DNA of 64,000 nt from Candidatus Chryseopegocella kryptomonas. GTDB lineage: Bacteria; Bacteroidota; Ignavibacteria; Kryptoniales; Kryptoniaceae. Shown one piece after another: positions 1 to 64,000 of this stretch (positions are counted from its first letter, which is position 1; each line of letters starts with the position of its first letter). Location: assembly GCF_001536065.1 (NCBI RefSeq), contig NZ_CZVW01000008.1:1-64000 (forward strand), written 5' to 3'. Under the pieces are notes generated by a model that saw only the letters and a list, made by a program, of their open reading frames with translations, made no database searches and was not told the origin of the DNA. Made by a program: the position numbers and the translations under genes.

Positions 1-726
1 TTGTTTCCAATTGAGATTGAGAAGAGATTTCCTGATTTATGGGAAGGGAGCAACGATGACGAAAGAAGCAGAAACAAATACGAGAAAGATTTTCTTGAAG
101 ATTTATTGAAACGACACAAAGTTAAGTTAAAATCAAAATTGAGATATTTCAAAATTATTGATCCTGATTTTGGGGTTGGAGTTGAGCAAAATATAACTAC
201 ATATGCACAGGGACAATTAACAGCGATAGTTGTTAATTTCGTAGATATGCTCGCTCATGGTAGAAGTGATTCAACGGTTATAAGAGAATTGTCTTTTGAT
301 GAATCTGCATATCGTGAGGTTACAAGGGCGTGGTTTGTTCATTCATCATTTTATAGGATGTTAAAAACTTTATCAAGAATGAAAAATGTTGTAGTTTTTA
401 TAACAACGGATCATGGAAGCATAAGAGCCTTGCGAGGGTCAAAGGTTCTTGCAGATAGAGAGGCTGCGACTAATTTAAGATACAAATATGGAAGAAATTT
501 AAAATGTGATGAAAAAGAAGCGATATTTATTGAAAAGCCAGAAACATACAAGTTGCCCAAGCGTGGCGTTGCAATAAATTACATAATTGCAAAAGAAGAT
601 TATTATTTTGTTTATCCAACCGAATATCACCATTACTTAAACTTGTATAAAGATACCTTTCAGCACGGTGGTGTCTCACTTGAAGAGATGATAGTTCCAT
701 TGATAAAACTCACTCCAAAATTGTAA
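1..726 (+). CDS. porX: PorX-type response regulator, PglZ (alkaline phosphatase-like) C-terminal part, 5' truncated by window edge
   Basis: This is the C-terminal half (241 aa visible) of a protein like PorX, a response regulator with a PglZ domain that controls type IX secretion in Bacteroidota. Visible signatures are the metal-binding 'TTDHGS' around residues 134-139, 'TNLRYKYGRN' near 158, and the conserved tail 'TFQHGGVSLEEMIVP'. The family is usually about 510-530 aa with an N-terminal receiver domain, so that domain and the first half of PglZ lie outside the window. The apparent TTG start at base 1 is only the edge. The stop overlaps the start of tsaE (TAATG), so the two are probably co-transcribed. 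Assignment to the PorX family is firm; a role in type IX secretion here is inferred from the family. Confidence 0.85.
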   Translation: MFPIEIEKRFPDLWEGSNDDERSRNKYEKDFLEDLLKRHKVKLKSKLRYFKIIDPDFGVGVEQNITTYAQGQLTAIVVNFVDMLAHGRSDSTVIRELSFDESAYREVTRAWFVHSSFYRMLKTLSRMKNVVVFITTDHGSIRALRGSKVLADREAATNLRYKYGRNLKCDEKEAIFIEKPETYKLPKRGVAINYIIAKEDYYFVYPTEYHHYLNLYKDTFQHGGVSLEEMIVPLIKLTPKL

Positions 727-1148
727 TGCTTGGCAAGTTTATCTCAAACAGTGAAGATGAAACAATACAAATTGCGATTAAATTTTCGGAATTATTAAAA
801 CCTGGTGATGTCGTTGCTTTGTATGGCGAACTTGGTTCTGGGAAAACGAGATTCGTTCAAGGAGTGTGCAAAGGGCTTGGAGTAAGTGAAACAGTTAACA
901 GTCCAACTTTCATCATTATGAACAAATATGAAGGACGATTAACGGTTTATCATTTTGATTTTTACAGGGTTAATAGCATTGATGAGATAATTGATCTTGG
1001 ATTTAGGGAATTTGTTTATAATGATGCTGTGTCATTGATAGAGTGGGCTGAAGTGGCGTATGAAATTTTGCCAGAAAAAAGGTATGAAGTTTATTTGAGG
1101 TTTACAGATGAAGAAAACAAAAGAGAAATAGAGATAGTTAAGTTATGA
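726..1148 (+). CDS. tsaE: tRNA threonylcarbamoyladenosine biosynthesis ATPase TsaE
   Basis: TsaE is the small ATPase that helps TsaB and TsaD make the t6A modification at A37 of ANN-decoding tRNAs. The 140-aa protein has a Walker A 'GELGSGKT' near residues 35-42, a switch-like 'SPTF' near 59-62, and the family motif 'HFDFYR' near residue 76. Its length is typical. It starts inside the stop of porX (TAATG) and overlaps tsaB by ATGA, so the three genes are translationally coupled. The partner tsaD lies far away at 60.0-61.1 kb on the other strand. Confidence 0.95.
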   Translation: MLGKFISNSEDETIQIAIKFSELLKPGDVVALYGELGSGKTRFVQGVCKGLGVSETVNSPTFIIMNKYEGRLTVYHFDFYRVNSIDEIIDLGFREFVYNDAVSLIEWAEVAYEILPEKRYEVYLRFTDEENKREIEIVKL

Positions 1149-1840
1149 TACTTGCGTTGGATACAAGTACTGATTTATGTTCTGTAATCGTTATTGCAAA
1201 TGAAAAAACAAAATCAAAAATAAAAACACACTCAAAACAAATACACGCAGAAAAAATTGTTTTTATGATTGAGCAAGTGCTGGGAAATATAAACAAACAA
1301 ATATCCGATATTTCAAGTGTTGCAGTTTCAATAGGACCTGGTTCATTTACAGGATTAAGAATTGGTTTAAGTGTTGCAAAGGGATTATGCTACGCTATCA
1401 ACAAACCTTTAATTACAGTACCAACGCTTGATGCGCTTGCTTTAAAAGCATTTGATATCTGCAAACTGCTTTCAAAATATGAGCGTCAAAATCTTTACAT
1501 TTGCCCAATTTTAGATGCAAAGCAAAACGACTTTTATTACAGCATCTATAAATTTGAGAATGACAAAATTAACCGAATAACTGGATATCAGGTTGGTACA
1601 ATAGACGAGATAAAAAACAAACTTGCAAATAAAACAATTTTGATCGGAGAACTTGTTGATAATTTGCTTGAAAATTTTTATAATCAGGATGATGTAATTC
1701 TGCTTGAAGGCGAAATTAATTATCCGGATGCTTACTATGTTGCAAAAATTGCTAAAGAAAAATATGCAAAGGGTGAATTTGCAGATTTAGATTCAACAGA
1801 ACCTCTTTACATTAAGGAATTTGTAATAAAAACAAAATAG
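1145..1840 (+). CDS. tsaB: tRNA threonylcarbamoyladenosine biosynthesis protein TsaB
   Basis: TsaB is the inactive ASKHA-fold paralogue of TsaD that scaffolds the TsaBDE complex. The 231-aa sequence opens with 'ILALDTST' and has the family signature 'GPGSFTGLRIGLS' near residues 64-76. The TsaD-type metal-binding histidine pair is absent, as expected for TsaB. It starts in the ATGA overlap with tsaE and ends 9 nt before accD, so it sits in the porX-tsaE-tsaB-accD transcription unit. Confidence 0.95.
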   Translation: MILALDTSTDLCSVIVIANEKTKSKIKTHSKQIHAEKIVFMIEQVLGNINKQISDISSVAVSIGPGSFTGLRIGLSVAKGLCYAINKPLITVPTLDALALKAFDICKLLSKYERQNLYICPILDAKQNDFYYSIYKFENDKINRITGYQVGTIDEIKNKLANKTILIGELVDNLLENFYNQDDVILLEGEINYPDAYYVAKIAKEKYAKGEFADLDSTEPLYIKEFVIKTK

Positions 1841-1849
1841 AGATGAAAA

Positions 1850-2688
1850 ATGTCATGGTTTAAAAGATTAACACAGAATATATCGGGTGAGAAACGAGAA
1901 CTTCCAGAAGGGCTCTGGACGAAGTGTGAAAATTGCGGAGAGATAATACATAAATCACAACTGGAGCTGAATCTGTGGACATGTCATAAATGCAATTATC
2001 ATTTCAGGATAACAAGTTATGACTACATCAATATATTGATTGACAAGGGCACATTTAAGGAAATGGATAAAAAAATTCGTTCTGTTGATGTTTTAAATTT
2101 TGTTGATACAAAGCCTTACAAGGAGAGGTTGAAAGAGGCGATGAAAAAAACTGGGTTAAATGAGGCGATAGTTACTGGAACAGGGAAAATGAATGGTATT
2201 CCTGTGGTTATCGGAGCGATGGATTTTAGATTTATAGGTGGGAGTATGGGTTCTGTTGTTGGTGAAAAGGTTGCAAGAGCAATTGAGAAAGCATATAAAA
2301 CGAAATATCCATTGATAATTGTTTCATCAAGCGGTGGGGCAAGAATGATGGAAAGCGCTCTTTCACTGATGCAAATGGCCAAGACATCTGCTATGTTGAC
2401 CAAATTAGCAGACGCTGGGATACCTTACATTTCAATTTTAACTGATCCAACAACAGGTGGAGTAACAGCAAGTTACGCTATGCTTGGGGATATAAACATT
2501 GCCGAACCTGGGGCTTTGATAGGTTTCGCTGGACCAAGAGTGATAAAACAGCAACAGGCAAGGAATTACCAGAAGGATTTCAAAGGGCAGAATTTTTACT
2601 TGAACATGGATTTATAGATTTGATTGTTCATAGAAAAGAATTGAAAAACAAGGTTGTTCAAATTTTAAAGCTATTGCTTGATAAGTAA
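1850..2688 (+). CDS. accD: Acetyl-CoA carboxylase carboxyltransferase subunit beta, frameshifted near the 3' end
   Basis: AccD is the zinc-binding beta subunit of the carboxyltransferase that makes malonyl-CoA for fatty acid synthesis. The N-terminal C4 zinc finger is present (Cys26, Cys29, Cys45, Cys48), followed by the crotonase-like core with '[11 protein letters not shown]' and '[12 protein letters not shown]'. The original frame ends early at 2617 with a non-homologous tail. Shifting by -1 around 2545-2553 restores the expected C-terminus ('[15 protein letters not shown]', then '[10 protein letters not shown]') and runs to a stop at 2686-2688, giving about 279 aa, the normal family size. 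One base therefore appears to be missing. Because accD is usually essential, a sequence error is likely; real decay or recoding is possible. Confidence 0.9.
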
Positions 2689-2695
2689 TTTTTAG

Positions 2696-3055
2696 TGGAG
2701 GTGCCGGGAGTCGAACCCGGGTCCGGAAGCCAGACACTTAAAACATCTACACGCTTAGCCTACCTTTTTTAAATTCGCCTCGCTACTTGGGGGTAGGCGC
2801 CCTGTAGCGAAGCTATCTCAGGTTTATACCTTACGATGTCCCCTGAGAACAGACATCGTAAGAGCCTGTCTTGATCCACACCCTTTACAGCCCGGACAGG
2901 CACGAGCCGTAAAGGATGGGCTGCTTTTTTAATTAAGCAGCCAAAGCATAGTTGTAGTTGGCACTTATTTTTCCGCCGTTTTTTTACCCCGAACGGCGAA
3001 ACGGGGACGTGCAGTTTTAAGTGCCCGTGGCTTCCGTCGAAACCACATCACCCCC
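2696..3055 (-). ncRNA. ssrA: Transfer-messenger RNA (tmRNA, ssrA)
   Basis: The 5' end (minus strand, about 3055) reads GGGGGTGATGTGG followed by TTCGACGG. The 3' end has the T-arm GGGTTCGACTCCC and CACCTCC, which pairs with the 5' GGGGGTG to form the acceptor stem with one G-U. The discriminator base is at 2696 and CCA is not encoded. The tag reading frame runs 2962 to 2933: A-N-Y-N-Y-A-L-A-A-stop (GCC AAC TAC AAC TAT GCT TTG GCT GCT TAA). Several hairpins or pseudoknot arms follow it. Its role is rescue of stalled ribosomes with SmpB. The ends are inferred from the acceptor stem. Confidence 0.96.
2933..2962 (-). other. tmRNA proteolysis tag reading frame (ANYNYALAA)
   Basis: This is the resume codon to stop codon of the mRNA-like part of ssrA. 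It encodes nine residues ending in Ala-Leu-Ala-Ala, the degron recognised by ClpXP-type proteases. The alternating Asn/Tyr part resembles the usual AN..NYALAA pattern but is short. A second in-frame stop codon follows directly (TAATTAA). Confidence 0.85.
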
Positions 3056-3234
3056 AAATTTCAAAGAACTTTTCCGTTGTATTTTAACAGTAGAAACAAA
3101 CTTTTAAGTTTCCAAAAAAATTTAATCAAAATTTCTCTAAAATTCAACAAAAAAGTTTAACCTAAAAATTAACAAGCTGGATGAAAAAGTTATGACTTGT
3201 TTAAAATTTAAATTTTTCTTATTTTTGGAGTGTC

Positions 3235-3894
3235 GTGAAAACAAAATATGGAGATGAGAAAACGAAGCTCATTCCAGTTCCGCAGGAAAAAGAATTTTTT
3301 ACTTTATTTGAAAAACAAGCACAAAAGTTATTTGAAGTATCAAAAATACTTGATGAAATTTTAAACAACTTCTCCGACAGGCAAAAGATAGCTGATGAAT
3401 TCTCAAATCTTGAGCATTCCGCGGACGAGATAACCCACAAACTTATTGAAAAGTTAAACAAAACATTTATCACCCCATTTGATAGGGAAGATATCCATTT
3501 TTTAGCGCATGAAATTGATGATATTATTGACTTAACAGAAGCAGCTGTAGGAAAAATGCTTCTCTACAAGATTGAAAGTTTAACGCCTGAGCTTAAAGAA
3601 CAAATTCGCACGCTAAAAAACGCTATTATACTAATTAGTGAGCTGACTAAATCACTTAACAATCTAAATGAACTCCGAAAACAATCGTGGAAATTTGTTG
3701 AAGTTAATCATCTTGAAAATCAAGGTGATAAACTATTGCGTGAAGCGCTTAATAATTTAATTAACGGCTCAAGTTTAAATGCTGTTTTTGATCTTATCCG
3801 ATGGAAAGAAGTTTACGAATCACTTGAAGAGGCAATTGATAAATGTGAAGATGTTGCCAATATAATTGAAAGTATTTTAATCAAAAACTCATAA
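3235..3894 (+). CDS. DUF47 / PhoU-like phosphate transport regulator
   Basis: This 219-aa, all-helical DUF47 (PhoU-like) protein typically accompanies Pit-family transporters and is thought to regulate them. The acidic and basic helices contain 'EHSADEITHKLIEKLN' near residue 63 and 'DREDIHFLAHEIDDIIDL' near 83, both typical of the family's metal-binding E/DxxxD helices. The start is GTG at 3235, chosen because GGAG lies 4 nt upstream and nothing better follows. It ends 4 nt before the Pit gene, so the two form an operon. Confidence 0.9.
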   Translation: MKTKYGDEKTKLIPVPQEKEFFTLFEKQAQKLFEVSKILDEILNNFSDRQKIADEFSNLEHSADEITHKLIEKLNKTFITPFDREDIHFLAHEIDDIIDLTEAAVGKMLLYKIESLTPELKEQIRTLKNAIILISELTKSLNNLNELRKQSWKFVEVNHLENQGDKLLREALNNLINGSSLNAVFDLIRWKEVYESLEEAIDKCEDVANIIESILIKNS

Positions 3895-3898
3895 AGCA

Positions 3899-4909
3899 AT
3901 GGAGGTGAGCTTAACTTCTGTTATTTATCTTATTATAGTTCTTTTACTAGCATGGTTTTACGATTTTATAAATGGAATGAATGATTGCGCAAATTCAATA
4001 GCTACAACAGTTTCAACAAGAGCCTTAAAACCACACCAAGCAGTAATCCTTGCAGCTACACTTAACATAATTGGGGCATTTATAACAACTGAAGTTGCTA
4101 AAACAATTGGGAAAGGAATTGTAGAACCACAATTTGTATCTGGCTTGGTACTTGTCTGCGCTTTAATTGGGACAAACTTGTGGGCTTTTTCAGCTACGCA
4201 CGCGGGGATACCGATAAGTATAACTCATTCTTTAGTTGGTGGGATAATTGGCTCGGCAGTTGCTGCAAAAGGTTTTAAGGTTATTAACTTCAGAAATATT
4301 ACAAAAATTATCATAGCGATGGGAGTTTCACCTTTGCTGGGATTTTTAAGCGGGTTGATGTTAATGGTGTTAATTTCATGGCTTTTCCGCTCTTATGCAC
4401 CAAATAAAATAAATAAACATTTCAAAAATCTTCAAATTTTGTCCGCCTCGTTCATGGCTTTATCACACGGGATGAATGATACTCAAAATGCCATGGGAAT
4501 AATTACCGCCACACTTGTTTCGCTTGGTTTTATATCTGAATTTAAAGTCCCAACCTGGGTTATCCTTGGTTCTGCTTTATTTATGGGACTTGGCACATTG
4601 TTTGGCGGGTGGCGTGTTATCAAAACCATGGGAATGAAAATTGTCAAATTACATCCACCGCATGGATTCAGCGCCGAAACCTCAGCAGCATTGGTGATTA
4701 TTATCGCATCATTGCTTGGAATACCAATAAGCACGACTCATGTAATTTCAACATCTATTATGGGAGTTGGCTCAATGCAGAAAATTTCAGCTGTTAAATG
4801 GGGCATAGTTTTTCACATTGTGTTAACCTGGATTTTTACCATACCCGGTGCTGCATTTCTTTCAGCGATTACATATAAAATTTTATCCTTGATTTTTCAG
4901 AGCATGTAA
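3899..4909 (+). CDS. pit: PiT-family inorganic phosphate permease
   Basis: This 336-aa integral membrane protein has the two inverted PiT repeats. The first carries 'DFINGMNDCANSIAT' near residues 22-36 and the second 'LSHGMNDTQNAMG' near 188-200. About ten hydrophobic segments are visible. It should import phosphate (often with divalent metal) driven by H+ or Na+ at low affinity. The ATG at 3899 is used, but GGAGGTGA lies just downstream of it, so the exact start is uncertain. The DUF47 gene directly upstream is its usual partner. The window also encodes the high-affinity Pst system at 48-52 kb. Confidence 0.92.
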   Translation: MEVSLTSVIYLIIVLLLAWFYDFINGMNDCANSIATTVSTRALKPHQAVILAATLNIIGAFITTEVAKTIGKGIVEPQFVSGLVLVCALIGTNLWAFSATHAGIPISITHSLVGGIIGSAVAAKGFKVINFRNITKIIIAMGVSPLLGFLSGLMLMVLISWLFRSYAPNKINKHFKNLQILSASFMALSHGMNDTQNAMGIITATLVSLGFISEFKVPTWVILGSALFMGLGTLFGGWRVIKTMGMKIVKLHPPHGFSAETSAALVIIIASLLGIPISTTHVISTSIMGVGSMQKISAVKWGIVFHIVLTWIFTIPGAAFLSAITYKILSLIFQSM

Positions 4910-5005
4910 TTTGGGACATTTACTTGGTTTAACAAGGTAGGAAATTAAATAAAAGGGAAGGAAAAAGGATTTGAAGTTTACATAAGAGTCATTAGAAAGG
5001 CAATT

Positions 5006-5401
5006 TTAAAGGCTGGGCTCTATTGAAACAACCGTAATTAATTGCTTGCTTTTATTGACGCTGTAAAAAACTAATAAATCATTGAGCAAAACATTGAAAA
5101 CATCTGAATCAATTTGCTTTGATTCAACTGGAAACGGCTCGCTTTTCAATTTACAAACTTCACTTATAAACCAACCTAATTTCTCAAGATCACCCTTATA
5201 AAAATCAAGAATCCACTTCAAAACTTCTTCTTTAAATCTCAAATCATATTCCTCTTTTTTCTCCATCTGCTTGTTTAACTTTGAACTCAACCTATCAATG
5301 CTTTTTTTCAATTTTTGAAATTCAGCATATGGCATTATCGTTATATACTTGCTTTTTCCTTTCATCAAGTGAATAATCTTTTTTTCATCAAAATTTTTCA
5401 A
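5006..5401 (-). CDS. Hypothetical protein
   Basis: This 131-aa protein is not recognised. Residues 25-55 are Lys/Glu-rich and probably helical or coiled coil. The last 30 residues ('DLLVFYSVNKSKQ', then 'LITVVSIEP') look like the final beta strands of RelE/ParE-fold proteins, but similarity this short is only suggestive. It begins at a TTG 1 nt after the stop of the UXS gene, so it may be the last gene of the polysaccharide transcript. An ATG at codon 13 is an alternative start. Confidence 0.55.
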   Translation of the reverse strand: MKNFDEKKIIHLMKGKSKYITIMPYAEFQKLKKSIDRLSSKLNKQMEKKEEYDLRFKEEVLKWILDFYKGDLEKLGWFISEVCKLKSEPFPVESKQIDSDVFNVLLNDLLVFYSVNKSKQLITVVSIEPSL

Positions 5402-5402
5402 T

Positions 5403-6344
5403 TCAATCTATCCCAAGTTTTTGTTTAAAATATTCAAGTGTTTTTTTCAAGCCTTCTTTTCTGGAAACTTTCGGCTCCCATCCTAAAATCTCTCTGGCTT
5501 TTGTTATATCAGGTCTTCTAACCTTTGGATCATCAGGTGGAAGCGGTTTAAAGACAATTTTACTGTTACTTCCAGCAAGCTCTTTAATTTCCATAGCAAG
5601 TTCAAGTATTGTGACTTCATCTGGATTTCCAAGATTTATCGGATATACATAATCAGACATAAGGAGTTTGAAAATACCTTCAACGAGATCGTCAATGTAA
5701 CAAATACTTCTCGTTTGACTTCCATCTCCAAAGACAGTTATATCTTCACCTTTTAAAGCTTGCGTCATAAATGCAGGAATTGCTCTCCCGTCGTCAATTC
5801 TCATTCTTGGACCGTATGTATTGAAAATTCTTGCGATCCTTGTATCAAGTCCGTGATATCTATGATAAGCCATTGTCATGGCTTCTGCAAACCTTTTTGC
5901 TTCATCATAAACTCCACGAATGCCAATTGGATTAACATTTCCCCAATATTCTTCACTTTGCGGATGAACAAGTGGATCACCGTATACCTCGCTGGTTGAA
6001 GCAAGCAAAAATCTTGCACCCTTTGCTTTCGCAAGTCCAAGCGCTTTATGCGTTCCAAGTGCGCCTACCTTCAAAGTTTGAATCGGATACTTTACATAGT
6101 CCATCGGGCTTGCTGGTGATGCAAAATGAAGAACGAAATCAACATCTCCCGGAACATAAAGAAATTCCGTAACATCATACTTTATGAACTTAAATTTTGG
6201 ATGACCAAAAAGATGTGCGATGTTATCGGGTGTCCCAGTTATGAGATTATCAAGGCAGATTACTTCATCGCCTTCGGCAATGAACCTATCGCAAAGATGT
6301 GAGCCAATAAATCCTGCGCCACCTGTGATTACAACTTTTGCCAA
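5403..6344 (-). CDS. UDP-glucuronate decarboxylase (UDP-xylose synthase) family SDR
   Basis: This NAD-dependent short-chain dehydrogenase/epimerase of about 313 aa converts UDP-glucuronate to UDP-xylose in characterised relatives. Visible are the NAD-binding '[10 protein letters not shown]', the catalytic 'STSEVYG' and Tyr-x3-Lys ('YDEAK'), and the UXS-like 'NTYGPRM' and '[14 protein letters not shown]'. I chose TTG at 6344 because GAGGTG lies 6 nt before it. A GTG three codons upstream (6353) is part of that Shine-Dalgarno site. Its substrate would come from Ugd, encoded two genes upstream. It could also be a related nucleotide-sugar epimerase. Confidence 0.85.
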
Positions 6345-6432
6345 TTTTAGCACCTCTTTTTTATTTTTTCCAAATTTGCTAATTTATAGTTGACAAAATT
6401 GTTCTAAATTTGTCGGTTACTAACTTACAAAA

Positions 6433-6528
6433 TTGGAAAATGGAGAAAATTTATCAAGAAAGTTAAGAAAAAAACTAATTGAAGAATTAAATTCCCGCAA
6501 AATTGTGCTTTTGACTGGAAGGTTATAA
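6433..6528 (+). pseudogene. Remnant of a P-loop ATPase (AAA_14/DUF4143-like N-terminus)
   Basis: This 31-codon plus-strand reading frame ends 'LIEELNSRKIVLLTGRL' and then stops. That matches the start of AAA_14/DUF4143-type ATPases, in which 'KIVLLTGPRQVGKTT' forms the Walker A. The sequence breaks inside the P-loop, before the GKT, and its last bases overlap the 3' end of the rfbC gene on the other strand. No other part of such a gene is seen nearby. I read it as the stump of a deleted gene; chance similarity is possible. Confidence 0.4.
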
Positions 6529-7110
6529 TCGCAACTGATCTTTGAGAAATTCTGCAAGTGTAGGTAGTTTTGAATCTTTTTCAGAAAGAATTGGATTTTC
6601 AATTGGCCACTTTATCCCAATTTCAGGGTCATTCCAGATAATTCCACGATCATGCTCCCGTGAATAAAAATTATCAACTTTATATTCAACTTCTGCTATA
6701 TCCGAAAGAACGACAAATCCGTGAGCGAATCCTTTTGGTATGTATAGCATCTTTTTATTTTCCTCAGAAAGAACGATCCCGTGCCACTTTTTAAATGTCT
6801 TTGAATCGGGTCTTATATCAACTGCAACATCAAATATCTCACCTCTAATGCATCTTACAAGCTTTGACTGTGCAAATGGTTCAATTTGAAAATGCAATCC
6901 TCTTAACACTCCCTTTTTTGATTTAGAATGATTGTCCTGAACAAATTTATCTGTTATCCCAGCTTTTTCAAAATCTTTGAAACTATATGTCTCCATAAAA
7001 AATCCCCTTTCATCTTCAAATACAACCGGCTCAATTATTATTAAATCAGGGATTTCTTCAATTTTCGTGAACTTAAATGGCAATCCAACAATTAGAAGTT
7101 TTGTTTTCAA
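6523..7110 (-). CDS. rfbC: dTDP-4-dehydrorhamnose 3,5-epimerase (RmlC/RfbC)
   Basis: This RmlC-type cupin acts on dTDP-4-keto-6-deoxyglucose in L-rhamnose synthesis. Family motifs visible are 'DERGFFMETY', 'QDNHSKSKKGVLRGLHFQ', 'FDVAVDIR' and 'YIPKGFAHGF', including the catalytic His of 'LRGLHFQ' and a Tyr near the end. At 195 aa it is slightly long. The TTG at 7110 has no clear ribosome site, and the TTG at 7083 gives 'MPFKFTKIEEIPDL', which aligns better with family starts. No rmlA, rmlB or rmlD is in the window. Confidence 0.9.
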   Translation of the reverse strand: MKTKLLIVGLPFKFTKIEEIPDLIIIEPVVFEDERGFFMETYSFKDFEKAGITDKFVQDNHSKSKKGVLRGLHFQIEPFAQSKLVRCIRGEIFDVAVDIRPDSKTFKKWHGIVLSEENKKMLYIPKGFAHGFVVLSDIAEVEYKVDNFYSREHDRGIIWNDPEIGIKWPIENPILSEKDSKLPTLAEFLKDQLRL

Positions 7111-7115
7111 AATAA

Positions 7116-8456
7116 TTAACGACCGATGCCGTAATATGTAAAGCCAAGTTTTTTGAGCTTTTCAGGGTTGTAGATATTTCTCCCGTCAAAAATAACATGA
7201 TTTCGCATCAAACTTTTCATATAATTAAAGTCCGGCTCTCTGAACTCCTGCCACTCTGTCACGAGAACGAGAGCATCAGCTCCCTTCAATGCTTCATATT
7301 GATCCTTTGCAAATTTAATTTGATTTCCGAATATCTTTTTTGCGTTTGCAATTGCAACAGGATCAAATGCGGTTATCTTAACACCAAGTTTTAAAAGTTC
7401 GTTTATAATCGTGATTGATGGTGCTTCTCGCATATCATCTGTTTTTGGTTTGAAAGAAAGTCCCCAAATTGCGATTTTTTTATCTTTCAAATCCTTTCCG
7501 AAATGTCTTTTCATCTTTTCAACTATTATTTTTCTCTGTCTTTCATTTACTTCATAAACTGATTTAACAATTCTCATCTCAATTCCATTTTCTTCTCCCA
7601 TCTTGATAAGTGCTTTAACATCTTTTGGAAAGCAGCTTCCACCCCAACCAACACCCGGAAACAAAAACTTTGGTCCAATTCTCACATCATATCCAATTGC
7701 AATTCTAACTTTTTCAACATCTGCTCCAACTTTTTCACAAAGATTTGCAATTTCATTCATAAATGAAATTCTCATAGCAAGAAACGCATTCGCAGCATAT
7801 TTAACCATTTCAGCACTTCTGGTATCCATAACGAGGATCGGAGCTCCCGTCCGAACAAATGGCTCATATAATTCACGCATCACAGTTTCACTATCGGAAT
7901 TGTTAACACCGATCACAACTCTATCTGGGAACATAAAATCCTGAACAGCGTTCCCTTCTTTTAAAAATTCCGGATTTGATACAACATCAAACTTTAAATT
8001 TTCACAGTATTTCCCTATTTCTTTTGCAATTATTTCTTTTATCTTATCTGCTGTTCCAACTGGAACAGTTGATTTGCTGACTATAATTTTATTGACTACA
8101 GATTTTGATTCTCTTGCGATGTTTTTTAAAATCTTTGCCATATCTTTAACAACACTAAAAACTATCCCAAGATCAGCGTTTCCATCTTTTCCAGGTGGTG
8201 TTGGAAGACATAGGAAAATTATCTCTGAATTTTTAATTGCATATTCAAGATCAGTCGTAAATTTTAATCTTCCAGCATCAAGATTTTTCTTTACAAGTTC
8301 TTCAAGCCCTGGCTCGTAAATTGGAACGATGCCTTTTTGGAGTTTCTTTATTTTTGCAGTGTCAATGTCCATGCAAATTACATTATTTCCCGTTTCGGCA
8401 AAGCAAGCTCCTGTTACAAGCCCAACATAACCTGTGCCAATGATTGAGAGGTTCAT
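7116..8456 (-). CDS. ugd: UDP-glucose 6-dehydrogenase
   Basis: Ugd oxidises UDP-glucose twice to UDP-glucuronate using NAD+. The 446-aa protein has the Rossmann motif 'GTGYVGLVTG' at the N-terminus, 'KSTVPVGTAD' near residue 128, the catalytic cysteine in 'GWGGSCFPKD', and the C-terminal UDP-binding domain ('GLSFKPKTDDMRE'). Length is normal. It lies 5 nt upstream of rfbC and supplies the likely substrate of the UXS-type decarboxylase downstream. It differs from the WbpA-type dehydrogenase at 34.3-35.7 kb, which acts on an N-acetylamino sugar. Confidence 0.96.
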   Translation of the reverse strand: MNLSIIGTGYVGLVTGACFAETGNNVICMDIDTAKIKKLQKGIVPIYEPGLEELVKKNLDAGRLKFTTDLEYAIKNSEIIFLCLPTPPGKDGNADLGIVFSVVKDMAKILKNIARESKSVVNKIIVSKSTVPVGTADKIKEIIAKEIGKYCENLKFDVVSNPEFLKEGNAVQDFMFPDRVVIGVNNSDSETVMRELYEPFVRTGAPILVMDTRSAEMVKYAANAFLAMRISFMNEIANLCEKVGADVEKVRIAIGYDVRIGPKFLFPGVGWGGSCFPKDVKALIKMGEENGIEMRIVKSVYEVNERQRKIIVEKMKRHFGKDLKDKKIAIWGLSFKPKTDDMREAPSITIINELLKLGVKITAFDPVAIANAKKIFGNQIKFAKDQYEALKGADALVLVTEWQEFREPDFNYMKSLMRNHVIFDGRNIYNPEKLKKLGFTYYGIGR

Positions 8457-8462
8457 TTTTCT

Positions 8463-8759
8463 TTAGTTTCTTTTTGTTATTAAAACGCTACTTGAAATTA
8501 TATCTTTAAAATTATTGATTTCACTCAAATCTACAACGATAACATCAACTGCTATATCAACATTTTCCGAAAAAAAATAAAAATACTTTTTCAATCTTTC
8601 CACTGGATTTTTTTCATCCGAACTTGAAATTAAAATCAAAATGTCAATATCACTCAAACCTGTTTCCTCCCCTTTTGCAAACGAGCCAAAAACCCTTATT
8701 TCAAGTATTTCAGGGAAAATGTTAAGCGCCATTTCGGAAACATCTTTAAGTTTTTCCAT
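8463..8759 (-). CDS. MNT-type nucleotidyltransferase (HEPN/MNT antitoxin-like)
   Basis: This minimal nucleotidyltransferase of about 98 aa has the pol-beta signature 'VFGSFAKGEETG', then 'SDIDILI' (GS followed by DxD). In MntA-type antitoxins this fold AMPylates the HEPN partner. I chose ATG at 8759 because AGGGAG lies 6 nt before it and the position is just after the stop of the HEPN gene. The longer frame from 8819 would overlap that gene by 47 nt. It forms a two-gene unit with the HEPN gene upstream. Confidence 0.85.
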   Translation of the reverse strand: MEKLKDVSEMALNIFPEILEIRVFGSFAKGEETGLSDIDILILISSSDEKNPVERLKKYFYFFSENVDIAVDVIVVDLSEINNFKDIISSSVLITKRN

Positions 8760-8772
8760 AACCATCTCCCTA

Positions 8773-9150
8773 TCAATCAAGAAACCTTTCACAGAACCTG
8801 ATGATATAATCCGCCGCATTTAACGCTTCCTGTGCTTGTTTTTCTGTGAAGTAATCGGCTGGTTTCCCAGCAGTAAAACTATTCGGGTATCTGGGTGGAA
8901 AATCAAGTAATTTAGCATTTTCTTTAATGTTGTCCGGAATATCAATTTTTTCGGAAAGGATTTTTAACATTTCTGTGATTGAATGTCCCCAAAGATTCAA
9001 TCCATATTTCAAGCCAAGTGCCTTTATAGCCTTTTCAGCTGATTGTTGAGAAGTGAAACACGCCCATTCAAAAAATTTAAGTTCAAAGTCAAGTTTAGCT
9101 CTTTCAAAATCTCGTTTCGCCTGCTCATACCAATCTTTCCATCTATTCAC
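8773..9150 (-). CDS. HEPN domain protein (toxin-like partner of MNT)
   Basis: This 125-aa, four-helix HEPN domain protein (PF05168-like) shows 'WACFTSQQSAEKAIKAL' near residues 29-45, 'GHSITEML' near 55 and 'FPPRYPNSF' near 85, all typical. The classical Rx4-6H ribonuclease motif is not obvious. It may therefore act as a non-nuclease HEPN or use other residues. It is immediately followed by the MNT gene, the standard order for HEPN/MNT toxin-antitoxin or nucleotidyl-transfer pairs. The pair sits between glmS and ugd inside the polysaccharide locus. Confidence 0.85.
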   Translation of the reverse strand: MNRWKDWYEQAKRDFERAKLDFELKFFEWACFTSQQSAEKAIKALGLKYGLNLWGHSITEMLKILSEKIDIPDNIKENAKLLDFPPRYPNSFTAGKPADYFTEKQAQEALNAADYIIRFCERFLD

Positions 9151-9177
9151 GAGTTAATAACAGAATTTATTTTTTAC

Positions 9178-11043
9178 TCACTCAACTGTTACACTTTTTG
9201 CGAGATTTCTTGGCTGATCAACATCACATCCACGAAGAACTGCGATATGATAAGCGAGAAGTTGTAAAGGTATCACGGTTAAAATCGGCATCAAAAGGTC
9301 AAATGTTTGTGGAATCTGGATTATATGGTCTGAAAGCTTCTTAACTTTTTCGTCCACTTCTGTCACGACCGAGATTATCTTCCCTCGCCTTGCTTTCACT
9401 TCTTCCATATTGCTGAGAACTTTTTCATAAACATTATCTTTAACTGCGATGAAAACAACCGGCATATTTTCATCAATCAAAGCAATGGGACCGTGCTTCA
9501 TTTCAGCAGCTGGATAACCCTCTGCGTGAATGTAGGATATTTCTTTCAATTTCAACGCACCCTCAAGCGCAACAGGATAGTTAAAGCCCCTTCCAAGATA
9601 CAAAAAGTTTCTGTGGTCTTTGTATTTTTCTGCAATTGTTTTTATGAAATCGTTTAATTCAAGGATTTTCTTCACTTTTTCAGGCAAAGATTTAAGCTCT
9701 GTTGCGATCTCCTTTGAAATTTTTTCATCTAATACACCTTTCTCTCTTCCAAGTAGCAAAGTTATAAGAGATAAAACAACAAGTTGGCTTGTAAATGCTT
9801 TCGTTGAAGCAACCCCAATTTCAGGACCAGCGTGTATATAAACCCCGGCGTGGCTTTCTCTTGCTATCGTTGAACCAACGACATTGACAATTCCTAAAAC
9901 TGTTGCACCTTTTTCTTTTGCAAGACGAAGTGCAGCAAGTGTATCCGCTGTTTCCCCGCTTTGACTTATAAGCCAAACGACATCGTCTTTAAATACGACT
10001 GGGTTTCTATATCTAAACTCAGAAGCATATTCAACTTCAACCGGAATCCCTGCATATTGCTCAATCATATATTTTCCAACAAGTCCAGCATGCCAACTTG
10101 TGCCACAGGCAGTGATTATAAATCTTCTTGCATTTAAAATCTTATCCATAACGGATGTTAATCCACCAAGTTTCACATTTCCATCTTCACTTATTCTTCC
10201 ACGCATTGAGTTTTGTATACTCTCAGGCTGTTCAAAAATTTCTTTCAACATAAAATGTGGAAATCCACCCTTTTCAATTTCTTCTAAACTAAATGTCAAT
10301 TCGTGAATCCTTTCCTCAATTACTTCATCTTTATATAAAAAGCCCGTATTTTCAGAAATTTTCTTTATTTTAACCCCATTTTTTGACAAAATTGCCATTT
10401 CTCCGTCTTCAAGATAAATCACATTTCTTGTTATCCCAACTATTGCCGAAGCATCTGATGCGACAACATATTCATTATCCCCAATTCCAATAATTATCGG
10501 GCTTCCTTTTCTTGCGGTAATTATTTTATCCGGTTCAATTGATGATATAATCGCAAGCCCATATGTTCCCTCAATATGTGAAAGTGCAAGTTGAACTGAA
10601 ATCTCAAAATTTCCTGTATCATTATAAAATTCTTCAATTAAGTGAGCTATAACTTCGGTATCTGTTTGACTTTTAAATATGTGTCCTAACGATTCAAGTT
10701 TTTTCTTTATCGTTGCGTAATTTTCCACTATTCCATTGTGGACGACTGCGATTTTGCCACTGCAATCAGTGTGAGGGTGGGCATTGATGTCACTTGGTTC
10801 TCCGTGCGTTGCCCATCTTGTATGAGCAATGCCAATTTTTGAATTTAATTCAAAAGATGAAAAATTTTTTATTTCTTCTTCAAGCGTTGAAACTTTCCCC
10901 ACTTTTTTATAAACATAAATTTTATCATCCGTAAATATCGCAATTCCCGCAGAATCATATCCACGGTATTCAAGTCGTTTTAACCCGTTTATAAGAACAT
11001 CGCTTATATTTCTATGTCCGATATAACCAATTATCCCACACAT
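9178..11043 (-). CDS. glmS: Glutamine--fructose-6-phosphate aminotransferase (isomerizing)
   Basis: GlmS makes glucosamine-6-phosphate from fructose-6-phosphate and glutamine, the first step to UDP-GlcNAc. The 621-aa protein begins 'MCGIIGYIG', with Cys2 as the glutaminase nucleophile. It then has two SIS domains ('CGTSWHAGL', 'SQSGETADT', 'GPEIGVASTKAFTSQ') and ends in the invariant 'PRNLAKSVTVE'. Length is normal. It starts 1 nt after the stop of the HEPN remnant. It feeds the amino-sugar pathways of this locus. No glmS ribozyme was seen upstream. Confidence 0.97.
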   Translation of the reverse strand: MCGIIGYIGHRNISDVLINGLKRLEYRGYDSAGIAIFTDDKIYVYKKVGKVSTLEEEIKNFSSFELNSKIGIAHTRWATHGEPSDINAHPHTDCSGKIAVVHNGIVENYATIKKKLESLGHIFKSQTDTEVIAHLIEEFYNDTGNFEISVQLALSHIEGTYGLAIISSIEPDKIITARKGSPIIIGIGDNEYVVASDASAIVGITRNVIYLEDGEMAILSKNGVKIKKISENTGFLYKDEVIEERIHELTFSLEEIEKGGFPHFMLKEIFEQPESIQNSMRGRISEDGNVKLGGLTSVMDKILNARRFIITACGTSWHAGLVGKYMIEQYAGIPVEVEYASEFRYRNPVVFKDDVVWLISQSGETADTLAALRLAKEKGATVLGIVNVVGSTIARESHAGVYIHAGPEIGVASTKAFTSQLVVLSLITLLLGREKGVLDEKISKEIATELKSLPEKVKKILELNDFIKTIAEKYKDHRNFLYLGRGFNYPVALEGALKLKEISYIHAEGYPAAEMKHGPIALIDENMPVVFIAVKDNVYEKVLSNMEEVKARRGKIISVVTEVDEKVKKLSDHIIQIPQTFDLLMPILTVIPLQLLAYHIAVLRGCDVDQPRNLAKSVTVE

Positions 11044-11044
11044 C

Positions 11045-11393
11045 TTAAAACCCCATTTCTTTTATTGCTTTTTCAAGTGTTTCAGAAACAACATCAACAA
11101 ATTTTTTCGCCTTCTCAAGCGAATCCTTTGCTTCTTCAAAAGTTATCTCAATAAAATCACCATAATCTGAATCAGTTCTTCTCGCTGATAAACTTCGGAA
11201 TATCTCTGAAAATTCGGTTGGCAGAATACTTGTTTTTATATATTCCTTTGATAACATAGTTTTAACACCATATTTACAGCGGAATCATAAAGAGTTAAGT
11301 TCAAAATAGTTTTTGGGCATCGTCAAGAATTCTTTTCGCTTTTTCAATTCTGTATTTTGCAAGCTCAATTTTATCTTCAATCTTCAAAGTCAT
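11045..11393 (-). pseudogene. Decayed HEPN (UPF0332-like) gene
   Basis: Two pieces of one HEPN gene are visible. A 30-codon frame (11393-11301) reads 'IELAKYRIEKAKRILDDAQ', the usual first helix. A 70-codon frame (11257-11045) carries the C-terminal part, with 'YIKTSILPTEFSEIF' and 'ARRTDSDYGDF'. Between them the frame is lost, although 'YDSAVN' in another frame still resembles the next helix. The central helices containing the usual AYYAxFY motif are missing. The start overlaps the stop of the intact MNT gene (ATGA), so this was the toxin half of an MNT/HEPN pair. Gene-calling programs may report only the 70-aa frame. Confidence 0.7.
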
Positions 11394-11755
11394 AATAAAC
11401 TAATACCTTCATTTTCAATGCGTTCAAAAAATGGGCTTTTTAATTTTAAATTCGTCTCATATTCTTTCAATGTGTAAATAACTGGTGAAAGCACAATATC
11501 GTATTCAAGTTCTATTTCACTTACACATTTTATGACAGCGTCTTTGGAAGATAAATCTTCGATGATTATAAGGATATCAATATCTGATTCCCCACTTTTT
11601 ATACTGCTTTTTCTTGGGAAATCCCCTCTTACTTTTGAGCCAAATAAAATTACCTTGACAACGCCATCAATTTTCAAAAGTTCATTTTTTAGTTTTTCAA
11701 TTGCTAATTTTTCAATCGAATTTAAATACAATTCCCATTTCCATTTTCTTACCAT
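11390..11755 (-). CDS. MNT-type nucleotidyltransferase, orphaned partner of a decayed HEPN gene
   Basis: This 121-aa nucleotidyltransferase-fold protein has 'LFGSKVRGDF' followed by 'SDIDILI' (GS and DxD). It resembles the antitoxin/AMPylase half of HEPN/MNT modules. Its stop overlaps the HEPN start (TTATGA), showing former coupling, but the HEPN gene is broken. It overlaps the end of the DUF3782 gene by 7 nt, and the conserved core starts near residue 33. The reading frame is intact, so it may be an orphan antitoxin or serve the second HEPN in the locus. Confidence 0.82.
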   Translation of the reverse strand: MVRKWKWELYLNSIEKLAIEKLKNELLKIDGVVKVILFGSKVRGDFPRKSSIKSGESDIDILIIIEDLSSKDAVIKCVSEIELEYDIVLSPVIYTLKEYETNLKLKSPFFERIENEGISLL

Positions 11756-12600
11756 TCAAAGCTTTGTATCACAAGGATTCCCTTTTCCTTTGCCATATTT
11801 AAAAATTCCTTATCAGCAAAATGCGTCACAAAAACTTTGATCACCTCACGCTCTCCATATTCCCTCAAGACGGATAAAACTTTAAGTTCAAGCTCATCAA
11901 ACACATCCATTTCACCTCTTTCCTTCTTTAATCTTTCCAGCTTCCCTTCAAGTTTCATTTTTGCTTCACCAACGATGAGGACACTTCTGCCGTCAACCTC
12001 ACCTTCCCCAAGTATATTTATCTCCCTACCGCCAACATCTGCTCTGATAAATCTTTCTTTGATTCGGATTCCATACTTTCTTTCAAGAACGCCTGGGAGC
12101 ATTCTGAATGCTTCATTTTCAAAGGCGTAACTCAAAGTATTTGTAAAGCCACCAAATTCAACCCTTAAATTTTTCATTTGCAATGCCAGTTCCTCTATCG
12201 CCCTCCACACACGATTAAAGTTTTCTTCAGTTGTTCTCTTAAACATCTCAAGCGACTCAGCGAGTTGATCCACCCTTTGCGTAAGTTGGTTTAATCTTTC
12301 AGTAAGTTCATCAACTCTTTGCGTAAGTTGATTAAGCCGTTCCTCTGTCTTTCTCTGCGCTTCTGCAAGTTGACCTATTGCTTCCCAAACTTTATTAAAG
12401 TTTTCTTCGGTTCTTTTTTCAAATTCTTCAAGCCGTTGTTCCGTCCTCTTTTGTGCCTCCGCAAGTTCCTTTACAATCTCCTTCAACTCATTAAAATCCT
12501 GCCTTGTGACATAATGCAACCGAACTCGCTCATCAATTAGCTTTATTATCTCTTCCCTAACCTTATCCGTTAGCTTGAAACCATCTCCTGCCTTCGGCAT
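11749..12600 (-). CDS. DUF3782-like coiled-coil protein with PD-(D/E)XK-type C-terminal domain (copy 1)
   Basis: The 283-aa protein has three parts: a short N-terminal segment ('GFKLTDKVREEIIKLIDERV'), a long heptad coiled coil (about residues 35-150) built from 'LAEAQRKTEERLNQ'-like 14-residue units, and a C-terminal alpha/beta domain resembling PD-(D/E)XK nucleases. In that domain 'YAFENEAF', 'GREINILGEG' and 'VLIVGEAK' would supply Glu, motif II and ExK. The motif II Asp is Asn. The function of DUF3782 proteins is not established. It starts with ATG and matches copy 2 at 39.05-39.78 kb in order and ends ('IQSFEW'). The wzi-like gene lies directly upstream. Confidence 0.8.
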   Translation of the reverse strand: MPKAGDGFKLTDKVREEIIKLIDERVRLHYVTRQDFNELKEIVKELAEAQKRTEQRLEEFEKRTEENFNKVWEAIGQLAEAQRKTEERLNQLTQRVDELTERLNQLTQRVDQLAESLEMFKRTTEENFNRVWRAIEELALQMKNLRVEFGGFTNTLSYAFENEAFRMLPGVLERKYGIRIKERFIRADVGGREINILGEGEVDGRSVLIVGEAKMKLEGKLERLKKERGEMDVFDELELKVLSVLREYGEREVIKVFVTHFADKEFLNMAKEKGILVIQSFEW

Positions 12601-12663
12601 AATCTGCTTCGTTTAGTTTATCTTGTTTAAATAAAATTAAAAAATTAATAAGTTAAATTCAAA

Positions 12664-14214
12664 CTATTTGAAAAATCTATCAAAGTTAAAGAAAACCCAC
12701 GCTTTAAATGTTAAAAAATCCCTCTTTGCACCGGGAATGTTTTTAAAATTCTTAACATTTGAATACGCTACATCAAGATTTAAGTTAAAATTTTTGCTCA
12801 AGAAGTAAAAAATACTAAACCCAATTTTATGGGTTCTTTCAACTACGCCGTAAGGAAATTTTTCTTTATATCCTGTCTCAACCGTTATCTCAGGAACCAT
12901 CCACGGCTCATCAAACCGCTTTTCTATTGAACCCTCACCGTGCTCAATAAATTTGTAATTAACTGTAAATTGCAACTTATTTAAAAACCAGTGCGAAAGC
13001 CATAATTCAAAACTTTGGAAATCGTTCCCCAAAGGGTGTGCTATAGGTCGCTTAAAACGAATGTATTTTTGATAATCCTGCTTCGTGTTATATGTTCTAT
13101 TTCTAACCTGTGTATATTCAATTTGAATTGAGCTCCCGGTGATAAAAAAATCTGCAAATTTAAATCCAATTATGAACCCATATTCGTTTGGTTCAAGGTC
13201 TCCCTTCGTTTGCCTGCTAACTTGCCAATCGTCAATCAAAAATTCACCGTAAAAATTTAAATTTTTGACAGGATAATAACTCAAATCAGCGTAAACCATT
13301 CCGTTCATTTCTTTACCCTCATTCGCTTGAAACTCATAATAAAATGCAAGCGGATTTGAAAGTGTGATATCAATCCCTCTATTCACTCCGCCGTATAAAA
13401 TCGTTTGAGCAAAACCGATGTAAAGTTTATTTTGGAAATTTATCTCAAATCTACCGCCAGTTAAATATCTATTTGCATTTAAAATCGTCCTTCCACTGTC
13501 GGGCGAATAATTCATATTGTCAAGTTGCGAGAGCAAAAAACTATATTTAAAATTTTTTGAAAATAAATCAATCTGCAAAATATCATATGGAATTGCATAA
13601 TCCGAGATCAAAAGATTCCCACCTCTTCCATATCCCCATTTCACATAATCACGACCAAATTTTATTGAAATTGGTTTTAAATCCAACTTCAAAAACGCTT
13701 GTTCAGTATATCCAGCGAAAAATCCACGAAATCTATTTCCTGTGTATGTCGTGTCGTCAAGAAGATTTTGATCCATAATTGAGTTATTATAAAGTGTAAA
13801 TTTATCGCCATAATAAAAAGAAAACTTTGCCCTCCCCCTGAACCTTAAAACCCTGCGGGAATCTATCTCTTTAACTGCATATCCCGACATCATAACGCCA
13901 GATTTAAAAGAAAATTCATCTTCGCTTTGTTTTTTCTTTGATGTTAAGAAATTAATTTCATCTTTGAATTCATCTTCAAGCATCTTAAAAAGTGAAATTT
14001 CAAATTCGCTCTTTACACTTTCTTTTTCTTTAACTATTTGCTTTGTGACATCAATTCTTGAATAAGGTTTATATCCATTTGGCAATTCTCTAAAATAACC
14101 TCTGACTTTCAATTCTTCAATGATTTTATAAACCCAATAATCGGTTGGAATGGTTTCAGAAAATTGCGCAAGGGATATTTGAGAGATTAGGAGAATAAAA
14201 AGAATCTTTTTCAT
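12664..14214 (-). CDS. Wzi-like outer-membrane beta-barrel (capsule assembly family)
   Basis: The 516-aa protein has a clean signal peptide ('MKKILFILLISQISLAQ'). An N-terminal helical part follows ('DYWVYKIIEELKVRG', 'YKPYSRIDVTKQI'), typical of the Wzi family, which is thought to anchor or display capsular polysaccharide. The rest alternates aromatic and polar residues as in outer-membrane strands and ends in Phe-Lys. 'RDYVKWGYGRGGNL' and 'SNPLAFYYEF' match the family. It lies 3' of a beta-helix lipoprotein and 5' of the DUF3782 gene. A short relic of its 3' end recurs at 39.85 kb. Confidence 0.75.
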   Translation of the reverse strand: MKKILFILLISQISLAQFSETIPTDYWVYKIIEELKVRGYFRELPNGYKPYSRIDVTKQIVKEKESVKSEFEISLFKMLEDEFKDEINFLTSKKKQSEDEFSFKSGVMMSGYAVKEIDSRRVLRFRGRAKFSFYYGDKFTLYNNSIMDQNLLDDTTYTGNRFRGFFAGYTEQAFLKLDLKPISIKFGRDYVKWGYGRGGNLLISDYAIPYDILQIDLFSKNFKYSFLLSQLDNMNYSPDSGRTILNANRYLTGGRFEINFQNKLYIGFAQTILYGGVNRGIDITLSNPLAFYYEFQANEGKEMNGMVYADLSYYPVKNLNFYGEFLIDDWQVSRQTKGDLEPNEYGFIIGFKFADFFITGSSIQIEYTQVRNRTYNTKQDYQKYIRFKRPIAHPLGNDFQSFELWLSHWFLNKLQFTVNYKFIEHGEGSIEKRFDEPWMVPEITVETGYKEKFPYGVVERTHKIGFSIFYFLSKNFNLNLDVAYSNVKNFKNIPGAKRDFLTFKAWVFFNFDRFFK

Positions 14215-14240
14215 TTAGATATGGAATTATTTTTTGAATT

Positions 14241-14315
14241 ACTCGCCCCCTAATCCCCTCTGGTCTATCAAGATGTGCTTTTTCATTTTAAACTCTATAT
14301 TGAGTGGTGAGTTCA
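14241..14315. repeat. Degenerate copy of the ACTCACCCC/GGGGTGAGTT palindromic repeat
   Basis: The outer ends ACTCGCCCCC and GTGAGTTCAC match the repeat family seen at 35.8 and 38.6-38.9 kb, but the inner hairpins have diverged. It spans the stop codon of the beta-helix lipoprotein gene, the same position relative to a gene end as the 35.8-kb copy. Confidence 0.4.
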
Positions 14316-15749
14316 CTTTACCCCCGCTTCTTTTACTGGCACTGAAAAATAATTTGAATAATCCACTATGCCATAACTGTAATAGTATTGATCAGATGGA
14401 GATACATCATTTCTATCAAAAATCAAATTTCGTATTTCTGCTTCGCTTTCCGTTCCCCAGTAGTTGAATTTAGCATCTGTTAATTTTGTACCGCTTCCAA
14501 GTGCAAGGAGAAATTTTTTCCCAGCGATGTTGTTGAAGTTAATTATGTTTATCGGGGTTCCGTATGCAGGTGATAAAACTATTCCTCCGTTACTTGACAG
14601 AATTTCGTTATATATTGTTTTTACAATTCCACCTTTATGAACTATATGATAACCTTTTGAACTACGGAATTCATTGTTTTTGATTAACAATGTATCTCTA
14701 TTTATGTTTGACAAAATTTGAATTGAATACCTATTCCCACTAAAATAATTATTCTCAATCCTTGCGGATGATGTCGTCGCATATATACCAGATTCGTAAT
14801 TTGAGACAAAAATTGAATTCTTTACATAAACCGTTGTATCTGTAAACTCAAGATTTAACCCGATGGGCTGACCTGTAAATATACATTTTTCAATTTTAAT
14901 ATTTTTAGCATTGCTAATTTGAACAGTGGAAACGCCATAGTTTTTGTTATCTATGAAAATTGAATTTGATACATTAGCATTTGAGGCGTCAATAAAAATA
15001 CCAACGCTTGCAGATCTAAAAACTGAATACTTTAAATCTAACTGACCTTGTTCTGAGACATAAATCCCGCCCCATGTCTTTGTTGTGTCATCAGTTGTAA
15101 AAATAATCGGCATTTGTCCAGGTATATCTTCATTTTCAAGTCTACCATTGACTCTAATTTTAAAGTTCCCATTGAATCTAACTACGCAACCATTTTCAAT
15201 GTATAATGAAGAACCATTAGGAATTTCAACATCACCTTCAATGATGTAATTTCTGTCTCTCGTCCACTTATTTTGACCTTGGATAATTCCTGAAATGTTA
15301 ACTTCTTTATTAAGTTGAATTTGTATTTCTCCACCAGAAGTTGAAATTTTAAAATACCTCCATCCATATCCTTCTTTTTGAGCAAAGATTATATATTCTC
15401 CATCGGGTATATTTGAAAACGAAAAAATTCCCTCTTTATCTGTTAATGTTTGAGCAAATGGTTTTTGTTTCCTTTGGTCAAATAAATAAATGTTTAAATC
15501 AACCCCGGGCAAGAGCGAAGGATATTTGCTTAAAACATTTAAGATGGATGTGTCAATTTGAGGAAGGTTAAAAAGGGAGACCTTTACATTTGAAAAATCA
15601 GAGGTATTTTCAAGTATAACCTTACCAGAGATTGTTTTCCCAATGGGTTTTGTAGGAGAGCAAGATAGAAAAAGTAGTGTTTGCAGTAACAGCCCCAAAT
15701 ATAAATAGTGGAGTAAAAAAATTCCATTTAGTTTATTGTGTCTACCCAA
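14313..15749 (-). CDS. Lipoprotein with carboxypeptidase-regulatory-like and right-handed beta-helix domains
   Basis: The 478-aa protein has an N-terminal hydrophobic segment and the lipobox 'LFLSC' (Cys near residue 30). Next come a carboxypeptidase-regulatory-like beta sandwich (about 38-150, 'LTDKEGIFSFSNIPDGEY') and a parallel right-handed beta-helix (about 155-440) with repeating short strands such as 'NSIFIDNKNYGV' and 'ENNYFSGNRYSI'. Such helices occur in polysaccharide lyases and epimerases. The catalytic type cannot be read from the sequence. The context suggests a surface or periplasmic protein acting on or holding the polysaccharide. The true start may be downstream of 15749. Confidence 0.75.
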   Translation of the reverse strand: MGRHNKLNGIFLLHYLYLGLLLQTLLFLSCSPTKPIGKTISGKVILENTSDFSNVKVSLFNLPQIDTSILNVLSKYPSLLPGVDLNIYLFDQRKQKPFAQTLTDKEGIFSFSNIPDGEYIIFAQKEGYGWRYFKISTSGGEIQIQLNKEVNISGIIQGQNKWTRDRNYIIEGDVEIPNGSSLYIENGCVVRFNGNFKIRVNGRLENEDIPGQMPIIFTTDDTTKTWGGIYVSEQGQLDLKYSVFRSASVGIFIDASNANVSNSIFIDNKNYGVSTVQISNAKNIKIEKCIFTGQPIGLNLEFTDTTVYVKNSIFVSNYESGIYATTSSARIENNYFSGNRYSIQILSNINRDTLLIKNNEFRSSKGYHIVHKGGIVKTIYNEILSSNGGIVLSPAYGTPINIINFNNIAGKKFLLALGSGTKLTDAKFNYWGTESEAEIRNLIFDRNDVSPSDQYYYSYGIVDYSNYFSVPVKEAGVK

Positions 15750-15796
15750 TGTTTCAGTAAGATGTTCGTTATCTACAAGTATGATATAAATTTAAT

Positions 15797-16336
15797 TCAT
15801 TTTATTTGAGATTTTAAACTTCTGATAACTTTAGCTGGAACACCTGCAACAATTGTAAATGGAGGTACATCTTTAGTTACAACTGCTCCTGCACCAACTA
15901 TAGCATATTCGCCTATTGTTATTCCAGCCAGAATAGTTGCCGACGAACCAATAGAGGCACCACGCTTTACAATAGTTGGTATTACCTTCCAATCCTGCTC
16001 AGTTTGAAGTTCTCCTTTTTCATTGGTAGCTCTTGGATATAAATCGTTAATAAAAGTTACATTATGCCCAACAAAAACTTCATCTTCAATAGTTACACCT
16101 TCACATATAAAAGTATGCGATGAAATTTTACAACGACTACCTATTTTAACTCCTTTCTGAATTTCAACAAATGGACCAATTTTTGTGTAATCACCTATTT
16201 CACAACCATATAAATTTACAAATCCAAATATCTTGACATCCTTGCCAAGTTTAACATCTTGAGAAATCCTGATAAAATTTTCCTTTAAATAATCCTCGTC
16301 AAATTCAGTTTCTCCAAATTTAATCTTTTTGCTCAT
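15797..16336 (-). CDS. wbpD: WbpD-like N-acetyltransferase (left-handed beta-helix)
   Basis: This 179-aa hexapeptide-repeat acyltransferase shows repeats such as '[20 protein letters not shown]' and '[16 protein letters not shown]', the latter carrying the catalytic His of this family. It resembles WbpD/WlbB, which acetylates the 3-amino group of UDP-2-acetamido-3-amino-2,3-dideoxyglucuronate. It overlaps the upstream WbpB-like gene by 4 nt. Neighbouring wbpB-, wbpE-, wbpA- and wbpI-like genes support this specific role. The fold is certain; the substrate is inferred. Confidence 0.85.
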
Positions 16337-17331
16337 ATTTTTATCAGTTTACCCTCATTTTTTATTGATTTTTCTGCTGCTTCAAGTATTCTTACAACCT
16401 CAAGCCCCGAAATCCCGTCGGTTATAGGTTTTGTACCGTTTTCAATACTTTCAACGAAATTTTTACAAACTAAGCTCAACGCCTCAGTATCATCAAGTTT
16501 TGGCGCATACATATCACCTGTTCTATAAGAAATAAGCACCCTATGAATACCTTCCTGAGTTGTAGCAATTACCCCTTTGTCATAAACCTTTACCTTCTCA
16601 CTTGGTTCAGTGTCATCATATACAATCATTTTCTTTGTTCCACCTATCAAAATTCTCCTCACTTTAACTGGTGCCAACCAATTCACATGAAAATGTCCTA
16701 TCGTTCCATTATCAAAATTAACAGTTATATAAGCAATATCTTCAATACCATTATAATGAGCAGCTCCAAACGCAGCAACTGAAATTGGTTTTGATGATAT
16801 AACATAATTCATTATTGAAACATCATGCGTTGCAAGATCCCAGATGACATTCACATCATGTTGAAATAATCCCAAGTTAACTCTAACAGAATCAAAATAA
16901 TAAATATCACCTATCTCATCAGCTTCTATTAATTCTTTTATCTTCCTTACAGCACCTGTAAATATAAAAGTATGATCAACCATCAAGACAAGATTTCTTT
17001 TTCCTGAAGTTTCAATAAGTTCTTCAGCTTCTCTGACTGAAGAGGTCATTGGTTTTTCAACAAGAACGTGCTTTCCATTTTCCAATGCTTTCTTCGCAAG
17101 CGGGTAATGGGTTGCAACAGGTGTAACAATTGCAACAGCATCAATTTCAGGTGATTTTAGAATAAATTCCGTATCAGTGGTTACTTCAACTGAAGGAAAT
17201 CTTGATTTGGCAAATTTTAATCTCTTTTCATCAATATCACAGCAGTAGACCTTTTCAACTCCAGGTGTTGAAAGAAAGTTTCGTACAACATTGGGCCCCC
17301 AATATCCTAAACCAATTACCCCTACTTTCAT
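16333..17331 (-). CDS. wbpB: WbpB-like Gfo/Idh/MocA dehydrogenase
   Basis: This 332-aa NAD-dependent oxidoreductase has '[13 protein letters not shown]' (Rossmann), 'EKPMTSS' (family EKP motif) and '[11 protein letters not shown]' with the catalytic His/Asp region. It resembles WbpB/WlbA, which oxidises C3 of UDP-GlcNAc-uronate before transamination. The downstream WbpD-like acetyltransferase overlaps it, and the WbpE-like aminotransferase is two genes upstream, so three consecutive pathway steps are encoded close together. Confidence 0.87.
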
Positions 17332-17353
17332 ATATCCCTCCAGTTTTTAATTT

Positions 17354-18793
17354 TTATCCCCCGCCTTTACCAAATAACATTACTGGAATTGTTTTTAAGA
17401 TAATCTGTAAGTCAAGCCATGGTGACATATTTTGGATATAATAAATATCCATCAATACCATATCATCAAAATTTGTCTTTGCTCGCCCATACACTTGCCA
17501 AAACCCCGTGCATCCTGGCAGAACTTTGTTCCTTTCATAATACCAAGGTTTGAACATTTCATATTCATATGGTAATACAGGTCTAGGTCCAACTAAACTC
17601 ATTTCACCTTTCAAAACATTTATCAATTGCGGAAGCTCATCTATACTAAATTTTCTTAGGATCCTTCCGATAGGTGTGATTTTCCTTTTATCCACAACCT
17701 TTTTACTGCTTGTTTCGCCATCCGGATGTTCACCATTTTCAATGAATTTCTTCATCCATTCAACTCTTGTTTTGTCCTTATCAGCATCTAGGTACATTGT
17801 TCTAAATTTATACATTTTAAATCTTTTTCCATCTTTCCCAACCCTTTCGTGGACATAGAATACAGGTCCTCTTGATGTCATCTTTATTAAAACTGCAATA
17901 AGTAAGAAAAATGGGCTTAAAAAAATTAACGCGATCAGCGAGATAGCAAAATCAACTATTCTTTTTTGAATAAGGTAAATTTCACTATATAATCCTCTGG
18001 TTAATGTAACAGTGGGAAAATCAATGTAATACTCGGTTGTTAATCTATTCGGTATGACTTTAAATATGGAAGATGTTAATCTGACTGTACATTTAGTCTT
18101 TTTTGCCTCCTCAATAATTTTAATTAATCTTTCATGAGTTATATTATCTATCCCAATTATAATTTCATCAACATTTTGCTCTTCACATATCTTTATTATA
18201 TCACCAACATTTCCAAGTATCTTATAACCATTTAAAATACGAGCACCTGGTGTTATATTATCATCAACAATCCCAGCAATTTCCAACCCGAGTTCTGGTT
18301 TAGCTGTTATATCATTTAAAATTCTCTTACCAAGCTCTCCACCCCCAACGATGATGCATTTTCTCTTAAAGATTTTTAGATTCATAAAATGTTTCAAGAA
18401 TTGTGGAAGTAAAATTACTCTATAAAGTGTAAACAAAGAAATAAGCAGCGTCGCAAAGGAAATAAAGACAAGGCGACTGTTATAGATAAGCGTAAATTTT
18501 GACAAAAAACCAACTATTACATATATAGCTAAACCAATTGAGATTGACTTTAATAAACGTATTAACTGTGGTACTCTTGTAGAAAATACATTTATTCTAT
18601 ATAATGCATTCCATTGAAAAATAAATGCAAGTAGGAGTGAAAAAATGAGCGAGAATATAAATTGCGAAGAGGCAGAGAAATCTTTTATGTTTGCTACTTC
18701 TTTAATTAAAACAGCTGAAATAAAAAAGGATAAATTAACGATAATTATGTCCAAGAAAAGCAAAAGATATTTGTATTTCGGAAATCTTAGCAT
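17354..18793 (-). CDS. Initiating polyprenyl-phosphate sugar-1-phosphate transferase (WcaJ/WbaP-like)
   Basis: The 479-aa membrane protein has four N-terminal transmembrane segments (about residues 10-125), a CoA-binding-like domain ('CIIVGGGELGKRILND'), a fifth membrane segment near 275-300, and the C-terminal bacterial sugar transferase domain ('YKFRTMYLDADKD', 'SIDELPQLINVLKGEMSLVGPRP'). It should transfer a sugar phosphate from a nucleotide sugar to undecaprenyl phosphate, starting repeat-unit assembly at the inner membrane. It overlaps the upstream aminotransferase gene by 7 nt. Confidence 0.93.
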   Translation of the reverse strand: MLRFPKYKYLLLFLDIIIVNLSFFISAVLIKEVANIKDFSASSQFIFSLIFSLLLAFIFQWNALYRINVFSTRVPQLIRLLKSISIGLAIYVIVGFLSKFTLIYNSRLVFISFATLLISLFTLYRVILLPQFLKHFMNLKIFKRKCIIVGGGELGKRILNDITAKPELGLEIAGIVDDNITPGARILNGYKILGNVGDIIKICEEQNVDEIIIGIDNITHERLIKIIEEAKKTKCTVRLTSSIFKVIPNRLTTEYYIDFPTVTLTRGLYSEIYLIQKRIVDFAISLIALIFLSPFFLLIAVLIKMTSRGPVFYVHERVGKDGKRFKMYKFRTMYLDADKDKTRVEWMKKFIENGEHPDGETSSKKVVDKRKITPIGRILRKFSIDELPQLINVLKGEMSLVGPRPVLPYEYEMFKPWYYERNKVLPGCTGFWQVYGRAKTNFDDMVLMDIYYIQNMSPWLDLQIILKTIPVMLFGKGGG

Positions 18794-19923
18794 TTTGTCT
18801 TAAAAAATTCCCTTATTTTTTCTGCAACATATTCAATTTGTTCATCTGTTAACTCTGGATATATTGGAAGTGAAAGCCCAGATTCAGAAAGCTGCTCAGC
18901 CACTGGAAAATCCCCCTTTCTGTACCCAAGTTCTTTAAAACATGGTTGTAAATGCAAGGGTATAGGATAATGTAAACCTGTTCCAATTCCATTTTTATTT
19001 AAAAATGCTTGCAATTTATCCCTTATTTCCTGCCGTTTATCAGCCCTAGAGTTAACCTGAATTACAAATAAATGATAAACATGTTTAGCATAAGGCATTT
19101 CCTGAGGCAATTTTATCGCTTCTAAATCTGAAAGCAACTCCTTATATTTGCTTGCAACTCTTCTTCTCTCTTGCGTCCATTTTTCTAAGTATTTTAACTT
19201 CACCATTAAAACTGCACCTTGTATTGCTTCCATTCTATAATTATGACCCAGCAAAACATGGGTATATTTTTTAACCGAACCATGATCCCTTATCATTCTG
19301 AACTTTTCAGCGAGTTCATCATCATTGGTTGTTACTGCACCTGCTTCCCCATAAGCCCCAAGATTTTTTCCCGGGTAAAAGCTAAATGATGCACACACAC
19401 CTAATCCACCAACTTTTTGTCCTTTATATTCCGCAAGATGCGCTTGAGCTGCGTCTTCAACTAAATATAAACCATATTTATTTGCGATTTCTTTTAACAT
19501 ATCCATATCAGCTGGTTGTCCGTATAGATGAACAGCAACAATTGCTTTAGTTTTAGATGTGATTGCTTTTTCCACTTTTTCGGGATCAATGTTATAACTC
19601 TCGGGATGACAATCAACGAAAACAGGTTTTGCTCCGCAAAGCGTAGCACCCCACGCGGTTGCAATGAATGTATTTGCAGGAATTATAACCTCATCGCCAG
19701 GACCAATTCCAAGAGCCCAAAGAGCCATGTGATTACCATCTGTTCCAGAGCTTAAACCAACACAATGCTTAACATTATGTGCCTGTGCAAACCGCTCTTC
19801 AAACTCTTGAACATATTTACCCAGGATAAATGAAGTGCTTTCAAGAACATCATTAACGATGGTCTGAATTTCTGTTTTTATTTGACTATATTGAGCTTTA
19901 AGATCAAGAAATGGAACTTTCAT
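18787..19923 (-). CDS. wbpE: WbpE-like DegT/DnrJ/EryC1/StrS sugar aminotransferase
   Basis: The 378-aa PLP-dependent aminotransferase has 'LSSGTDGNHMAL', 'VAVHLYGQPADM', 'VEDAAQAHLAEY' and the PLP-binding lysine in 'FSFYPGKNLGAYGEAG'. In the WbpA-WbpB-WbpE-WbpD route it would aminate the 3-keto uronate. The family is broad, so pathway placement rests on the neighbouring wbpB-, wbpD-, wbpA- and wbpI-like genes. Length and start (ATG) are normal. Confidence 0.9.
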   Translation of the reverse strand: MKVPFLDLKAQYSQIKTEIQTIVNDVLESTSFILGKYVQEFEERFAQAHNVKHCVGLSSGTDGNHMALWALGIGPGDEVIIPANTFIATAWGATLCGAKPVFVDCHPESYNIDPEKVEKAITSKTKAIVAVHLYGQPADMDMLKEIANKYGLYLVEDAAQAHLAEYKGQKVGGLGVCASFSFYPGKNLGAYGEAGAVTTNDDELAEKFRMIRDHGSVKKYTHVLLGHNYRMEAIQGAVLMVKLKYLEKWTQERRRVASKYKELLSDLEAIKLPQEMPYAKHVYHLFVIQVNSRADKRQEIRDKLQAFLNKNGIGTGLHYPIPLHLQPCFKELGYRKGDFPVAEQLSESGLSLPIYPELTDEQIEYVAEKIREFFKTKC

Positions 19924-19935
19924 CAGGAAAAAACC

Positions 19936-20940
19936 TTAATTTATTTTTTCTAAAATTATTTTAATAAACAAATCACGGACATTTGTATTTGGTATTACCA
20001 ACTCTCGTGATCTCTTTTTTTGAATTTTAATTTTTGTTACATCAGCAAGAGTTCTGATAAATGTTAATTTGCCTTGCTTAACCAGTTCAATATCAATAGA
20101 TGCGGGTTTACCAGTGAAAATACTATAAGCCGGGGTTCCCAATACAGCAGCTTCTCTAACCATGGTGCCACCACCAGAAATGACCAAATCGGAATAGAAT
20201 ACTAAGTTTGGACCATCTAATGGTTTACTCGGTATATAAATATTATCCGATAAATTTTGCACGGCAGATATATCTACATTGGTTCTTGGGACTAATACCA
20301 CATTGCAGTTGTTTTGTAAGACATATTTAAGAACATAGTTATATATTATTTCACTTGATTTATTATGATAGTTGGCGTGCGAAGCGGGGGGGCGAATTGT
20401 TACAAGCGGTTTATCTGAATTGGTATCAAAAGGAAAATTTAATAAAAAACTATTGTCTGGCTTAAAATCACAAAGATATATCTCCTCTTTCAAGCCATTA
20501 TAATAATAAAATTTAGAACCCGAAAACAATCCTCTTAAAACCGATGGTATTATAATCCGATCGCTGAATAACTTAATTAAAAGTAGCTCCGTATGCTCAT
20601 AGTCAAAAGCAGAAATAATTGGAATGTCAAGCATCCTCGCTGCAATTATGCCAGCCCTTGCGCCGTGGTTAACCATTAAATCTATTTTATATGTCTTTAA
20701 AACCTTATATAATCCATATGCTCTTTTTATAGTTGTAAATACTTTTTTAATTTTATTTTTTCCTCCATGCCCGTCCACCCTAATGTATGGAATATTATAC
20801 TTTTCAAGTAAAGGCAGTGTTTGAGCAAAATTTCGTGATGTTACAATAATATTATATCCTTCACTCTTTAATATCTCTATAATCGGTCTAAATAGTAAAA
20901 CATGCGGTGAATTATCTATGTCAAACCAAATTGTTTTCAT
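19936..20940 (-). CDS. DUF354 family protein (GT-B-like fold)
   Basis: The 334-aa DUF354 protein begins 'WFDIDNSPHVLLFRPI', the family hallmark, and has 'NHGARAGIIA' and 'DLVISGGGTMVREAA' near the C-terminus, like GT-B glycosyltransferases and UDP-GlcNAc 2-epimerases. Its biochemical role is unproven. The genes beside it (WecB-like epimerase upstream, WbpE-like downstream) suggest work in nucleotide-sugar or glycan assembly. Confidence 0.87.
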   Translation of the reverse strand: MKTIWFDIDNSPHVLLFRPIIEILKSEGYNIIVTSRNFAQTLPLLEKYNIPYIRVDGHGGKNKIKKVFTTIKRAYGLYKVLKTYKIDLMVNHGARAGIIAARMLDIPIISAFDYEHTELLLIKLFSDRIIIPSVLRGLFSGSKFYYYNGLKEEIYLCDFKPDNSFLLNFPFDTNSDKPLVTIRPPASHANYHNKSSEIIYNYVLKYVLQNNCNVVLVPRTNVDISAVQNLSDNIYIPSKPLDGPNLVFYSDLVISGGGTMVREAAVLGTPAYSIFTGKPASIDIELVKQGKLTFIRTLADVTKIKIQKKRSRELVIPNTNVRDLFIKIILEKIN

Positions 20941-20948
20941 AAGTTATA

Positions 20949-22064
20949 TCACCAATTTTGTATTGCTCTGACTATTATTTCAACTATTCTTTCACTTGCT
21001 TTCCCATCCCAAAGTTCTGGAATCTTACCTACTTTCGCATTCCCATTAATTATTTCCCAAATATATCCATATGCTGTGTTGATATCCTCACCAGCAAGAT
21101 AATTAGTCCCGATTTCCACTGTTATAGGTCTTTCGGTTGAATTTCGGAGCGTGATACACGGTATCCCTAAGTATGTGGTTTCTTCTTGAATACCTCCACT
21201 ATCCGTTAAAACAAACGAAGAATTTTTTACAAGAGCGATAAAATCTATATATCCCATTGGCTGAGTTAGAACTATATTGTGATTTAAAAGGGTCAACAAA
21301 CCAAATTTCTCCAGATTGTTATATGTTCTTGGATGAACTGGGAAAACTAATCTTTTGAAAACTGAGATTTCTCTCAGAAAATCTACTATATTTGATAATT
21401 TATCTTTATAATCAACATTTGATGGTCTATGCAGTGTGACAACACCGTATTCAAAAGGTTTAAGATAAAAATTTTTAAGGACATTTGATTTATCAATTTT
21501 GGGTAAATAATATACAAGACTATCAATCATAACATTTCCAACAAAAAATATTCTCTCATCAGGTATCCCTTCCCTTTTCAAATTCGCAATACCACTCTTT
21601 TCGCTTACGAAAAGATAATCCGAGATCGCATCCGTTAAAATCCGATTTATTTCTTCGGGCATGCTTCTATCAAAACTTCTTAGTCCTGCCTCTACATGAG
21701 CAACCTTAATACCACATTTCACCGCGGTCAAACTACAAGCAATCGTTGAGTTAACATCTCCAACTACTATTACAAGATCTGGTTTCTCGTTTAATAGAAC
21801 CTTTTCAAACTCAATCATAATTTTTGCCGTTTGAACAGCATGGCTTCCACTTCCTACGCCTAAATAAAAATCCGGTTTAGGCAACTCAAGCTCTTTTATA
21901 AAAATATCAGACATGTTATTATCATAATGTTGTCCAGTATGACAGATTTTATGAATAATTTCAGAATCAGGATGTTCTTCTCTAAATTTTTTAAAAGCTC
22001 TGTGTATAGGGGCGATTTTCATAAAATTGGGTCTTGCTCCGACCACAGAAATTATCTTCTTCAT
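20949..22064 (-). CDS. wecB: UDP-N-acetylglucosamine 2-epimerase family (WecB/WbpI-like)
   Basis: The 371-aa GT-B-fold epimerase shows 'VVGARPNFMKIAPI', 'HTGQHYDNNMSD', 'GDVNSTIA', 'EAGLRSFDRSMPEE' and 'TDSGGIQEE', the classical non-hydrolysing 2-epimerase motifs. It could make UDP-ManNAc. In the presence of wbpA/B/D/E-like genes it more likely converts UDP-GlcNAc3NAcA to UDP-ManNAc3NAcA, as WbpI does. It overlaps the upstream toroid-protein gene by 4 nt. Confidence 0.92.
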   Translation of the reverse strand: MKKIISVVGARPNFMKIAPIHRAFKKFREEHPDSEIIHKICHTGQHYDNNMSDIFIKELELPKPDFYLGVGSGSHAVQTAKIMIEFEKVLLNEKPDLVIVVGDVNSTIACSLTAVKCGIKVAHVEAGLRSFDRSMPEEINRILTDAISDYLFVSEKSGIANLKREGIPDERIFFVGNVMIDSLVYYLPKIDKSNVLKNFYLKPFEYGVVTLHRPSNVDYKDKLSNIVDFLREISVFKRLVFPVHPRTYNNLEKFGLLTLLNHNIVLTQPMGYIDFIALVKNSSFVLTDSGGIQEETTYLGIPCITLRNSTERPITVEIGTNYLAGEDINTAYGYIWEIINGNAKVGKIPELWDGKASERIVEIIVRAIQNW

Positions 22065-23230
22065 TCTATATCATTTATGTTTTTAAATAAGAAATAGGAA
22101 AATGCTAGTAGAAAATATGCATTGCTCCAACGCATGAAGGAAATTTTATGCGTAAAAAATCTTGTTTTTTGATAATAAAAATAACCATGTCCAGAATATA
22201 AATTCTTCAATGCAAAATTTAAAATAAACTTTGCTTTGTTAATAAAGCCAAATCGTGTAAGAGTAATCGCTGACTGTGCAACTTCCGTTGAATCAACAGG
22301 ATAAAATTTTCCGGAATAATATTTAGGTTTTCCATTAGGTGTAAAAAGATTTTGAATATAATAATTCAAACCCCTCGTTAAATATACCTTATATTGAGCC
22401 ATTCCAGAAAGATTAATAAAATCATCTAGTGCATCAAGGACATATGCTGTATGAAAATTATCAACCCACCTCCGAGCATCACCTTTAGAATAAAACCACG
22501 AGCCATCTTTATTTTGGTTATTTACTACAAATCTCACTGTTTTTTCAGCTTCATCAAGATAATATTTATTTTGCGTAATACTGTAAACTTGCGTAAGGAG
22601 ACGCGCTCCCTTCATCGTTGCATTATAAACTTTTTGCCAGTCATTTGGTGAATAAGAAAAGCAAAAGGTATCACCTTCGTAAGAACGGTTTAAATCATTT
22701 AAAACAAAATTTGCTGAGCTTATCAAAATCTCTTTCACTTGCTGATTTTGAGTTAACCTATAATACTCAAATAATCCATTAGTTATTAATCCGGTTGCAA
22801 CAACTGTAGGTGTATATGCAGGTATCTTAGCATATCTTGCCTCCCAATCAAAATTATAACCCCAACAGTATCCACTATAACCCTTTGAACTTAAATCTAT
22901 AAGCTTATTTAACAAATCTTTAATTTCATTTTGGTAAAAATCTTTATTCACTTCGTCAAAAAACGAAAGATAAGTATAGGATTGAATACATAAGCCAAGC
23001 GTTACAGGATTTATTTCTTTTTTTATTCCCAAAATTGGACGCAAGTTTATTGGGACTCTTCTAAATAACTGCTGAGAGAAAAAACGAATAATTTTATTTG
23101 ACCTTAGAATAGGCAATTTAAATATAGGGGAATTTAAAACATCATATGGATCATAACCTTTATAATTTTCCTCTCTGATATACTTAATCAAAGATAAAAT
23201 CACTGACATGAACTTGTGAGATTCATTCAT
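22061..23230 (-). CDS. Predicted alpha/alpha-toroid protein of polysaccharide loci
   Basis: This 389-aa soluble protein consists of repeated helix pairs with conserved aromatic turns ('GYCWGYNFDWEAR', 'NQNKDGSWFYSK', 'WVDNFHTAYVLDAL'), as in six-hairpin glycosidase or terpenoid-cyclase-like toroids. No signal peptide is seen. Similar uncharacterised proteins occur beside glycosyltransferases and two-domain sugar oxidoreductases in glycan clusters; the substrate is unknown. It overlaps both neighbours by 4 nt, so it is part of a coupled group. Confidence 0.7.
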   Translation of the reverse strand: MNESHKFMSVILSLIKYIREENYKGYDPYDVLNSPIFKLPILRSNKIIRFFSQQLFRRVPINLRPILGIKKEINPVTLGLCIQSYTYLSFFDEVNKDFYQNEIKDLLNKLIDLSSKGYSGYCWGYNFDWEARYAKIPAYTPTVVATGLITNGLFEYYRLTQNQQVKEILISSANFVLNDLNRSYEGDTFCFSYSPNDWQKVYNATMKGARLLTQVYSITQNKYYLDEAEKTVRFVVNNQNKDGSWFYSKGDARRWVDNFHTAYVLDALDDFINLSGMAQYKVYLTRGLNYYIQNLFTPNGKPKYYSGKFYPVDSTEVAQSAITLTRFGFINKAKFILNFALKNLYSGHGYFYYQKTRFFTHKISFMRWSNAYFLLAFSYFLFKNINDIE

Positions 23231-24051
23231 AAATATATTACCCTTTGGGACCTATAAGATTCTATAATTTTAAAAGTTATCAGTGTAGTTTTATATATGC
23301 TTTCAAAACTTAACTTTGGTTTTTCCTCACCCTTTAGAACTTTGATAAAATGTTCTATCTCTTCTCTATGTCCTTTTTCGCCACTAAATTTAAATTTCCT
23401 TTTTCTATTATCAAACAAAATAACTTTTTTAAAATCATCCATTATAGCGATCATCCCACCAGTAAATACTTCACAATACTCTTTTGCAAGAAGCTTATTT
23501 CCATTAGTTAAATACAATAAATTTGCAACCGAACCATTTGAGTAAGTTATTGTAACAACCACCGATTCATCTTGAGTACCAGTGGCTGAAGCGTAAACTG
23601 AGATAGGCTCGGATTCTATTAGAAAATTAAAAATATCTATAAAATGACAAGCTTCTCCAATTATTCTTCCACCTTGATCAGGGTCATTTAACCAAGAATC
23701 AGGTAAAATACTTCCTGCATTAACTCTATAATTGATTATCACTGGTTCCTTGCTTCGGGAGATGAATTCTTTAATTATAGAAAATTGTTTTGAAAATCTA
23801 CGGTTAAAGCCGACTAGAAGATTAGCGTTGGTTTTTCCATATAGTTCCCTTATTTCATTTAGGTCATTTTCCGTTACTGCCAATGGCTTTTCAACAAAGA
23901 CATTTTTACCACTTTGCAAAGCTTTTTTCACATAAATAGCGTGAGAGTTGTGATGTGTTACTATAAAAACTGTGTTAATTTCGTTATCATTAAAAATAAT
24001 CTCTGGATCAGTTGAATACTCAATAAAGCCAAACTTCCGGGCAACTGCCAT
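23227..24051 (-). CDS. Gfo/Idh/MocA oxidoreductase domain: C-terminal piece of a frameshifted two-domain enzyme
   Basis: The 274-aa reading frame lacks the N-terminal NAD-binding beta strand but has the rest of a Gfo/Idh/MocA domain: 'VFVEKPLAVTENDL', 'LVGFNRRFSKQF' and 'GGRIIGEACHFIDIFNF'. The missing part ('VVIGFIGAGNFAQSYLLPYL') is at the end of the upstream frame (24068-25339). Removing one A from a run of six (T6 on the + strand, 24080-24085) joins them in frame as LKNVVTRKP. Intact relatives are single proteins of about 700 aa with an alcohol-dehydrogenase part and this part. As drawn, the domain would lack its cofactor site. Confidence 0.8.
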   Translation of the reverse strand: MAVARKFGFIEYSTDPEIIFNDNEINTVFIVTHHNSHAIYVKKALQSGKNVFVEKPLAVTENDLNEIRELYGKTNANLLVGFNRRFSKQFSIIKEFISRSKEPVIINYRVNAGSILPDSWLNDPDQGGRIIGEACHFIDIFNFLIESEPISVYASATGTQDESVVVTITYSNGSVANLLYLTNGNKLLAKEYCEVFTGGMIAIMDDFKKVILFDNRKRKFKFSGEKGHREEIEHFIKVLKGEEKPKLSFESIYKTTLITFKIIESYRSQRVIYL

Positions 24052-24067
24052 TGCATTTATAGGTTTT

Positions 24068-25339
24068 CTAGTTACAACATTTTTTCAATGTAACTTGATT
24101 CTTTTTTAGGTAAGGTAATAGATAAGATTGAGCGAAGTTACCAGCACCAATGAAACCGATAACAACTTCACCTACTGAAACACTTCTATCAACATTTCTT
24201 TTTACGCGAATAAATTCCTTTTTGGGCTCACTATTGTATTCAATCAAAATCCCAATATACGGCTCCTTTACTTTGCTTGTTATTAGATCATATGCTTTTA
24301 GACCATCCTCTATTGGGATCTTGTGGGTTATTAATTTTCTAAAATTGATTTTCCCTTCGGAGAGAAGGCGAATTATCGCTTCCATATTTCTTTTTTCAGT
24401 CCATCTCACATAACCAAATGGATAATCTATACCCTTTTGCTCGTATTCAGGATCATATCGCCCGGGTCCATATGAGCACGATATCGTTATCTCAAGTTCT
24501 TTTTCATAAAATCCAGCTCTTGGTATATTCATTCCAGTAACACCAACAATCACAATTCTACCTTTCTTTCTGGCAAACTTAATCGCTTTTTCCATTGGTT
24601 CATTGGAGTTGGTAGCTGTTGTAATTATAACCGCATCAGCTCCATAACCTTGTGTAAATACTTGAACCACTCTTTCAATATAATCATCAAACAAAGATAC
24701 TTCATCACATCCAAACTCTTTGGCAAGATCAAAATTTCTTTCATTTATATCAGTTCCAATAACACGACATCCGTTTGCCTTTAACAATTGAACTGTGACA
24801 AGTCCAATTAGTCCAAGACCTATAACAACAACATTTTCGCCAAGTGATATTTTTGCTTGCCTAATACCTTGTAAAGCAATAGCTCCTATTGCTATAAAAG
24901 CTGCCTCATCAAGCGCAACATTCTCCGGAACTTTCACCGCAAGATTCTTTGGGACAAATATAAGTTCAGAATGATAAGCAAATCCTGCACAAGCAACTCT
25001 GTCCCCGGGTTTGAATTCATCAACATTTGACTCAAGTACAATTCCTGCTGAGCTATACCCTAATTCTTTATAATTATCAAGCCGATTCATAACTTTTTTA
25101 TATGTAGCGATTAAACCTTCACGTTTTATATTTTCTAAAACTTGTTTAACAAGATCAGGTCTCATCTTCGCCTTTCCAATTAAAGATGCCTGAGCTGTCT
25201 TAACCGATGTTCGTTCAGTTCCTGCACTTATCAATGAATAATAATTTTGAACAATAATCCCACCGGGTAAAAGCTTGATATCAGGTAAATCTTCAATTGA
25301 AATCTTACCTGTTTTTTGATATTGAACAATTTGAAGCAT
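24068..25339 (-). CDS. Zinc-type alcohol dehydrogenase domain plus start of Gfo/Idh/MocA domain: N-terminal piece of a frameshifted two-domain enzyme
   Basis: The 423-aa frame contains a medium-chain (threonine-dehydrogenase-like) alcohol dehydrogenase, residues about 1-355 ('SAGTERTSVKTA', 'GLGLIGLVTVQLL' Rossmann). A linker follows, then the first strand of a second oxidoreductase ('VIGFIGAGNFAQ', about 393-404), and the frame is cut off at 'KKCCN'. The rest of that domain is in the 23227-24051 frame. The break is a six-A run. Such bi-domain oxidoreductases are common in glycan loci. The dehydrogenase half could still function alone. Confidence 0.82.
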   Translation of the reverse strand: MLQIVQYQKTGKISIEDLPDIKLLPGGIIVQNYYSLISAGTERTSVKTAQASLIGKAKMRPDLVKQVLENIKREGLIATYKKVMNRLDNYKELGYSSAGIVLESNVDEFKPGDRVACAGFAYHSELIFVPKNLAVKVPENVALDEAAFIAIGAIALQGIRQAKISLGENVVVIGLGLIGLVTVQLLKANGCRVIGTDINERNFDLAKEFGCDEVSLFDDYIERVVQVFTQGYGADAVIITTATNSNEPMEKAIKFARKKGRIVIVGVTGMNIPRAGFYEKELEITISCSYGPGRYDPEYEQKGIDYPFGYVRWTEKRNMEAIIRLLSEGKINFRKLITHKIPIEDGLKAYDLITSKVKEPYIGILIEYNSEPKKEFIRVKRNVDRSVSVGEVVIGFIGAGNFAQSYLLPYLKKNQVTLKKCCN

Positions 25340-25343
25340 TAGG

Positions 25344-27968
25344 TTACAAGTTTAATAAGTTTATTATTTCGTTACAAAGATAAGTAACCCATTTTATATC
25401 TTCAGATGGATAAATAGGTGCACCGCGGTTTGCATAATTTCTTTTTAAAATGCTATACATTCTATAATGTCCTTTATCGCGAAAAGTTGTTTTATAATAA
25501 ATGTATTTATTTCCTCTTATTATTTCTAATTTTTTATAGTCATACAATCTAGCAGTTACATTCTCGAACCTAAGTTCACAGTACTCCTCTACCCCGAACA
25601 TATCGTTACCTATATCTGTAATTATAAAATCACATACGCTTTTATCTTCTAATTCAATTGTTACAGTCATATTGCTTTCCCCCCCAATCACATTTAAAGA
25701 TTTAACATCTTTACATGTTAAAAATCTTAACAAATCAATCCAGTGCGAAAGATTACCACAAATTCTAGTACCTTGATTTGGCCAAAAATACCAATGTGAT
25801 TTTGGAAGTTTTAATTCTTTAATCAAAAAAGTAAGGTGAATACGTGAAGAGGGATTTTTATCTTTTAATAAATTAAATAAAATTTGTGAAAAGTAACTGT
25901 ATCTTCTATTATACCCTATATCAATCCACATCCCTTTTTTTCTTAAGTTAAATAAACCTTCAGCCTCATCATTTGTGACACAAGCTGGTTTTTCTATAAA
26001 GACATAAGATGATGGGTTAAATTTTAAAATTGTATTCGCCATCCAAGCATGATCGGAATGGTAGGTAGCTATAATAACCAATGGATTTTTAAATATAGCA
26101 ATCTTTTCTAATATATCTTCAAAGTCATTATAGATAGGAAAAGGAACATTATAAAACTTTTCTATAATTTTACTTTTATAATCTAAAGCAGCTATAACAT
26201 TGTTTTTAAAAAAGGGTAGAACGTATTCCCTAATATAGCTCCCAAATCCTAATATAAAAACCCCACTGTTTCTCTCTTTGTTTTCAAAGCCGATAATTGT
26301 GTGGCTTGTATTCTTTTTCCCGATATTGTTATCACTTTGATATAATAAATGGTATAAATCGGAAGCTGATGTTAAAAACGGATTATCCCTAAGAATCAAT
26401 TTAAATAACTTATTCTTTATTTCCTTTGGACAAGAAGGAACAGGAATATAAGATTCAAATACACTTAACAATTCGTCCGATAAATACAATGAATTAATTT
26501 CTACCTTCTTATTATTTAAATTTACTTTGAATATAAGCTCTTCTTCTATAATTAAATATCCTAAATTTCGTGTAAATGCAAAGACATAACCAGAATCCAA
26601 TTTAAATTGAAGTATAACCAAATACATCTCCGATGATATTTTTCTGTCAATTAATTTACTTAACGATTTTCTAATAGTTAGTTTTATACCTTCATTTTTT
26701 AAGAAGATCAAAACCTTCTTTATATTTCTATAATTTCTAAGATGCTCAATAAGAATAAAATCTTTGGGACTGATAAACTTAACTGCAATTGGGATAACAT
26801 TGAACTTAACAAATTTATCACCGTATATCAAAAACATTATTATTTTTCTAAATTGTTCAATGTGCTTTTCCGGGGTGTATAAATCATTAAACCTTCTTAG
26901 ACTTTCTTTTCCCATCCTAACCCTTAAATCTTTATCCAGGACTAATTTTAAAATAGCATTCGCAAGCTGCTCCACATTTCTTTTCTCAACCAAAATCCCA
27001 TTTGTCCCATCAATTACTGTTTCATCTATCACTCCGACATCCTTTGTTGAAATAATTGGTAGACCACAAGCCATTGCTTCTAAAATTACTAGAGGTTGCC
27101 CTTCATGCCAACTGGGGAACACAAATATATCGCTTTGCATTAAAAGATTATACTTTTCCCTTTCATTAGTAATCTGCCCCAAATAGTTAATCAAGCCATT
27201 AAGAGATTTAACATAATCATTAAATTTTTCTCTATGCTTCTCACCACTTAAACCAGTAAAGGGATCAGTTCGAAACAACCCAGCAATATTAACGATAAAT
27301 TCAATGTTTATATGCCTATTCTTAATAATTTTAACAGCCTCTAAAAGATCAAATAAACCTTTTGATTCACTCAAATTTCCAAGATAGGTAATTCTTACAG
27401 TATTTTCCCTTTTGTTTATATCTAAATCCGAAGCATTTTCCAAATTACGAGGTGGCTCTACAAAATTTGGTAAAACAAAAACTTTTTCCTTAGGTAACCA
27501 GTGTTCAAAAATATATTTAAGTTTCTCACCCAGAACTATAGCCCCATCAACATTTTTCATTGTTAGATCAATAAATTTTTTATACAACTTATTGGACTTC
27601 TTGTAGAATTCTAAAAAATATGATCCATGAAGATGAATGAGAACTTTTGCTCCAAGTAAACTTGAAGCAAGTATAAATAACCCATCACGAAAATAAGCCC
27701 ATTTATTTTGCGAAATTGGGATATAAACAATGTTTGGCTTTTTAAATAATAAATAATAGAGCAATTGAAACAAAGACCTCAATCCTGCAATTACATTGTG
27801 CAAATCAAATTTACCTAATTTAGTTAAATCGTTTCTTTTATCTGAAGTATCAATTGAGAAAATTTTTAAATCTTTTTCATTGGCAAGAAGATCTCTCAAT
27901 TTTTTTAGATAGATAGATGTTCCATGGTATGGCGGGGGAAGAGAACCAATTATTAATATTTTTAACAT
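25344..27968 (-). CDS. Fusion of a GT4 glycosyltransferase with a Gfo/Idh/MocA-like oxidoreductase
   Basis: The 874-aa protein joins three parts. Residues about 1-380 are a GT-B/GT4 glycosyltransferase ('GSLPPPYHGTSIYL', 'YLGNLSESKGLFDLLEA', 'FPSWHEGQPLVILEAMACG'). Residues about 380-560 are a linker of unknown fold. Residues about 566-874 resemble Gfo/Idh/MocA oxidoreductases ('VFILGFGSYIREY', 'FIEKPACVTNDE', 'DIGYNRRYSYF', 'GNLSHWIDLLRFL'). No internal stop or frame change is needed, so the fusion is real in this sequence. It may couple sugar oxidation with transfer. It lies 4 nt upstream of the bi-domain oxidoreductase. Confidence 0.85.
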   Translation of the reverse strand: MLKILIIGSLPPPYHGTSIYLKKLRDLLANEKDLKIFSIDTSDKRNDLTKLGKFDLHNVIAGLRSLFQLLYYLLFKKPNIVYIPISQNKWAYFRDGLFILASSLLGAKVLIHLHGSYFLEFYKKSNKLYKKFIDLTMKNVDGAIVLGEKLKYIFEHWLPKEKVFVLPNFVEPPRNLENASDLDINKRENTVRITYLGNLSESKGLFDLLEAVKIIKNRHINIEFIVNIAGLFRTDPFTGLSGEKHREKFNDYVKSLNGLINYLGQITNEREKYNLLMQSDIFVFPSWHEGQPLVILEAMACGLPIISTKDVGVIDETVIDGTNGILVEKRNVEQLANAILKLVLDKDLRVRMGKESLRRFNDLYTPEKHIEQFRKIIMFLIYGDKFVKFNVIPIAVKFISPKDFILIEHLRNYRNIKKVLIFLKNEGIKLTIRKSLSKLIDRKISSEMYLVILQFKLDSGYVFAFTRNLGYLIIEEELIFKVNLNNKKVEINSLYLSDELLSVFESYIPVPSCPKEIKNKLFKLILRDNPFLTSASDLYHLLYQSDNNIGKKNTSHTIIGFENKERNSGVFILGFGSYIREYVLPFFKNNVIAALDYKSKIIEKFYNVPFPIYNDFEDILEKIAIFKNPLVIIATYHSDHAWMANTILKFNPSSYVFIEKPACVTNDEAEGLFNLRKKGMWIDIGYNRRYSYFSQILFNLLKDKNPSSRIHLTFLIKELKLPKSHWYFWPNQGTRICGNLSHWIDLLRFLTCKDVKSLNVIGGESNMTVTIELEDKSVCDFIITDIGNDMFGVEEYCELRFENVTARLYDYKKLEIIRGNKYIYYKTTFRDKGHYRMYSILKRNYANRGAPIYPSEDIKWVTYLCNEIINLLNL

Positions 27969-27972
27969 AAAT

Positions 27973-29184
27973 TTAATTTTTTATTTTTTGAGATAAAATC
28001 AAGCTAATCCCTAACCATATCCAGAAAAACACGCCGTGATAAGGCCCCTCAAGGGTGACATTGAAAAAAGCAAATACAAAAACCGCTACAAAGTTAGAAA
28101 ACAAAGCAACTAATAAATAATTTTTATTTTTGATGATTTTTAAATTTTTTAAAATAATAGCAAATGAAGTCAATAAAAAAATTAAGAAAAAAGTAAATCC
28201 CAACACCCCAGTTCTGGCTAATATTGCAATATATGAGTTATGTGGGTCCAATCTTAACGAACTACGATAAATTAATTCCCTAGGGTTTTCGTACCAGACT
28301 TCCCAAGGGGCCAAGTTAGTTAGCGAATAAGCGAAACCAAGACCAATCGGATTCTCAGTTATAGCCTTTATAGTATTTGACCAATATAAATACCGCCAAT
28401 GTGCGTTTGGATCAGTAGTTCTATAGTAGTAAAAGGAAATAAAATTAGTGTATATTCTTTCAAGAGATAAATATAATAAAGGTGAAAAATAAACAACTGA
28501 AAAAACAAACAATAAAGAAATTAAAAGAGTCAATCCAACTCTTAAAACAGAAAATTTCTTATTAATGAAAAAGAAAATAAATAAACTAACAACTAAAGAG
28601 AGCATAGCACTTCTATGCCCTGATAAAATAACGAAGAAAATAGACAGACCCGATAAAATAAAATAACTAAAACTCTTATATTTAAACCAAAAATATATTG
28701 AAATTATTGATGAGAAAACCGAAATTAATGACGGAGGGCCACCTATTATTCCACCATCCTCTGGGATATAATTCTCTAATCCCATCAAATATAAGAAAAG
28801 CACCACTATATTCCTAAGTAAACTAAAGAACAAAATTGTCTTAAAAACCCACTCAACTTTTTTCTCAATTTCATCATAAAAAAGATAAGCACTAAGATAA
28901 ATTAAAATTGAATAATACACCAAGCTAAAATTACGCAAAACAGATAAAATATCATTTTCAGATGTTACAGAAGGTCTAAAAAAAAGTAAATCATAAATTA
29001 ATCTTAGTACACCCCAAGTCTGATATCCTAATAAAAAGATTAATGCTACCGTAATTTGAGAATTAAAACGATATAATAATTTATTTCTTATCAAACTTAT
29101 CAAAACTTTAACGAGCAAAATAATTAAAATAAATTCGGTTATATAAATATGCCAAATTCTAATATAGGTAAAATCTCTTACCAT
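27973..29184 (-). CDS. O-antigen polymerase/ligase (Wzy/WaaL-like), main reading frame
   Basis: The 403-aa membrane protein has about ten hydrophobic helices and the O-antigen ligase/polymerase periplasmic loop with 'HWRYLYWSNTIKAITENPIGLGFAY' features and 'DPHNSYIAILARTGVLGF', the family's best signature. It would polymerise or ligate lipid-linked repeat units. The frame probably does not start here: upstream sequence in another frame encodes the missing first helices (29185-29299) and joins across a nine-base A/T run. Confidence 0.85.
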   Translation of the reverse strand: MVRDFTYIRIWHIYITEFILIILLVKVLISLIRNKLLYRFNSQITVALIFLLGYQTWGVLRLIYDLLFFRPSVTSENDILSVLRNFSLVYYSILIYLSAYLFYDEIEKKVEWVFKTILFFSLLRNIVVLFLYLMGLENYIPEDGGIIGGPPSLISVFSSIISIYFWFKYKSFSYFILSGLSIFFVILSGHRSAMLSLVVSLFIFFFINKKFSVLRVGLTLLISLLFVFSVVYFSPLLYLSLERIYTNFISFYYYRTTDPNAHWRYLYWSNTIKAITENPIGLGFAYSLTNLAPWEVWYENPRELIYRSSLRLDPHNSYIAILARTGVLGFTFFLIFLLTSFAIILKNLKIIKNKNYLLVALFSNFVAVFVFAFFNVTLEGPYHGVFFWIWLGISLILSQKIKN

Positions 29185-29299
29185 AAAGGAAATTCCAGCA
29201 ATTAAAAAAAAACAAAAATATTACTCCTTTTTCTTTCCTAAATATCTGAGAGGAAATGATTAAATAGGGTAATATTGCCAACGAAAAAATTAAAACCAT
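29185..29299 (-). pseudogene. Out-of-frame N-terminal piece of the O-antigen polymerase/ligase gene
   Basis: An ATG at 29299, preceded by an in-frame stop, reads 'VLIFSLAILPYLIISSQIF', a good membrane helix, then 'RKEKGVIFLFF'. After the A9 run at 29204-29212 (T9 on the coding strand) it leaves frame. With eight Ts it reads on as 'LIAGISFMVRDFTY' straight into the main frame, restoring a protein of about 441 aa. Confidence 0.6.
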
Positions 29300-29406
29300 G
29301 AAATCTTCATCTTTACTTTTTTAATAACTTACCGCTCTATAAGGCATAAAGGTAGAGGTAACCATAGATGTAAATTAGTAATATACAGATGTTTTTTCTG
29401 TAGCAT

Positions 29407-29916
29407 TTAGTAAGGGATTAATTTTTTGAAGAAAAAAGCATAGAATATTCCCCTGATGACTTTTAAAAGAAAAGAAAATTTTTTAGAGGGAGTTAACTTC
29501 AAATATTTAAAGAATATATAAAACGGGTAACTTAACCTCATTAAATAATTAGGATATAAAATATCAGAATAAAGACGGTAAATATAGTAAGTATTTCTAA
29601 ACATATAATAATATTTCAATTCGTTAGATTTCTCAACTAATACCTTAGGATGCTTAAAAATACTTTTTACGCAAACTCCCATAGTTAATCCTTTTCTTTT
29701 GATCCTTAAAGCATACTCAACTTCATCACCCCATATAAATAAATTCTTTTCTGGATATCCTATTACTTTTATCAAATCTGCTTTGATCAAAATAGAATTA
29801 AAAAAATTTGGATACCCATAATAAACTCCATTTTTAGCAAAAGCTTTAATTTCATTAACAAATGAAAAATATTTACGGGGTATTATTTTACCATTTTGAT
29901 CAACTTTAACTATCAA
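29407..29916 (-). CDS. N-terminally truncated GT2 glycosyltransferase
   Basis: This 169-aa frame matches only the second half of a COG1216-type GT2 enzyme. 'GYPNFFNSILIKADLIKVIGYPEKNLFIWGDEVEYALRI' features align with 'FNGFLLSSEVVKKVGLPERNLFYMSDDVEYSYRI' of the upstream gene. The first roughly 120 residues, with nucleotide-sugar-binding strands and the DDD motif, are absent. It begins inside the 3' end of the intact GT2 gene (11-nt overlap). It looks like the remains of a second GT2 gene after a deletion. Without the GT-A half it is unlikely to be active. Confidence 0.7.
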   Translation of the reverse strand: MIVKVDQNGKIIPRKYFSFVNEIKAFAKNGVYYGYPNFFNSILIKADLIKVIGYPEKNLFIWGDEVEYALRIKRKGLTMGVCVKSIFKHPKVLVEKSNELKYYYMFRNTYYIYRLYSDILYPNYLMRLSYPFYIFFKYLKLTPSKKFSFLLKVIRGIFYAFFFKKLIPY

Positions 29917-30850
29917 AAATTTGTTTTACTTCATCATAATTTCTCCATTTATTCCTAAGACAATCCATTAATCCTATATATAAAACTCTTAATTTCAAAT
30001 GCCCTATAAATACAAAATAAATAAACTTAAAAAGATTTTTCAAAAATTTTAAACCGAATCCATAATACTTAAGAATTGTATAAAGTCTATTTCGCACTAT
30101 AAAATATGTCCTTGTTTCCCCTAAATACTTATATGGCTTACGCGGTGGATGATAAAAAATCGCATCTTTCTTAATTTGAATTTTAAATCCATTTCTAATA
30201 ATTCTATAACTATACTCTACATCATCAGACATATAAAAAAGATTTCTTTCAGGTAGACCTACTTTTTTGACAACCTCGGATGATAATAAAAAGCCATTGA
30301 ATGGAATTGTTATAGGATAATAATTTCTAATTATGTTAAGTTTGCTTTTGTAGGGAAATTTCTCATACTTTTCAAAGTCGTATACAACTTCTCCCGATTT
30401 AGGATCTAAAATATATGGACCTGTTACAACATCACTCTTATCTGGCATTTGTTTTTCAAGACAATCTTTTTCCGGTCTTCCATCATCATCCATCAGCCAC
30501 AACCAGTCATAACCTTTTTCGTATGCTCGCTTCACTCCTTCATGAAATCCACCTGCACTACCTGTGTTTTCATGCATACGAACATAATGTAGCTTTATTG
30601 TATTCCCATCAGTTAAATTATTTATTTCAAATTCCTTTTCCCATGGCTCGGATAATAATTCTTGTGGAGGTAATTCCTTGAGGTACCCTTTTTCTAGTAA
30701 AAATTCAGGTGTTCCATCTGTGGATGCATTATCTATCAAGTATATGCCTTGGATGGGTCTCGTCTGTTTTCTCAGTGCCTCTAAACATTCAATCAAAAGA
30801 TTTTTGCGATTATAAGTTACAACTATTGCGGATACATTTTCTCTTTTCAT
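29906..30850 (-). CDS. GT2 family glycosyltransferase (COG1216, galactofuranosyl/rhamnosyl-type)
   Basis: The 314-aa GT-A transferase has 'SAIVVTYNRKNLLIECLEAL', 'DNASTDGTPEFL', 'ENTGSAGGFHEG' and the metal-binding 'LWLMDDDGRPE'. The C-terminal part has the acidic 'YMSDDVEYSYR'. Relatives transfer rhamnose or galactofuranose. UDP-galactopyranose mutase encoded nearby makes galactofuranose the more attractive guess. Cytoplasmic, at the membrane. Complete, with normal length. Confidence 0.9.
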   Translation of the reverse strand: MKRENVSAIVVTYNRKNLLIECLEALRKQTRPIQGIYLIDNASTDGTPEFLLEKGYLKELPPQELLSEPWEKEFEINNLTDGNTIKLHYVRMHENTGSAGGFHEGVKRAYEKGYDWLWLMDDDGRPEKDCLEKQMPDKSDVVTGPYILDPKSGEVVYDFEKYEKFPYKSKLNIIRNYYPITIPFNGFLLSSEVVKKVGLPERNLFYMSDDVEYSYRIIRNGFKIQIKKDAIFYHPPRKPYKYLGETRTYFIVRNRLYTILKYYGFGLKFLKNLFKFIYFVFIGHLKLRVLYIGLMDCLRNKWRNYDEVKQIFDS

Positions 30851-30937
30851 TGGTTCTTAGAGATTATCTGGTTTTAATTTCCAAATGGCAAGATTTTATA
30901 TTCACCCCTGTTTTTACGCTGCAAAAAACTTACTATA

Positions 30938-31225
30938 TCATATATAGAAATGTGCATAAGTTTTTTTAATATTTTGTTTAATAAGTAATCTTTCAGTGGT
31001 TGTATGTCTATAATTTTCTATTCCAGCTAATCTTGCATATTGTTCTAATATATCTGTTTTAAGCAAATAGCTTTCTTGAGTCCAAAAAGAAAAATGTGCT
31101 ACGACCATATTACCAATAAGTCTACCTGGCAGGTTTAATTTAACTGGCAAAGTAGCACTCATCCATTCTTCCTCATCCCCAACTGGTTGAAGTAAATCTC
31201 CTAAGAGATTGCATTTTATATCCAA
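30938..31225 (-). CDS. C-terminal piece of a frameshifted glycosyltransferase
   Basis: The 95-aa frame has only a TTG 'start' at the frameshift point. Dropping one T from the T7 run (31224-31230 on the + strand as A7) joins it to the 219-aa frame upstream as IGFLDIKCN. The joined protein would be about 298 aa. Features are 'PVGDEEEWMSATLP' and 'AHFSFWTQESYL', with no catalytic motif of its own. It is not likely to be translated alone. Confidence 0.65.
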   Translation of the reverse strand: MDIKCNLLGDLLQPVGDEEEWMSATLPVKLNLPGRLIGNMVVAHFSFWTQESYLLKTDILEQYARLAGIENYRHTTTERLLIKQNIKKTYAHFYI

Positions 31226-31832
31226 AAAAACCTATACAATTAATTGAAAATCGAGATATAGTTATATCAATATCCTCGCTTATTTTTATACTTTCTAAAT
31301 ATCCCTTGTTAACTATATCAATAAACCACCTATGCAACTCTTCTGCAAAATATGGCGAACCCCAACTAAATTTGTCCATACATTGAGCTGTCAATGGATA
31401 TGTTGTTTTTAATTTACCTTTTGCAAAAAGAAAATATGTACATATAGCATTGTTTATGACTATAGGTGACCACCAAAGATATTTGTCCTTTTCTTTTATC
31501 GCTCTTTCGTACAACTTTGCTCCAAAATTTTTTTCCATAAAAACAACATCATCATCTATTCTTATAAAAAAAGCATCCTCATCAGCAAGAAATTTGTAGA
31601 ATAAATTAATAGATTTGTTTGTTCCATCTCCTCCTTCAACTCTTATTACTTTCACTTTTGATGACTCTCGTGCAAGCTCATTCAAGAATATTCGATCATC
31701 TTCACTTCTACAGTTATCCCAAAGATGCCATTCCTGAATAGAATTATCAGCTAATATATACCTCGATAAAATCTCTAAATATCTTTTCCTATCTGCTGGA
31801 GTAACTGCTATTATCTTATGCTTTGTTTCCAT
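31173..31832 (-). CDS. Glycosyltransferase-like protein, N-terminal piece (frameshifted)
   Basis: The 219-aa frame has a GT-A-like core: 'VTPADRKRYLEILSRYI', 'VIRVEGGDGTNKSINL' and the DxD-type 'FIRIDDDVVFME'. The last 17 residues or so after 'SINCIGFFG' are out of frame; the true continuation is the 30938-31225 frame. The break is at seven Ts. The family resembles uncharacterised glycosyltransferases of polysaccharide loci; the substrate is unknown. Confidence 0.72.
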   Translation of the reverse strand: METKHKIIAVTPADRKRYLEILSRYILADNSIQEWHLWDNCRSEDDRIFLNELARESSKVKVIRVEGGDGTNKSINLFYKFLADEDAFFIRIDDDVVFMEKNFGAKLYERAIKEKDKYLWWSPIVINNAICTYFLFAKGKLKTTYPLTAQCMDKFSWGSPYFAEELHRWFIDIVNKGYLESIKISEDIDITISRFSINCIGFFGYKMQSLRRFTSTSWG

Positions 31833-31856
31833 TTCCTAATTTAGTTAACTTTAATT

Positions 31857-32984
31857 TCAGATATTATAAATCACTTCTTTTTCAAAAACATTTAACGCTC
31901 TTGCGACTATTTGATCCATATTATAATATCTATATTCAGCTAAACGCCCAACAAAATATACTATCCCATTCAATTTCGATATTTCCTTCAAATACTTTTT
32001 ATAAATTTCAAGATTTTCCTCTTTTGGAATTGGATAATATGGTTCATTTTTGCCAATTATGTATGACTCTGGAAATTCGTAAGCAATTGTTGTCAAATCA
32101 CCTTTTTGCCCTGTCATATGCTTGAATTCAGTAATCCTCGTAAAATCATAATCGTTAGGATAATTTATCTGTGCAACCTCTTGAAAATACTCCAATTTCA
32201 TCGTTTTAAACTCAAATCGTAAACTTCTATATGGAAGCTCACCATAAATGTAATCAAAAAAATAATCAACAGGTCCAGTATAAATAAGTTTATTAAATTT
32301 CACATCTTCTATTATTTCACGATAATCAGTATTTAATAAAATATGTATATTAGGATGATTTATCATTTTCTCAAACATTTTTGTATACCCAAGCTTTGGT
32401 ATTCCTTGGTATATATCTTGGAAATATCTATCATCTCTACTTATGTAAACTGGAACCCTGGCTGTAACTGAACCATCTAACTCTTCAGGTTTATATCCCC
32501 ATTGTTTAGTTGTATAATTTAAAAATACTTTCTCGTAAATAAAATCAGCTAAGAATTTAAGTTCTCCTGAAGTTGCTTCTTTTAATTTTAAAATTGGAAT
32601 CTTAACCCCATATCCGAAGGTTTCAATAAGTTGTTTTTCAAGTTTTTCAGCGTATTTTTGCGGGAAAATCAAATAAAGCGAATTTAAGTTAAACGGAACC
32701 GGAATTTTTTTACCATCAACAACAGCGAGAACTTTGTGATAATATATATTCCATTCTGTAAATCTACTTAAGTAATCCCAAACTTTTTTACTGTTTGTAT
32801 GAAATATGTGTGGACCATATTTATGAACTAATATTCCATTTTCATCATAATAATCATAGGCGTTTCCAGCGATATGATTCCTCCGTTCAACAATTAACAC
32901 TTTCTTTCCGAGATTCGTGGCAATTCTTTCTGCCAAAATGCACCCACTAAATCCGGCTCCAACTATAAGATAATCAAATTTCAC
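31857..32984 (-). CDS. glf: UDP-galactopyranose mutase
   Basis: Glf is an FAD enzyme that interconverts UDP-galactopyranose and UDP-galactofuranose. The 375-aa protein begins 'FDYLIVGAGFSGCILAER' (FAD-binding), then 'GPHIFHTNSKKVWDYL' and 'FLNYTTKQWGYKPEEL' (substrate loop), and near the C-terminus 'FVGRLAEYRYYNMDQ' with the Arg/Tyr contacts. Its 5' end overlaps the 3' end of the flippase frame by 11 nt. It implies that galactofuranose is in the glycan. Confidence 0.96.
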   Translation of the reverse strand: MKFDYLIVGAGFSGCILAERIATNLGKKVLIVERRNHIAGNAYDYYDENGILVHKYGPHIFHTNSKKVWDYLSRFTEWNIYYHKVLAVVDGKKIPVPFNLNSLYLIFPQKYAEKLEKQLIETFGYGVKIPILKLKEATSGELKFLADFIYEKVFLNYTTKQWGYKPEELDGSVTARVPVYISRDDRYFQDIYQGIPKLGYTKMFEKMINHPNIHILLNTDYREIIEDVKFNKLIYTGPVDYFFDYIYGELPYRSLRFEFKTMKLEYFQEVAQINYPNDYDFTRITEFKHMTGQKGDLTTIAYEFPESYIIGKNEPYYPIPKEENLEIYKKYLKEISKLNGIVYFVGRLAEYRYYNMDQIVARALNVFEKEVIYNI

Positions 32985-33492
32985 GACTTTTAATTAACCC
33001 AGATATGAAGTTTGAATAAAATTTAAAATCAAAAATTTTTATTCCCTTTAATTCAAGAAGAATTATAAATGCAGTTGTTATATAAATTTCTGTAATAAGC
33101 CAAGAAATTGAAGCTCCAATCTCAGCGAATTTGTTATCAAGTATTGTATTTAAAATTAAGTTAATGATTGAACCTCCAACTATGACTCTAAAAAACTCTC
33201 TATCCATTTTCATATTAAGAGTTGTCTGAATGCCATAAAGGTTTGACAATCCTATGATAAAAGGAAAAAAAGATAAAATTTTGACTACATTAATTGAAGG
33301 TAAATATTGCTCACCAAGGAAAACTTTAACTAAAAATGGAGCTGTTAAAAATATAAAAATGCTTATTGGCAATGTTATTAAACTGACGATAACTCCAAAT
33401 TTTCGTATATAATCAATTCCTCTATTAATATCATTTCTCAAAATTTTACCAATATGTGGATACAGAGATTGAGCAAGTGGTCCAAGAACCAA
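32974..33492 (-). CDS. Wzx-type flippase, C-terminal piece (frameshifted)
   Basis: The 172-aa frame starts mid-protein ('VLGPLAQSLYPHIGKIL') and holds the last four or five membrane helices of a polysaccharide flippase. In-frame sequence extends back to the A9 run at 33556-33564, reading 'APHENVGYFASGSKLV' then 'LAFQALVLGPLAQ', which is the typical flippase middle. Together with the 33504-34310 frame it makes a normal protein of about 430 aa. The apparent ATG is internal. Confidence 0.75.
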   Translation of the reverse strand: MVLGPLAQSLYPHIGKILRNDINRGIDYIRKFGVIVSLITLPISIFIFLTAPFLVKVFLGEQYLPSINVVKILSFFPFIIGLSNLYGIQTTLNMKMDREFFRVIVGGSIINLILNTILDNKFAEIGASISWLITEIYITTAFIILLELKGIKIFDFKFYSNFISGLIKSREI

Positions 33493-33503
33493 TGCCTGAA
33501 ACG

Positions 33504-34310
33504 CTAAAACAAGTTTGCTTCCAGACGCAAAATACCCAACATTTTCATGTGGTGCAAAAAAAAACCAAGAATAAAAGTATTCGAAACTGTGTAAAAGTTT
33601 ATAAAAACAAGTGAAATAAACACCGTAAAGCTATTTTTTAATTCATAGAAGATTTCATTCAATTTAGGCAAATTAACTTTTTTGTTAAGTAATTTCAAAC
33701 TATACAATAAACCAAAAAAACCAGCTATAATTTGACCAAGTGACATTAGAAATGGGACAAAAAAGAAATCCTCCTTTTTCCTAACAAAAATGAATATACC
33801 GAGCGTAAATACCAGCTTTATAAAAAAATTAAAAATTGACGATATGTAAATTTTTTCAATTCCTTGGAAAAACCAAGTTGGGAATAGAACATACCCTAAA
33901 ATAATTAAATATGACAAAACAAAAATTAGAAAATTCTCTTTAAAGATAGGAATTAAAGAAATAAGTAGAAGAAATGTAATTGTGCAAATAGCAAATAAGA
34001 ATACTTTTGTAAATAAAACATTGCTGTAGATTCTTGCCAATGCATCTTTGTTATTACGATTTGCAGAAATTTCCCGCGTAGCGCTTAAATCAAAGCCATA
34101 ATTTACTACTAATGTAAAGTAAGTTGTAAAAGCTTGGGCAAAACTAATTAAACCAAATTTATCAGGTCCTATAACCCGAACAATATAAGGTATCGTAATT
34201 AGGGGCAAAATATAATTTCCAAATTGAAGGATTGATAATGAAAGAACATTTGTAAACAAAATTTTATGTTCTGAATTTGAAATTATATTTTTTAATTTTG
34301 CTAAATTCAT
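33504..34310 (-). CDS. Wzx-type oligosaccharide flippase, N-terminal piece (frameshifted)
   Basis: The 268-aa frame has the start and first eight helices or so of a MATE/MVF-like polysaccharide flippase: 'FGNYILPLITIPYIVRVIGPDKFGLISFAQAF' features and 'LFPTWFFQGIEKI'. It goes wrong after 'TFILGFF', at a nine-T run (33556-33564), and ends in a non-homologous tail. Ten Ts or seven Ts would restore the frame into 32974-33492. The protein would move lipid-linked repeat units across the inner membrane. Without readthrough, repeat-unit export would be blocked. Confidence 0.8.
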   Translation of the reverse strand: MNLAKLKNIISNSEHKILFTNVLSLSILQFGNYILPLITIPYIVRVIGPDKFGLISFAQAFTTYFTLVVNYGFDLSATREISANRNNKDALARIYSNVLFTKVFLFAICTITFLLLISLIPIFKENFLIFVLSYLIILGYVLFPTWFFQGIEKIYISSIFNFFIKLVFTLGIFIFVRKKEDFFFVPFLMSLGQIIAGFFGLLYSLKLLNKKVNLPKLNEIFYELKNSFTVFISLVFINFYTVSNTFILGFFLHHMKMLGILRLEANLF

Positions 34311-34319
34311 TTAAAGTGA

Positions 34320-35687
34320 TTATGCCTTTACAACTTTATTTGAATATATCCCATTTCCATTTATCAAATTTCTCGTATCAACAATCAACTTTGAATGTTC
34401 AACTATAAACTTCGGATCATAAACCGAATGATCAGTTGCAATCAAAACACAATCATATTTTGAAAGGTTTTCTTCCGTAAGTGGAACTGACTTTTTAGAG
34501 AGATTATACATTCTCGTCTTTGGCGACTCAGGAATATAAGGATCATTATAATCAACAATCGCCCCTTTTTCCTCAAGAAGCTCAATGATTTTAAATGCTG
34601 GGGATTCACGAACATCATCAACATCTTTTTTGTATGCAAGACCAAGCACAAGAATTTTTGCACCCTTTATGCTTACACCACGCTCATTCAAAGCATCAAT
34701 AGTTTTCTGAACAACATAATAAGGCATATATGTATTTATCTCTCCAGCAAGTTCAATAAACCTCGTGTGAAAATCATATTCTCTTGCCTTCCAGGTTAAA
34801 TAAAATGGATCAATTGGGATACAATGTCCACCAAGTCCAGGTCCTGGATAAAACGCCTGAAATCCAAACGGTTTAGTTTTAGCTGCTTCTATCACCTCCC
34901 ATATATCAATCCCCATTTTGTCAAAAAGCATCTTCAACTCATTCACAAGTGCTATATTCACAGCCCTATAAATGTTCTCAAGAAGTTTCGTTGCCTCTGC
35001 AACCTTAGTTGATGAAACAGGGACGGTTTTAATGACAATTTGATCGTAAAGCGTCTTTGCAACTTCAAGACATTGCGGTGTGTATCCACCTACAACTTTG
35101 GGAATCTTTGATGTGTTAAAATTTTTATTCCCCGGGTCTTCTCGTTCTGGAGAAAATGCAAGAAAGAAATCAACCCCAGCTTTTAATCCAGATTCTTCAA
35201 GAATCTTTCTCAAATCTTCATCCGTTGTCCCCGGATATGTGGTTGATTCAAGGACAACGAGCTGTCCCTTTCGTAGATATTTGGCTATTGTTTTTCCAGT
35301 GTTAAATACATAACTCAAATCGGGTTCCCTGTATTTATTCAATGGGGTTGGAACACATATAATTATGCAATCAACTTCTGAAAGTTTGGAAAAATCATTT
35401 GTAGGCGTAAATTTTGGCTTTATCTGCGATATCTTCTCGCTATCAATGTGCTTAATATAACTTTTCCCTTCCGACAACAACTTAACTTTCTCTTCATCAA
35501 TATCAAAACCAATCACATCAAATCCAGCTTTACCAAATTCAATTACAAGCGGAAGCCCGACATATCCAAGACCAATTACCCCGATCCTTGCTTTGCGAGA
35601 TTTTATTTTCTCAATCAAAGATAAATGCGATTCGCTTGTGCCTGTATTGACTTTTGTTGCCCCCATATAAGATTCAAACTTTGTCAA
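34320..35687 (-). CDS. wbpA: Nucleotide-sugar 6-dehydrogenase, UDP-GlcNAc/ManNAc type (WbpA/WecC-like)
   Basis: The 455-aa enzyme has '[18 protein letters not shown]' (NAD), '[12 protein letters not shown]', catalytic Cys in '[15 protein letters not shown]', and the C-terminal '[15 protein letters not shown]'. It belongs to the WbpA/WecC group, which oxidises N-acetylamino sugars at C6. With wbpB-, wbpE- and wbpD-like genes downstream, UDP-GlcNAc is the likely substrate. The TTG start at 35687 is poor; the ATG at codon 8 (35666) is an alternative. It is the first gene of the polysaccharide run. Confidence 0.9.
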
Positions 35688-35832
35688 ATTTTAAAAATCT
35701 TTTTAACCCTCTGCACATGCTACCGCCATTGGGAGTCCCCAACCCTCCCCAAACTTGGTATGCCGATATTTTTTGAATTGACCACATAAAAATTTGTTAT
35801 AAATATAATAAATCAAAATTCAAAAGTCAAGT

Positions 35833-35892
35833 ACTCACCCTCTACCCATCTCTATTTCATAGAGAGGGGTGCCTGAAGGGGCGGGGTGAGTT
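35833..35892. repeat. Palindromic repeat, single copy (family of the 38.6-kb tandem array)
   Basis: ACTCACCC and GGGGTGAGTT form the outer stem. Inside are a hairpin centred on CTCTATTTCATAGAG and a second short hairpin around GCCTGAAGGGGC. The copy ends exactly at the stop codon of the ImmA/IrrE-like gene. The three-arm structure suggests a REP-like element or transcription barrier. Confidence 0.75.
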
Positions 35893-36665
35893 CACTTATG
35901 CTTATCTTCATACACAATCGTCAAAACTGCATTATAATTTTTCATCCAAAGATTTTCTTCAACCAAAATCATATCTTCGCCGTTTAAAAATTTTTTATCA
36001 GCCATAAACCAAACTTCAGCGTTAATTAAAATTTTCTCCTCACCATTTCCACCATTAAAAAATCCATATGCCCCTGATCCGGGTTTTACAGTGTAATTTC
36101 TCGGAATATATTTATAAGGGAAAAATTCGTTCACAACTGACCATAGAACCTTACCATTTTTGCTTAAAATTACAGCTACTGGATGATTTCCAAGATGTGC
36201 ATATCTAATTGCACTCGCACTCAAAGACACGCCAAAATTACGGGCTATGCCTTTGATTAATTCCATGTTAATTTCTTTTCTAAATATAAAATCTTTGAAC
36301 CACTCCTCTCGCATCAAAAATTCAACTGCAAACTCATTTGCGTCAAATTCAATTTGCGATGATTTTAAACATATGATATCACCTTCATCACATTCCCTTA
36401 AAAACTTCCTGTCATTGTAAAAGTGACCCATCTCATGAGCTATCACAAACCTTTTCTGTCCTGGTTCCTTTATCTTGTTGCTTATCCTTATCAAACCATA
36501 ATCCCCTGAATTCACAAGAACCCCAAGACAATCTTTTAACTCCGCTTCTTCAACGATTAAAAATTCCGCATTTGCTATTTTTTCAATATCTACTAAATCA
36601 TCAGGGGTTGAGATGCAATATTTCTCGTGTAAATTTCTTGCCTTTGCTTTTGCTAAAGCGTTCAA
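35892..36665 (-). CDS. ImmA/IrrE family metallopeptidase
   Basis: The 257-aa protein has the zinc-protease motif HEMGH at residues 77-81 in 'RFVIAHEMGHFYND', with the downstream 'DANEFAVEFLM' (third ligand region) typical of ImmA/IrrE (COG2856). Members cleave repressors or anti-activators, for example ImmR or DdrO. Here the target may be the small charged protein encoded 6 nt upstream or the sigma-like factor. About 90 C-terminal residues form an extra domain of unknown function. The gene ends at a palindromic repeat. Confidence 0.9.
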   Translation of the reverse strand: MNALAKAKARNLHEKYCISTPDDLVDIEKIANAEFLIVEEAELKDCLGVLVNSGDYGLIRISNKIKEPGQKRFVIAHEMGHFYNDRKFLRECDEGDIICLKSSQIEFDANEFAVEFLMREEWFKDFIFRKEINMELIKGIARNFGVSLSASAIRYAHLGNHPVAVILSKNGKVLWSVVNEFFPYKYIPRNYTVKPGSGAYGFFNGGNGEEKILINAEVWFMADKKFLNGEDMILVEENLWMKNYNAVLTIVYEDKHK

Positions 36666-36671
36666 TTTAAA

Positions 36672-37043
36672 TCAATCTTTATTTCCGTTTTCAATTTTTC
36701 CCTTTGCTTTTTCAATCGCTTTAATTTTTTTCTTTATATCTTCATCGTCAAGATTTTCCACCTCACCACCTGAATTATCTTTCTTGTAAAATGAAAAAGC
36801 AAGTAGATCCGAAACATTATCCTCTTCATATATTCCGTTTGAATTGACGATATTCTCATAAATTTCTTTAAACTCTTCACCTCTTTTAATGTAAAACTCC
36901 GCTCTTTTTCTTTGAACTAAATTCCTGATTCTTTGTTTCGTTTTCTCAAAATCAATCCCTCTTTCATTGAGATATTCGTTGATCTCGTCCTCATCCATAA
37001 GTTCAATATCAAAAAGAAGTGACCATAAAAATTTTTGTTTCAT
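36672..37043 (-). CDS. Small charged protein between a sigma-like factor and an ImmA/IrrE protease
   Basis: The 123-aa protein is rich in Glu, Lys and Asp and predicted mostly helical ('MDEDEINEYLNERGID', 'KTKQRIRNLVQRKRAEF', 'DIKKKIKAIEKAKGKI'). I see no membrane segment and recognise no family. It is flanked by a sigma-70-like gene (6 nt upstream) and a protease gene (6 nt downstream). By analogy to ImmR/DdrO systems it could be the protease substrate, perhaps an anti-sigma factor. That is inference from gene order only. Confidence 0.7.
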   Translation of the reverse strand: MKQKFLWSLLFDIELMDEDEINEYLNERGIDFEKTKQRIRNLVQRKRAEFYIKRGEEFKEIYENIVNSNGIYEEDNVSDLLAFSFYKKDNSGGEVENLDDEDIKKKIKAIEKAKGKIENGNKD

Positions 37044-37049
37044 GGGTAA

Positions 37050-37682
37050 TTACCAAATTTTATTTTTTGTAATTTTTAAAAGCTTCCTTCTTATTCTCTT
37101 CTTTGCGTTCACAACTTCGCTAACTTTAATTCCGAGCTCTTTGGCTATTTCTGAATTTTCGCACCCCAAGAGCAAATACTCAAAAACAAGAAATGCAACA
37201 TCATCGTCCTGCAATTCAGCCTTTAATTCATTAAGCATCTCATTAAATTCAAAATCACTTACAATGTCAAAGTCATCAGGATAATTATCATAATTGAAAT
37301 TTTGCGCATAACTTTCCTCCTCATATTCGTCAATTTCATCAAACTTAACACTTTTAAATTCTCTATTAGCATAATTATAGACCTCGCTTGACATATTTTT
37401 ATCAACCCATTGCCAAAACTCCTTCGGGTTTCTACGATCCCAGTTTCTTTCCCCAGATAAATATTTTTCAATAACTGTATGAAGTATGTCCTCTCCTGTG
37501 ATCGTTGGTTCACGCCTAAGCCTAGCTCTCAACATTAGGTCGTATTTAACGATCAATTTTTTACAAATGATTTCGTTATTTATCAATCCTTCAACATCTT
37601 CACATCTTATTCCAATTTCATCTTCCGAAAGATTGTTTTTCTTTTTTGCCCTTGAAAATGTCTTTCCTTCTTTTTGATCCAT
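37050..37682 (-). CDS. Sigma-70-like (ECF-type) transcription factor
   Basis: The 210-aa protein has an N-terminal helical part resembling region 2 ('DILHTVIEKYLSGE', 'FWQWVDKNMSSEVYNYA'). An acidic linker follows, then a C-terminal helix-turn-helix like region 4 ('NSEIAKELGIKVSEVVNAKKRIRRKL'). It may be an ECF-type sigma factor or a related regulator; the similarity is moderate. It is first in a three-gene set with the small charged protein and ImmA/IrrE protease. The upstream 208-bp divergent region holds a 10-bp inverted repeat. Confidence 0.75.
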   Translation of the reverse strand: MDQKEGKTFSRAKKKNNLSEDEIGIRCEDVEGLINNEIICKKLIVKYDLMLRARLRREPTITGEDILHTVIEKYLSGERNWDRRNPKEFWQWVDKNMSSEVYNYANREFKSVKFDEIDEYEEESYAQNFNYDNYPDDFDIVSDFEFNEMLNELKAELQDDDVAFLVFEYLLLGCENSEIAKELGIKVSEVVNAKKRIRRKLLKITKNKIW

Positions 37683-37752
37683 AGATTTCCCTCTTAAATT
37701 TTTATACCATTAAAAAAACGCATCTATGATAATATACTAACAAACACCCTTC

Positions 37753-37796
37753 ATTTTGCCATTTGATAAATTTTGACATTTCTTAGATGGCAAAAT
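37753..37796. promoter_or_regulatory. Perfect 10-bp inverted repeat between the sigma-like and DUF6266-like genes
   Basis: ATTTTGCCAT (37753-37762) and ATGGCAAAAT (37787-37796) are exact inverted copies 24 bp apart in the divergent intergenic region. They could be an operator for either gene or a cruciform. No factor is known. Confidence 0.4.
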
Positions 37797-37890
37797 CTCT
37801 CCTTTTAATAGTATATAGATACAGAGCCGATTTAATTTCGGCTTAATTTCGTAAAAATTGCGATTTAAAAACAAATAGAGGTAAATCATC

Positions 37891-38580
37891 ATGGCAGAAT
37901 TAAAAAAATCAGTTCTTGGCAAGATAAGCGGAACAATTGGTGAAATTACATTTAGACAGCGAAAGGGCAAAAATATAATAGCAGTTCGCCCACGGTCGTT
38001 TATTCCAGGCAACGACTCCGCATCAATTGAAAGAAGAAACAAATTTGCCCTTTCAGCAAGATTTGCACAGGCGATATATTCTCTTCCGATACTTAAAATG
38101 ATATGGAGCGATGATACTCCACCGCAGATGAGTCCATTTAATAACATCATACGAAAAAATGTAAAGTCAATAACATCTGATGGTATATCTGAACTAACAA
38201 AATTAACTCCGGATATTGGATTTACACTTAGCTCAATTGATATCACTTATGATAACCACGCTATTAATGTCTCTGTAAATTTACCTGATGGATTTACATT
38301 TAATGAGGATTCTGAATTTTACGCACAAATAAACGCAATTGCATTTTTGTCCGAACCAAGTAACCAAGCATTTGATCCCGTAAAATTTTTGGCTTTAGCA
38401 TCGGATAATATTGAAATCACCAATACAACGCAGTTTAATTTCGTTATAAAATTAACAAATCAGGATGAGGTAATTTTAAACACTTACCAAAAGATCACTT
38501 TGCTTACTGTGTTTATAACTCTTGATGATACAGGTGCTCCAGTTAGATATTCTGATACATACTTGAAACAGCTAAAGTGA
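37891..38580 (+). CDS. DUF6266-like hypothetical protein
   Basis: The 229-aa protein begins 'LKKSVLGKISGTIGEITFRQRKGKNII', closely matching the start of Bacteroidota DUF6266 proteins (GxxGTVG, then an arginine-rich strand). 'NKFALSARFAQAI' follows as in that family, and the rest looks like a beta-sandwich. The function of the family is unknown. AGAGGT lies 9 nt before the ATG. It is divergent from the sigma-like operon and followed by the 105-bp repeat array. Confidence 0.75.
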   Translation: MAELKKSVLGKISGTIGEITFRQRKGKNIIAVRPRSFIPGNDSASIERRNKFALSARFAQAIYSLPILKMIWSDDTPPQMSPFNNIIRKNVKSITSDGISELTKLTPDIGFTLSSIDITYDNHAINVSVNLPDGFTFNEDSEFYAQINAIAFLSEPSNQAFDPVKFLALASDNIEITNTTQFNFVIKLTNQDEVILNTYQKITLLTVFITLDDTGAPVRYSDTYLKQLK

Positions 38581-38613
38581 TAAATTTCTATCCTAAATCA
38601 GGGTAAATTTTTG

Positions 38614-38922
38614 ACTCACCCCTTACCCCTCTCTATTTCATAGAGAGGGATGCCTGAAAGGCGGGGTGAGTTAAACTATAGAGAGAGGATGCCCGAAGGG
38701 CAGGGGTGAGTTAACCCAACTCACCCCCTACCCCTCTCTATTTCATAGAGAGGGGTGCCTGAAAGGCGGGGTGAGTTAAACTATAGAGAGGGGATGCCCG
38801 AAAGGCAAGGGTGAGTTAACCTGACTCACCCCTACCCCTCTCTATTTCATAGAGAGGGCTGCCTGAAAGGCGGGGTGAGTTAAACCATAGAGAGGGGATG
38901 TCCGAAAGGACAGGGGTGAGTT
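38614..38922. repeat. Three tandem 105-bp palindromic repeat units
   Basis: Units begin at 38614, 38719 and 38824, exactly 105 bp apart. Each has an outer stem ACTCACCCC/GGGGTGAGTT and an inner hairpin CCTCTCTATTTCATAGAGAGG. A GCCTGAAAGGC hairpin follows, then a second half-copy (ATAGAGAGG..., GCCCGAAAGGC, GGGTGAGTT). The array fills the 378-nt gap between the DUF6266-like gene and tRNA-Arg. No open reading frame crosses it. Single copies occur at 35.8 kb and, degenerate, at 14.2 kb. Confidence 0.9.
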
Positions 38923-38958
38923 GAAAATTTTAAATTCATTTCTTAACTTAATTCAAGA

Positions 38959-39032
38959 GCGCCTGTAGCTCAACTGGATAGAGCGTGGGCCTCCGGAGCC
39001 CAAGGTTGCGGGTTCAAGTCCCGCCAGGCGCG
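38959..39032 (+). tRNA. tRNA-Arg (anticodon CCG)
   Basis: A full cloverleaf is readable. The acceptor GCGCCTG pairs with CAGGCGC, the anticodon stem is TGGGC/GCCCA, and the loop CTCCGGA has CCG at 38993-38995. The T-arm is GCGGGTTCAAGTCCCGC and the discriminator is G39032. The length is 74 nt and CCA is not encoded. It reads CGG codons. Confidence 0.97.
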
Positions 39033-39049
39033 CTTTGAAAATCTCCTAA

Positions 39050-39781
39050 CTACCATTCAAAACTTTGGATGACTATAACCCCTCTTTCCTTAGCAAGATT
39101 GAGAATTTTCTTAACTGCAAAGTGCGTGACAAGAACACGAATTATCTCTTTATCTGGATATTCCTGCTTTACTATCCTAACTTTTTCTTCAAGCTCATCA
39201 AAAACTTCTATATCGTCAATCTTTGTTTTCACCTCACCAACAACAATAACTTCAACTCCGTCTTTCCTGCCAAATCCTAAAATGTTTATCTCCTTCCCTC
39301 CTATCTCCGTCCTTATAAACCTTTCCGTGAGCTCTATTCCGTATCTCTCCCTCAATAACCCAGGCAACATTCTGTAAGTTTCGTTCTCAAATGCGTAACC
39401 GAAGCTATTTGACAATCCTCCAACATGAATTTGAAGCTCCCTTACAGCAACAGTCAATTTTCTTATCTCCTCTTCTGTCTTCTTTTGTGCTTCCGCAAGT
39501 TCATCCACTCTTTGAGCAAGCTGGTTTAATCTTTCCTCCGTCTTCCTCTGCGCTTCCGCAAGCTGGTTTAATCTCTCCTCTGTCCTCTTCTGCGCTTCCG
39601 CAAGCTCGTTTAATCTCTCCTCTGTCCTCTTCTGCGCCTCTGCAAGCTCCTTTACTATCTCCTTTAACTCATTGAAATCCTCCCTCGTAACATAATACAA
39701 CCTCACCCTCTCATCAATCAACTTTATTATCTCCTCTCTCATCTTATCTGTGAGCTTGAAACCGTTTCCTGCCTTTGGCAT
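39050..39781 (-). CDS. DUF3782-like coiled-coil protein with PD-(D/E)XK-type C-terminal domain (copy 2)
   Basis: This 243-aa paralogue of the 11.7-12.6 kb gene has the same N-terminus ('MPKAGNGFKLTDKMREE') and C-terminus ('IQSFEW'). Its coiled coil is shorter and more regular, made of near-identical 14-residue units ('LAEAQKRTEERLNE') that are 42-bp repeats in DNA. The C-terminal domain has 'FENETYRMLP', 'GKEINILGFG' and 'VIVVGEVK', again with Asn in place of the expected Asp. I chose ATG at 39781, preceded by AAGGTGG; a GTG at 39790 is part of that site. It lies convergent with tRNA-Arg. Confidence 0.82.
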   Translation of the reverse strand: MPKAGNGFKLTDKMREEIIKLIDERVRLYYVTREDFNELKEIVKELAEAQKRTEERLNELAEAQKRTEERLNQLAEAQRKTEERLNQLAQRVDELAEAQKKTEEEIRKLTVAVRELQIHVGGLSNSFGYAFENETYRMLPGLLRERYGIELTERFIRTEIGGKEINILGFGRKDGVEVIVVGEVKTKIDDIEVFDELEEKVRIVKQEYPDKEIIRVLVTHFAVKKILNLAKERGVIVIQSFEW

Positions 39782-39846
39782 AAAAACCACCTTTGTTTAT
39801 TCTTTTAGATGGAATTAAATTAAAAAATCAACAGCAAAATTCAAAT

Positions 39847-39890
39847 TTACTTGAAAAAATTTATCAAAATTAAAGAAAATCGGGCTTTGT
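39847..39890 (-). pseudogene. Relic of the 3' end of a wzi-like gene
   Basis: Read on the minus strand, this stretch gives 'KARFSLILINFFK' and a stop, matching the last 13 residues of the Wzi-like protein at 12.66 kb ('KAWVFFNFDRFFK'). Nucleotide similarity continues through the short gap before the DUF3782 start in both places. Nothing recognisable remains further upstream. Confidence 0.5.
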
Positions 39891-40009
39891 TGAAGAAAAA
39901 ACATTTTTGAAAATTTTTAAGAATGTAACTTTGAATTTGATAACCTTTTTTATTAAAATTTATTCAGTCAATTTTAAAATTTCAACAAAAATAAAATGTT
40001 GATTTATTT

Positions 40010-40726
40010 ATGAAACTCTCCGTTAATGTTGACCATGTTGCAACACTTCGCGAAGCAAGGGGTGGACTTGAACCTGACCCTGTAACAGCAGCTCACATAG
40101 CAGAACTTGCAGGAGCCGACGGCATCGTCTGTCACCTGCGCGAAGATAGAAGACATATAAACGATCGCGACCTGCGACTTTTGAGGGAAACCATTAAGAC
40201 AAAACTTGACCTTGAAATGGCAGCAACTGAGGAAATGATTAAAATTGCAATTGAAACCTTACCCGATCTTGTGACGCTTGTTCCTGAAAGACGGCTTGAA
40301 AGAACAACCGAACGCGGTCTAAATGTCGTTGACCAAATCCCATATCTTTCAGATGTCGTTCTTGAAATGCATAAACACGATATAAAGGTAAGTTTATTTG
40401 TTGACCCTGACCCAAAACAAGTTGAAGCAGCAGCAAAGACAGGTGCGGATTTTATTGAAATTCACACCGGAGAATATGCAAACGCAAGAAATGAAAAGGC
40501 ACAGTATGAAGAACTTCAAAAGATAAAAGAAATTGCAAAACTTGCACGCCGACTTGGTCTTGGTGTAAATGCAGGACACGGATTAAACTATCTAAATGTT
40601 ATACCGATTACAAAAATTGAAGAGATTGAAGAGTTAAGTATTGGACACGCTATCGTAGCAAGAGCAATTTTCGTCGGCTTTGAAAGAGCGGTGAGAGAAA
40701 TGGTAAGAATTGTCAAAGGAATTTAA
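40010..40726 (+). CDS. pdxJ: Pyridoxine 5'-phosphate synthase
   Basis: PdxJ condenses 3-amino-2-oxopropyl phosphate with deoxyxylulose-5-phosphate in the DXP-dependent vitamin B6 pathway. The 238-aa TIM barrel has '[16 protein letters not shown]', '[15 protein letters not shown]', 'TLVPERR', and '[12 protein letters not shown]' near the C-terminus, all family landmarks. Length is normal. The ATG has no strong ribosome site. The 228 bp upstream, apart from the wzi relic, hold no clear promoter or riboswitch. Confidence 0.97.
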
Positions 40727-40800
40727 ATCATCCATTTCTCAATCTCCCAATCGTTGCGTAAGACAAGTGAAGAAGTTTAAAATCAAAAATATCCATCACA

Positions 40801-41982
40801 ATGCTTGAAAGAAAAAAATTTGGCATCTCTACAATTTCTATTCACGGTGAAATTAAAGACAAATCATATCGCTCGGTCGTTTATCCAATTTATCAAACCT
40901 CAACTTTTGCAGTTGAAAAATCCGACGACTATCAAAGGTTTATTGATGAAACTGAGGACTTTTACATTTATTCAAGGTATGGGAATCCAACGGTTCGTGA
41001 AGTTGAAAGAAAACTTGCGCTTCTTGAGAACACAGATGATGCAATTTTATTTTCATCGGGAATGTCTGCGATCACAACCACAATTTTAAGTTTTGTCAAA
41101 GCAGGTGATGAAATTTTATCTCTGAGGTCAATTTACGGCGTAACATACAGATTTTTCCGAGACCACTTGGCAAATTTTGGGATAAAGGTTAATTTCGTTG
41201 AAATAGATGAAGTTGATGATTTAGAAAATTTCTTAACAGAAAAAACAAAACTCATTTATTTTGAAACGCCTGTCAATCCGACGACAAGAATTGTTGATAT
41301 TCAAAAAATTATAAACATAGCAAGAAAAAATAATCTTTTAACCATCATTGACAATACATTTGCAACCCCGGTAAATCAAAATCCATTTGATTTAGGCGTT
41401 GATATAATTTTACACAGTGCGACAAAATATCTCTCCGGACATAGCGACTTAATCCTCGGATGTGTTATGTCAAGCGAAGAGAAAATTAAAAAAATTAGAA
41501 GTGTTAAGAATGTAATGGGTGGAAATCCAGACCCACATCAGGCATTTCTACTCAGCAGAAGTTTGAAGACGCTTGAAATTAGAGTTAAAAAACAAAATGA
41601 AAACGCCCAAAAACTTGCGGAGTTTCTTGCGGAGCATAAAAAGGTTAAAAAAGTTTTTTATCCCGGGCTTAATTCACATCCAGAACACGAGATCGCAAAA
41701 CTTCAAATGAAAGGATTTGGTGGTATGCTTGCGTTTGAAATTGATGGAGGCCTTGAAAGAGCGAAAAAATTTTGCGATTCTCTCAAAATTGCTTTAAATG
41801 CGACAAGTTTAGGAAGTGTTGAGACGCTTGTAAGTATTCCTGTTTTGACTTCGCATATAAGAATGAGTCAAGATGAACTTGAAAAAGCAGGGATAAGCGA
41901 ATCAATGGTGAGGGTTTCGGTTGGGATTGAAAACATAGAAGATTTGATCTGGGATTTTGAGCAAGCGTTGGACAAAATTTAA
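40801..41982 (+). CDS. Cys/Met metabolism PLP enzyme (cystathionine gamma-synthase/lyase family)
   Basis: The 393-aa fold-type I PLP enzyme has 'YSRYGNPTVREVERKLA', 'FSSGMSAITTTIL', 'ETPVNPTTRIVDI' and the PLP lysine in 'HSATKYLSGHSD'. Family members include cystathionine gamma-synthase, cystathionine gamma-lyase and methionine gamma-lyase, and sequence alone does not separate them. The neighbour pdxJ makes the precursor of its cofactor. A strong terminator follows the stop by 5 nt. Confidence 0.9.
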   Translation: MLERKKFGISTISIHGEIKDKSYRSVVYPIYQTSTFAVEKSDDYQRFIDETEDFYIYSRYGNPTVREVERKLALLENTDDAILFSSGMSAITTTILSFVKAGDEILSLRSIYGVTYRFFRDHLANFGIKVNFVEIDEVDDLENFLTEKTKLIYFETPVNPTTRIVDIQKIINIARKNNLLTIIDNTFATPVNQNPFDLGVDIILHSATKYLSGHSDLILGCVMSSEEKIKKIRSVKNVMGGNPDPHQAFLLSRSLKTLEIRVKKQNENAQKLAEFLAEHKKVKKVFYPGLNSHPEHEIAKLQMKGFGGMLAFEIDGGLERAKKFCDSLKIALNATSLGSVETLVSIPVLTSHIRMSQDELEKAGISESMVRVSVGIENIEDLIWDFEQALDKI

Positions 41983-41987
41983 AGTAA

Positions 41988-42017
41988 CCTCCCCCAGTTA
42001 AGGGGGAGGATTTTTTT
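41988..42017 (+). terminator. Rho-independent terminator after the Cys/Met PLP enzyme gene
   Basis: A perfect 8-bp stem CCTCCCCC (41988-41995)/GGGGGAGG (42002-42009) with loop AGTTAA is followed by seven Ts (42011-42017). It lies between convergent genes. The T tract overlaps the stop region of the peroxiredoxin gene on the other strand. Confidence 0.92.
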
Positions 42018-42471
42018 ATTTCAATTCTTCAAGAACTTTTGCAATTTTGTTAACATCTGGGACATTTGGAATGCCGTGCTCTTCAACATAACGAACAATT
42101 CCATCCTTATCAATCACGACCGTCACACGGTTATGAATTCCCTTATCTTCAAGATACACGCCATATTTTTTCCCAACTTCTCCCTTTGGATGGAAGTCCG
42201 CAAGGAGTGGGTATTTTATCCCCATCTTTTCAGCAAATGCTTTGTGTGTCCAGGTGCTATCAACGCTAATTCCAAAAATTTGTGCGTTTAATCCTTCAAA
42301 AATTTTCAACGCATCAACAAAGCATGCGTGTTCATTTGTGCACACTGGACTAAAGTCAAGCGGATAAAAAACAAGCACGACATTTTTGCCTTTATAATCG
42401 CTCAATTTATATTCTTTATCGTCATGTCCCTTAAGGACAAAATCCGGCGCTTGTTCGCCAACTTTTATCAT
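42016..42471 (-). CDS. Peroxiredoxin (AhpC/TSA family, AhpE/1-Cys-like)
   Basis: The 151-aa thioredoxin-fold peroxidase has the peroxidatic cysteine motif in '[16 protein letters not shown]' and '[16 protein letters not shown]'. It reduces H2O2 or organic peroxides in the cytoplasm. I start at ATG 42471 because AGGAG lies about 8 nt before it and family proteins begin '[12 protein letters not shown]'. The longer frame to 42579 has a non-homologous hydrophobic leader. A second Cys (in 'HACF') lies close, so the resolving mechanism is unclear. Confidence 0.92.
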
Positions 42472-42532
42472 AACTTTTCTCCTTTTTGTTTTTAAAATTT
42501 TTCGGTTAAATATAAAAAGCAAAAGCAAAATT

Positions 42533-42892
42533 TCAAAACTTAACAATTGAGACCTTATTCCCTGATTTGACAAATCCACCTTTTAAAATTCTTCTTACTT
42601 CAAGCTCAAATTGAGAAATTTTTTCAACCTCAACAATCAAATCCCCGATTTGTATGATAAATTTTTGCGGTAGCTCAATGTCTTCTTTGCTTGATACAAC
42701 GATCGCAAACTTTTCATTTGTGTTAAGTTCTTCGCTATCGTTTAGAAGAATTTTTACTTTTTCTGCTTGATGTGAATTAACAAAAGTTTTATCCATTTCT
42801 TTTCTTAACACTGCTTTGTTTCGGACAACGCTCTGACCACTTCCAAGCGTGATGAGGATATATTTAACAGTTCCAATTAGCATTTCAATCAT
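42533..42892 (-). CDS. Hypothetical protein
   Basis: This 119-aa protein is not recognised. Predicted strands dominate the C-terminal half ('[16 protein letters not shown]', then '[12 protein letters not shown]'), with alternating hydrophobic residues as in a small beta barrel. There is no signal peptide and no Cys motif. It lies 61 nt upstream of the peroxiredoxin start on the same strand, so it may be co-transcribed. Codon use is like its neighbours. A later Met (codon 4) is an alternative start. Confidence 0.6.
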
Positions 42893-43011
42893 CTATAATT
42901 TTTTCAAAGGAAAATTTAAGCAGTGGTTGAGAGTTTTAAAAATTAACCCACCTCACTTAATCTCTGCATTCGTTCCATAGAGAGAAAAACGAGAAAGAAG
43001 GCAAGTAAAAC

Positions 43012-43040
43012 TTGACTTTTAAATTAGAAAGTTTTAAATT
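43012..43040 (+). promoter_or_regulatory. Possible sigma-70-type promoter of the heme-copper oxidase operon
   Basis: TTGACT at 43012-43017 and TAAATT at 43035-43040 are separated by 17 bp. The site lies about 140 bp before the subunit II start in an otherwise gene-free 291-bp gap. The -10 match is weak. Confidence 0.35.
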
Positions 43041-43183
43041 AGGATAGATTTTATCTTAATTATTGTGACCTTGGCAAAAAATAAAAGGTAAAGTCCTTCC
43101 AACTGCACCTTTCAAAAATTCGCCCTCTTGTAAGGTTTAATTTGAAAAAACGCATTTACTAAAAATTAAAACGGAGGTCAATT

Positions 43184-43792
43184 ATGGCTCCGATAAATGC
43201 TGTTGCGGTTGCAATTTTTATATTTTTTGCCCTTCTTATCTTTGGGGTTTACGCCTTTTTTATCAGCTCAACAAGAAAGCCGGCGGTTGGAGAGGATTAT
43301 TATAAATCTGTTGCGAAGTTGCGTGCCCCGTTTTTTGTAATTTTATTGCTTCTTTTAATTGCAGGCTTAGTATTAACTCTTCCCAAAATTCCCTACCCTT
43401 CAAAAGGTAAATTTCCAGATGCGGTTGTTTATGTGGCAGGTAAACAATTTAACTTTGCTCTTGACACACAACCGATAGAAAGCGAAGAAAGATGGAAAGA
43501 AAGAGCCGAAGCTGAACCGGTGCAGGTTCCCGCTGGAAAATGGATTGAGTTTAGAGTCACAAGTTTGGATGTAAATCACGGTTTCAGCTTGTATGATGAA
43601 AATGGGAAATTGCTCGGGCAAACTCAAGCTATGCCCGGTTATGTAAATCGTCTTTTCATAAAATTTGATAAGCCAGGATTTTATACCGCATATTGTATGG
43701 AATTGTGCGGAAATTCACACCACGCAATGAAAGGTGTGATTGAAGTCGTTGAAGAAGGGACATTTGGAGCAAAAATTTTAAACCAACAATAA
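43184..43792 (+). CDS. Heme-copper oxidase subunit II with CuA site
   Basis: The 202-aa protein has two membrane helices (about residues 5-27 and 49-66) and a periplasmic cupredoxin domain. CuA ligands are visible: His132, Cys171, Glu173, Cys175, His179 and Met182 ('CMELCGNSHHAM'). It accepts electrons from cytochrome c and passes them to subunit I. GGAGG lies 8 nt before the ATG. The spacing of ligands matches B-family (ba3-like) enzymes. It is first in an operon with subunit I, Sco, a heme-porin and a diheme cytochrome. Confidence 0.93.
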   Translation: MAPINAVAVAIFIFFALLIFGVYAFFISSTRKPAVGEDYYKSVAKLRAPFFVILLLLLIAGLVLTLPKIPYPSKGKFPDAVVYVAGKQFNFALDTQPIESEERWKERAEAEPVQVPAGKWIEFRVTSLDVNHGFSLYDENGKLLGQTQAMPGYVNRLFIKFDKPGFYTAYCMELCGNSHHAMKGVIEVVEEGTFGAKILNQQ

Positions 43793-43807
43793 AAATGGAG
43801 GTTTAAA

Positions 43808-45268
43808 ATGGCGGAAATAGCAATAAAAGCGGAAGCGGTTGAGATAGAAGCAAAAGTCAAAAAATTAACTCTGGTGTGGACTGGTTTAACTTTTATTCTG
43901 TTCCCAATTCTTGGGCTTCTTGGTTTTCTTATGCGACTTGTTCAAGGAAATGTCTTTCCAATGTTTCCACCCGAATGGTTTTATTCAATTTTAACACTTC
44001 ACGGGGTTGGAATGGTTGGTTTATGGTTTGTTGAAGGTATGATTGCAGTTATATATCTTCTTTCAAAATATGTTAAGCCAAGCGCTGGCGTTTCGTGGTT
44101 TTCCTTTACTTTCACACTTATTGGGGTTGCGTTGATTATAATTTCAACAATTGCTGGCAAGTTCGGTGCTGGTTGGTATTTTCTTTATCCATTGCCTTAT
44201 AAATCAGCGGAAATATGGCCAAATTGGGCGACAGATTTATATTTAATCGGTTTAGGAGTTCTCGGAATAGCGTGGACTGTTTGGGTCATTGATGTGTTAA
44301 GAGCAATTGCAAAAAAATATACCTTAAATCAAGCCCTTGCATGGCATTATCTTGCTGGAAAAACTGAGCCGGAACTTCCTCCGATTATTTTGATTGTAAC
44401 CGTTACATGCATTGGTGCTATAACAGGTTTTCTTGCAGCTGTTGCTTTATTGCTATTGTTTCTCTTTGATCGTGTTTCTGGGACGCCTGCGGACCCGCTT
44501 CTTATGAAAAATCTCGTCTTCTATTTCGGTCATGTACTCGTTAATATAACAATGTATCTTGGCGTTGCGATTTTGTATGAGACACTTCCTCAATACACTC
44601 AAAAACCTTGGAAAACGAATAAACTTGTCGCATTCGCTTGGAATACTGTTTTATTCCTTGTGCTTTTTGCTTACTTCCACCATCTTTATATGGATTTTGT
44701 TCAGCCAAAAGCTTTTCAGATAATCGGTCAATTTGCTTCATACTTTATTTCTGTCCCAGCTGCCGTTGTCACAATCTTCAGCGCTCTTGCAATGATTTAC
44801 AAAACAAAAGTTAATTGGACGCTCGGTTCATCGCTTATATTCCTTGGGACAATGGGATGGGCTGTTGGAGGCGTCGCAGCTGTGATTGATTCATCAATCG
44901 CAGTTAATTTCAGATTTCACAATACTTTGTGGGTTCCAGCTCATTTTCATACTTATTTCTTGATGGGAGTTGTTTTGATGATACTTGGTTTCATTTACCA
45001 TTTTTCACAACTGCATTCAAACATTCCCGATAATTCAAAACTTGCAAAATTTACAGTCTGGTTAATTTTAATCGGTGGATATGGATTTTTAAGCATGTTT
45101 TACACGGGCGGTGCTTTATTCGTTCCAAGAAGATACGCTCTTTATCCACCTGCGCTTTCTTCGGGAACAACACTTGCGCAAATTAGCATCGTCTTTGTCA
45201 GCATCTTAACAATTGGATTTTTACTCTACCTAATTCAAACAATAAGAAGATGGGCAAGGTCATTTTAA
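43808..45268 (+). CDS. Heme-copper oxidase superfamily subunit I (B-family-like), lacking the active-site Tyr
   Basis: The 486-aa, roughly 12-helix protein has all metal ligands: His65 and His381 for the low-spin heme, His379 for the high-spin heme, and His242, His291 and His292 for CuB. In oxygen reductases such as ba3 the CuB His is followed four residues later by a cross-linked Tyr (HPxVY). Here the motif is His-Val-Leu-Val-Asn, with Asn246. That residue is essential for O2 reduction and is typically absent in NO reductases of this superfamily. It may therefore be a CuA-containing NO reductase or an oxidase that takes Tyr from elsewhere. Confidence 0.9.
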   Translation: MAEIAIKAEAVEIEAKVKKLTLVWTGLTFILFPILGLLGFLMRLVQGNVFPMFPPEWFYSILTLHGVGMVGLWFVEGMIAVIYLLSKYVKPSAGVSWFSFTFTLIGVALIIISTIAGKFGAGWYFLYPLPYKSAEIWPNWATDLYLIGLGVLGIAWTVWVIDVLRAIAKKYTLNQALAWHYLAGKTEPELPPIILIVTVTCIGAITGFLAAVALLLLFLFDRVSGTPADPLLMKNLVFYFGHVLVNITMYLGVAILYETLPQYTQKPWKTNKLVAFAWNTVLFLVLFAYFHHLYMDFVQPKAFQIIGQFASYFISVPAAVVTIFSALAMIYKTKVNWTLGSSLIFLGTMGWAVGGVAAVIDSSIAVNFRFHNTLWVPAHFHTYFLMGVVLMILGFIYHFSQLHSNIPDNSKLAKFTVWLILIGGYGFLSMFYTGGALFVPRRYALYPPALSSGTTLAQISIVFVSILTIGFLLYLIQTIRRWARSF

Positions 45269-46062
45269 CAATCATAGCGCTGGGGCATATCGCCCTGGCG
45301 CAAAATTTTATCTCACAAAAAAGCGATACATTATTCCCAGTTGAATCAAAATACATCTACAAAAGCATAGACGATGTTAAAATCATAACTTCGGATAATA
45401 ATCTCACATCGCTTTCAAATCTTTGGAATAAAAAGCCATTTCTTCTTACACTTATCTTTTCAAGATGTGCGGGGATTTGCTCGCCTCTTATCTCATCTTT
45501 GAAGTTTTCAATTGAAAAAATTACGGGAAATGAGAGAGAAAAAAATTTTTATATCGTCGTTTTAAGTTTTGATACAGCAGATACGCCAGAGGATATGGAC
45601 GCCTTTAAAAAGGACCTTAATTTGTCTGAAAGGAACGACTGGATTTTCGGAATTTTTGCAGATAAAGAGAAGATAAAAAAATTTACAGATGAACTCGGGT
45701 TCTGGTTTAACTGGGTTGACTCAATCGGACAATATGATCATCCAGGGATTGTCGTTGGGATAAGAGATGGTAAAATCGTGCGAATTCTTGTAGGCGGGGA
45801 GATAACCGTTGTCAAACTTCGTGAAGTAATTGACGAGATAAAAGGTAACTTTGTCCCGTTTTATGAAATTCAAAAAAATGTCGCATTTAGATGTTTGAAT
45901 TACGACCCGGAAACAGGCAAAATAAAAATTGGCATCGGAACATTGATAATGTTTATCCCAGCGTTTTTCACATTTTTCATCACATTCACAATTTTTATTT
46001 TTTCAGGCAAAATCCATAAACAAAACCAAAAATCAAAAACAAAACAGGTGATACAAAAATGA
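45250..46062 (+). CDS. SCO1/SenC/PrrC-type copper chaperone
   Basis: The 270-aa protein has an N-terminal signal/anchor ('ILTIIALGHIALAQ'), a thioredoxin-like Sco domain with Cys73-x3-Cys77 ('CAGIC') and the copper-binding His in 'YDHPGIV', and a C-terminal membrane helix. Sco proteins deliver copper to CuA. It overlaps the end of the subunit I gene by 19 nt and the start of the next gene by 4 nt, consistent with assembly of the enzyme encoded upstream. Confidence 0.9.
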   Translation: MGKVILTIIALGHIALAQNFISQKSDTLFPVESKYIYKSIDDVKIITSDNNLTSLSNLWNKKPFLLTLIFSRCAGICSPLISSLKFSIEKITGNEREKNFYIVVLSFDTADTPEDMDAFKKDLNLSERNDWIFGIFADKEKIKKFTDELGFWFNWVDSIGQYDHPGIVVGIRDGKIVRILVGGEITVVKLREVIDEIKGNFVPFYEIQKNVAFRCLNYDPETGKIKIGIGTLIMFIPAFFTFFITFTIFIFSGKIHKQNQKSKTKQVIQK

Positions 46063-47252
46063 GGGAAAAATTCTTTAAGGCATTTACACTGCTTTTTGCC
46101 GTTATTTCATTAACTAGCTATGTTTATTCAATTCCGCTTTTTGCGAGGAAGTATAATCGTTCTTGTTTTACCTGCCACACAACGCCACCGATGCTGAATG
46201 AATTCGGTCGTAGATTTCAGTCAAATGGTTATCAGCTCCCTGGGACAGTTGAATCAACTCCGATATGGATGTCAAATCAACTCCCATTTGCAGCTATGCT
46301 TCACAGCACGTTTACATGGACAAAAGAAGAGATGGGAACGGAGAAGAAATCAACTTTTACTTTTGCAAGGACAGGGGCTGATATTTTCACAGCAGGAACA
46401 TTAGGCAAGCATCTATCTTACTTCGCTGCTGTTGTAGTTGACCCAGCAGAAGGCGGTGGGTATGAAGCTGCTGTTGAAGTCGCACATGTAATTTACAACA
46501 ATATCTTGCCGATGAGCAATCTTAATTTAAAATTTGGTTCATTTCGCCTTGACCTTCCTTATCCTGTTAATCTTGCGTTAAGTGAAGCTGGTTATCTTGT
46601 TTATGAATATGCTTCTGAAGTTAAAGCAAATGGACAGGTTGAAGCTGAGTTTTCACTTGCAGAGCCACAGTTAGGCGTCTCGGCTTATGGATTTTTACCG
46701 CAGGTTCTTGATGGATTAAGATATGAAATTGCCCTTGTAAATGGGACGAATGTGAATGAAGACATTGATAACACGCCTGATTTATATTTCAGAGTCAATC
46801 AAAGCATATGGATAAACAATGCTCCGTTTAGAGCGGGAATACTTTATTATCTTGGCACGATGAAAGGTTCTCAACAGGAAAATAAATTCAATCGTTTTGG
46901 CTTTGATGCTGAGGTTTATGACCCGTGGACGAAAAAAGTAAATGTATTTTTCCAGTATCTCACAGCAACAGATAAAATTGGAGATGAAGAGAGAAAAATG
47001 AACGGCGGTTTCATTGGTGCAAATGTCTTTATACTTCCTGAAAAAGTCGCTGGCTTTACAAGATATGACTTTATGAAGGTTGGAGATGAAAAAACGAATC
47101 AAATTACAATTGGATTAAGATATCATTTCGCACCAAATGTATTTCTCACAGGTGAATACAGCTGGATGAAACAAGATACAAAATCCGAAATGGGAATGCC
47201 TATGACTATGAAAATGCAAATGTTTATGTTGATGACGCATTTTCTTTTCTAA
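46059..47252 (+). CDS. Outer-membrane beta-barrel with one N-terminal c-type heme site
   Basis: The 397-aa protein has a signal peptide (about residues 1-24), a single heme-binding motif C36-FTC39-H40 in 'NRSCFTCHTTPPMLNEF', and then roughly 330 residues of alternating strands typical of a porin, ending in Phe. A single-polypeptide heme-porin could bring electrons or substrates across the outer membrane. I cannot name an established family. It sits between Sco and a diheme cytochrome c in the respiratory operon. Confidence 0.72.
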   Translation: MREKFFKAFTLLFAVISLTSYVYSIPLFARKYNRSCFTCHTTPPMLNEFGRRFQSNGYQLPGTVESTPIWMSNQLPFAAMLHSTFTWTKEEMGTEKKSTFTFARTGADIFTAGTLGKHLSYFAAVVVDPAEGGGYEAAVEVAHVIYNNILPMSNLNLKFGSFRLDLPYPVNLALSEAGYLVYEYASEVKANGQVEAEFSLAEPQLGVSAYGFLPQVLDGLRYEIALVNGTNVNEDIDNTPDLYFRVNQSIWINNAPFRAGILYYLGTMKGSQQENKFNRFGFDAEVYDPWTKKVNVFFQYLTATDKIGDEERKMNGGFIGANVFILPEKVAGFTRYDFMKVGDEKTNQITIGLRYHFAPNVFLTGEYSWMKQDTKSEMGMPMTMKMQMFMLMTHFLF

Positions 47253-47291
47253 AATCAAAAATTTAAAAACAAAAAACTTGGAGGTTTAAAA

Positions 47292-48089
47292 ATGAAGGCG
47301 AAGATATTAGCAACAATTGCTTGCATTGGGCTTTTTATATATGGTTTTACAGGAATTGATCAACCAAGCAATCCGCCGAAAGAAGTTCTTGAACACGGTA
47401 AAAAGGTTTTTAATTATGTCTGTGCACCGTGCCATGGCAAAGATGGCAAAGGAGACGGCGTCGTAAGCTCAACTATATTCGTAAAGCCAAGGGATTTTAC
47501 ATCTGGTATATTCAAGTTCAGATCCACCGAAAGCGGAAATCTTCCAACGGATGCTGATCTTTATGAATCAATTTCGCTTGGTTTCCACAATACTGCTATG
47601 CCAAGTTTTTCTCAATTAACACCGGAGGATAGATATGCGCTTGTTGAATACATAAAGACATTTTCAGAGAGATTTTCAAATCCGAAAGAATATCCGTTAA
47701 ATGTTGTGATGCCAACTGGAGCAATTCCACTTTCACCCGAAAGTATAGCGAAAGGAAGAGAAATTTATCTGAGGATGAAATGCTGGGAATGTCACGGCGT
47801 TAGCGGAAAAGGGGATGGACCAGCAGCGCAACGGGGCTTTAAAGATGACTGGGGAAACAAAATTTTGATCCCAGACCTGACAAATCCAAATGAAGTCAAG
47901 CGTGCATCAACAGTTGAAGATATTTATCTTGTCTTCACAACGGGATTAAATGGTTCTCCAATGCCATCTTATAAAGATGTTTTAACGGATGAAGAAAGGT
48001 GGCATCTTGCAAATTATATTTACGCATTGATTCACGGGATTGCGCTTTACGATGGAAAGACGATTGAAGAATTGAAAAGCGAGCAATGA
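47292..48089 (+). CDS. Diheme cytochrome c
   Basis: The 265-aa secreted protein has a signal or anchor segment and two cytochrome c domains with heme motifs 'CAPCHGKDGKGDG' and 'CWECHGVSGKGDG'. Distal Met candidates are in 'NTAMPSF' and 'GSPMPSY'. GGAGG precedes the ATG. It is the likely direct electron donor to the CuA subunit encoded at the start of the operon. It ends just before a strong bidirectional hairpin. Confidence 0.93.
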   Translation: MKAKILATIACIGLFIYGFTGIDQPSNPPKEVLEHGKKVFNYVCAPCHGKDGKGDGVVSSTIFVKPRDFTSGIFKFRSTESGNLPTDADLYESISLGFHNTAMPSFSQLTPEDRYALVEYIKTFSERFSNPKEYPLNVVMPTGAIPLSPESIAKGREIYLRMKCWECHGVSGKGDGPAAQRGFKDDWGNKILIPDLTNPNEVKRASTVEDIYLVFTTGLNGSPMPSYKDVLTDEERWHLANYIYALIHGIALYDGKTIEELKSEQ

Positions 48090-48099
48090 AATTTATAAG

Positions 48100-48125
48100 G
48101 CAGGGAGGGTTAAACGCCTCCCTGC
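48100..48125. terminator. Bidirectional hairpin terminator between the cytochrome operon and phoU
   Basis: The perfect 9-bp stem GCAGGGAGG (48100-48108)/CCTCCCTGC (48117-48125) has an 8-nt loop. It lies between convergent genes and includes the last codons of phoU. The downstream tracts are T-rich but not pure Ts, so strength is uncertain. Confidence 0.75.
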
Positions 48126-48784
48126 TCCGTTTCTTTGTATCTCCCATGCTTTATAACCTTTCCTTCAACAATATATACAACATCTTCCCCAATGTTCGTC
48201 GCAAGGTCTGCAATCCTTTCAAGATTTCGTGAAATTCTCTCAATATGGATTGCACGCTCAATCGTGGTTGGGTCAGAGATCATATAAGTTATCAACTCAC
48301 GCAAAATTTGATCACGATATGCATCAACTATATCATCTCTTTCACATACATTTTTAGCAAGATTTGAATCACCTTTGATAAATGAATCTATGCTATCCTT
48401 CAACATTTGAATTGTTTCCTCAGCCATTTTCGGAAGATCAATCAATGGCTTTACCTGTGGCCTTTCTATCAAAAACAAAGCGCTTTCAGATATATTTACA
48501 GCCATATCCCCAATCCTTTCAAGATCGTTGTTCATCTTCAAAATCATTATTATCGTCCTCAAATCTTTCGCCTCTGGATGAAACCTCGCTATCAAATTAA
48601 CACACATTTCATCTATTTCAATTTCCATCTCATTTGCTCTTGGTTCGTCAACCTGTAAAACATCAATTAAAAGCGCCTTATCCCGTGTCAATAAACCACG
48701 AATGCTTTTTTCAATCATGCTTTCAACCAGATTTCCCTGCTCAACAATTTTCTCTTTTAACTTGTTTAATTTTTCAGCCAGCAT
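48110..48784 (-). CDS. phoU: Phosphate-specific transport system accessory protein PhoU
   Basis: The 224-aa PhoU has two three-helix repeats with the metal-binding signatures 'MKMNNDLERIGDMAVNIS' and 'ERISRNLERIADLATNIGED'. PhoU links Pst transporter state to the PhoR kinase and shuts down the Pho response when phosphate is ample. It is last in the phoB-phoR-pstSCAB-phoU run, 16 nt after pstB. The stop falls in the shared terminator hairpin. Confidence 0.96.
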   Translation of the reverse strand: MLAEKLNKLKEKIVEQGNLVESMIEKSIRGLLTRDKALLIDVLQVDEPRANEMEIEIDEMCVNLIARFHPEAKDLRTIIMILKMNNDLERIGDMAVNISESALFLIERPQVKPLIDLPKMAEETIQMLKDSIDSFIKGDSNLAKNVCERDDIVDAYRDQILRELITYMISDPTTIERAIHIERISRNLERIADLATNIGEDVVYIVEGKVIKHGRYKETEQGGV

Positions 48785-48800
48785 ATATCAAAAAAATTTT

Positions 48801-49580
48801 TTATCCAATTTTTCCTGACAAAAACTCTTCCGTTTTCTCATGCCTTGGTCTTGTGAAAACTACATCAGTTGGACCATACTCAATGAGTTCTCCAAGATAC
48901 ATAAATGCAACATAATCTGAAATTCTTCCTGCCTGTCCAACATTATGAGTGACGATCACAATCGTAACAGTATCTTTTAATTGCTCTAACAATTCTTCAA
49001 TTTTTAAAGTTGCAACTGGATCAAGCGCTGATGTTGGCTCATCAAGTAAAATTATATCTGGTTTCATCGCCAAAGCTCTTGCTATGCATAACCTTTGTTG
49101 CTGTCCGCCTGAAAGAAATGTCCCTTTTTTATGAAGACGATCTTTAACCTCGTCCCAAAGGGAAACTTTTTTCAAGGTTTCTTCAACGATTTCATCAGCT
49201 TCACTTTTTTTAAGCTTAATACCGTTCAAAATGTATCCAGCAATTACATTCTCGTAAATACTCATCGTCGGAAATGGATTTGGCTTTTGAAAAACCATCC
49301 CAATTTTTCTTCTGACAAGCATTGGGTCAATTGAATAGACATCAATTTCTTCAATTTGATGATTTTTCTCAATTAAAATAACTTTTCCTTCAACTTTTGC
49401 TTTTGGGGAAAGCTCATGCATTCTGTTAAAACAACGGATAAGTGTTGTTTTTCCACAGCCAGATGGACCCATAATTGCGGTTATGCTATTTCTCGGAATT
49501 GAAAGATTCACATTTTTAACAACGATATGTTCGTCATATGAAGCGGTCAAATTTTCTGTCCTCAGGACTATGTCCGTCAT
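48801..49580 (-). CDS. pstB: Phosphate ABC transporter ATP-binding protein PstB
   Basis: The 259-aa ABC ATPase has Walker A 'GPSGCGKTTL', the PstB-specific 'FQKPNPFPTMSIYENV', the signature 'LSGGQQQRLCIARAL' and Walker B 'IILLDEPTSALD'. I start at ATG 49580, which overlaps the pstA stop by ATGA and gives the standard family N-terminus. The longer frame to 49667 adds a non-homologous leader. It powers high-affinity phosphate import. Confidence 0.97.
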   Translation of the reverse strand: MTDIVLRTENLTASYDEHIVVKNVNLSIPRNSITAIMGPSGCGKTTLIRCFNRMHELSPKAKVEGKVILIEKNHQIEEIDVYSIDPMLVRRKIGMVFQKPNPFPTMSIYENVIAGYILNGIKLKKSEADEIVEETLKKVSLWDEVKDRLHKKGTFLSGGQQQRLCIARALAMKPDIILLDEPTSALDPVATLKIEELLEQLKDTVTIVIVTHNVGQAGRISDYVAFMYLGELIEYGPTDVVFTRPRHEKTEEFLSGKIG

Positions 49581-50404
49581 CTTTTGCTTATCAATCTTGT
49601 TATTATGTTTAAAGTTAAAACAAAAACGACCAAAATGCAAGACGCACCCCAAGCTTTCGCCCACCATTCTTCATATGGGCTTACTGCGTAGTTAAAAATT
49701 AAAAGTGGCATTGCGCTTATCGGTTTCAAGATGTTGAAGTTCAAAAATGGATTTCCAAATGCTGTGAAAAGAAGTGGCGCTGTTTCACCCGCTATCCTCG
49801 CCGTGCCTGCAAGAATTCCAGTTAAAATTCCACTAAACCCAGCTGGGATAACAACTTTTAAAATTGTCTTATAATACGGAACACCCAAAGCAAGCGATGC
49901 TTCTTTAATTTCTCTTGGGATTAATTTCAAAATTTCTTCTGTTGATTTTATCACAACTGGTAGCATCATAATTCCCAGAGCTACGCCACCTGAAAGCGCC
50001 GAAAAATGCCCCATTGGTTTTACGATCCACAGATAAACAATTATCCCCACCACAATAGATGGAACACCTTGTAAGATCTCAACAACGAGACGGGATAAAA
50101 ACGCAATTTTACTATCACCTTTTTCAGCAAGAAAAACACCCGTAAAAATGCCAAACGGAACCGCTAAAATCAATGCGATGATGATCAAAATTGTCGTCCC
50201 AACAATGGCGTTTAAAATTCCACCACCTGGCTCGCCAACAGGTTTTGGAAGCGATGTCAAAAATTCCCAATTTATAACCGAAATTCCGTTTTTAATGATA
50301 AAATAAAGGACAAGAAGAAATGGCACTGTTGAAAGAATTGCAAATAGCGTCAAAAAAACAGAGATAATTTTGCTTTTTAAAATTCTGAAATGATAACTTT
50401 TCAT
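49577..50404 (-). CDS. pstA: Phosphate ABC transporter permease PstA
   Basis: The 275-aa inner-membrane permease has about six helices and the ABC-permease EAA-type loop 'EASLALGVPYYKTILKVVIP'. 'GGILNAIVGT' and 'GETAPLLFTAFGNP' are typical of PstA. It pairs with PstC. The stop overlaps the pstB start, and 3 nt separate it from pstC. Confidence 0.95.
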   Translation of the reverse strand: MKSYHFRILKSKIISVFLTLFAILSTVPFLLVLYFIIKNGISVINWEFLTSLPKPVGEPGGGILNAIVGTTILIIIALILAVPFGIFTGVFLAEKGDSKIAFLSRLVVEILQGVPSIVVGIIVYLWIVKPMGHFSALSGGVALGIMMLPVVIKSTEEILKLIPREIKEASLALGVPYYKTILKVVIPAGFSGILTGILAGTARIAGETAPLLFTAFGNPFLNFNILKPISAMPLLIFNYAVSPYEEWWAKAWGASCILVVFVLTLNIITRLISKR

Positions 50405-50407
50405 CTC

Positions 50408-51301
50408 TCAATGCTGTAATTTTTTTAAAATAAACCTTCCAATCAAATTCACAACAGTTGTGATTATGAACAATGCAAGACCTAAATACATTAAGCTTGA
50501 AAGATAAACTTCTCCCGTTGCTTCTGTAAATTCATTTGCTATGACGCTTGCGATTGTGTTTCCGGGGCTGAATATACTTTCTGGAATTCCGTGGTAATTT
50601 CCAATAACCATTGTCACCGCCATAGTTTCGCCCAAAGCTCTCCCGAGTGATAAAATTATGCCTGCGATAATTCCAGACCTTGCGTAAGGAATCATAACTT
50701 TTTTTATTACCTCCCAGCGAGTTGCACCAAGAGCGTAAGCTGCTTCTTTAAGCTCATTTGGAACAAGTCGCATAGCGTCTTTCCCAATTGAAGCTGAATA
50801 CGGAAGTATCATAAAAGCAAGAATAATTGATGCTGTCAATATACCCACACCGTATGGCGGAACATTTAAAGCAATTTCAATCTCACGAACTAATGGGACA
50901 AGAAAGAACAAACCCCAAAATCCTAAAACAACGGACGGAACACCAGCAATTAATTCTGTTAAGTATCTTAAAATTTCGGCAAAAAATCCCTTTTGAAAAT
51001 ATTCGCCTAAAACTATGCTTATGGCAATTGAAAATGGGAATGAAATTCCAAGAGCAATAAAAGATGTTAAAATCGTCCCGTAAATAAAAGGCAATGCTCC
51101 GAATTCCTCTTGAACAGGATCCCAGTTTTTACCAGCAAAAAATCCTATTCCAAATTTTTTGAAAGCGAGATAAGAAGCATTAAACAAACTCAGAAAGAAC
51201 CCTACGCCAAGAAATATCAAAAGCACAGCAAAGAAACTCAGGACAAGGTTGAAAATTTTATCTTTATTTAATGCCAACTTCCGTGTAAACCGGCTTGCCA
51301 T
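50408..51301 (-). CDS. pstC: Phosphate ABC transporter permease PstC
   Basis: The 297-aa permease has six helices and the coupling loop 'EAAYALGATRWEVIKKVMIP'. 'GALPFIYGTILTS' and 'GRALGETMAVTMVIGN' are PstC-like. The frame overlaps pstS by 38 nt. No Shine-Dalgarno site clearly favours ATG 51301, and a TTG nine codons on is possible, so the start is uncertain. Confidence 0.95.
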   Translation of the reverse strand: MASRFTRKLALNKDKIFNLVLSFFAVLLIFLGVGFFLSLFNASYLAFKKFGIGFFAGKNWDPVQEEFGALPFIYGTILTSFIALGISFPFSIAISIVLGEYFQKGFFAEILRYLTELIAGVPSVVLGFWGLFFLVPLVREIEIALNVPPYGVGILTASIILAFMILPYSASIGKDAMRLVPNELKEAAYALGATRWEVIKKVMIPYARSGIIAGIILSLGRALGETMAVTMVIGNYHGIPESIFSPGNTIASVIANEFTEATGEVYLSSLMYLGLALFIITTVVNLIGRFILKKLQH

Positions 51302-52322
51302 TGTATGTGATTGATTTAATTATTGCTTCCGCTTTTTTAACAGCCACCGATGGCAATTTTGCATAATCCAAAGGCTCGGTATAATTTTGCCCATCGTGAA
51401 TCATCCACCACAAAAGCTTAACAAGTTGCTTTGCTCTTTCAAATGATCTGTTTTTATAATTTTGCTCTTTATAAACAAGTATCCAAGTAAAACTGCTTAT
51501 TGGATAACCATCTTCGGAATCTGTATCGGTGATAGAAATTCTTGTGTCATCTGGAATTTTTACATTTCCAGCTGATGTAATTGATGAAAGTTCTGGTTTA
51601 ATAAATTTTCCCTTTTTATTTTTTACAAGTGCAATTGGGAGTTTATTTTGTTTTGCATAAATAAGTTCAACATAGCCAATGCTTCCGGGAATTTGCTTTA
51701 CGAGCCCTGTTACACCCTCATTTCCCTTAGCCCCAAGACCAACAGGCCACGCAACTGATGTCCCACGCCCGACTTTTGTCTCCCATTCTTTGCTGACCTT
51801 TGAAAGATAATCAACGAAAACAAATGTCGTCCCGCTTCCATCAGACCTGTGTATAACGGTTATGTTCATATTCGGAAGTTTCACATCGGGATTTAGCTGA
51901 GTTATTCTTGCATCGTTCCACTTTTTTATCTTTCCAAGGAAAATATCCGCAATGACATCGGGAGTTAATTTCAACTCTGGATTTCCGGGAAGATTATATG
52001 TTATCACAACCGCACCAAGGCAAATTGGAATGTGAAGAACGGGGGAACTAAATTCTTTTAGTTGCTCATCTGACAAGAAAGCATCTGAAGCACCGAAATC
52101 AACTGTTTTTTCCTTTAACTGTCTTATTCCACCACCTGAGCCAATTGAGTTATAATTTACTTTTATGCCTGTTTGTTTGTAATAGACATCAAACATTTTT
52201 GAATATAAAACATATGGGAAAGTTGCCCCAGCCCCAAGAAGTTCTTTATCCTGTGAAAATGAATTTAAATTGAGAAGGTTTAAAATTAGAAATGCCAGAA
52301 GAAAGAATCTAAAAATTCGCAT
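51264..52322 (-). CDS. pstS: Phosphate ABC transporter substrate-binding protein PstS
   Basis: The 352-aa exported binding protein has a signal peptide ('FFLLAFLILNLLNLNSFS') followed by 'LLGAGATFPYVLYSKMFD', the PstS start, then 'FGASDAFLSDEQL' and 'HRSDGSGTTFVFVDYLS', which bind phosphate. No lipobox is obvious, so it may be periplasmic and free. Three TTAACN boxes spaced 11 bp lie 61-88 nt upstream of its start, pointing to Pho control independent of phoR transcription. Confidence 0.96.
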   Translation of the reverse strand: MRIFRFFLLAFLILNLLNLNSFSQDKELLGAGATFPYVLYSKMFDVYYKQTGIKVNYNSIGSGGGIRQLKEKTVDFGASDAFLSDEQLKEFSSPVLHIPICLGAVVITYNLPGNPELKLTPDVIADIFLGKIKKWNDARITQLNPDVKLPNMNITVIHRSDGSGTTFVFVDYLSKVSKEWETKVGRGTSVAWPVGLGAKGNEGVTGLVKQIPGSIGYVELIYAKQNKLPIALVKNKKGKFIKPELSSITSAGNVKIPDDTRISITDTDSEDGYPISSFTWILVYKEQNYKNRSFERAKQLVKLLWWMIHDGQNYTEPLDYAKLPSVAVKKAEAIIKSITYNGKPVYTEVGIK

Positions 52323-52382
52323 AAAGATCGCAGAAATTTTCTTTTTAATCCGTTCAAAGTTAAACTGAAATTTTTAAGACAG

Positions 52383-52410
52383 GGTTAAAAAATTGTTAAA
52401 ATTTGGTTAA
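52383..52410 (-). promoter_or_regulatory. Pho-box-like array: three TTAACN repeats at 11-bp spacing upstream of pstS
   Basis: On the minus strand TTAACC (52410-52405), TTAACA (52399-52394) and TTAACC (52388-52383) are exactly 11 bp apart, one helical turn. This is the form of PhoP boxes described in Bacillus (TTAACA-like, 11-bp period). They overlap the phoR stop codon and precede pstS. The likely binder is the PhoB-type regulator encoded upstream. Confidence 0.7.
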
Positions 52411-53774
52411 GAATCCGAATCTTTAACAGGCAATATAATTTCAAACTTTGTTCCTACCCCAACTTTACTTTCAAGGTTTATGCTCCCGTTATACATTAAA
52501 ACTATGTGTTTAACGATTGAAAGCCCCAATCCTGTGCCACCACTTTGCCTTGACCTTGATTTATCAACAACATAAAATCTTTCAAATATCCTTTGATGAT
52601 GCTCCTTTGGTATCCCGATACCTGTATCCTCAACCGTTATTTTTATTTTCTTGATTTTATTCGCTGTCTCTTCTAATGGTTCAACCTTTATCTTTATCCC
52701 TCCTTTGTCTGTGTATCTTATAGCGTTGTCAATTAAATTTGAAAGCATCTGCTCAATTCTAAAAGGATCCGCTTTAAATCTTGGCAAATTTTCCGAAATT
52801 TGAACATCACAAAACAAATTCTTCTTTTTGATTTCTCTTTCATAAATTTTTAAAATTCCACCAACAACACTTTTAAAATCAATTATTTCCTCCTCAAACT
52901 TAACAGCTGCTTCAACCTCAGACAAAATCAAAAGGTCTTTAATAATTTTGACCAACCTGTCGGTATTTCTTTTTATCGGATCAATATAATTCAAAAGTTC
53001 TCTAACTTTCCCACGTTTGGCAAGTTTTTCAAGTTCCTCCTCAAGCGTTTCAACATAACCTTTTATATTTGAAAGGGGCGTCTTCAATTCGTGAGAAATG
53101 TTTTCAACAAGTTCCCTCTTTATCCGAGCGAGCTCAATTTGAAAACTTACATCGCTTAAACTCAAAATTATATCACCGTTCAAAGTTTTCACAGCATTTA
53201 TTAAATAAATTTTCTCTTTGACTTCAATTTCCTTTGAAATTTCCTGCCCCGGTTTTAAATTTTCATCCATCATCAAACTTTTTATAAATTCATTCAAATC
53301 AAAATCCCGTATCACCTCCCAATACAACTTCCCTTCACCTAAAAGAGATTCTTCAATTATAACCCCGGACTTTGAAAATGTTGTTTTAAAGTTTTCGTTA
53401 AACTGCTTTATCCGCCCATTTTTATCAATTATCAGAACAGCATCAGAAACTATTTTGTTTAAAGTTTTGAATTTCTCTTCGTAATCTTTGAATTTTATCT
53501 CAAATTCCACAAAACGTTTGTGTAGATACCGAAGATTTGTGATTAAATTTGGCAAAGAAATTTCTTCATTAATAGCATCCTTTTCATTGTAAAAATTTTT
53601 TATTTGTTTGTTAAGTTGAAGCAATGGTTCAAACAAATTTTTAAAACACCATAATGCAAAAATGAACGACAAAATCAAACCCAGAGCCGGTTTTAAAATC
53701 AGTGTAAGCACAACGATAAGAAAAAATCCGAAAAATATGAAAATGTTTAAATTTCTCATTTGCTTATTCAACAT
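52407..53774 (-). CDS. phoR: PhoR-type sensor histidine kinase
   Basis: The 455-aa kinase has two N-terminal membrane helices (about residues 10-45), a PAS-like segment near 105-215, the H-box 'LVENISHELKTPLSNIKGY', the N-box 'LSNLIDNAIRYTDKGG', and G boxes 'DTGIGIPKEH' and 'GGTGLGLSIVKHI'. It probably phosphorylates the response regulator encoded upstream, which it overlaps by 11 nt. The pst genes directly downstream support a PhoR role. Confidence 0.92.
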   Translation of the reverse strand: MLNKQMRNLNIFIFFGFFLIVVLTLILKPALGLILSFIFALWCFKNLFEPLLQLNKQIKNFYNEKDAINEEISLPNLITNLRYLHKRFVEFEIKFKDYEEKFKTLNKIVSDAVLIIDKNGRIKQFNENFKTTFSKSGVIIEESLLGEGKLYWEVIRDFDLNEFIKSLMMDENLKPGQEISKEIEVKEKIYLINAVKTLNGDIILSLSDVSFQIELARIKRELVENISHELKTPLSNIKGYVETLEEELEKLAKRGKVRELLNYIDPIKRNTDRLVKIIKDLLILSEVEAAVKFEEEIIDFKSVVGGILKIYEREIKKKNLFCDVQISENLPRFKADPFRIEQMLSNLIDNAIRYTDKGGIKIKVEPLEETANKIKKIKITVEDTGIGIPKEHHQRIFERFYVVDKSRSRQSGGTGLGLSIVKHIVLMYNGSINLESKVGVGTKFEIILPVKDSDS

Positions 53775-54459
53775 CTATTTTATATCCAACACCACGAACG
53801 CTTTTTATCAATTTGCCAAATTTCCCAAGTTTATCACGCAAATTTTTTATATGGACATCAACCGTTCTATCATAAACATTCTTTTCATCGCCCCATATAC
53901 TTCTTAAAATTTGCTCCCTTGAAAAAACCCAGCCAGGTTTTTGTGCAAGGAGCTTGAGAATTTTAAACTCCGTAAGTGTTAAGTCAATTTTTTCATCTTC
54001 AACGAACACTTCCATCCGATTTAAATCTATTTTGAGATTATCTGCTATTGTGATTATTTCATGCTTTGCCTCTTCTGTTGATGTTCTCCTCAAAATTGCC
54101 TTAACACGTGCAACAAGTTCCCGTGGCGAAAATGGTTTTGTTATGTAATCATCCGCTCCAAGTTCAAGCCCTATGATTTTATCCGTCTCCTCAATTTTTG
54201 CGGTTAAAATTATAATTGGAATTTCTTTCGTCTCTGGATCAATTCTCAAACTTTTGCAAATCTCAAGCCCATCTATATCTGGCAACATCAAGTCAAGAAC
54301 TAAAAGATTCGGTTTATCAGTTCTCAAATAACGAAAGAAAGATTCACCATCTGTAAATTTTTTCACCTTGAAACCTGCCTTTTGAAGATGAAGGGATACA
54401 AGTTCAAGAATATCTTTATCATCTTCAATGATTGCAATTGTCTTTTCCATAATTTTCAC
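53764..54459 (-). CDS. phoB: PhoB-type response regulator (OmpR family)
   Basis: The 231-aa protein has a receiver domain ('IAIIEDDKDILELV', phosphoacceptor Asp in 'LLVLDLMLPDIDG', Lys in 'YITKPFSPREL') and a winged-helix DNA-binding domain ('LTLTEFKILKLLAQKPGWVFSREQ', then 'VDVHIKNLRDKLG'). It probably binds the TTAACN boxes before pstS. It overlaps phoR downstream by 11 nt and the peptidase gene upstream by 4 nt. Confidence 0.93.
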   Translation of the reverse strand: MKIMEKTIAIIEDDKDILELVSLHLQKAGFKVKKFTDGESFFRYLRTDKPNLLVLDLMLPDIDGLEICKSLRIDPETKEIPIIILTAKIEETDKIIGLELGADDYITKPFSPRELVARVKAILRRTSTEEAKHEIITIADNLKIDLNRMEVFVEDEKIDLTLTEFKILKLLAQKPGWVFSREQILRSIWGDEKNVYDRTVDVHIKNLRDKLGKFGKLIKSVRGVGYKIDVE

Positions 54460-55622
54460 CTCAACTTAAATTTTTTATCGTAGTTTAAGACATTGTATTT
54501 GTTCAAAATTTCAACTACCTTGTCAATTGGTATTGCTTCAACTTTTCGTCCGAGATAACCCGTCATCGTTGTTGCCTTCAAAAGTGAATTATAAATTGCT
54601 TCTTCGGTTGCTTCAACAACTGCTTGAAAAAGTGGAGAAAGGGCTGAGTTCGGTAGAACCTTTATCGTTTGTGGTTGATAAATTTCGTCAGTTTGTTTAA
54701 TTCTGCAATCTGGATTTGTTGAAAAAGCAATTACATAATCACCGCTTCCATTTGTTGAGGGTGAGCCAGTTCTCGCAAGCCCAAGCATTGCTCTTCTTGC
54801 GAGTCGTTTTAATTGATTTGGCATAAGTGGAGCATCCGTTGCGACAACAATTATGATTGAGCCGTCTGCTTTTTGAAGTTCATCTTTAAGATAAAATTTC
54901 CCAAGTTCAAGCCCAACAGGAGCTCCGTTTATCGTTAGAATTCCACCGAAATTTGTTTGAACCAGAACCCCAACCGTCCATCCACCGAGATTTTTCGGCA
55001 AAACTCTTGATGCAGTTCCAATTCCACCTTTCCAACCAAAGGCAATTGTTCCAGTGCCAGCTCCAACCGAGCCCTCTTCAACCTCACCAGAACTTGATGA
55101 GTTTATAGCATCAAGAACATCTTGATAAGTTATAACTCTTTCCTGAATTTTGTTGAGATAACCATCATTTGTTTCACCTACGACTGGATTAATTGAGCGA
55201 ATTTCCATTCCCGATTTTTCAAGCGTGTATTGAATCAATGCATCTGCAACCTTTGGAACAGCGAGCGTATTTGTAAGAGCAATCGGTGTTTCAAGTTCCC
55301 CAAGCTCTTCAATCTGCGTTGATCCTGCAAATTTTCCAAACGCATTCCCCGCATAAAATGCACAAGGAACTTTATCCCTGAACAAATCTCCGTCGTGCGG
55401 AATTATGACCGTTACGCCTGTTCTTATGCTGTCCCCTTTTATAATTGTTTTATGCCCAACTTTAACTCCCTTGACATCCGTAATAGCATTATATTTTCCA
55501 GCTGGCAAAACCCCAACCACAATCCCAAGCTCCCTCGCTCTGAATCTTTTTTCCACGCTTTGTGCTTTCATACCGAAATTTAAAATTTGTTGTAATAAAA
55601 TTAACAAAATTAAAATCCGCAT
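54456..55622 (-). CDS. P1 family (DmpA-like) aminopeptidase, exported
   Basis: The 388-aa protein starts with a signal peptide ('MRILILLILLQQILNFG') and has the N-terminal-nucleophile DmpA/P1 fold: 'GKYNAITDVKGVKVGH', 'GAGTGTIAFGWKGGIGTASR', and the autocleavage site before the nucleophilic Ser in 'TNGSGDYVIAFST'. Such enzymes remove N-terminal residues or hydrolyse D-Ala esters and amides. I start at ATG 55622, with GGGGTGAG just before; the frame to 55772 would overlap ubiX by about 150 nt. It sits between ubiX and phoB. Confidence 0.9.
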   Translation of the reverse strand: MRILILLILLQQILNFGMKAQSVEKRFRARELGIVVGVLPAGKYNAITDVKGVKVGHKTIIKGDSIRTGVTVIIPHDGDLFRDKVPCAFYAGNAFGKFAGSTQIEELGELETPIALTNTLAVPKVADALIQYTLEKSGMEIRSINPVVGETNDGYLNKIQERVITYQDVLDAINSSSSGEVEEGSVGAGTGTIAFGWKGGIGTASRVLPKNLGGWTVGVLVQTNFGGILTINGAPVGLELGKFYLKDELQKADGSIIIVVATDAPLMPNQLKRLARRAMLGLARTGSPSTNGSGDYVIAFSTNPDCRIKQTDEIYQPQTIKVLPNSALSPLFQAVVEATEEAIYNSLLKATTMTGYLGRKVEAIPIDKVVEILNKYNVLNYDKKFKLR

Positions 55623-55623
55623 C

Positions 55624-56232
55624 TTACTCACCCCACTTTTTGTATAAGTTATGCTCAACTTTAAAAAGCGATAAAATTTTCCCAGCGATGAAATCCGCAA
55701 GGTCTTCAAAAGTTTTGGGTTTTTGATAGAACGCTGGAGAAGCTGGTAAAATTTTCGCACCCGCTTGGGCAAGCGTGAGCATATTTTGTATGTGAATTAA
55801 ATTCAATGGCGTTTCTCTAAATACGAGAACAAGTTGACGATTTTCTTTTAAACAAACATCTGCTGAACGCTCAATTAAATTTGACGAAATTCCATTTGCT
55901 ATTCCAGACAAAGTTTTCACAGAGCACGGAACGACAACCATACCATCCGTATCAAACGAACCGCTTGAAATTCTTGCGGTCAAATCTCTGAAATTGTATT
56001 TAATTATCTTTCCCTTTTCAACTTCATCTCCAAATAAATTTCTTAACACATCCATCGGCTCATTGTTTCTAAAATCAACTCCACATTCATCTTTTAAAAC
56101 ATAATTTCCATAATCCGAAACCACAAGGTGAATTTCAAACCCATAAATTAGAAATGCTCTAATCGTCCTCAACGCATAAATTCCTCCACTTGCTCCTGTC
56201 ACTCCGACTATAACTCTTCTTCTGTTCTCCAT
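55624..56232 (-). CDS. ubiX: UbiX/Pad1-family flavin prenyltransferase
   Basis: The 202-aa flavoprotein has 'RVIVGVTGASGGIYALRTIRAF', 'VVVPCSVKTLSGIANGISSNLIERSADV' features and 'RETPLNLIHIQNML', all conserved in UbiX. It makes prenylated FMN, the cofactor of UbiD-type decarboxylases. No ubiD is in the window. The 5' end overlaps the membrane protein gene by 25 nt. Confidence 0.95.
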   Translation of the reverse strand: MENRRRVIVGVTGASGGIYALRTIRAFLIYGFEIHLVVSDYGNYVLKDECGVDFRNNEPMDVLRNLFGDEVEKGKIIKYNFRDLTARISSGSFDTDGMVVVPCSVKTLSGIANGISSNLIERSADVCLKENRQLVLVFRETPLNLIHIQNMLTLAQAGAKILPASPAFYQKPKTFEDLADFIAGKILSLFKVEHNLYKKWGE

Positions 56233-57890
56233 TTTGCGACCTTTAAAATTTTTTGCCTAAAAATATGAAAAGTGTATCTCTCTACAATGATGAGTAAAAG
56301 CAAAATCGCTCCTGTGAAAATTAAATTTTTAAACTTTAAAATCATAAAATAAAATCCACGCTCAAACAATACTGCAACTAACACCGCAAAAAACGAAGAA
56401 AATTGAATTAAAATTTTTTCAATAGAACTTAACTTTTCAATTGGTTGACTGAACGGAAGATGTGAAGAAATTAAAGCAACAATGTTAAAAAATATCTTTG
56501 TCAAAAACGCTGTTGTTAAGATGTGAAGTAAAACAATTTGAAACGATTTAAGTAAAATAAAATACAGAATTGAGAACAGCGCAAGCAATGGAATCAAAAT
56601 GTGATGCCATAAAACTTTAAAAGCGCCATTCATTGCGTAAAACATTTCATCAGCAGTGATGAAATGATAAATCCATCTCGCTTCATAACTACGATGATTT
56701 GTGATTGCGATAATTCCTGCGGTCACATTGAAAAAAATTGAAATAAGCATCAAAACATTGGCTTTTGAAGATGGTTCAATCAGTGGATTTTTTACTTCAT
56801 CAAAAAGCAGAAAATAAATTGCTATCGCAATCCCAATGGCAAAGGCTGACAAAATTTTAACCATCACAGACCTATCACGTCTCAAATGAATATAGACAAG
56901 CTCATACATCGCAAATTCAATTTCCTTCTTAAAAAGAAACTTTTTTAAGAACTTTACAATTTCAAAAGCGATATATTTTTTGCCTCTGTCAGATGTTCTG
57001 GATGAGTCAATTATATTTTTCAACATTTCAATTCTCAATGTAAAAATTGGGATAAGCAAAATACACAAAGCAATTGCAATTGAAAAGATGTCAAATAAAT
57101 TTAAAGCAAACATTTTAAGCCCAGCTAAAAAAATGAATAACTTTGAAGCGACAATTTGAGGGACAAAAATGGGAACGCTTTTAAAAATTTTATCAATCAA
57201 AGCAAATAAACTTTCCGAAGGATCAGCACTTGAAAATAACCTGTTAATGATTTGATAAACGAAAAATGTAATAAAAACAGCGATAATTTGCGCAGGAAGC
57301 AAAATTTTTCTCAACTTTGAAAATTTTAACCCGCGCCCAATGAAAAGCATAAACAACAGAACAAAATTTGATGTGACGATCACAACCAAAGTTGCAACAA
57401 CAAAATATGAAAAAGATACAATAAAACCTTTCAATTGTAAAATTCCAAGCAAATTAAAAATCAAAAGCACAAGGGTCGGCGGAAGATTTATAGAAAAACT
57501 CAAAAGAAAAACAAAGAAAAGAAAATTCATATATTTCGCAAGCCCGTATGAAACAGGATCAACTGGTAATGAAGATAAAAATTCTATCTCTGCTTGATTT
57601 AAAACAAAAGTTTCAAACTCAACAAGAACAGTGAAAATTAAAAGCAAAATTTCAACAGAAAAAAGAACGAAGGAAAAATTTAAGAGAAACAAGGCGTTTT
57701 CATACTCGGAAAAGATATTTTCTCTATTTTCAGGAATGAGTGAAAGCGCAATCGTAAGAGAAAGCAGAGAAAACCACAAAAAATTTGTTATAAAAATTAA
57801 GATAATTCTTCCGTAGTTTGTCTTGTTGGGTTTCTTTGAGCGAAGGTCAATTTTCAGAAGAAATTTAAATATCTCTACGACAGAAGCCAC
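56208..57890 (-). CDS. Large integral membrane protein of unknown function
   Basis: The 560-aa protein has some twelve hydrophobic helices and few charged loops. The N-terminal part ('EIFKFLLKIDLRSKKPNK', then 'NQAEIEFLSSLPVDPVSYG') is reminiscent of ABC-2-type permeases, where such a 'LP(V/I)' hinge is common, but I see no ABC ATPase nearby. Function unknown. It is packed 4 nt after the AroQ-MltG gene and overlaps ubiX, so it belongs to the long minus-strand run. Confidence 0.75.
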   Translation of the reverse strand: MASVVEIFKFLLKIDLRSKKPNKTNYGRIILIFITNFLWFSLLSLTIALSLIPENRENIFSEYENALFLLNFSFVLFSVEILLLIFTVLVEFETFVLNQAEIEFLSSLPVDPVSYGLAKYMNFLFFVFLLSFSINLPPTLVLLIFNLLGILQLKGFIVSFSYFVVATLVVIVTSNFVLLFMLFIGRGLKFSKLRKILLPAQIIAVFITFFVYQIINRLFSSADPSESLFALIDKIFKSVPIFVPQIVASKLFIFLAGLKMFALNLFDIFSIAIALCILLIPIFTLRIEMLKNIIDSSRTSDRGKKYIAFEIVKFLKKFLFKKEIEFAMYELVYIHLRRDRSVMVKILSAFAIGIAIAIYFLLFDEVKNPLIEPSSKANVLMLISIFFNVTAGIIAITNHRSYEARWIYHFITADEMFYAMNGAFKVLWHHILIPLLALFSILYFILLKSFQIVLLHILTTAFLTKIFFNIVALISSHLPFSQPIEKLSSIEKILIQFSSFFAVLVAVLFERGFYFMILKFKNLIFTGAILLLLIIVERYTFHIFRQKILKVAKWRTEEEL

Positions 57891-57894
57891 GATT

Positions 57895-59256
57895 TTAGTT
57901 GTTTTGATTTTTCTTTGAGAGCAAAATTTTTCTGTATCTTCGCACCGCCTTCAAATGTTCTTCATAAGTTCGCGAGAATATATGCCTTCCGCTTCCATCC
58001 GAAACAAAGTATAAAAATTTATGTTTTTCGGGATATAAAACCGCAAGAATTGAACTTCGCCCGGGGTTATTTACAGGTCCAGGTGGCAAACCTTTGTTTA
58101 GGTAAGTGTTGTATGGCGATTCAATTTTTAAATCTTTGTAAAGTAATCTTCTTGGACCATCTGGGATAATGTATTGAATTGTTGGGTCTGCTTCAAGCGG
58201 TATGTTAAGTTTTAAACGATTGAAATAAACGCCAGCAATTCTTGGCTTCTCGTCATCAAACTTCGCTTCACCTTCAACTATTGAGGCAAGAGTCACAACC
58301 TGATGCGTCGTTAAACCGATGACTTCTTCTCTTTCCTTCAATGAATCTGAATAAAACTTTTTGAACTCCGAAACCATCTTTTTAATTATGCTCTCTTCAT
58401 CATCTCCCCAGATGAAAATGTAAGTATCAGGCATAAGATAACCTTCAAGACCTTCTGCATCAATGCCTAAATTTTTTGCAAATCTGGGTTCGTTGACAAG
58501 AGACATGAACTTTACAGAATCAATCCCGATCTTTTCCCTCAAAATTCCAGCAATTCTTTTTGCTGTCAATCCCTCTGGGATCGTGACCGAAATATGCATA
58601 ACATATTTTGGATTTAATAACTCATCCATTAAAACAGCGATCGGCAAATTATCAGTCAAAACATATTTTCCCGCCTTAACTTTTTTATCAAAATTAAAAA
58701 TTCGTCCAGCGTAGTAAAATAAAATTTTGTCTCTTAAAATTCCCTCCGAACTCAAAATATCAACAACTTGTTTAAAAGATGCGTTTTTAGGTATCTCAAC
58801 GATTGAAAATTTGGTTGGTGGAAGATCAAATATGAAAAATTGCTTTGTTATGATGTAAAAAATGCTCAACAGAATAAGGATAACAAAATTTTTTGCAAAT
58901 TCTGGAATGTTAAGAAATTTTTTATTCAAATTTTCTTCAACAAGTTTATTTTTTTCTCTAAACTCTGCTGACTCCCTTTCAAGGCGTCGTGATTCATCAA
59001 TAATTCTCTCATACAATCTTTTAACAGCCATATCTGAAAGAGGTCCGAAATTATGCTTGATGACATTTTCAATGACTTGTTTTTCTCTTTCGGGTGAATA
59101 AATTGGGAGATTCAATTCCTGTTTGAGTTTTCCTATTTCGTCGGCGTATCTTGCTCTTTTGTTAAGAAGGCGGATAATTTTTACATCAACTTTGTCAATT
59201 TTTTTTCGCCATTTTTCAATTTCACCATATTTGCTTTTTCTCTTGAACCAGCCCAT
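57895..59256 (-). CDS. mltG: Fusion of AroQ-type chorismate mutase and MltG endolytic transglycosylase
   Basis: The 453-aa protein has two domains. Residues about 12-95 are an AroQ chorismate mutase: 'WRKKIDKVDVKIIRLLNKRARYADEIGKLK', with Arg17, Arg34, Lys43, the 'SPERE' segment and 'IIDESRRLE' matching active-site positions. A membrane helix (about 122-142) is followed by MltG (YceG) with 'EGLTAKRIAGIL', 'LEGYLMPDTY', the catalytic Glu in 'ASIVEGEAKF', and 'ADPTIQYI'. MltG cuts nascent peptidoglycan outside the membrane; the mutase half would be cytoplasmic. It overlaps trpA by 35 nt. Confidence 0.93.
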   Translation of the reverse strand: MGWFKRKSKYGEIEKWRKKIDKVDVKIIRLLNKRARYADEIGKLKQELNLPIYSPEREKQVIENVIKHNFGPLSDMAVKRLYERIIDESRRLERESAEFREKNKLVEENLNKKFLNIPEFAKNFVILILLSIFYIITKQFFIFDLPPTKFSIVEIPKNASFKQVVDILSSEGILRDKILFYYAGRIFNFDKKVKAGKYVLTDNLPIAVLMDELLNPKYVMHISVTIPEGLTAKRIAGILREKIGIDSVKFMSLVNEPRFAKNLGIDAEGLEGYLMPDTYIFIWGDDEESIIKKMVSEFKKFYSDSLKEREEVIGLTTHQVVTLASIVEGEAKFDDEKPRIAGVYFNRLKLNIPLEADPTIQYIIPDGPRRLLYKDLKIESPYNTYLNKGLPPGPVNNPGRSSILAVLYPEKHKFLYFVSDGSGRHIFSRTYEEHLKAVRRYRKILLSKKNQNN

Positions 59257-60028
59257 TTTTTAATTCTTTTATGAATTCGTAAGCAATTTCCGAGCATTTT
59301 GATATTTCATCAATGTTGAAAAGTTTTTTAATTAAAGCAGAACCAACGACAGCACCATCAGCCCACTCCCACGCTTTGAGGACATGCTCTCTTTTTGATA
59401 TACCAAACCCAACAACAAATGGCTTAGTGGAGTTCTCTTTTACCCTTCTCATAAAATTTTCAAATTCATCTCCACCGAAATTTTCCCTTTCACCTGTTAC
59501 ACCCGTGACAGAAACGCAATAAGCGAAATGAGTTGATTTTGAGGAAATTAACTTTATTCTTTCCGTCGTTGAAGTTGGGGCAACAAGAAATATATTGCTT
59601 AAACCATACTTTTGAGAAAAATTTATCAATTCATCTGCTTCATCCACAGGCAAATCAGGAACTATCAAACCATCAATGCCATTTTCAACCGATTCCGACA
59701 CAAATTTTGAGATGCCAAAATTTAAAATTGAATTGAAATAACCCATTAAAATTATCGGTGTTGAAAATTTCTTTCTGAATTCAGAAACAATGTTAAAAAT
59801 TTTTCTCAAATTTACTCCATTTTTCAAGGCGATGTAAGATGAATGTTGTATTGTCGGTCCATCCGCAATTGGATCGCTAAATGGAATACCAATCTCAATC
59901 ATGTCGCTTCCAGCATAATGAAGTGCCTCAAGCAATGGAAGTGTTGAGTTCTTAATTGGGAATTCAGGAGTTATGTAAGGTATCAAAAGTTTTTCGCCTT
60001 TGTTTAAAACTTTTTCAATTCTATTCAT
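59222..60028 (-). CDS. trpA: Tryptophan synthase alpha chain
   Basis: TrpA releases indole from indole-3-glycerol phosphate. The 268-aa TIM barrel shows 'PYITPEFPIKNSTLPLLEAL', 'DMIEIGIPFSDPIADGPTIQ' (catalytic Glu and Asp), 'GLIVPDLPVDEADEL' and 'TGVTGERENF'. No trpB or other trp gene is in the window. The adjacent chorismate mutase domain is the only other aromatic-pathway part. It is 13 nt after tsaD. Confidence 0.96.
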   Translation of the reverse strand: MNRIEKVLNKGEKLLIPYITPEFPIKNSTLPLLEALHYAGSDMIEIGIPFSDPIADGPTIQHSSYIALKNGVNLRKIFNIVSEFRKKFSTPIILMGYFNSILNFGISKFVSESVENGIDGLIVPDLPVDEADELINFSQKYGLSNIFLVAPTSTTERIKLISSKSTHFAYCVSVTGVTGERENFGGDEFENFMRRVKENSTKPFVVGFGISKREHVLKAWEWADGAVVGSALIKKLFNIDEISKCSEIAYEFIKELKNGLVQEKKQIW

Positions 60029-60041
60029 CGCAAGTTTTTGT

Positions 60042-61061
60042 TTAAATTTTCAAATTTGGAACTGGGCTTAACCCGTAATCATGCTTTATCCCATTTTTCA
60101 ATTTTATGTAACCAACAAAAGCGATCATCGCTGCATTGTCAGTGCAATAAGATAAATCTGGAATGTAAAGTTTTATTCCTTCACTTTCTGCTTTTTCTTT
60201 CATCCTCTTTCTCAATTCAGAGTTTGCAGCTACACCACCTGCAATTGATATATTTTTAACATTAAAATTTTTTGCTGCTTTTATCGTCTGTTCAACGAGT
60301 GCATCAACAACTGCTTTTTGAAAGCTTGCGCACACATTTCTAATTATTTGCGTCTTTTCCTTCTCATCAAGATTTTGGAAATTAATTTTCTTCAAATAAT
60401 AAAGAACTGCCGTTTTCAAACCGCTGAAACTAAATTCATACTCATCATCTTTACTTGATGATGGGATTGGCTTAGGGAACTTAACAAAATTTGGATCTCC
60501 CTCACGAGCAAGTTTATCAATCAAAGGTCCGCCCGGATAACCAAGTCCGAGAAGTTTTGCAACTTTATCAAATGCTTCACCAGCTGCATCGTCGCGCGTT
60601 TGTCCAAGAAGTTTAAATTTCAAAAAATCTTCAACCAAAACAAGCATCGTATGCCCACCCGAGACAACCAAAGAGACAAACGGGAAATCGGGATGCTCTT
60701 CAGCCAAAAAAGTTGAAAAAATATGCCCTTCAAGATGATTGATACCGACAATTGGAATTTTTAAAGCAAACGCCATCGCCTTCGCAAAGCTAACACCGAC
60801 AAGCAAAGAACCAATTAACCCTGGACCATAAGTTACCGCAATTCCTTCAAGTTCTTCTTTTTTTACTCCAGCGCTTGCCAAAGCTTCATCAACAACCTTA
60901 ACAATAACTCTTTGATGTGCTCTTGATGCAAGTTCAGGGACAACTCCGCCATATTTTGAATGAAAGTATTGAGATGAAACAATGCTTGAAAGCAATTGCC
61001 CATCGTCAAGAACTGCTGCTGATGTCTCATCACAAGATGTCTCTATTCCAAGGATTTTCAT
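60042..61061 (-). CDS. tsaD: tRNA N6-adenosine threonylcarbamoyltransferase TsaD
   Basis: TsaD is the catalytic subunit of t6A synthesis. The 339-aa ASKHA-fold protein has 'ILGIETSCDETSAAVLDD', the metal-binding histidines in 'GINHLEGHIFS', 'VSGGHTMLVLV' and 'SIAGGVAANSELRKRM'. Length is normal. The partners TsaE and TsaB are encoded at 0.7-1.8 kb. It is first in the 13-gene minus-strand run down to phoU. Confidence 0.97.
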   Translation of the reverse strand: MKILGIETSCDETSAAVLDDGQLLSSIVSSQYFHSKYGGVVPELASRAHQRVIVKVVDEALASAGVKKEELEGIAVTYGPGLIGSLLVGVSFAKAMAFALKIPIVGINHLEGHIFSTFLAEEHPDFPFVSLVVSGGHTMLVLVEDFLKFKLLGQTRDDAAGEAFDKVAKLLGLGYPGGPLIDKLAREGDPNFVKFPKPIPSSSKDDEYEFSFSGLKTAVLYYLKKINFQNLDEKEKTQIIRNVCASFQKAVVDALVEQTIKAAKNFNVKNISIAGGVAANSELRKRMKEKAESEGIKLYIPDLSYCTDNAAMIAFVGYIKLKNGIKHDYGLSPVPNLKI

Positions 61062-61132
61062 TCTATCGTCTGCGGTTTTTAAAAAAATTAATGAAAAATC
61101 TTTTTCATTGCAATTTGACGACAGAGATCATC

Positions 61133-61161
61133 TTGAAATAAACGCTGAATTTTTATATAAT
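61133..61161 (+). promoter_or_regulatory. Sigma-70-type promoter of comF with very short leader
   Basis: TTGAAA (61133-61138) and a perfect TATAAT (61156-61161) are 17 bp apart. Transcription would start around 61168, only about 10 nt before the comF ATG, leaving no room for a normal Shine-Dalgarno site; none is visible. Confidence 0.7.
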
Positions 61162-61177
61162 CAAACAAAAAGCGCAA

Positions 61178-61879
61178 ATGAAAGTGCTTGATTTAATTTT
61201 TAATTCGCTTCTTGACTTCGTCTTTATTTACGAATGCGAGATTTGTCATCAACATCTTGAAGATAGAAAAATGATAATTTGTTTTGATTGCCTTCAAAAA
61301 ATTGAAAAAGTTGAATCAATTGATATTGAGAAAAGTTTTAAAGTAAAATTTGGTGAAAATGGATTTGTGAAAAAGGCGTTTTCATGCTTTCATTTTAAAG
61401 ATGAAGGAATAATCCAAACACTAATTCACGAGCTTAAATATCAAAATAAACGTTCAATAGGAATTCTTCTTGGTGAGATCGTTGGGAATTCAATCAAAGA
61501 TGATGAAGATTTTTTGAGAGCTGATGCTTTGATACCTGTCCCGCTTCACAAAATTAGACTTAGAGAGCGAGGTTACAATCAAAGTGAGTTAATTGCAGAA
61601 GGGATAAGTAAAGTCATCGGCGTAAAAGTAAACAACCATATATTATTTCGCTCAAGGAACACGCAGACACAGACAAAGTTAAATTTTGAGGAACGAAAGG
61701 AGAATGTGAAAGATGCTTTCTTTGTTAGAGAAAAAGATAAAAAGTTTGTGCAAGGTAGAAAATTTATAATCGTTGATGATGTTATAACGACTGGATCAAC
61801 TGTTAATGAATGTGCAAAAGCTTTAATTCAATCAGGTGCGTCGGAGGTTCTTGCTTTATCCGTTGCAATCGCAGGTTAA
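61178..61879 (+). CDS. comF: ComF family phosphoribosyltransferase-like protein
   Basis: The 233-aa protein has an N-terminal C4 zinc finger (Cys20, Cys23, Cys35, Cys38) and a PRTase domain with 'ALIPVPLHKIRLRERGYNQSELIAEG' features, 'TQTKLNFEERKENVKDAF' and the PRPP motif 'FIIVDDVITTGSTVNEC'. ComF proteins act with ComFA in DNA uptake in some bacteria; their role elsewhere is unclear. It ends in a 4-nt convergent overlap with the acyl-CoA dehydrogenase. Confidence 0.92.
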   Translation: MKVLDLIFNSLLDFVFIYECEICHQHLEDRKMIICFDCLQKIEKVESIDIEKSFKVKFGENGFVKKAFSCFHFKDEGIIQTLIHELKYQNKRSIGILLGEIVGNSIKDDEDFLRADALIPVPLHKIRLRERGYNQSELIAEGISKVIGVKVNNHILFRSRNTQTQTKLNFEERKENVKDAFFVREKDKKFVQGRKFIIVDDVITTGSTVNECAKALIQSGASEVLALSVAIAG

Positions 61880-63033
61880 TCAAGATGTGAAAGTTCTTTA
61901 AGGATTTTATTTGCAATTATTATCTTTTGAATTTCGCTTGTTCCCTCACCAATGGTTAAAAGTTTCGCATCTCTATAAAGTTTTTCAACGGGATATTCTT
62001 TTACATAACCATAACCTCCATAAATTTGAACTGCTTCATTTGCACATTTCACCGCAACTTCACTTGCGTAATACTTTGCCATTGAAGCATAAAGCGAATA
62101 ATCTTTGCCCTGATCTTTAAGATAAGCTGCTTTGTAAGTTAACAATCTTGCTGCTTCAATTTGCGTCGCCATATCCGCAAGTTTCCACTGGATTGCCTGA
62201 AACTCCGCAATATATCTTCCGAATGCTTTTCTTTCCTTTGCATATTTTAAGCTCAATTCAAGCGCTCCCTGAGCAAGCCCGACGGAAAGAGCTGCTATTC
62301 CAATCCTTCCACCAGCAAGAATTTCCATCGCCTGCCTATAACCTTGACCTTCTTCACCGATTAAATTTTCTGCAGGAACTTTGCAATTGTCAAATGCAAG
62401 GGAACAAGTTTCACTTGCACGCATTCCGAGTTTATCTTCCTTTTTCCCAACAATCAAACCTTCATAACCTTTTTCAAGGATGAATGCTGAAATTCCATTT
62501 TTCCCCTTGCTTTTGTCCGTAACCGCCATCACGACGATGATTTCAGCGCTTCCACCGTGAGTTGTAAAAATTTTATTGCCATTGATGACATAAAAATTAT
62601 TTTCCTTTACAGCGGTTGTCAAAAGATTCGCAGCGTCGCTTCCTGCTTGTGGTTCTGTCAAAGCCCACGCACCTATCTTTCTACCAGTGCAAAGATCAGG
62701 AAGGTATTTCTCTTTTTGTGTTTCATTCCCGAACATAAAAATATGATTTGTGCAAAGCCCATTGTGTGCGGATACACTTAAACCAATTGACGGATCAACT
62801 CTGCTTATCTCCTCAATTATCACAACATAATCAAGATAGCTCAACCCCGCACCTCCATATTTTTCTGGAAATGTTATTCCGAGAAACCCTATCTCACCAA
62901 GTTTTTTCATCAGCTCAATTGGAAATTCCCCCGACTGGTCAAATTTTTTGACATTTGGCGCTATCTCATTTTCTGCAAAATCACGAGCAAGTTGCTTTAC
63001 TTGCTTCTGAGTTTCAGTTAAATAGAAATCCAT
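61876..63033 (-). CDS. Acyl-CoA dehydrogenase
   Basis: The 385-aa FAD enzyme oxidises acyl-CoA to enoyl-CoA. Signatures are 'WALTEPQAGSDAANLLTTA' (FAD/substrate), 'KEDKLGMRASETCSLAFDNC', 'QAIQWKLADMATQIEAARLL' features and 'QIYGGYGYVKEYPVEKLYRDAK' with the catalytic Glu in 'IGEGTSEIQ'. It is most like short/medium-chain (butyryl-type) members. The neighbour meaB links it to propionate or methylmalonyl-CoA metabolism. Confidence 0.93.
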   Translation of the reverse strand: MDFYLTETQKQVKQLARDFAENEIAPNVKKFDQSGEFPIELMKKLGEIGFLGITFPEKYGGAGLSYLDYVVIIEEISRVDPSIGLSVSAHNGLCTNHIFMFGNETQKEKYLPDLCTGRKIGAWALTEPQAGSDAANLLTTAVKENNFYVINGNKIFTTHGGSAEIIVVMAVTDKSKGKNGISAFILEKGYEGLIVGKKEDKLGMRASETCSLAFDNCKVPAENLIGEEGQGYRQAMEILAGGRIGIAALSVGLAQGALELSLKYAKERKAFGRYIAEFQAIQWKLADMATQIEAARLLTYKAAYLKDQGKDYSLYASMAKYYASEVAVKCANEAVQIYGGYGYVKEYPVEKLYRDAKLLTIGEGTSEIQKIIIANKILKELSHLD

Positions 63034-63082
63034 AGCTTTGAACCTTTTGAGTTTGTTTTTATTTTCGGAGCTTTTGGCTCCT

Positions 63083-64000
63083 TTATTGTAAAGAATTTTG
63101 CTTGTAAAAATGTTTAATGAGTTCCTCAGCTATTTCAATCGGATTTAAATGCGAATTCTCAATGGAACCAACTTTTTCATCAAGCATTTTTTCTCTGTCA
63201 AGCGTCCAAAAATTTTCTCTTAACTTCTCCTCAACGATTTCTTTTATTTTAAGTTTCAACTTTTCTTTTCTCCTTCTTTCAAATTCGCCAGTTTTAATCA
63301 GAAAGTCACGATGTTTTTTTATAACTTCAAGAAGCGAATCAACCCCTGCACCCGTGCTTGCAACTGTTTTTATAACTTCAATTTCCCATTCATCCCTTCT
63401 TTGCCTAAAACTTAACACACTTTTAATTGCATTCACAGCCACATCAGCTCCTTCTCTATCGCTTTTGTTAAGGACAAATATATCGGCTATCTCCATCAAT
63501 CCTGCTTTCATCGCTTGAATTGAGTCGCCAGATTCAGGGACTAAAACAACCACAACTGTATCAGCAGCTTTTACTATATCAAGTTCGGATTGCCCAACTC
63601 CAACCGTCTCAAAAATTATATACTCAAATCCACCAGCATCAAGTATATCTCCCGCCTCAATTGCTTTCTTACTTAATCCTCCCAAACTTCCACGCGTTGC
63701 CATACTTCTTATAAATACACCCTCATCAAGTGTTAAGTCGCTCATTCTTACTCTATCGCCAAGCAAAGATCCACCTGTAAATGGACTTGTTGGGTCAACC
63801 GCGATTATTCCAACTTTTTTGTTTTCGTTTCGTAGAAGTTTCGTCAGTTGAAAGACAAGTGTGCTTTTGCCTGCGCCCGGTGGTCCCGTGATTCCAATTT
63901 TGTAAGCTTTTCCAGTGAATTTGTAAATTTTTTTCAAAAGTTGCTCTGCATCCGGATGTTCGTTTTCAACAAGTGAAATTGCTTTTGATAAAGCTCTAAA
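63083..64000 (-). CDS. meaB: MeaB/ArgK-type GTPase, methylmalonyl-CoA mutase chaperone (5' end outside window)
   Basis: The G3E GTPase has Walker A 'GITGPPGAGKSTLV', 'AVDPTSPFTGGSLLGDRVRM', 'ETVGVGQSELDI' and the base-recognition motif in 'VLNKSDREGAD'. It protects and reloads B12-dependent methylmalonyl-CoA mutase. The frame stays open to the window edge ('RALSKAISLVENE', then the linker), so the TTG at 63937 is not the true start and the gene continues beyond 64000. It is 49 nt upstream of the acyl-CoA dehydrogenase gene. Confidence 0.93.
   Translation of the reverse strand, partial: FRALSKAISLVENEHPDAEQLLKKIYKFTGKAYKIGITGPPGAGKSTLVFQLTKLLRNENKKVGIIAVDPTSPFTGGSLLGDRVRMSDLTLDEGVFIRSMATRGSLGGLSKKAIEAGDILDAGGFEYIIFETVGVGQSELDIVKAADTVVVVLVPESGDSIQAMKAGLMEIADIFVLNKSDREGADVAVNAIKSVLSFRQRRDEWEIEVIKTVASTGAGVDSLLEVIKKHRDFLIKTGEFERRRKEKLKLKIKEIVEEKLRENFWTLDREKMLDEKVGSIENSHLNPIEIAEELIKHFYKQNSLQ

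Follow-up and report, generated by a model that had tools for sequence, protein, structure and literature searches.

The window, i.e., the whole stretch of 64,000 nucleotides that was analysed, comes from a hot-spring bacterium, Candidatus Kryptonia, and carries genes for the two subunits of a haem-copper enzyme, followed by genes for an SCO/SenC-like protein and for secreted proteins with haem c motifs. The features of the locus are as follows:

43011..43041, + strand: conserved upstream element CTTGACTTTTAAATTAGAAAGTTTTAAATTA, 31 bp, with two TTTTAAATTA copies about 15 bp apart
43184..43792, + strand: norS-like subunit II, a CuA cupredoxin of 202 aa (Pfam COX2 2.6e-9, CoxB 3.8e-25)
43808..45268, + strand: norY-like haem-copper subunit I, ATG start, 486 aa, six metal-binding His, 12 predicted transmembrane helices
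44531..44545, + strand: codons H242-V-L-V-N246 within norY, the first CuB His and the Asn substituting the active-site Tyr
45250..46062, + strand: SCO/SenC-like protein with CxxxC at residues 73-77, overlapping the norY end
46059..47252, + strand: secreted beta-barrel-like protein with one N-terminal haem c motif (CFTCH), overlapping the SCO gene
47292..48089, + strand: secreted dihaem cytochrome c with two CxxCH motifs (CAPCH, CWECH; Pfam Cytochrom_C 1.2e-23)

The subunit I reading frame matches Pfam COX1 with 198 bits, and all six metal-binding histidines are present, as the first-pass annotation had stated: H65 and H381 are the ligands of the low-spin haem, H379 is that of the high-spin haem, and H242, H291, and H292 are those of CuB. 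The same annotation had placed an asparagine where O2 reductases have their active-site tyrosine, and this holds, i.e., in the local sequence FGH242-V-L-V-N246 the cross-linked Tyr is replaced by Asn246, which aligns to Tyr237 of the Thermus thermophilus ba3 oxidase both in a profile alignment to solved structures and in a separate MAFFT alignment. Since Asn is also present in two congeners, with subunits I 91% and 86% identical to that of the window, and occupies the aligned column in 63/64 proteins of the window subclade and in 4/4 of the sister group, Asn246 is an inherited change and no sequencing error. The sole subclade exception, a homologue from an Acidobacteriota genome (L095:7001-8431), has Tyr at that position. 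This member of the sNOR-like clade also lacks CuB ligands, with Gln for H242 and Asn for H291, and is possibly a non-catalytic or sensing derivative; an adjoining gene encodes a protein related to the haem-bearing barrel protein of the window. A further congener norY (L005/L036, genome G002) carries a single in-frame TGA at codon 165, where the window has AGA (Arg165); the stop is either an artefact of the assembly or a nonsense mutation that arose recently.

In cbb3 oxidases (C family), the tyrosine sits on helix VII, six residues ahead of the CuB-binding HH pair. The corresponding column 285 holds V, I, L, A, or F and never Tyr, with V285 in the window protein, so that a cbb3-type helix-VII Tyr, raised by the first-pass annotation as a possible substitute, is ruled out by the alignment. 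The nearby Tyr289 is often substituted, with Phe in 12 of the 64 subclade proteins. The structure model of subunit I consists of 12 long helices with a mean pLDDT of 89.8 and low confidence around residues 290-300, and its fold matches that of haem-copper oxidases. Three K-path residues of ba3 are clearly replaced in the window protein (Tyr237 by Asn246, Tyr244 by Val253, and Ser309 by Ala318). Complete loss of the path would be too strong a statement, because Tyr248 is kept as Tyr257, and the positions of Thr312 and Thr315 are occupied by Thr322 and Ser325, respectively. The replacements would fit the published prediction that sNOR has no proton channel (PMC8756737).

Subunit II retains every CuA ligand, as had been claimed, namely H132 and the residues of the motif CMELCGNSHHAM, C171, E173, C175, H179, and M182, and hydropathy predicts two N-terminal transmembrane helices. 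The combination of a 12-helix subunit I with a two-helix subunit II matches the shorter type II Bacillus enzyme described in PMC3475470. The SCO/SenC-like protein is probably the copper insertion factor for CuA/CuB. It gave no Pfam match at 0.001; a profile made from it matches the annotated SCO family protein adjoining NorY of Ruegeria pomeroyi (4e-14) and recovers the gene that follows norY at almost every locus among the best 80 of the 467 described below. The barrel-like protein, with its single CxxCH at residue 36, has a weak OMP_b-brl match and no confident family, and its gene is an operon member in the genus, being present in the congener operons L004, L006, and L038. The dihaem cytochrome c gene is likewise found in L038, and its product is a candidate electron donor to CuA. 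The 31-bp upstream element is near-identical in four Kryptonia species with diverged flanks, its core pattern has one exact occurrence in the whole genome, and a search for the repeat near nosZ and elsewhere in the genome returned a sole other match, a poor one with 3 mismatches. Judging by this conservation, the element is probably the promoter/operator of the operon.

A scan of genome contigs yielded 467 loci with relatives of the window subunit I. The best 80 of these 467 come from at least 11 phyla, among them Acidobacteriota, Bacteroidota, Ignavibacteriota, Calditrichota, Planctomycetota, Pseudomonadota, Myxococcota, Bdellovibrionota, Spirochaetota, Actinomycetota, and Methylomirabilota, and in nearly all of the 80 the genes for subunit II, subunit I, and SCO follow one another in this order. 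On plasmids, more than 30% identity was found only in Thermomicrobium roseum, R. pomeroyi, and Parasedimentitalea. R. pomeroyi was formerly named Silicibacter pomeroyi, and Silicibacter is among the published sNOR carriers, for which Asn is given as the residue at the Tyr position (PMC8756737 Table A4). To sample nitrifier NorY, 399 genomes were drawn from the order to which a Burkholderiales genome belongs, and those carrying ammonia monooxygenase were searched with the family alignment. Two amoA-bearing genomes (G367 and G127) matched strongly, with E values of 3e-130 and 4e-119, and their NorY proteins have HxxxN, a CuA subunit II encoded upstream, and SenC and a membrane protein encoded downstream. 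The senC/SCO gene lies directly 3' of the window norY, as it does in both nitrifiers and in the published norSY-senC arrangement (PMC6967387), e.g., norS-norY-senC in Nitrosococcus (PMC3772326).

In an unrooted maximum-likelihood tree with A-family, B-family, and eNOR proteins, the HxxxN proteins form a single clade (100/99) apart from these three groups, and all 34 sampled sNOR-like proteins fall inside it. The clade takes in R. pomeroyi, T. roseum, the two amoA-bearing genomes, and the window clade. NorY of R. pomeroyi and the two nitrifiers make up a tight clade (100/100), and the window protein, 36-37% identical to them, lies in a sister subclade (99/95). The first-pass annotation had suggested checking the placement among B-family oxidases and NO reductases derived from them; the protein groups with sNOR and apart from the oxidases, while a B-family origin is neither shown nor excluded because the tree is unrooted. 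At one locus, an sNOR-like operon is accompanied by another HxxxN subunit I (L076:7680-9173, - strand), which is highly divergent, has its own CuA subunit II, and branches at the clade base.

The neighbouring genes of the relatives provide independent context evidence across the wider subclade on whether sNOR acts on NO or O2. Within the window subclade, nirS adjoins the operon in three loci (L054, directly after the SCO gene, L072, and L084) and nosR in two (L051 and L072). A formate/nitrite transporter gene lies within the fetched stretch in 13/80 loci (again the best 80 of 467), often directly after SCO, and such a gene also accompanies each of the R. pomeroyi and T. roseum homologues.

With regard to the additional oxidase and the nitrite reductase that the first-pass annotation had brought up, the former exists: the host genome encodes a separate intact A-family oxidase with HPEVY. 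The genome also contains a complete clade II nosZ cluster (G000:C15:33001-50000, L149), which is led by an Rrf2 regulator and includes genes for a glutamate-synthase-like oxidoreductase, Rieske, cytochrome b, and multihaem c proteins. For nitrite reductases, nirK was found neither in the 78.5%-complete host genome nor in five congeners at 93-98% completeness, and the host genome, at the same 78.5%, has no convincing nirS, the PF02239 matches in the genus being weak propeller fragments. The PF02335 matches were rejected as NrfA, being weak multihaem fragments. No other NOR was found in the host genome at this completeness. Since NirK was not found and the D1 and NrfA matches are weak fragments, the host probably imports NO. 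Of seven genus genomes searched, five have the sNOR operon, five have nosZ, and four have both. Among 294 genomes belonging to the class, 11/16 of those with NorY carry nosZ, vs 101/278 of the others (Fisher p=0.011, uncorrected for kinship), and the association is weaker when nosZ and NorY in the same genome are counted once per genus (p=0.09).

We consider it likely that the operon encodes a NorSY-type (sNOR), cytochrome-c-fed NO reductase that makes N2O, which NosZ then removes. The reading of the first-pass annotation, in which the enzyme is a NO reductase of the CuA type and not an ordinary oxidase, is the one best supported by homology, architecture, operon order, and neighbours, and what it had left unnamed is the known family, sNOR. 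The window enzyme combines HxxxN and six His with a complete CuA; Asn at the Tyr position is the published signature of sNOR/CuANOR (PMC8756737 Table A4; PMC3475470), and the biochemically characterised CuANOR of Bacillus azotoformans, which has Asn for Tyr, reduces NO (PMC3475470). The single clade, the operon order, the nirS, nosR, and transporter neighbours, the host's own A-family oxidase, and the nos cluster argue in the same direction. Against it stand the argument for an oxidase role in Nitrosomonas europaea, the low identity to classical NorY, the failure to find a nitrite reductase in the incomplete genome, and the modest association per genus. In the literature searched, we found no report of NO reductase activity of purified sNOR.

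In the proposed mechanism, the CuA of subunit II would accept electrons from a cytochrome c, either the periplasmic dihaem protein or a different one, and hand them via the low-spin haem to the site formed by the high-spin haem and CuB in subunit I. There, two NO would be converted to N2O. With Asn in place of the oxidase Tyr, this site would have no Tyr-His cross-link and no fourth electron/proton donor for O2 splitting. Copper would be loaded by the SCO protein, proton pumping would be absent, and the N2O would be further reduced by NosZ encoded elsewhere in the genome. As no nitrite reductase was found, the NO would be supplied by neighbours or chemistry.

Enzymes of the sNOR type are routinely labelled cytochrome oxidases, a practice that conceals a source of greenhouse gas. 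The warning of the first-pass annotation against an automatic cytochrome c oxidase label proved justified: in T. roseum and R. pomeroyi, the label given to the homologue is 'cbb3-type cytochrome c oxidase subunit I'. When Kryptonia was described in 2016, N2O reductase was reported to be encoded, and no other component of denitrification (PMC4737851). An sNOR would add the step preceding N2O reductase and correct the reported metabolism of the host, which would not produce NO itself and could plausibly carry it all the way to N2. This capacity would be consistent with a host that lives on what partial denitrifiers in the same habitat release.

The closest known systems include the NorS-NorY enzyme (sNOR), accompanied by SenC and orf1, of ammonia-oxidizing bacteria and of Ruegeria/Silicibacter pomeroyi, and the window enzyme appears to be a member of this known kind in the broad sense, placed in a separate subclade. 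After the SCO gene, the window has the haem-bearing barrel protein and the dihaem cytochrome c, where classical sNOR has orf1. It is unlikely, though deserving of serious attention, that the enzyme belongs instead to a different published NOR class, nNOR for instance, or to a sister class that has yet to be named, either of which would differ from the sNOR reading in the class name only. The separation of the window subclade from classical NorY and the identity of 36-37% speak for such a class. On the other hand, the window shares with classical sNOR the Asn for Tyr, the six His, a CuA subunit II of similar size, the gene order, and the common clade, and the mechanism would in either case be much alike. 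The class gNOR has Asp, not Asn, at the Tyr position (PMC8756737), which does not agree with Asn246.

Somewhat less probable is an enzyme for scarce O2, either a high-affinity O2 reductase or a reductase of both O2 and NO, working without the classical Tyr, in which Tyr250 might donate a proton or electron. The sNOR transcripts of N. europaea rise under O2 limitation, and the role of a high-affinity terminal oxidase was proposed (PMC6967387); the same study also cites indirect evidence of NO reduction in Nitrococcus (PMC6967387). Tyr250, one helical turn below Asn246, is invariant in 68/68 sNOR-like proteins, and the position has no Tyr in the A-family, B-family, and eNOR sequences, the oxidases having Leu, Met, or Ile, which would favour an O2 reductase. 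A particular form of this idea, that the catalytic Tyr has shifted one helical turn along helix VI to Tyr250 with Asn246 relaying, and that the clade reduces O2, alone or with NO, has in our view a slim chance. However, the HxxxY Tyr is present in 19/19 A- and B-family oxidases in the alignment, and three eNOR proteins have Gln there; the host already owns an A-family oxidase; nirS, nosR, and nitrite-transporter genes adjoin the relatives; and the characterised Asn-bearing enzyme reduces NO (PMC3475470). Tyr250 is a residue directly accessible to experiment. In the divergent second subunit I of locus L076, a Tyr is found one residue earlier than Tyr250.

An assignment to bNOR (the qCuANOR of Bacillus, CbaA type) instead of sNOR is very doubtful. 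The bNOR of B. azotoformans, for which NO reductase activity was measured, has Asn for Tyr, CuA in subunit II, and a linked SenC (SCO) gene in common with the window (PMC3475470). Its subunit I, however, has about 568 aa and 13 helices and its subunit II one helix, compared with 486 aa and 12 helices and with two helices in the window, and it is described with an extra small peptide subunit, the membrane peptide CbaC, whose gene lies upstream (PMC3475470). The tree, built from A-family, B-family, eNOR, and sNOR-like proteins, groups the window with nitrifier and Ruegeria NorY. An ordinary cytochrome c oxidase, suggested by the Pfam COX1 match, a sub-threshold CtaD match, and the annotation of homologues as oxidases, is hardly credible, as the active-site Tyr is missing in essentially the whole clade, the CtaD score is 114.7 bits vs a cut-off of 670.75, and the tree position contradicts it.

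The sNOR reading also sets the window apart from more distant haem-copper enzymes. With the B-family ba3 oxidase of T. thermophilus it shares the fold, the His ligands, and CuA at about 27% identity. The cNOR and qNOR enzymes have Glu at the site and a haem c or quinol subunit, whereas the window has Asn246 and a CuA subunit II, so it does not belong with them. The eNOR enzymes are haem-copper NO reductases with a subunit II that have likewise lost the Tyr; they differ in having Gln in its place (HGAQQ) and group with B-family oxidases, apart from the window clade. Subunits I of the eNOR type with HGAQQ were found on plasmids of T. thermophilus (L139) and T. roseum (L140), both annotated as cbb3-type oxidases, and the Thermus gene is followed by genes for an Rrf2 regulator and a DUF542 (ScdA-like) protein.
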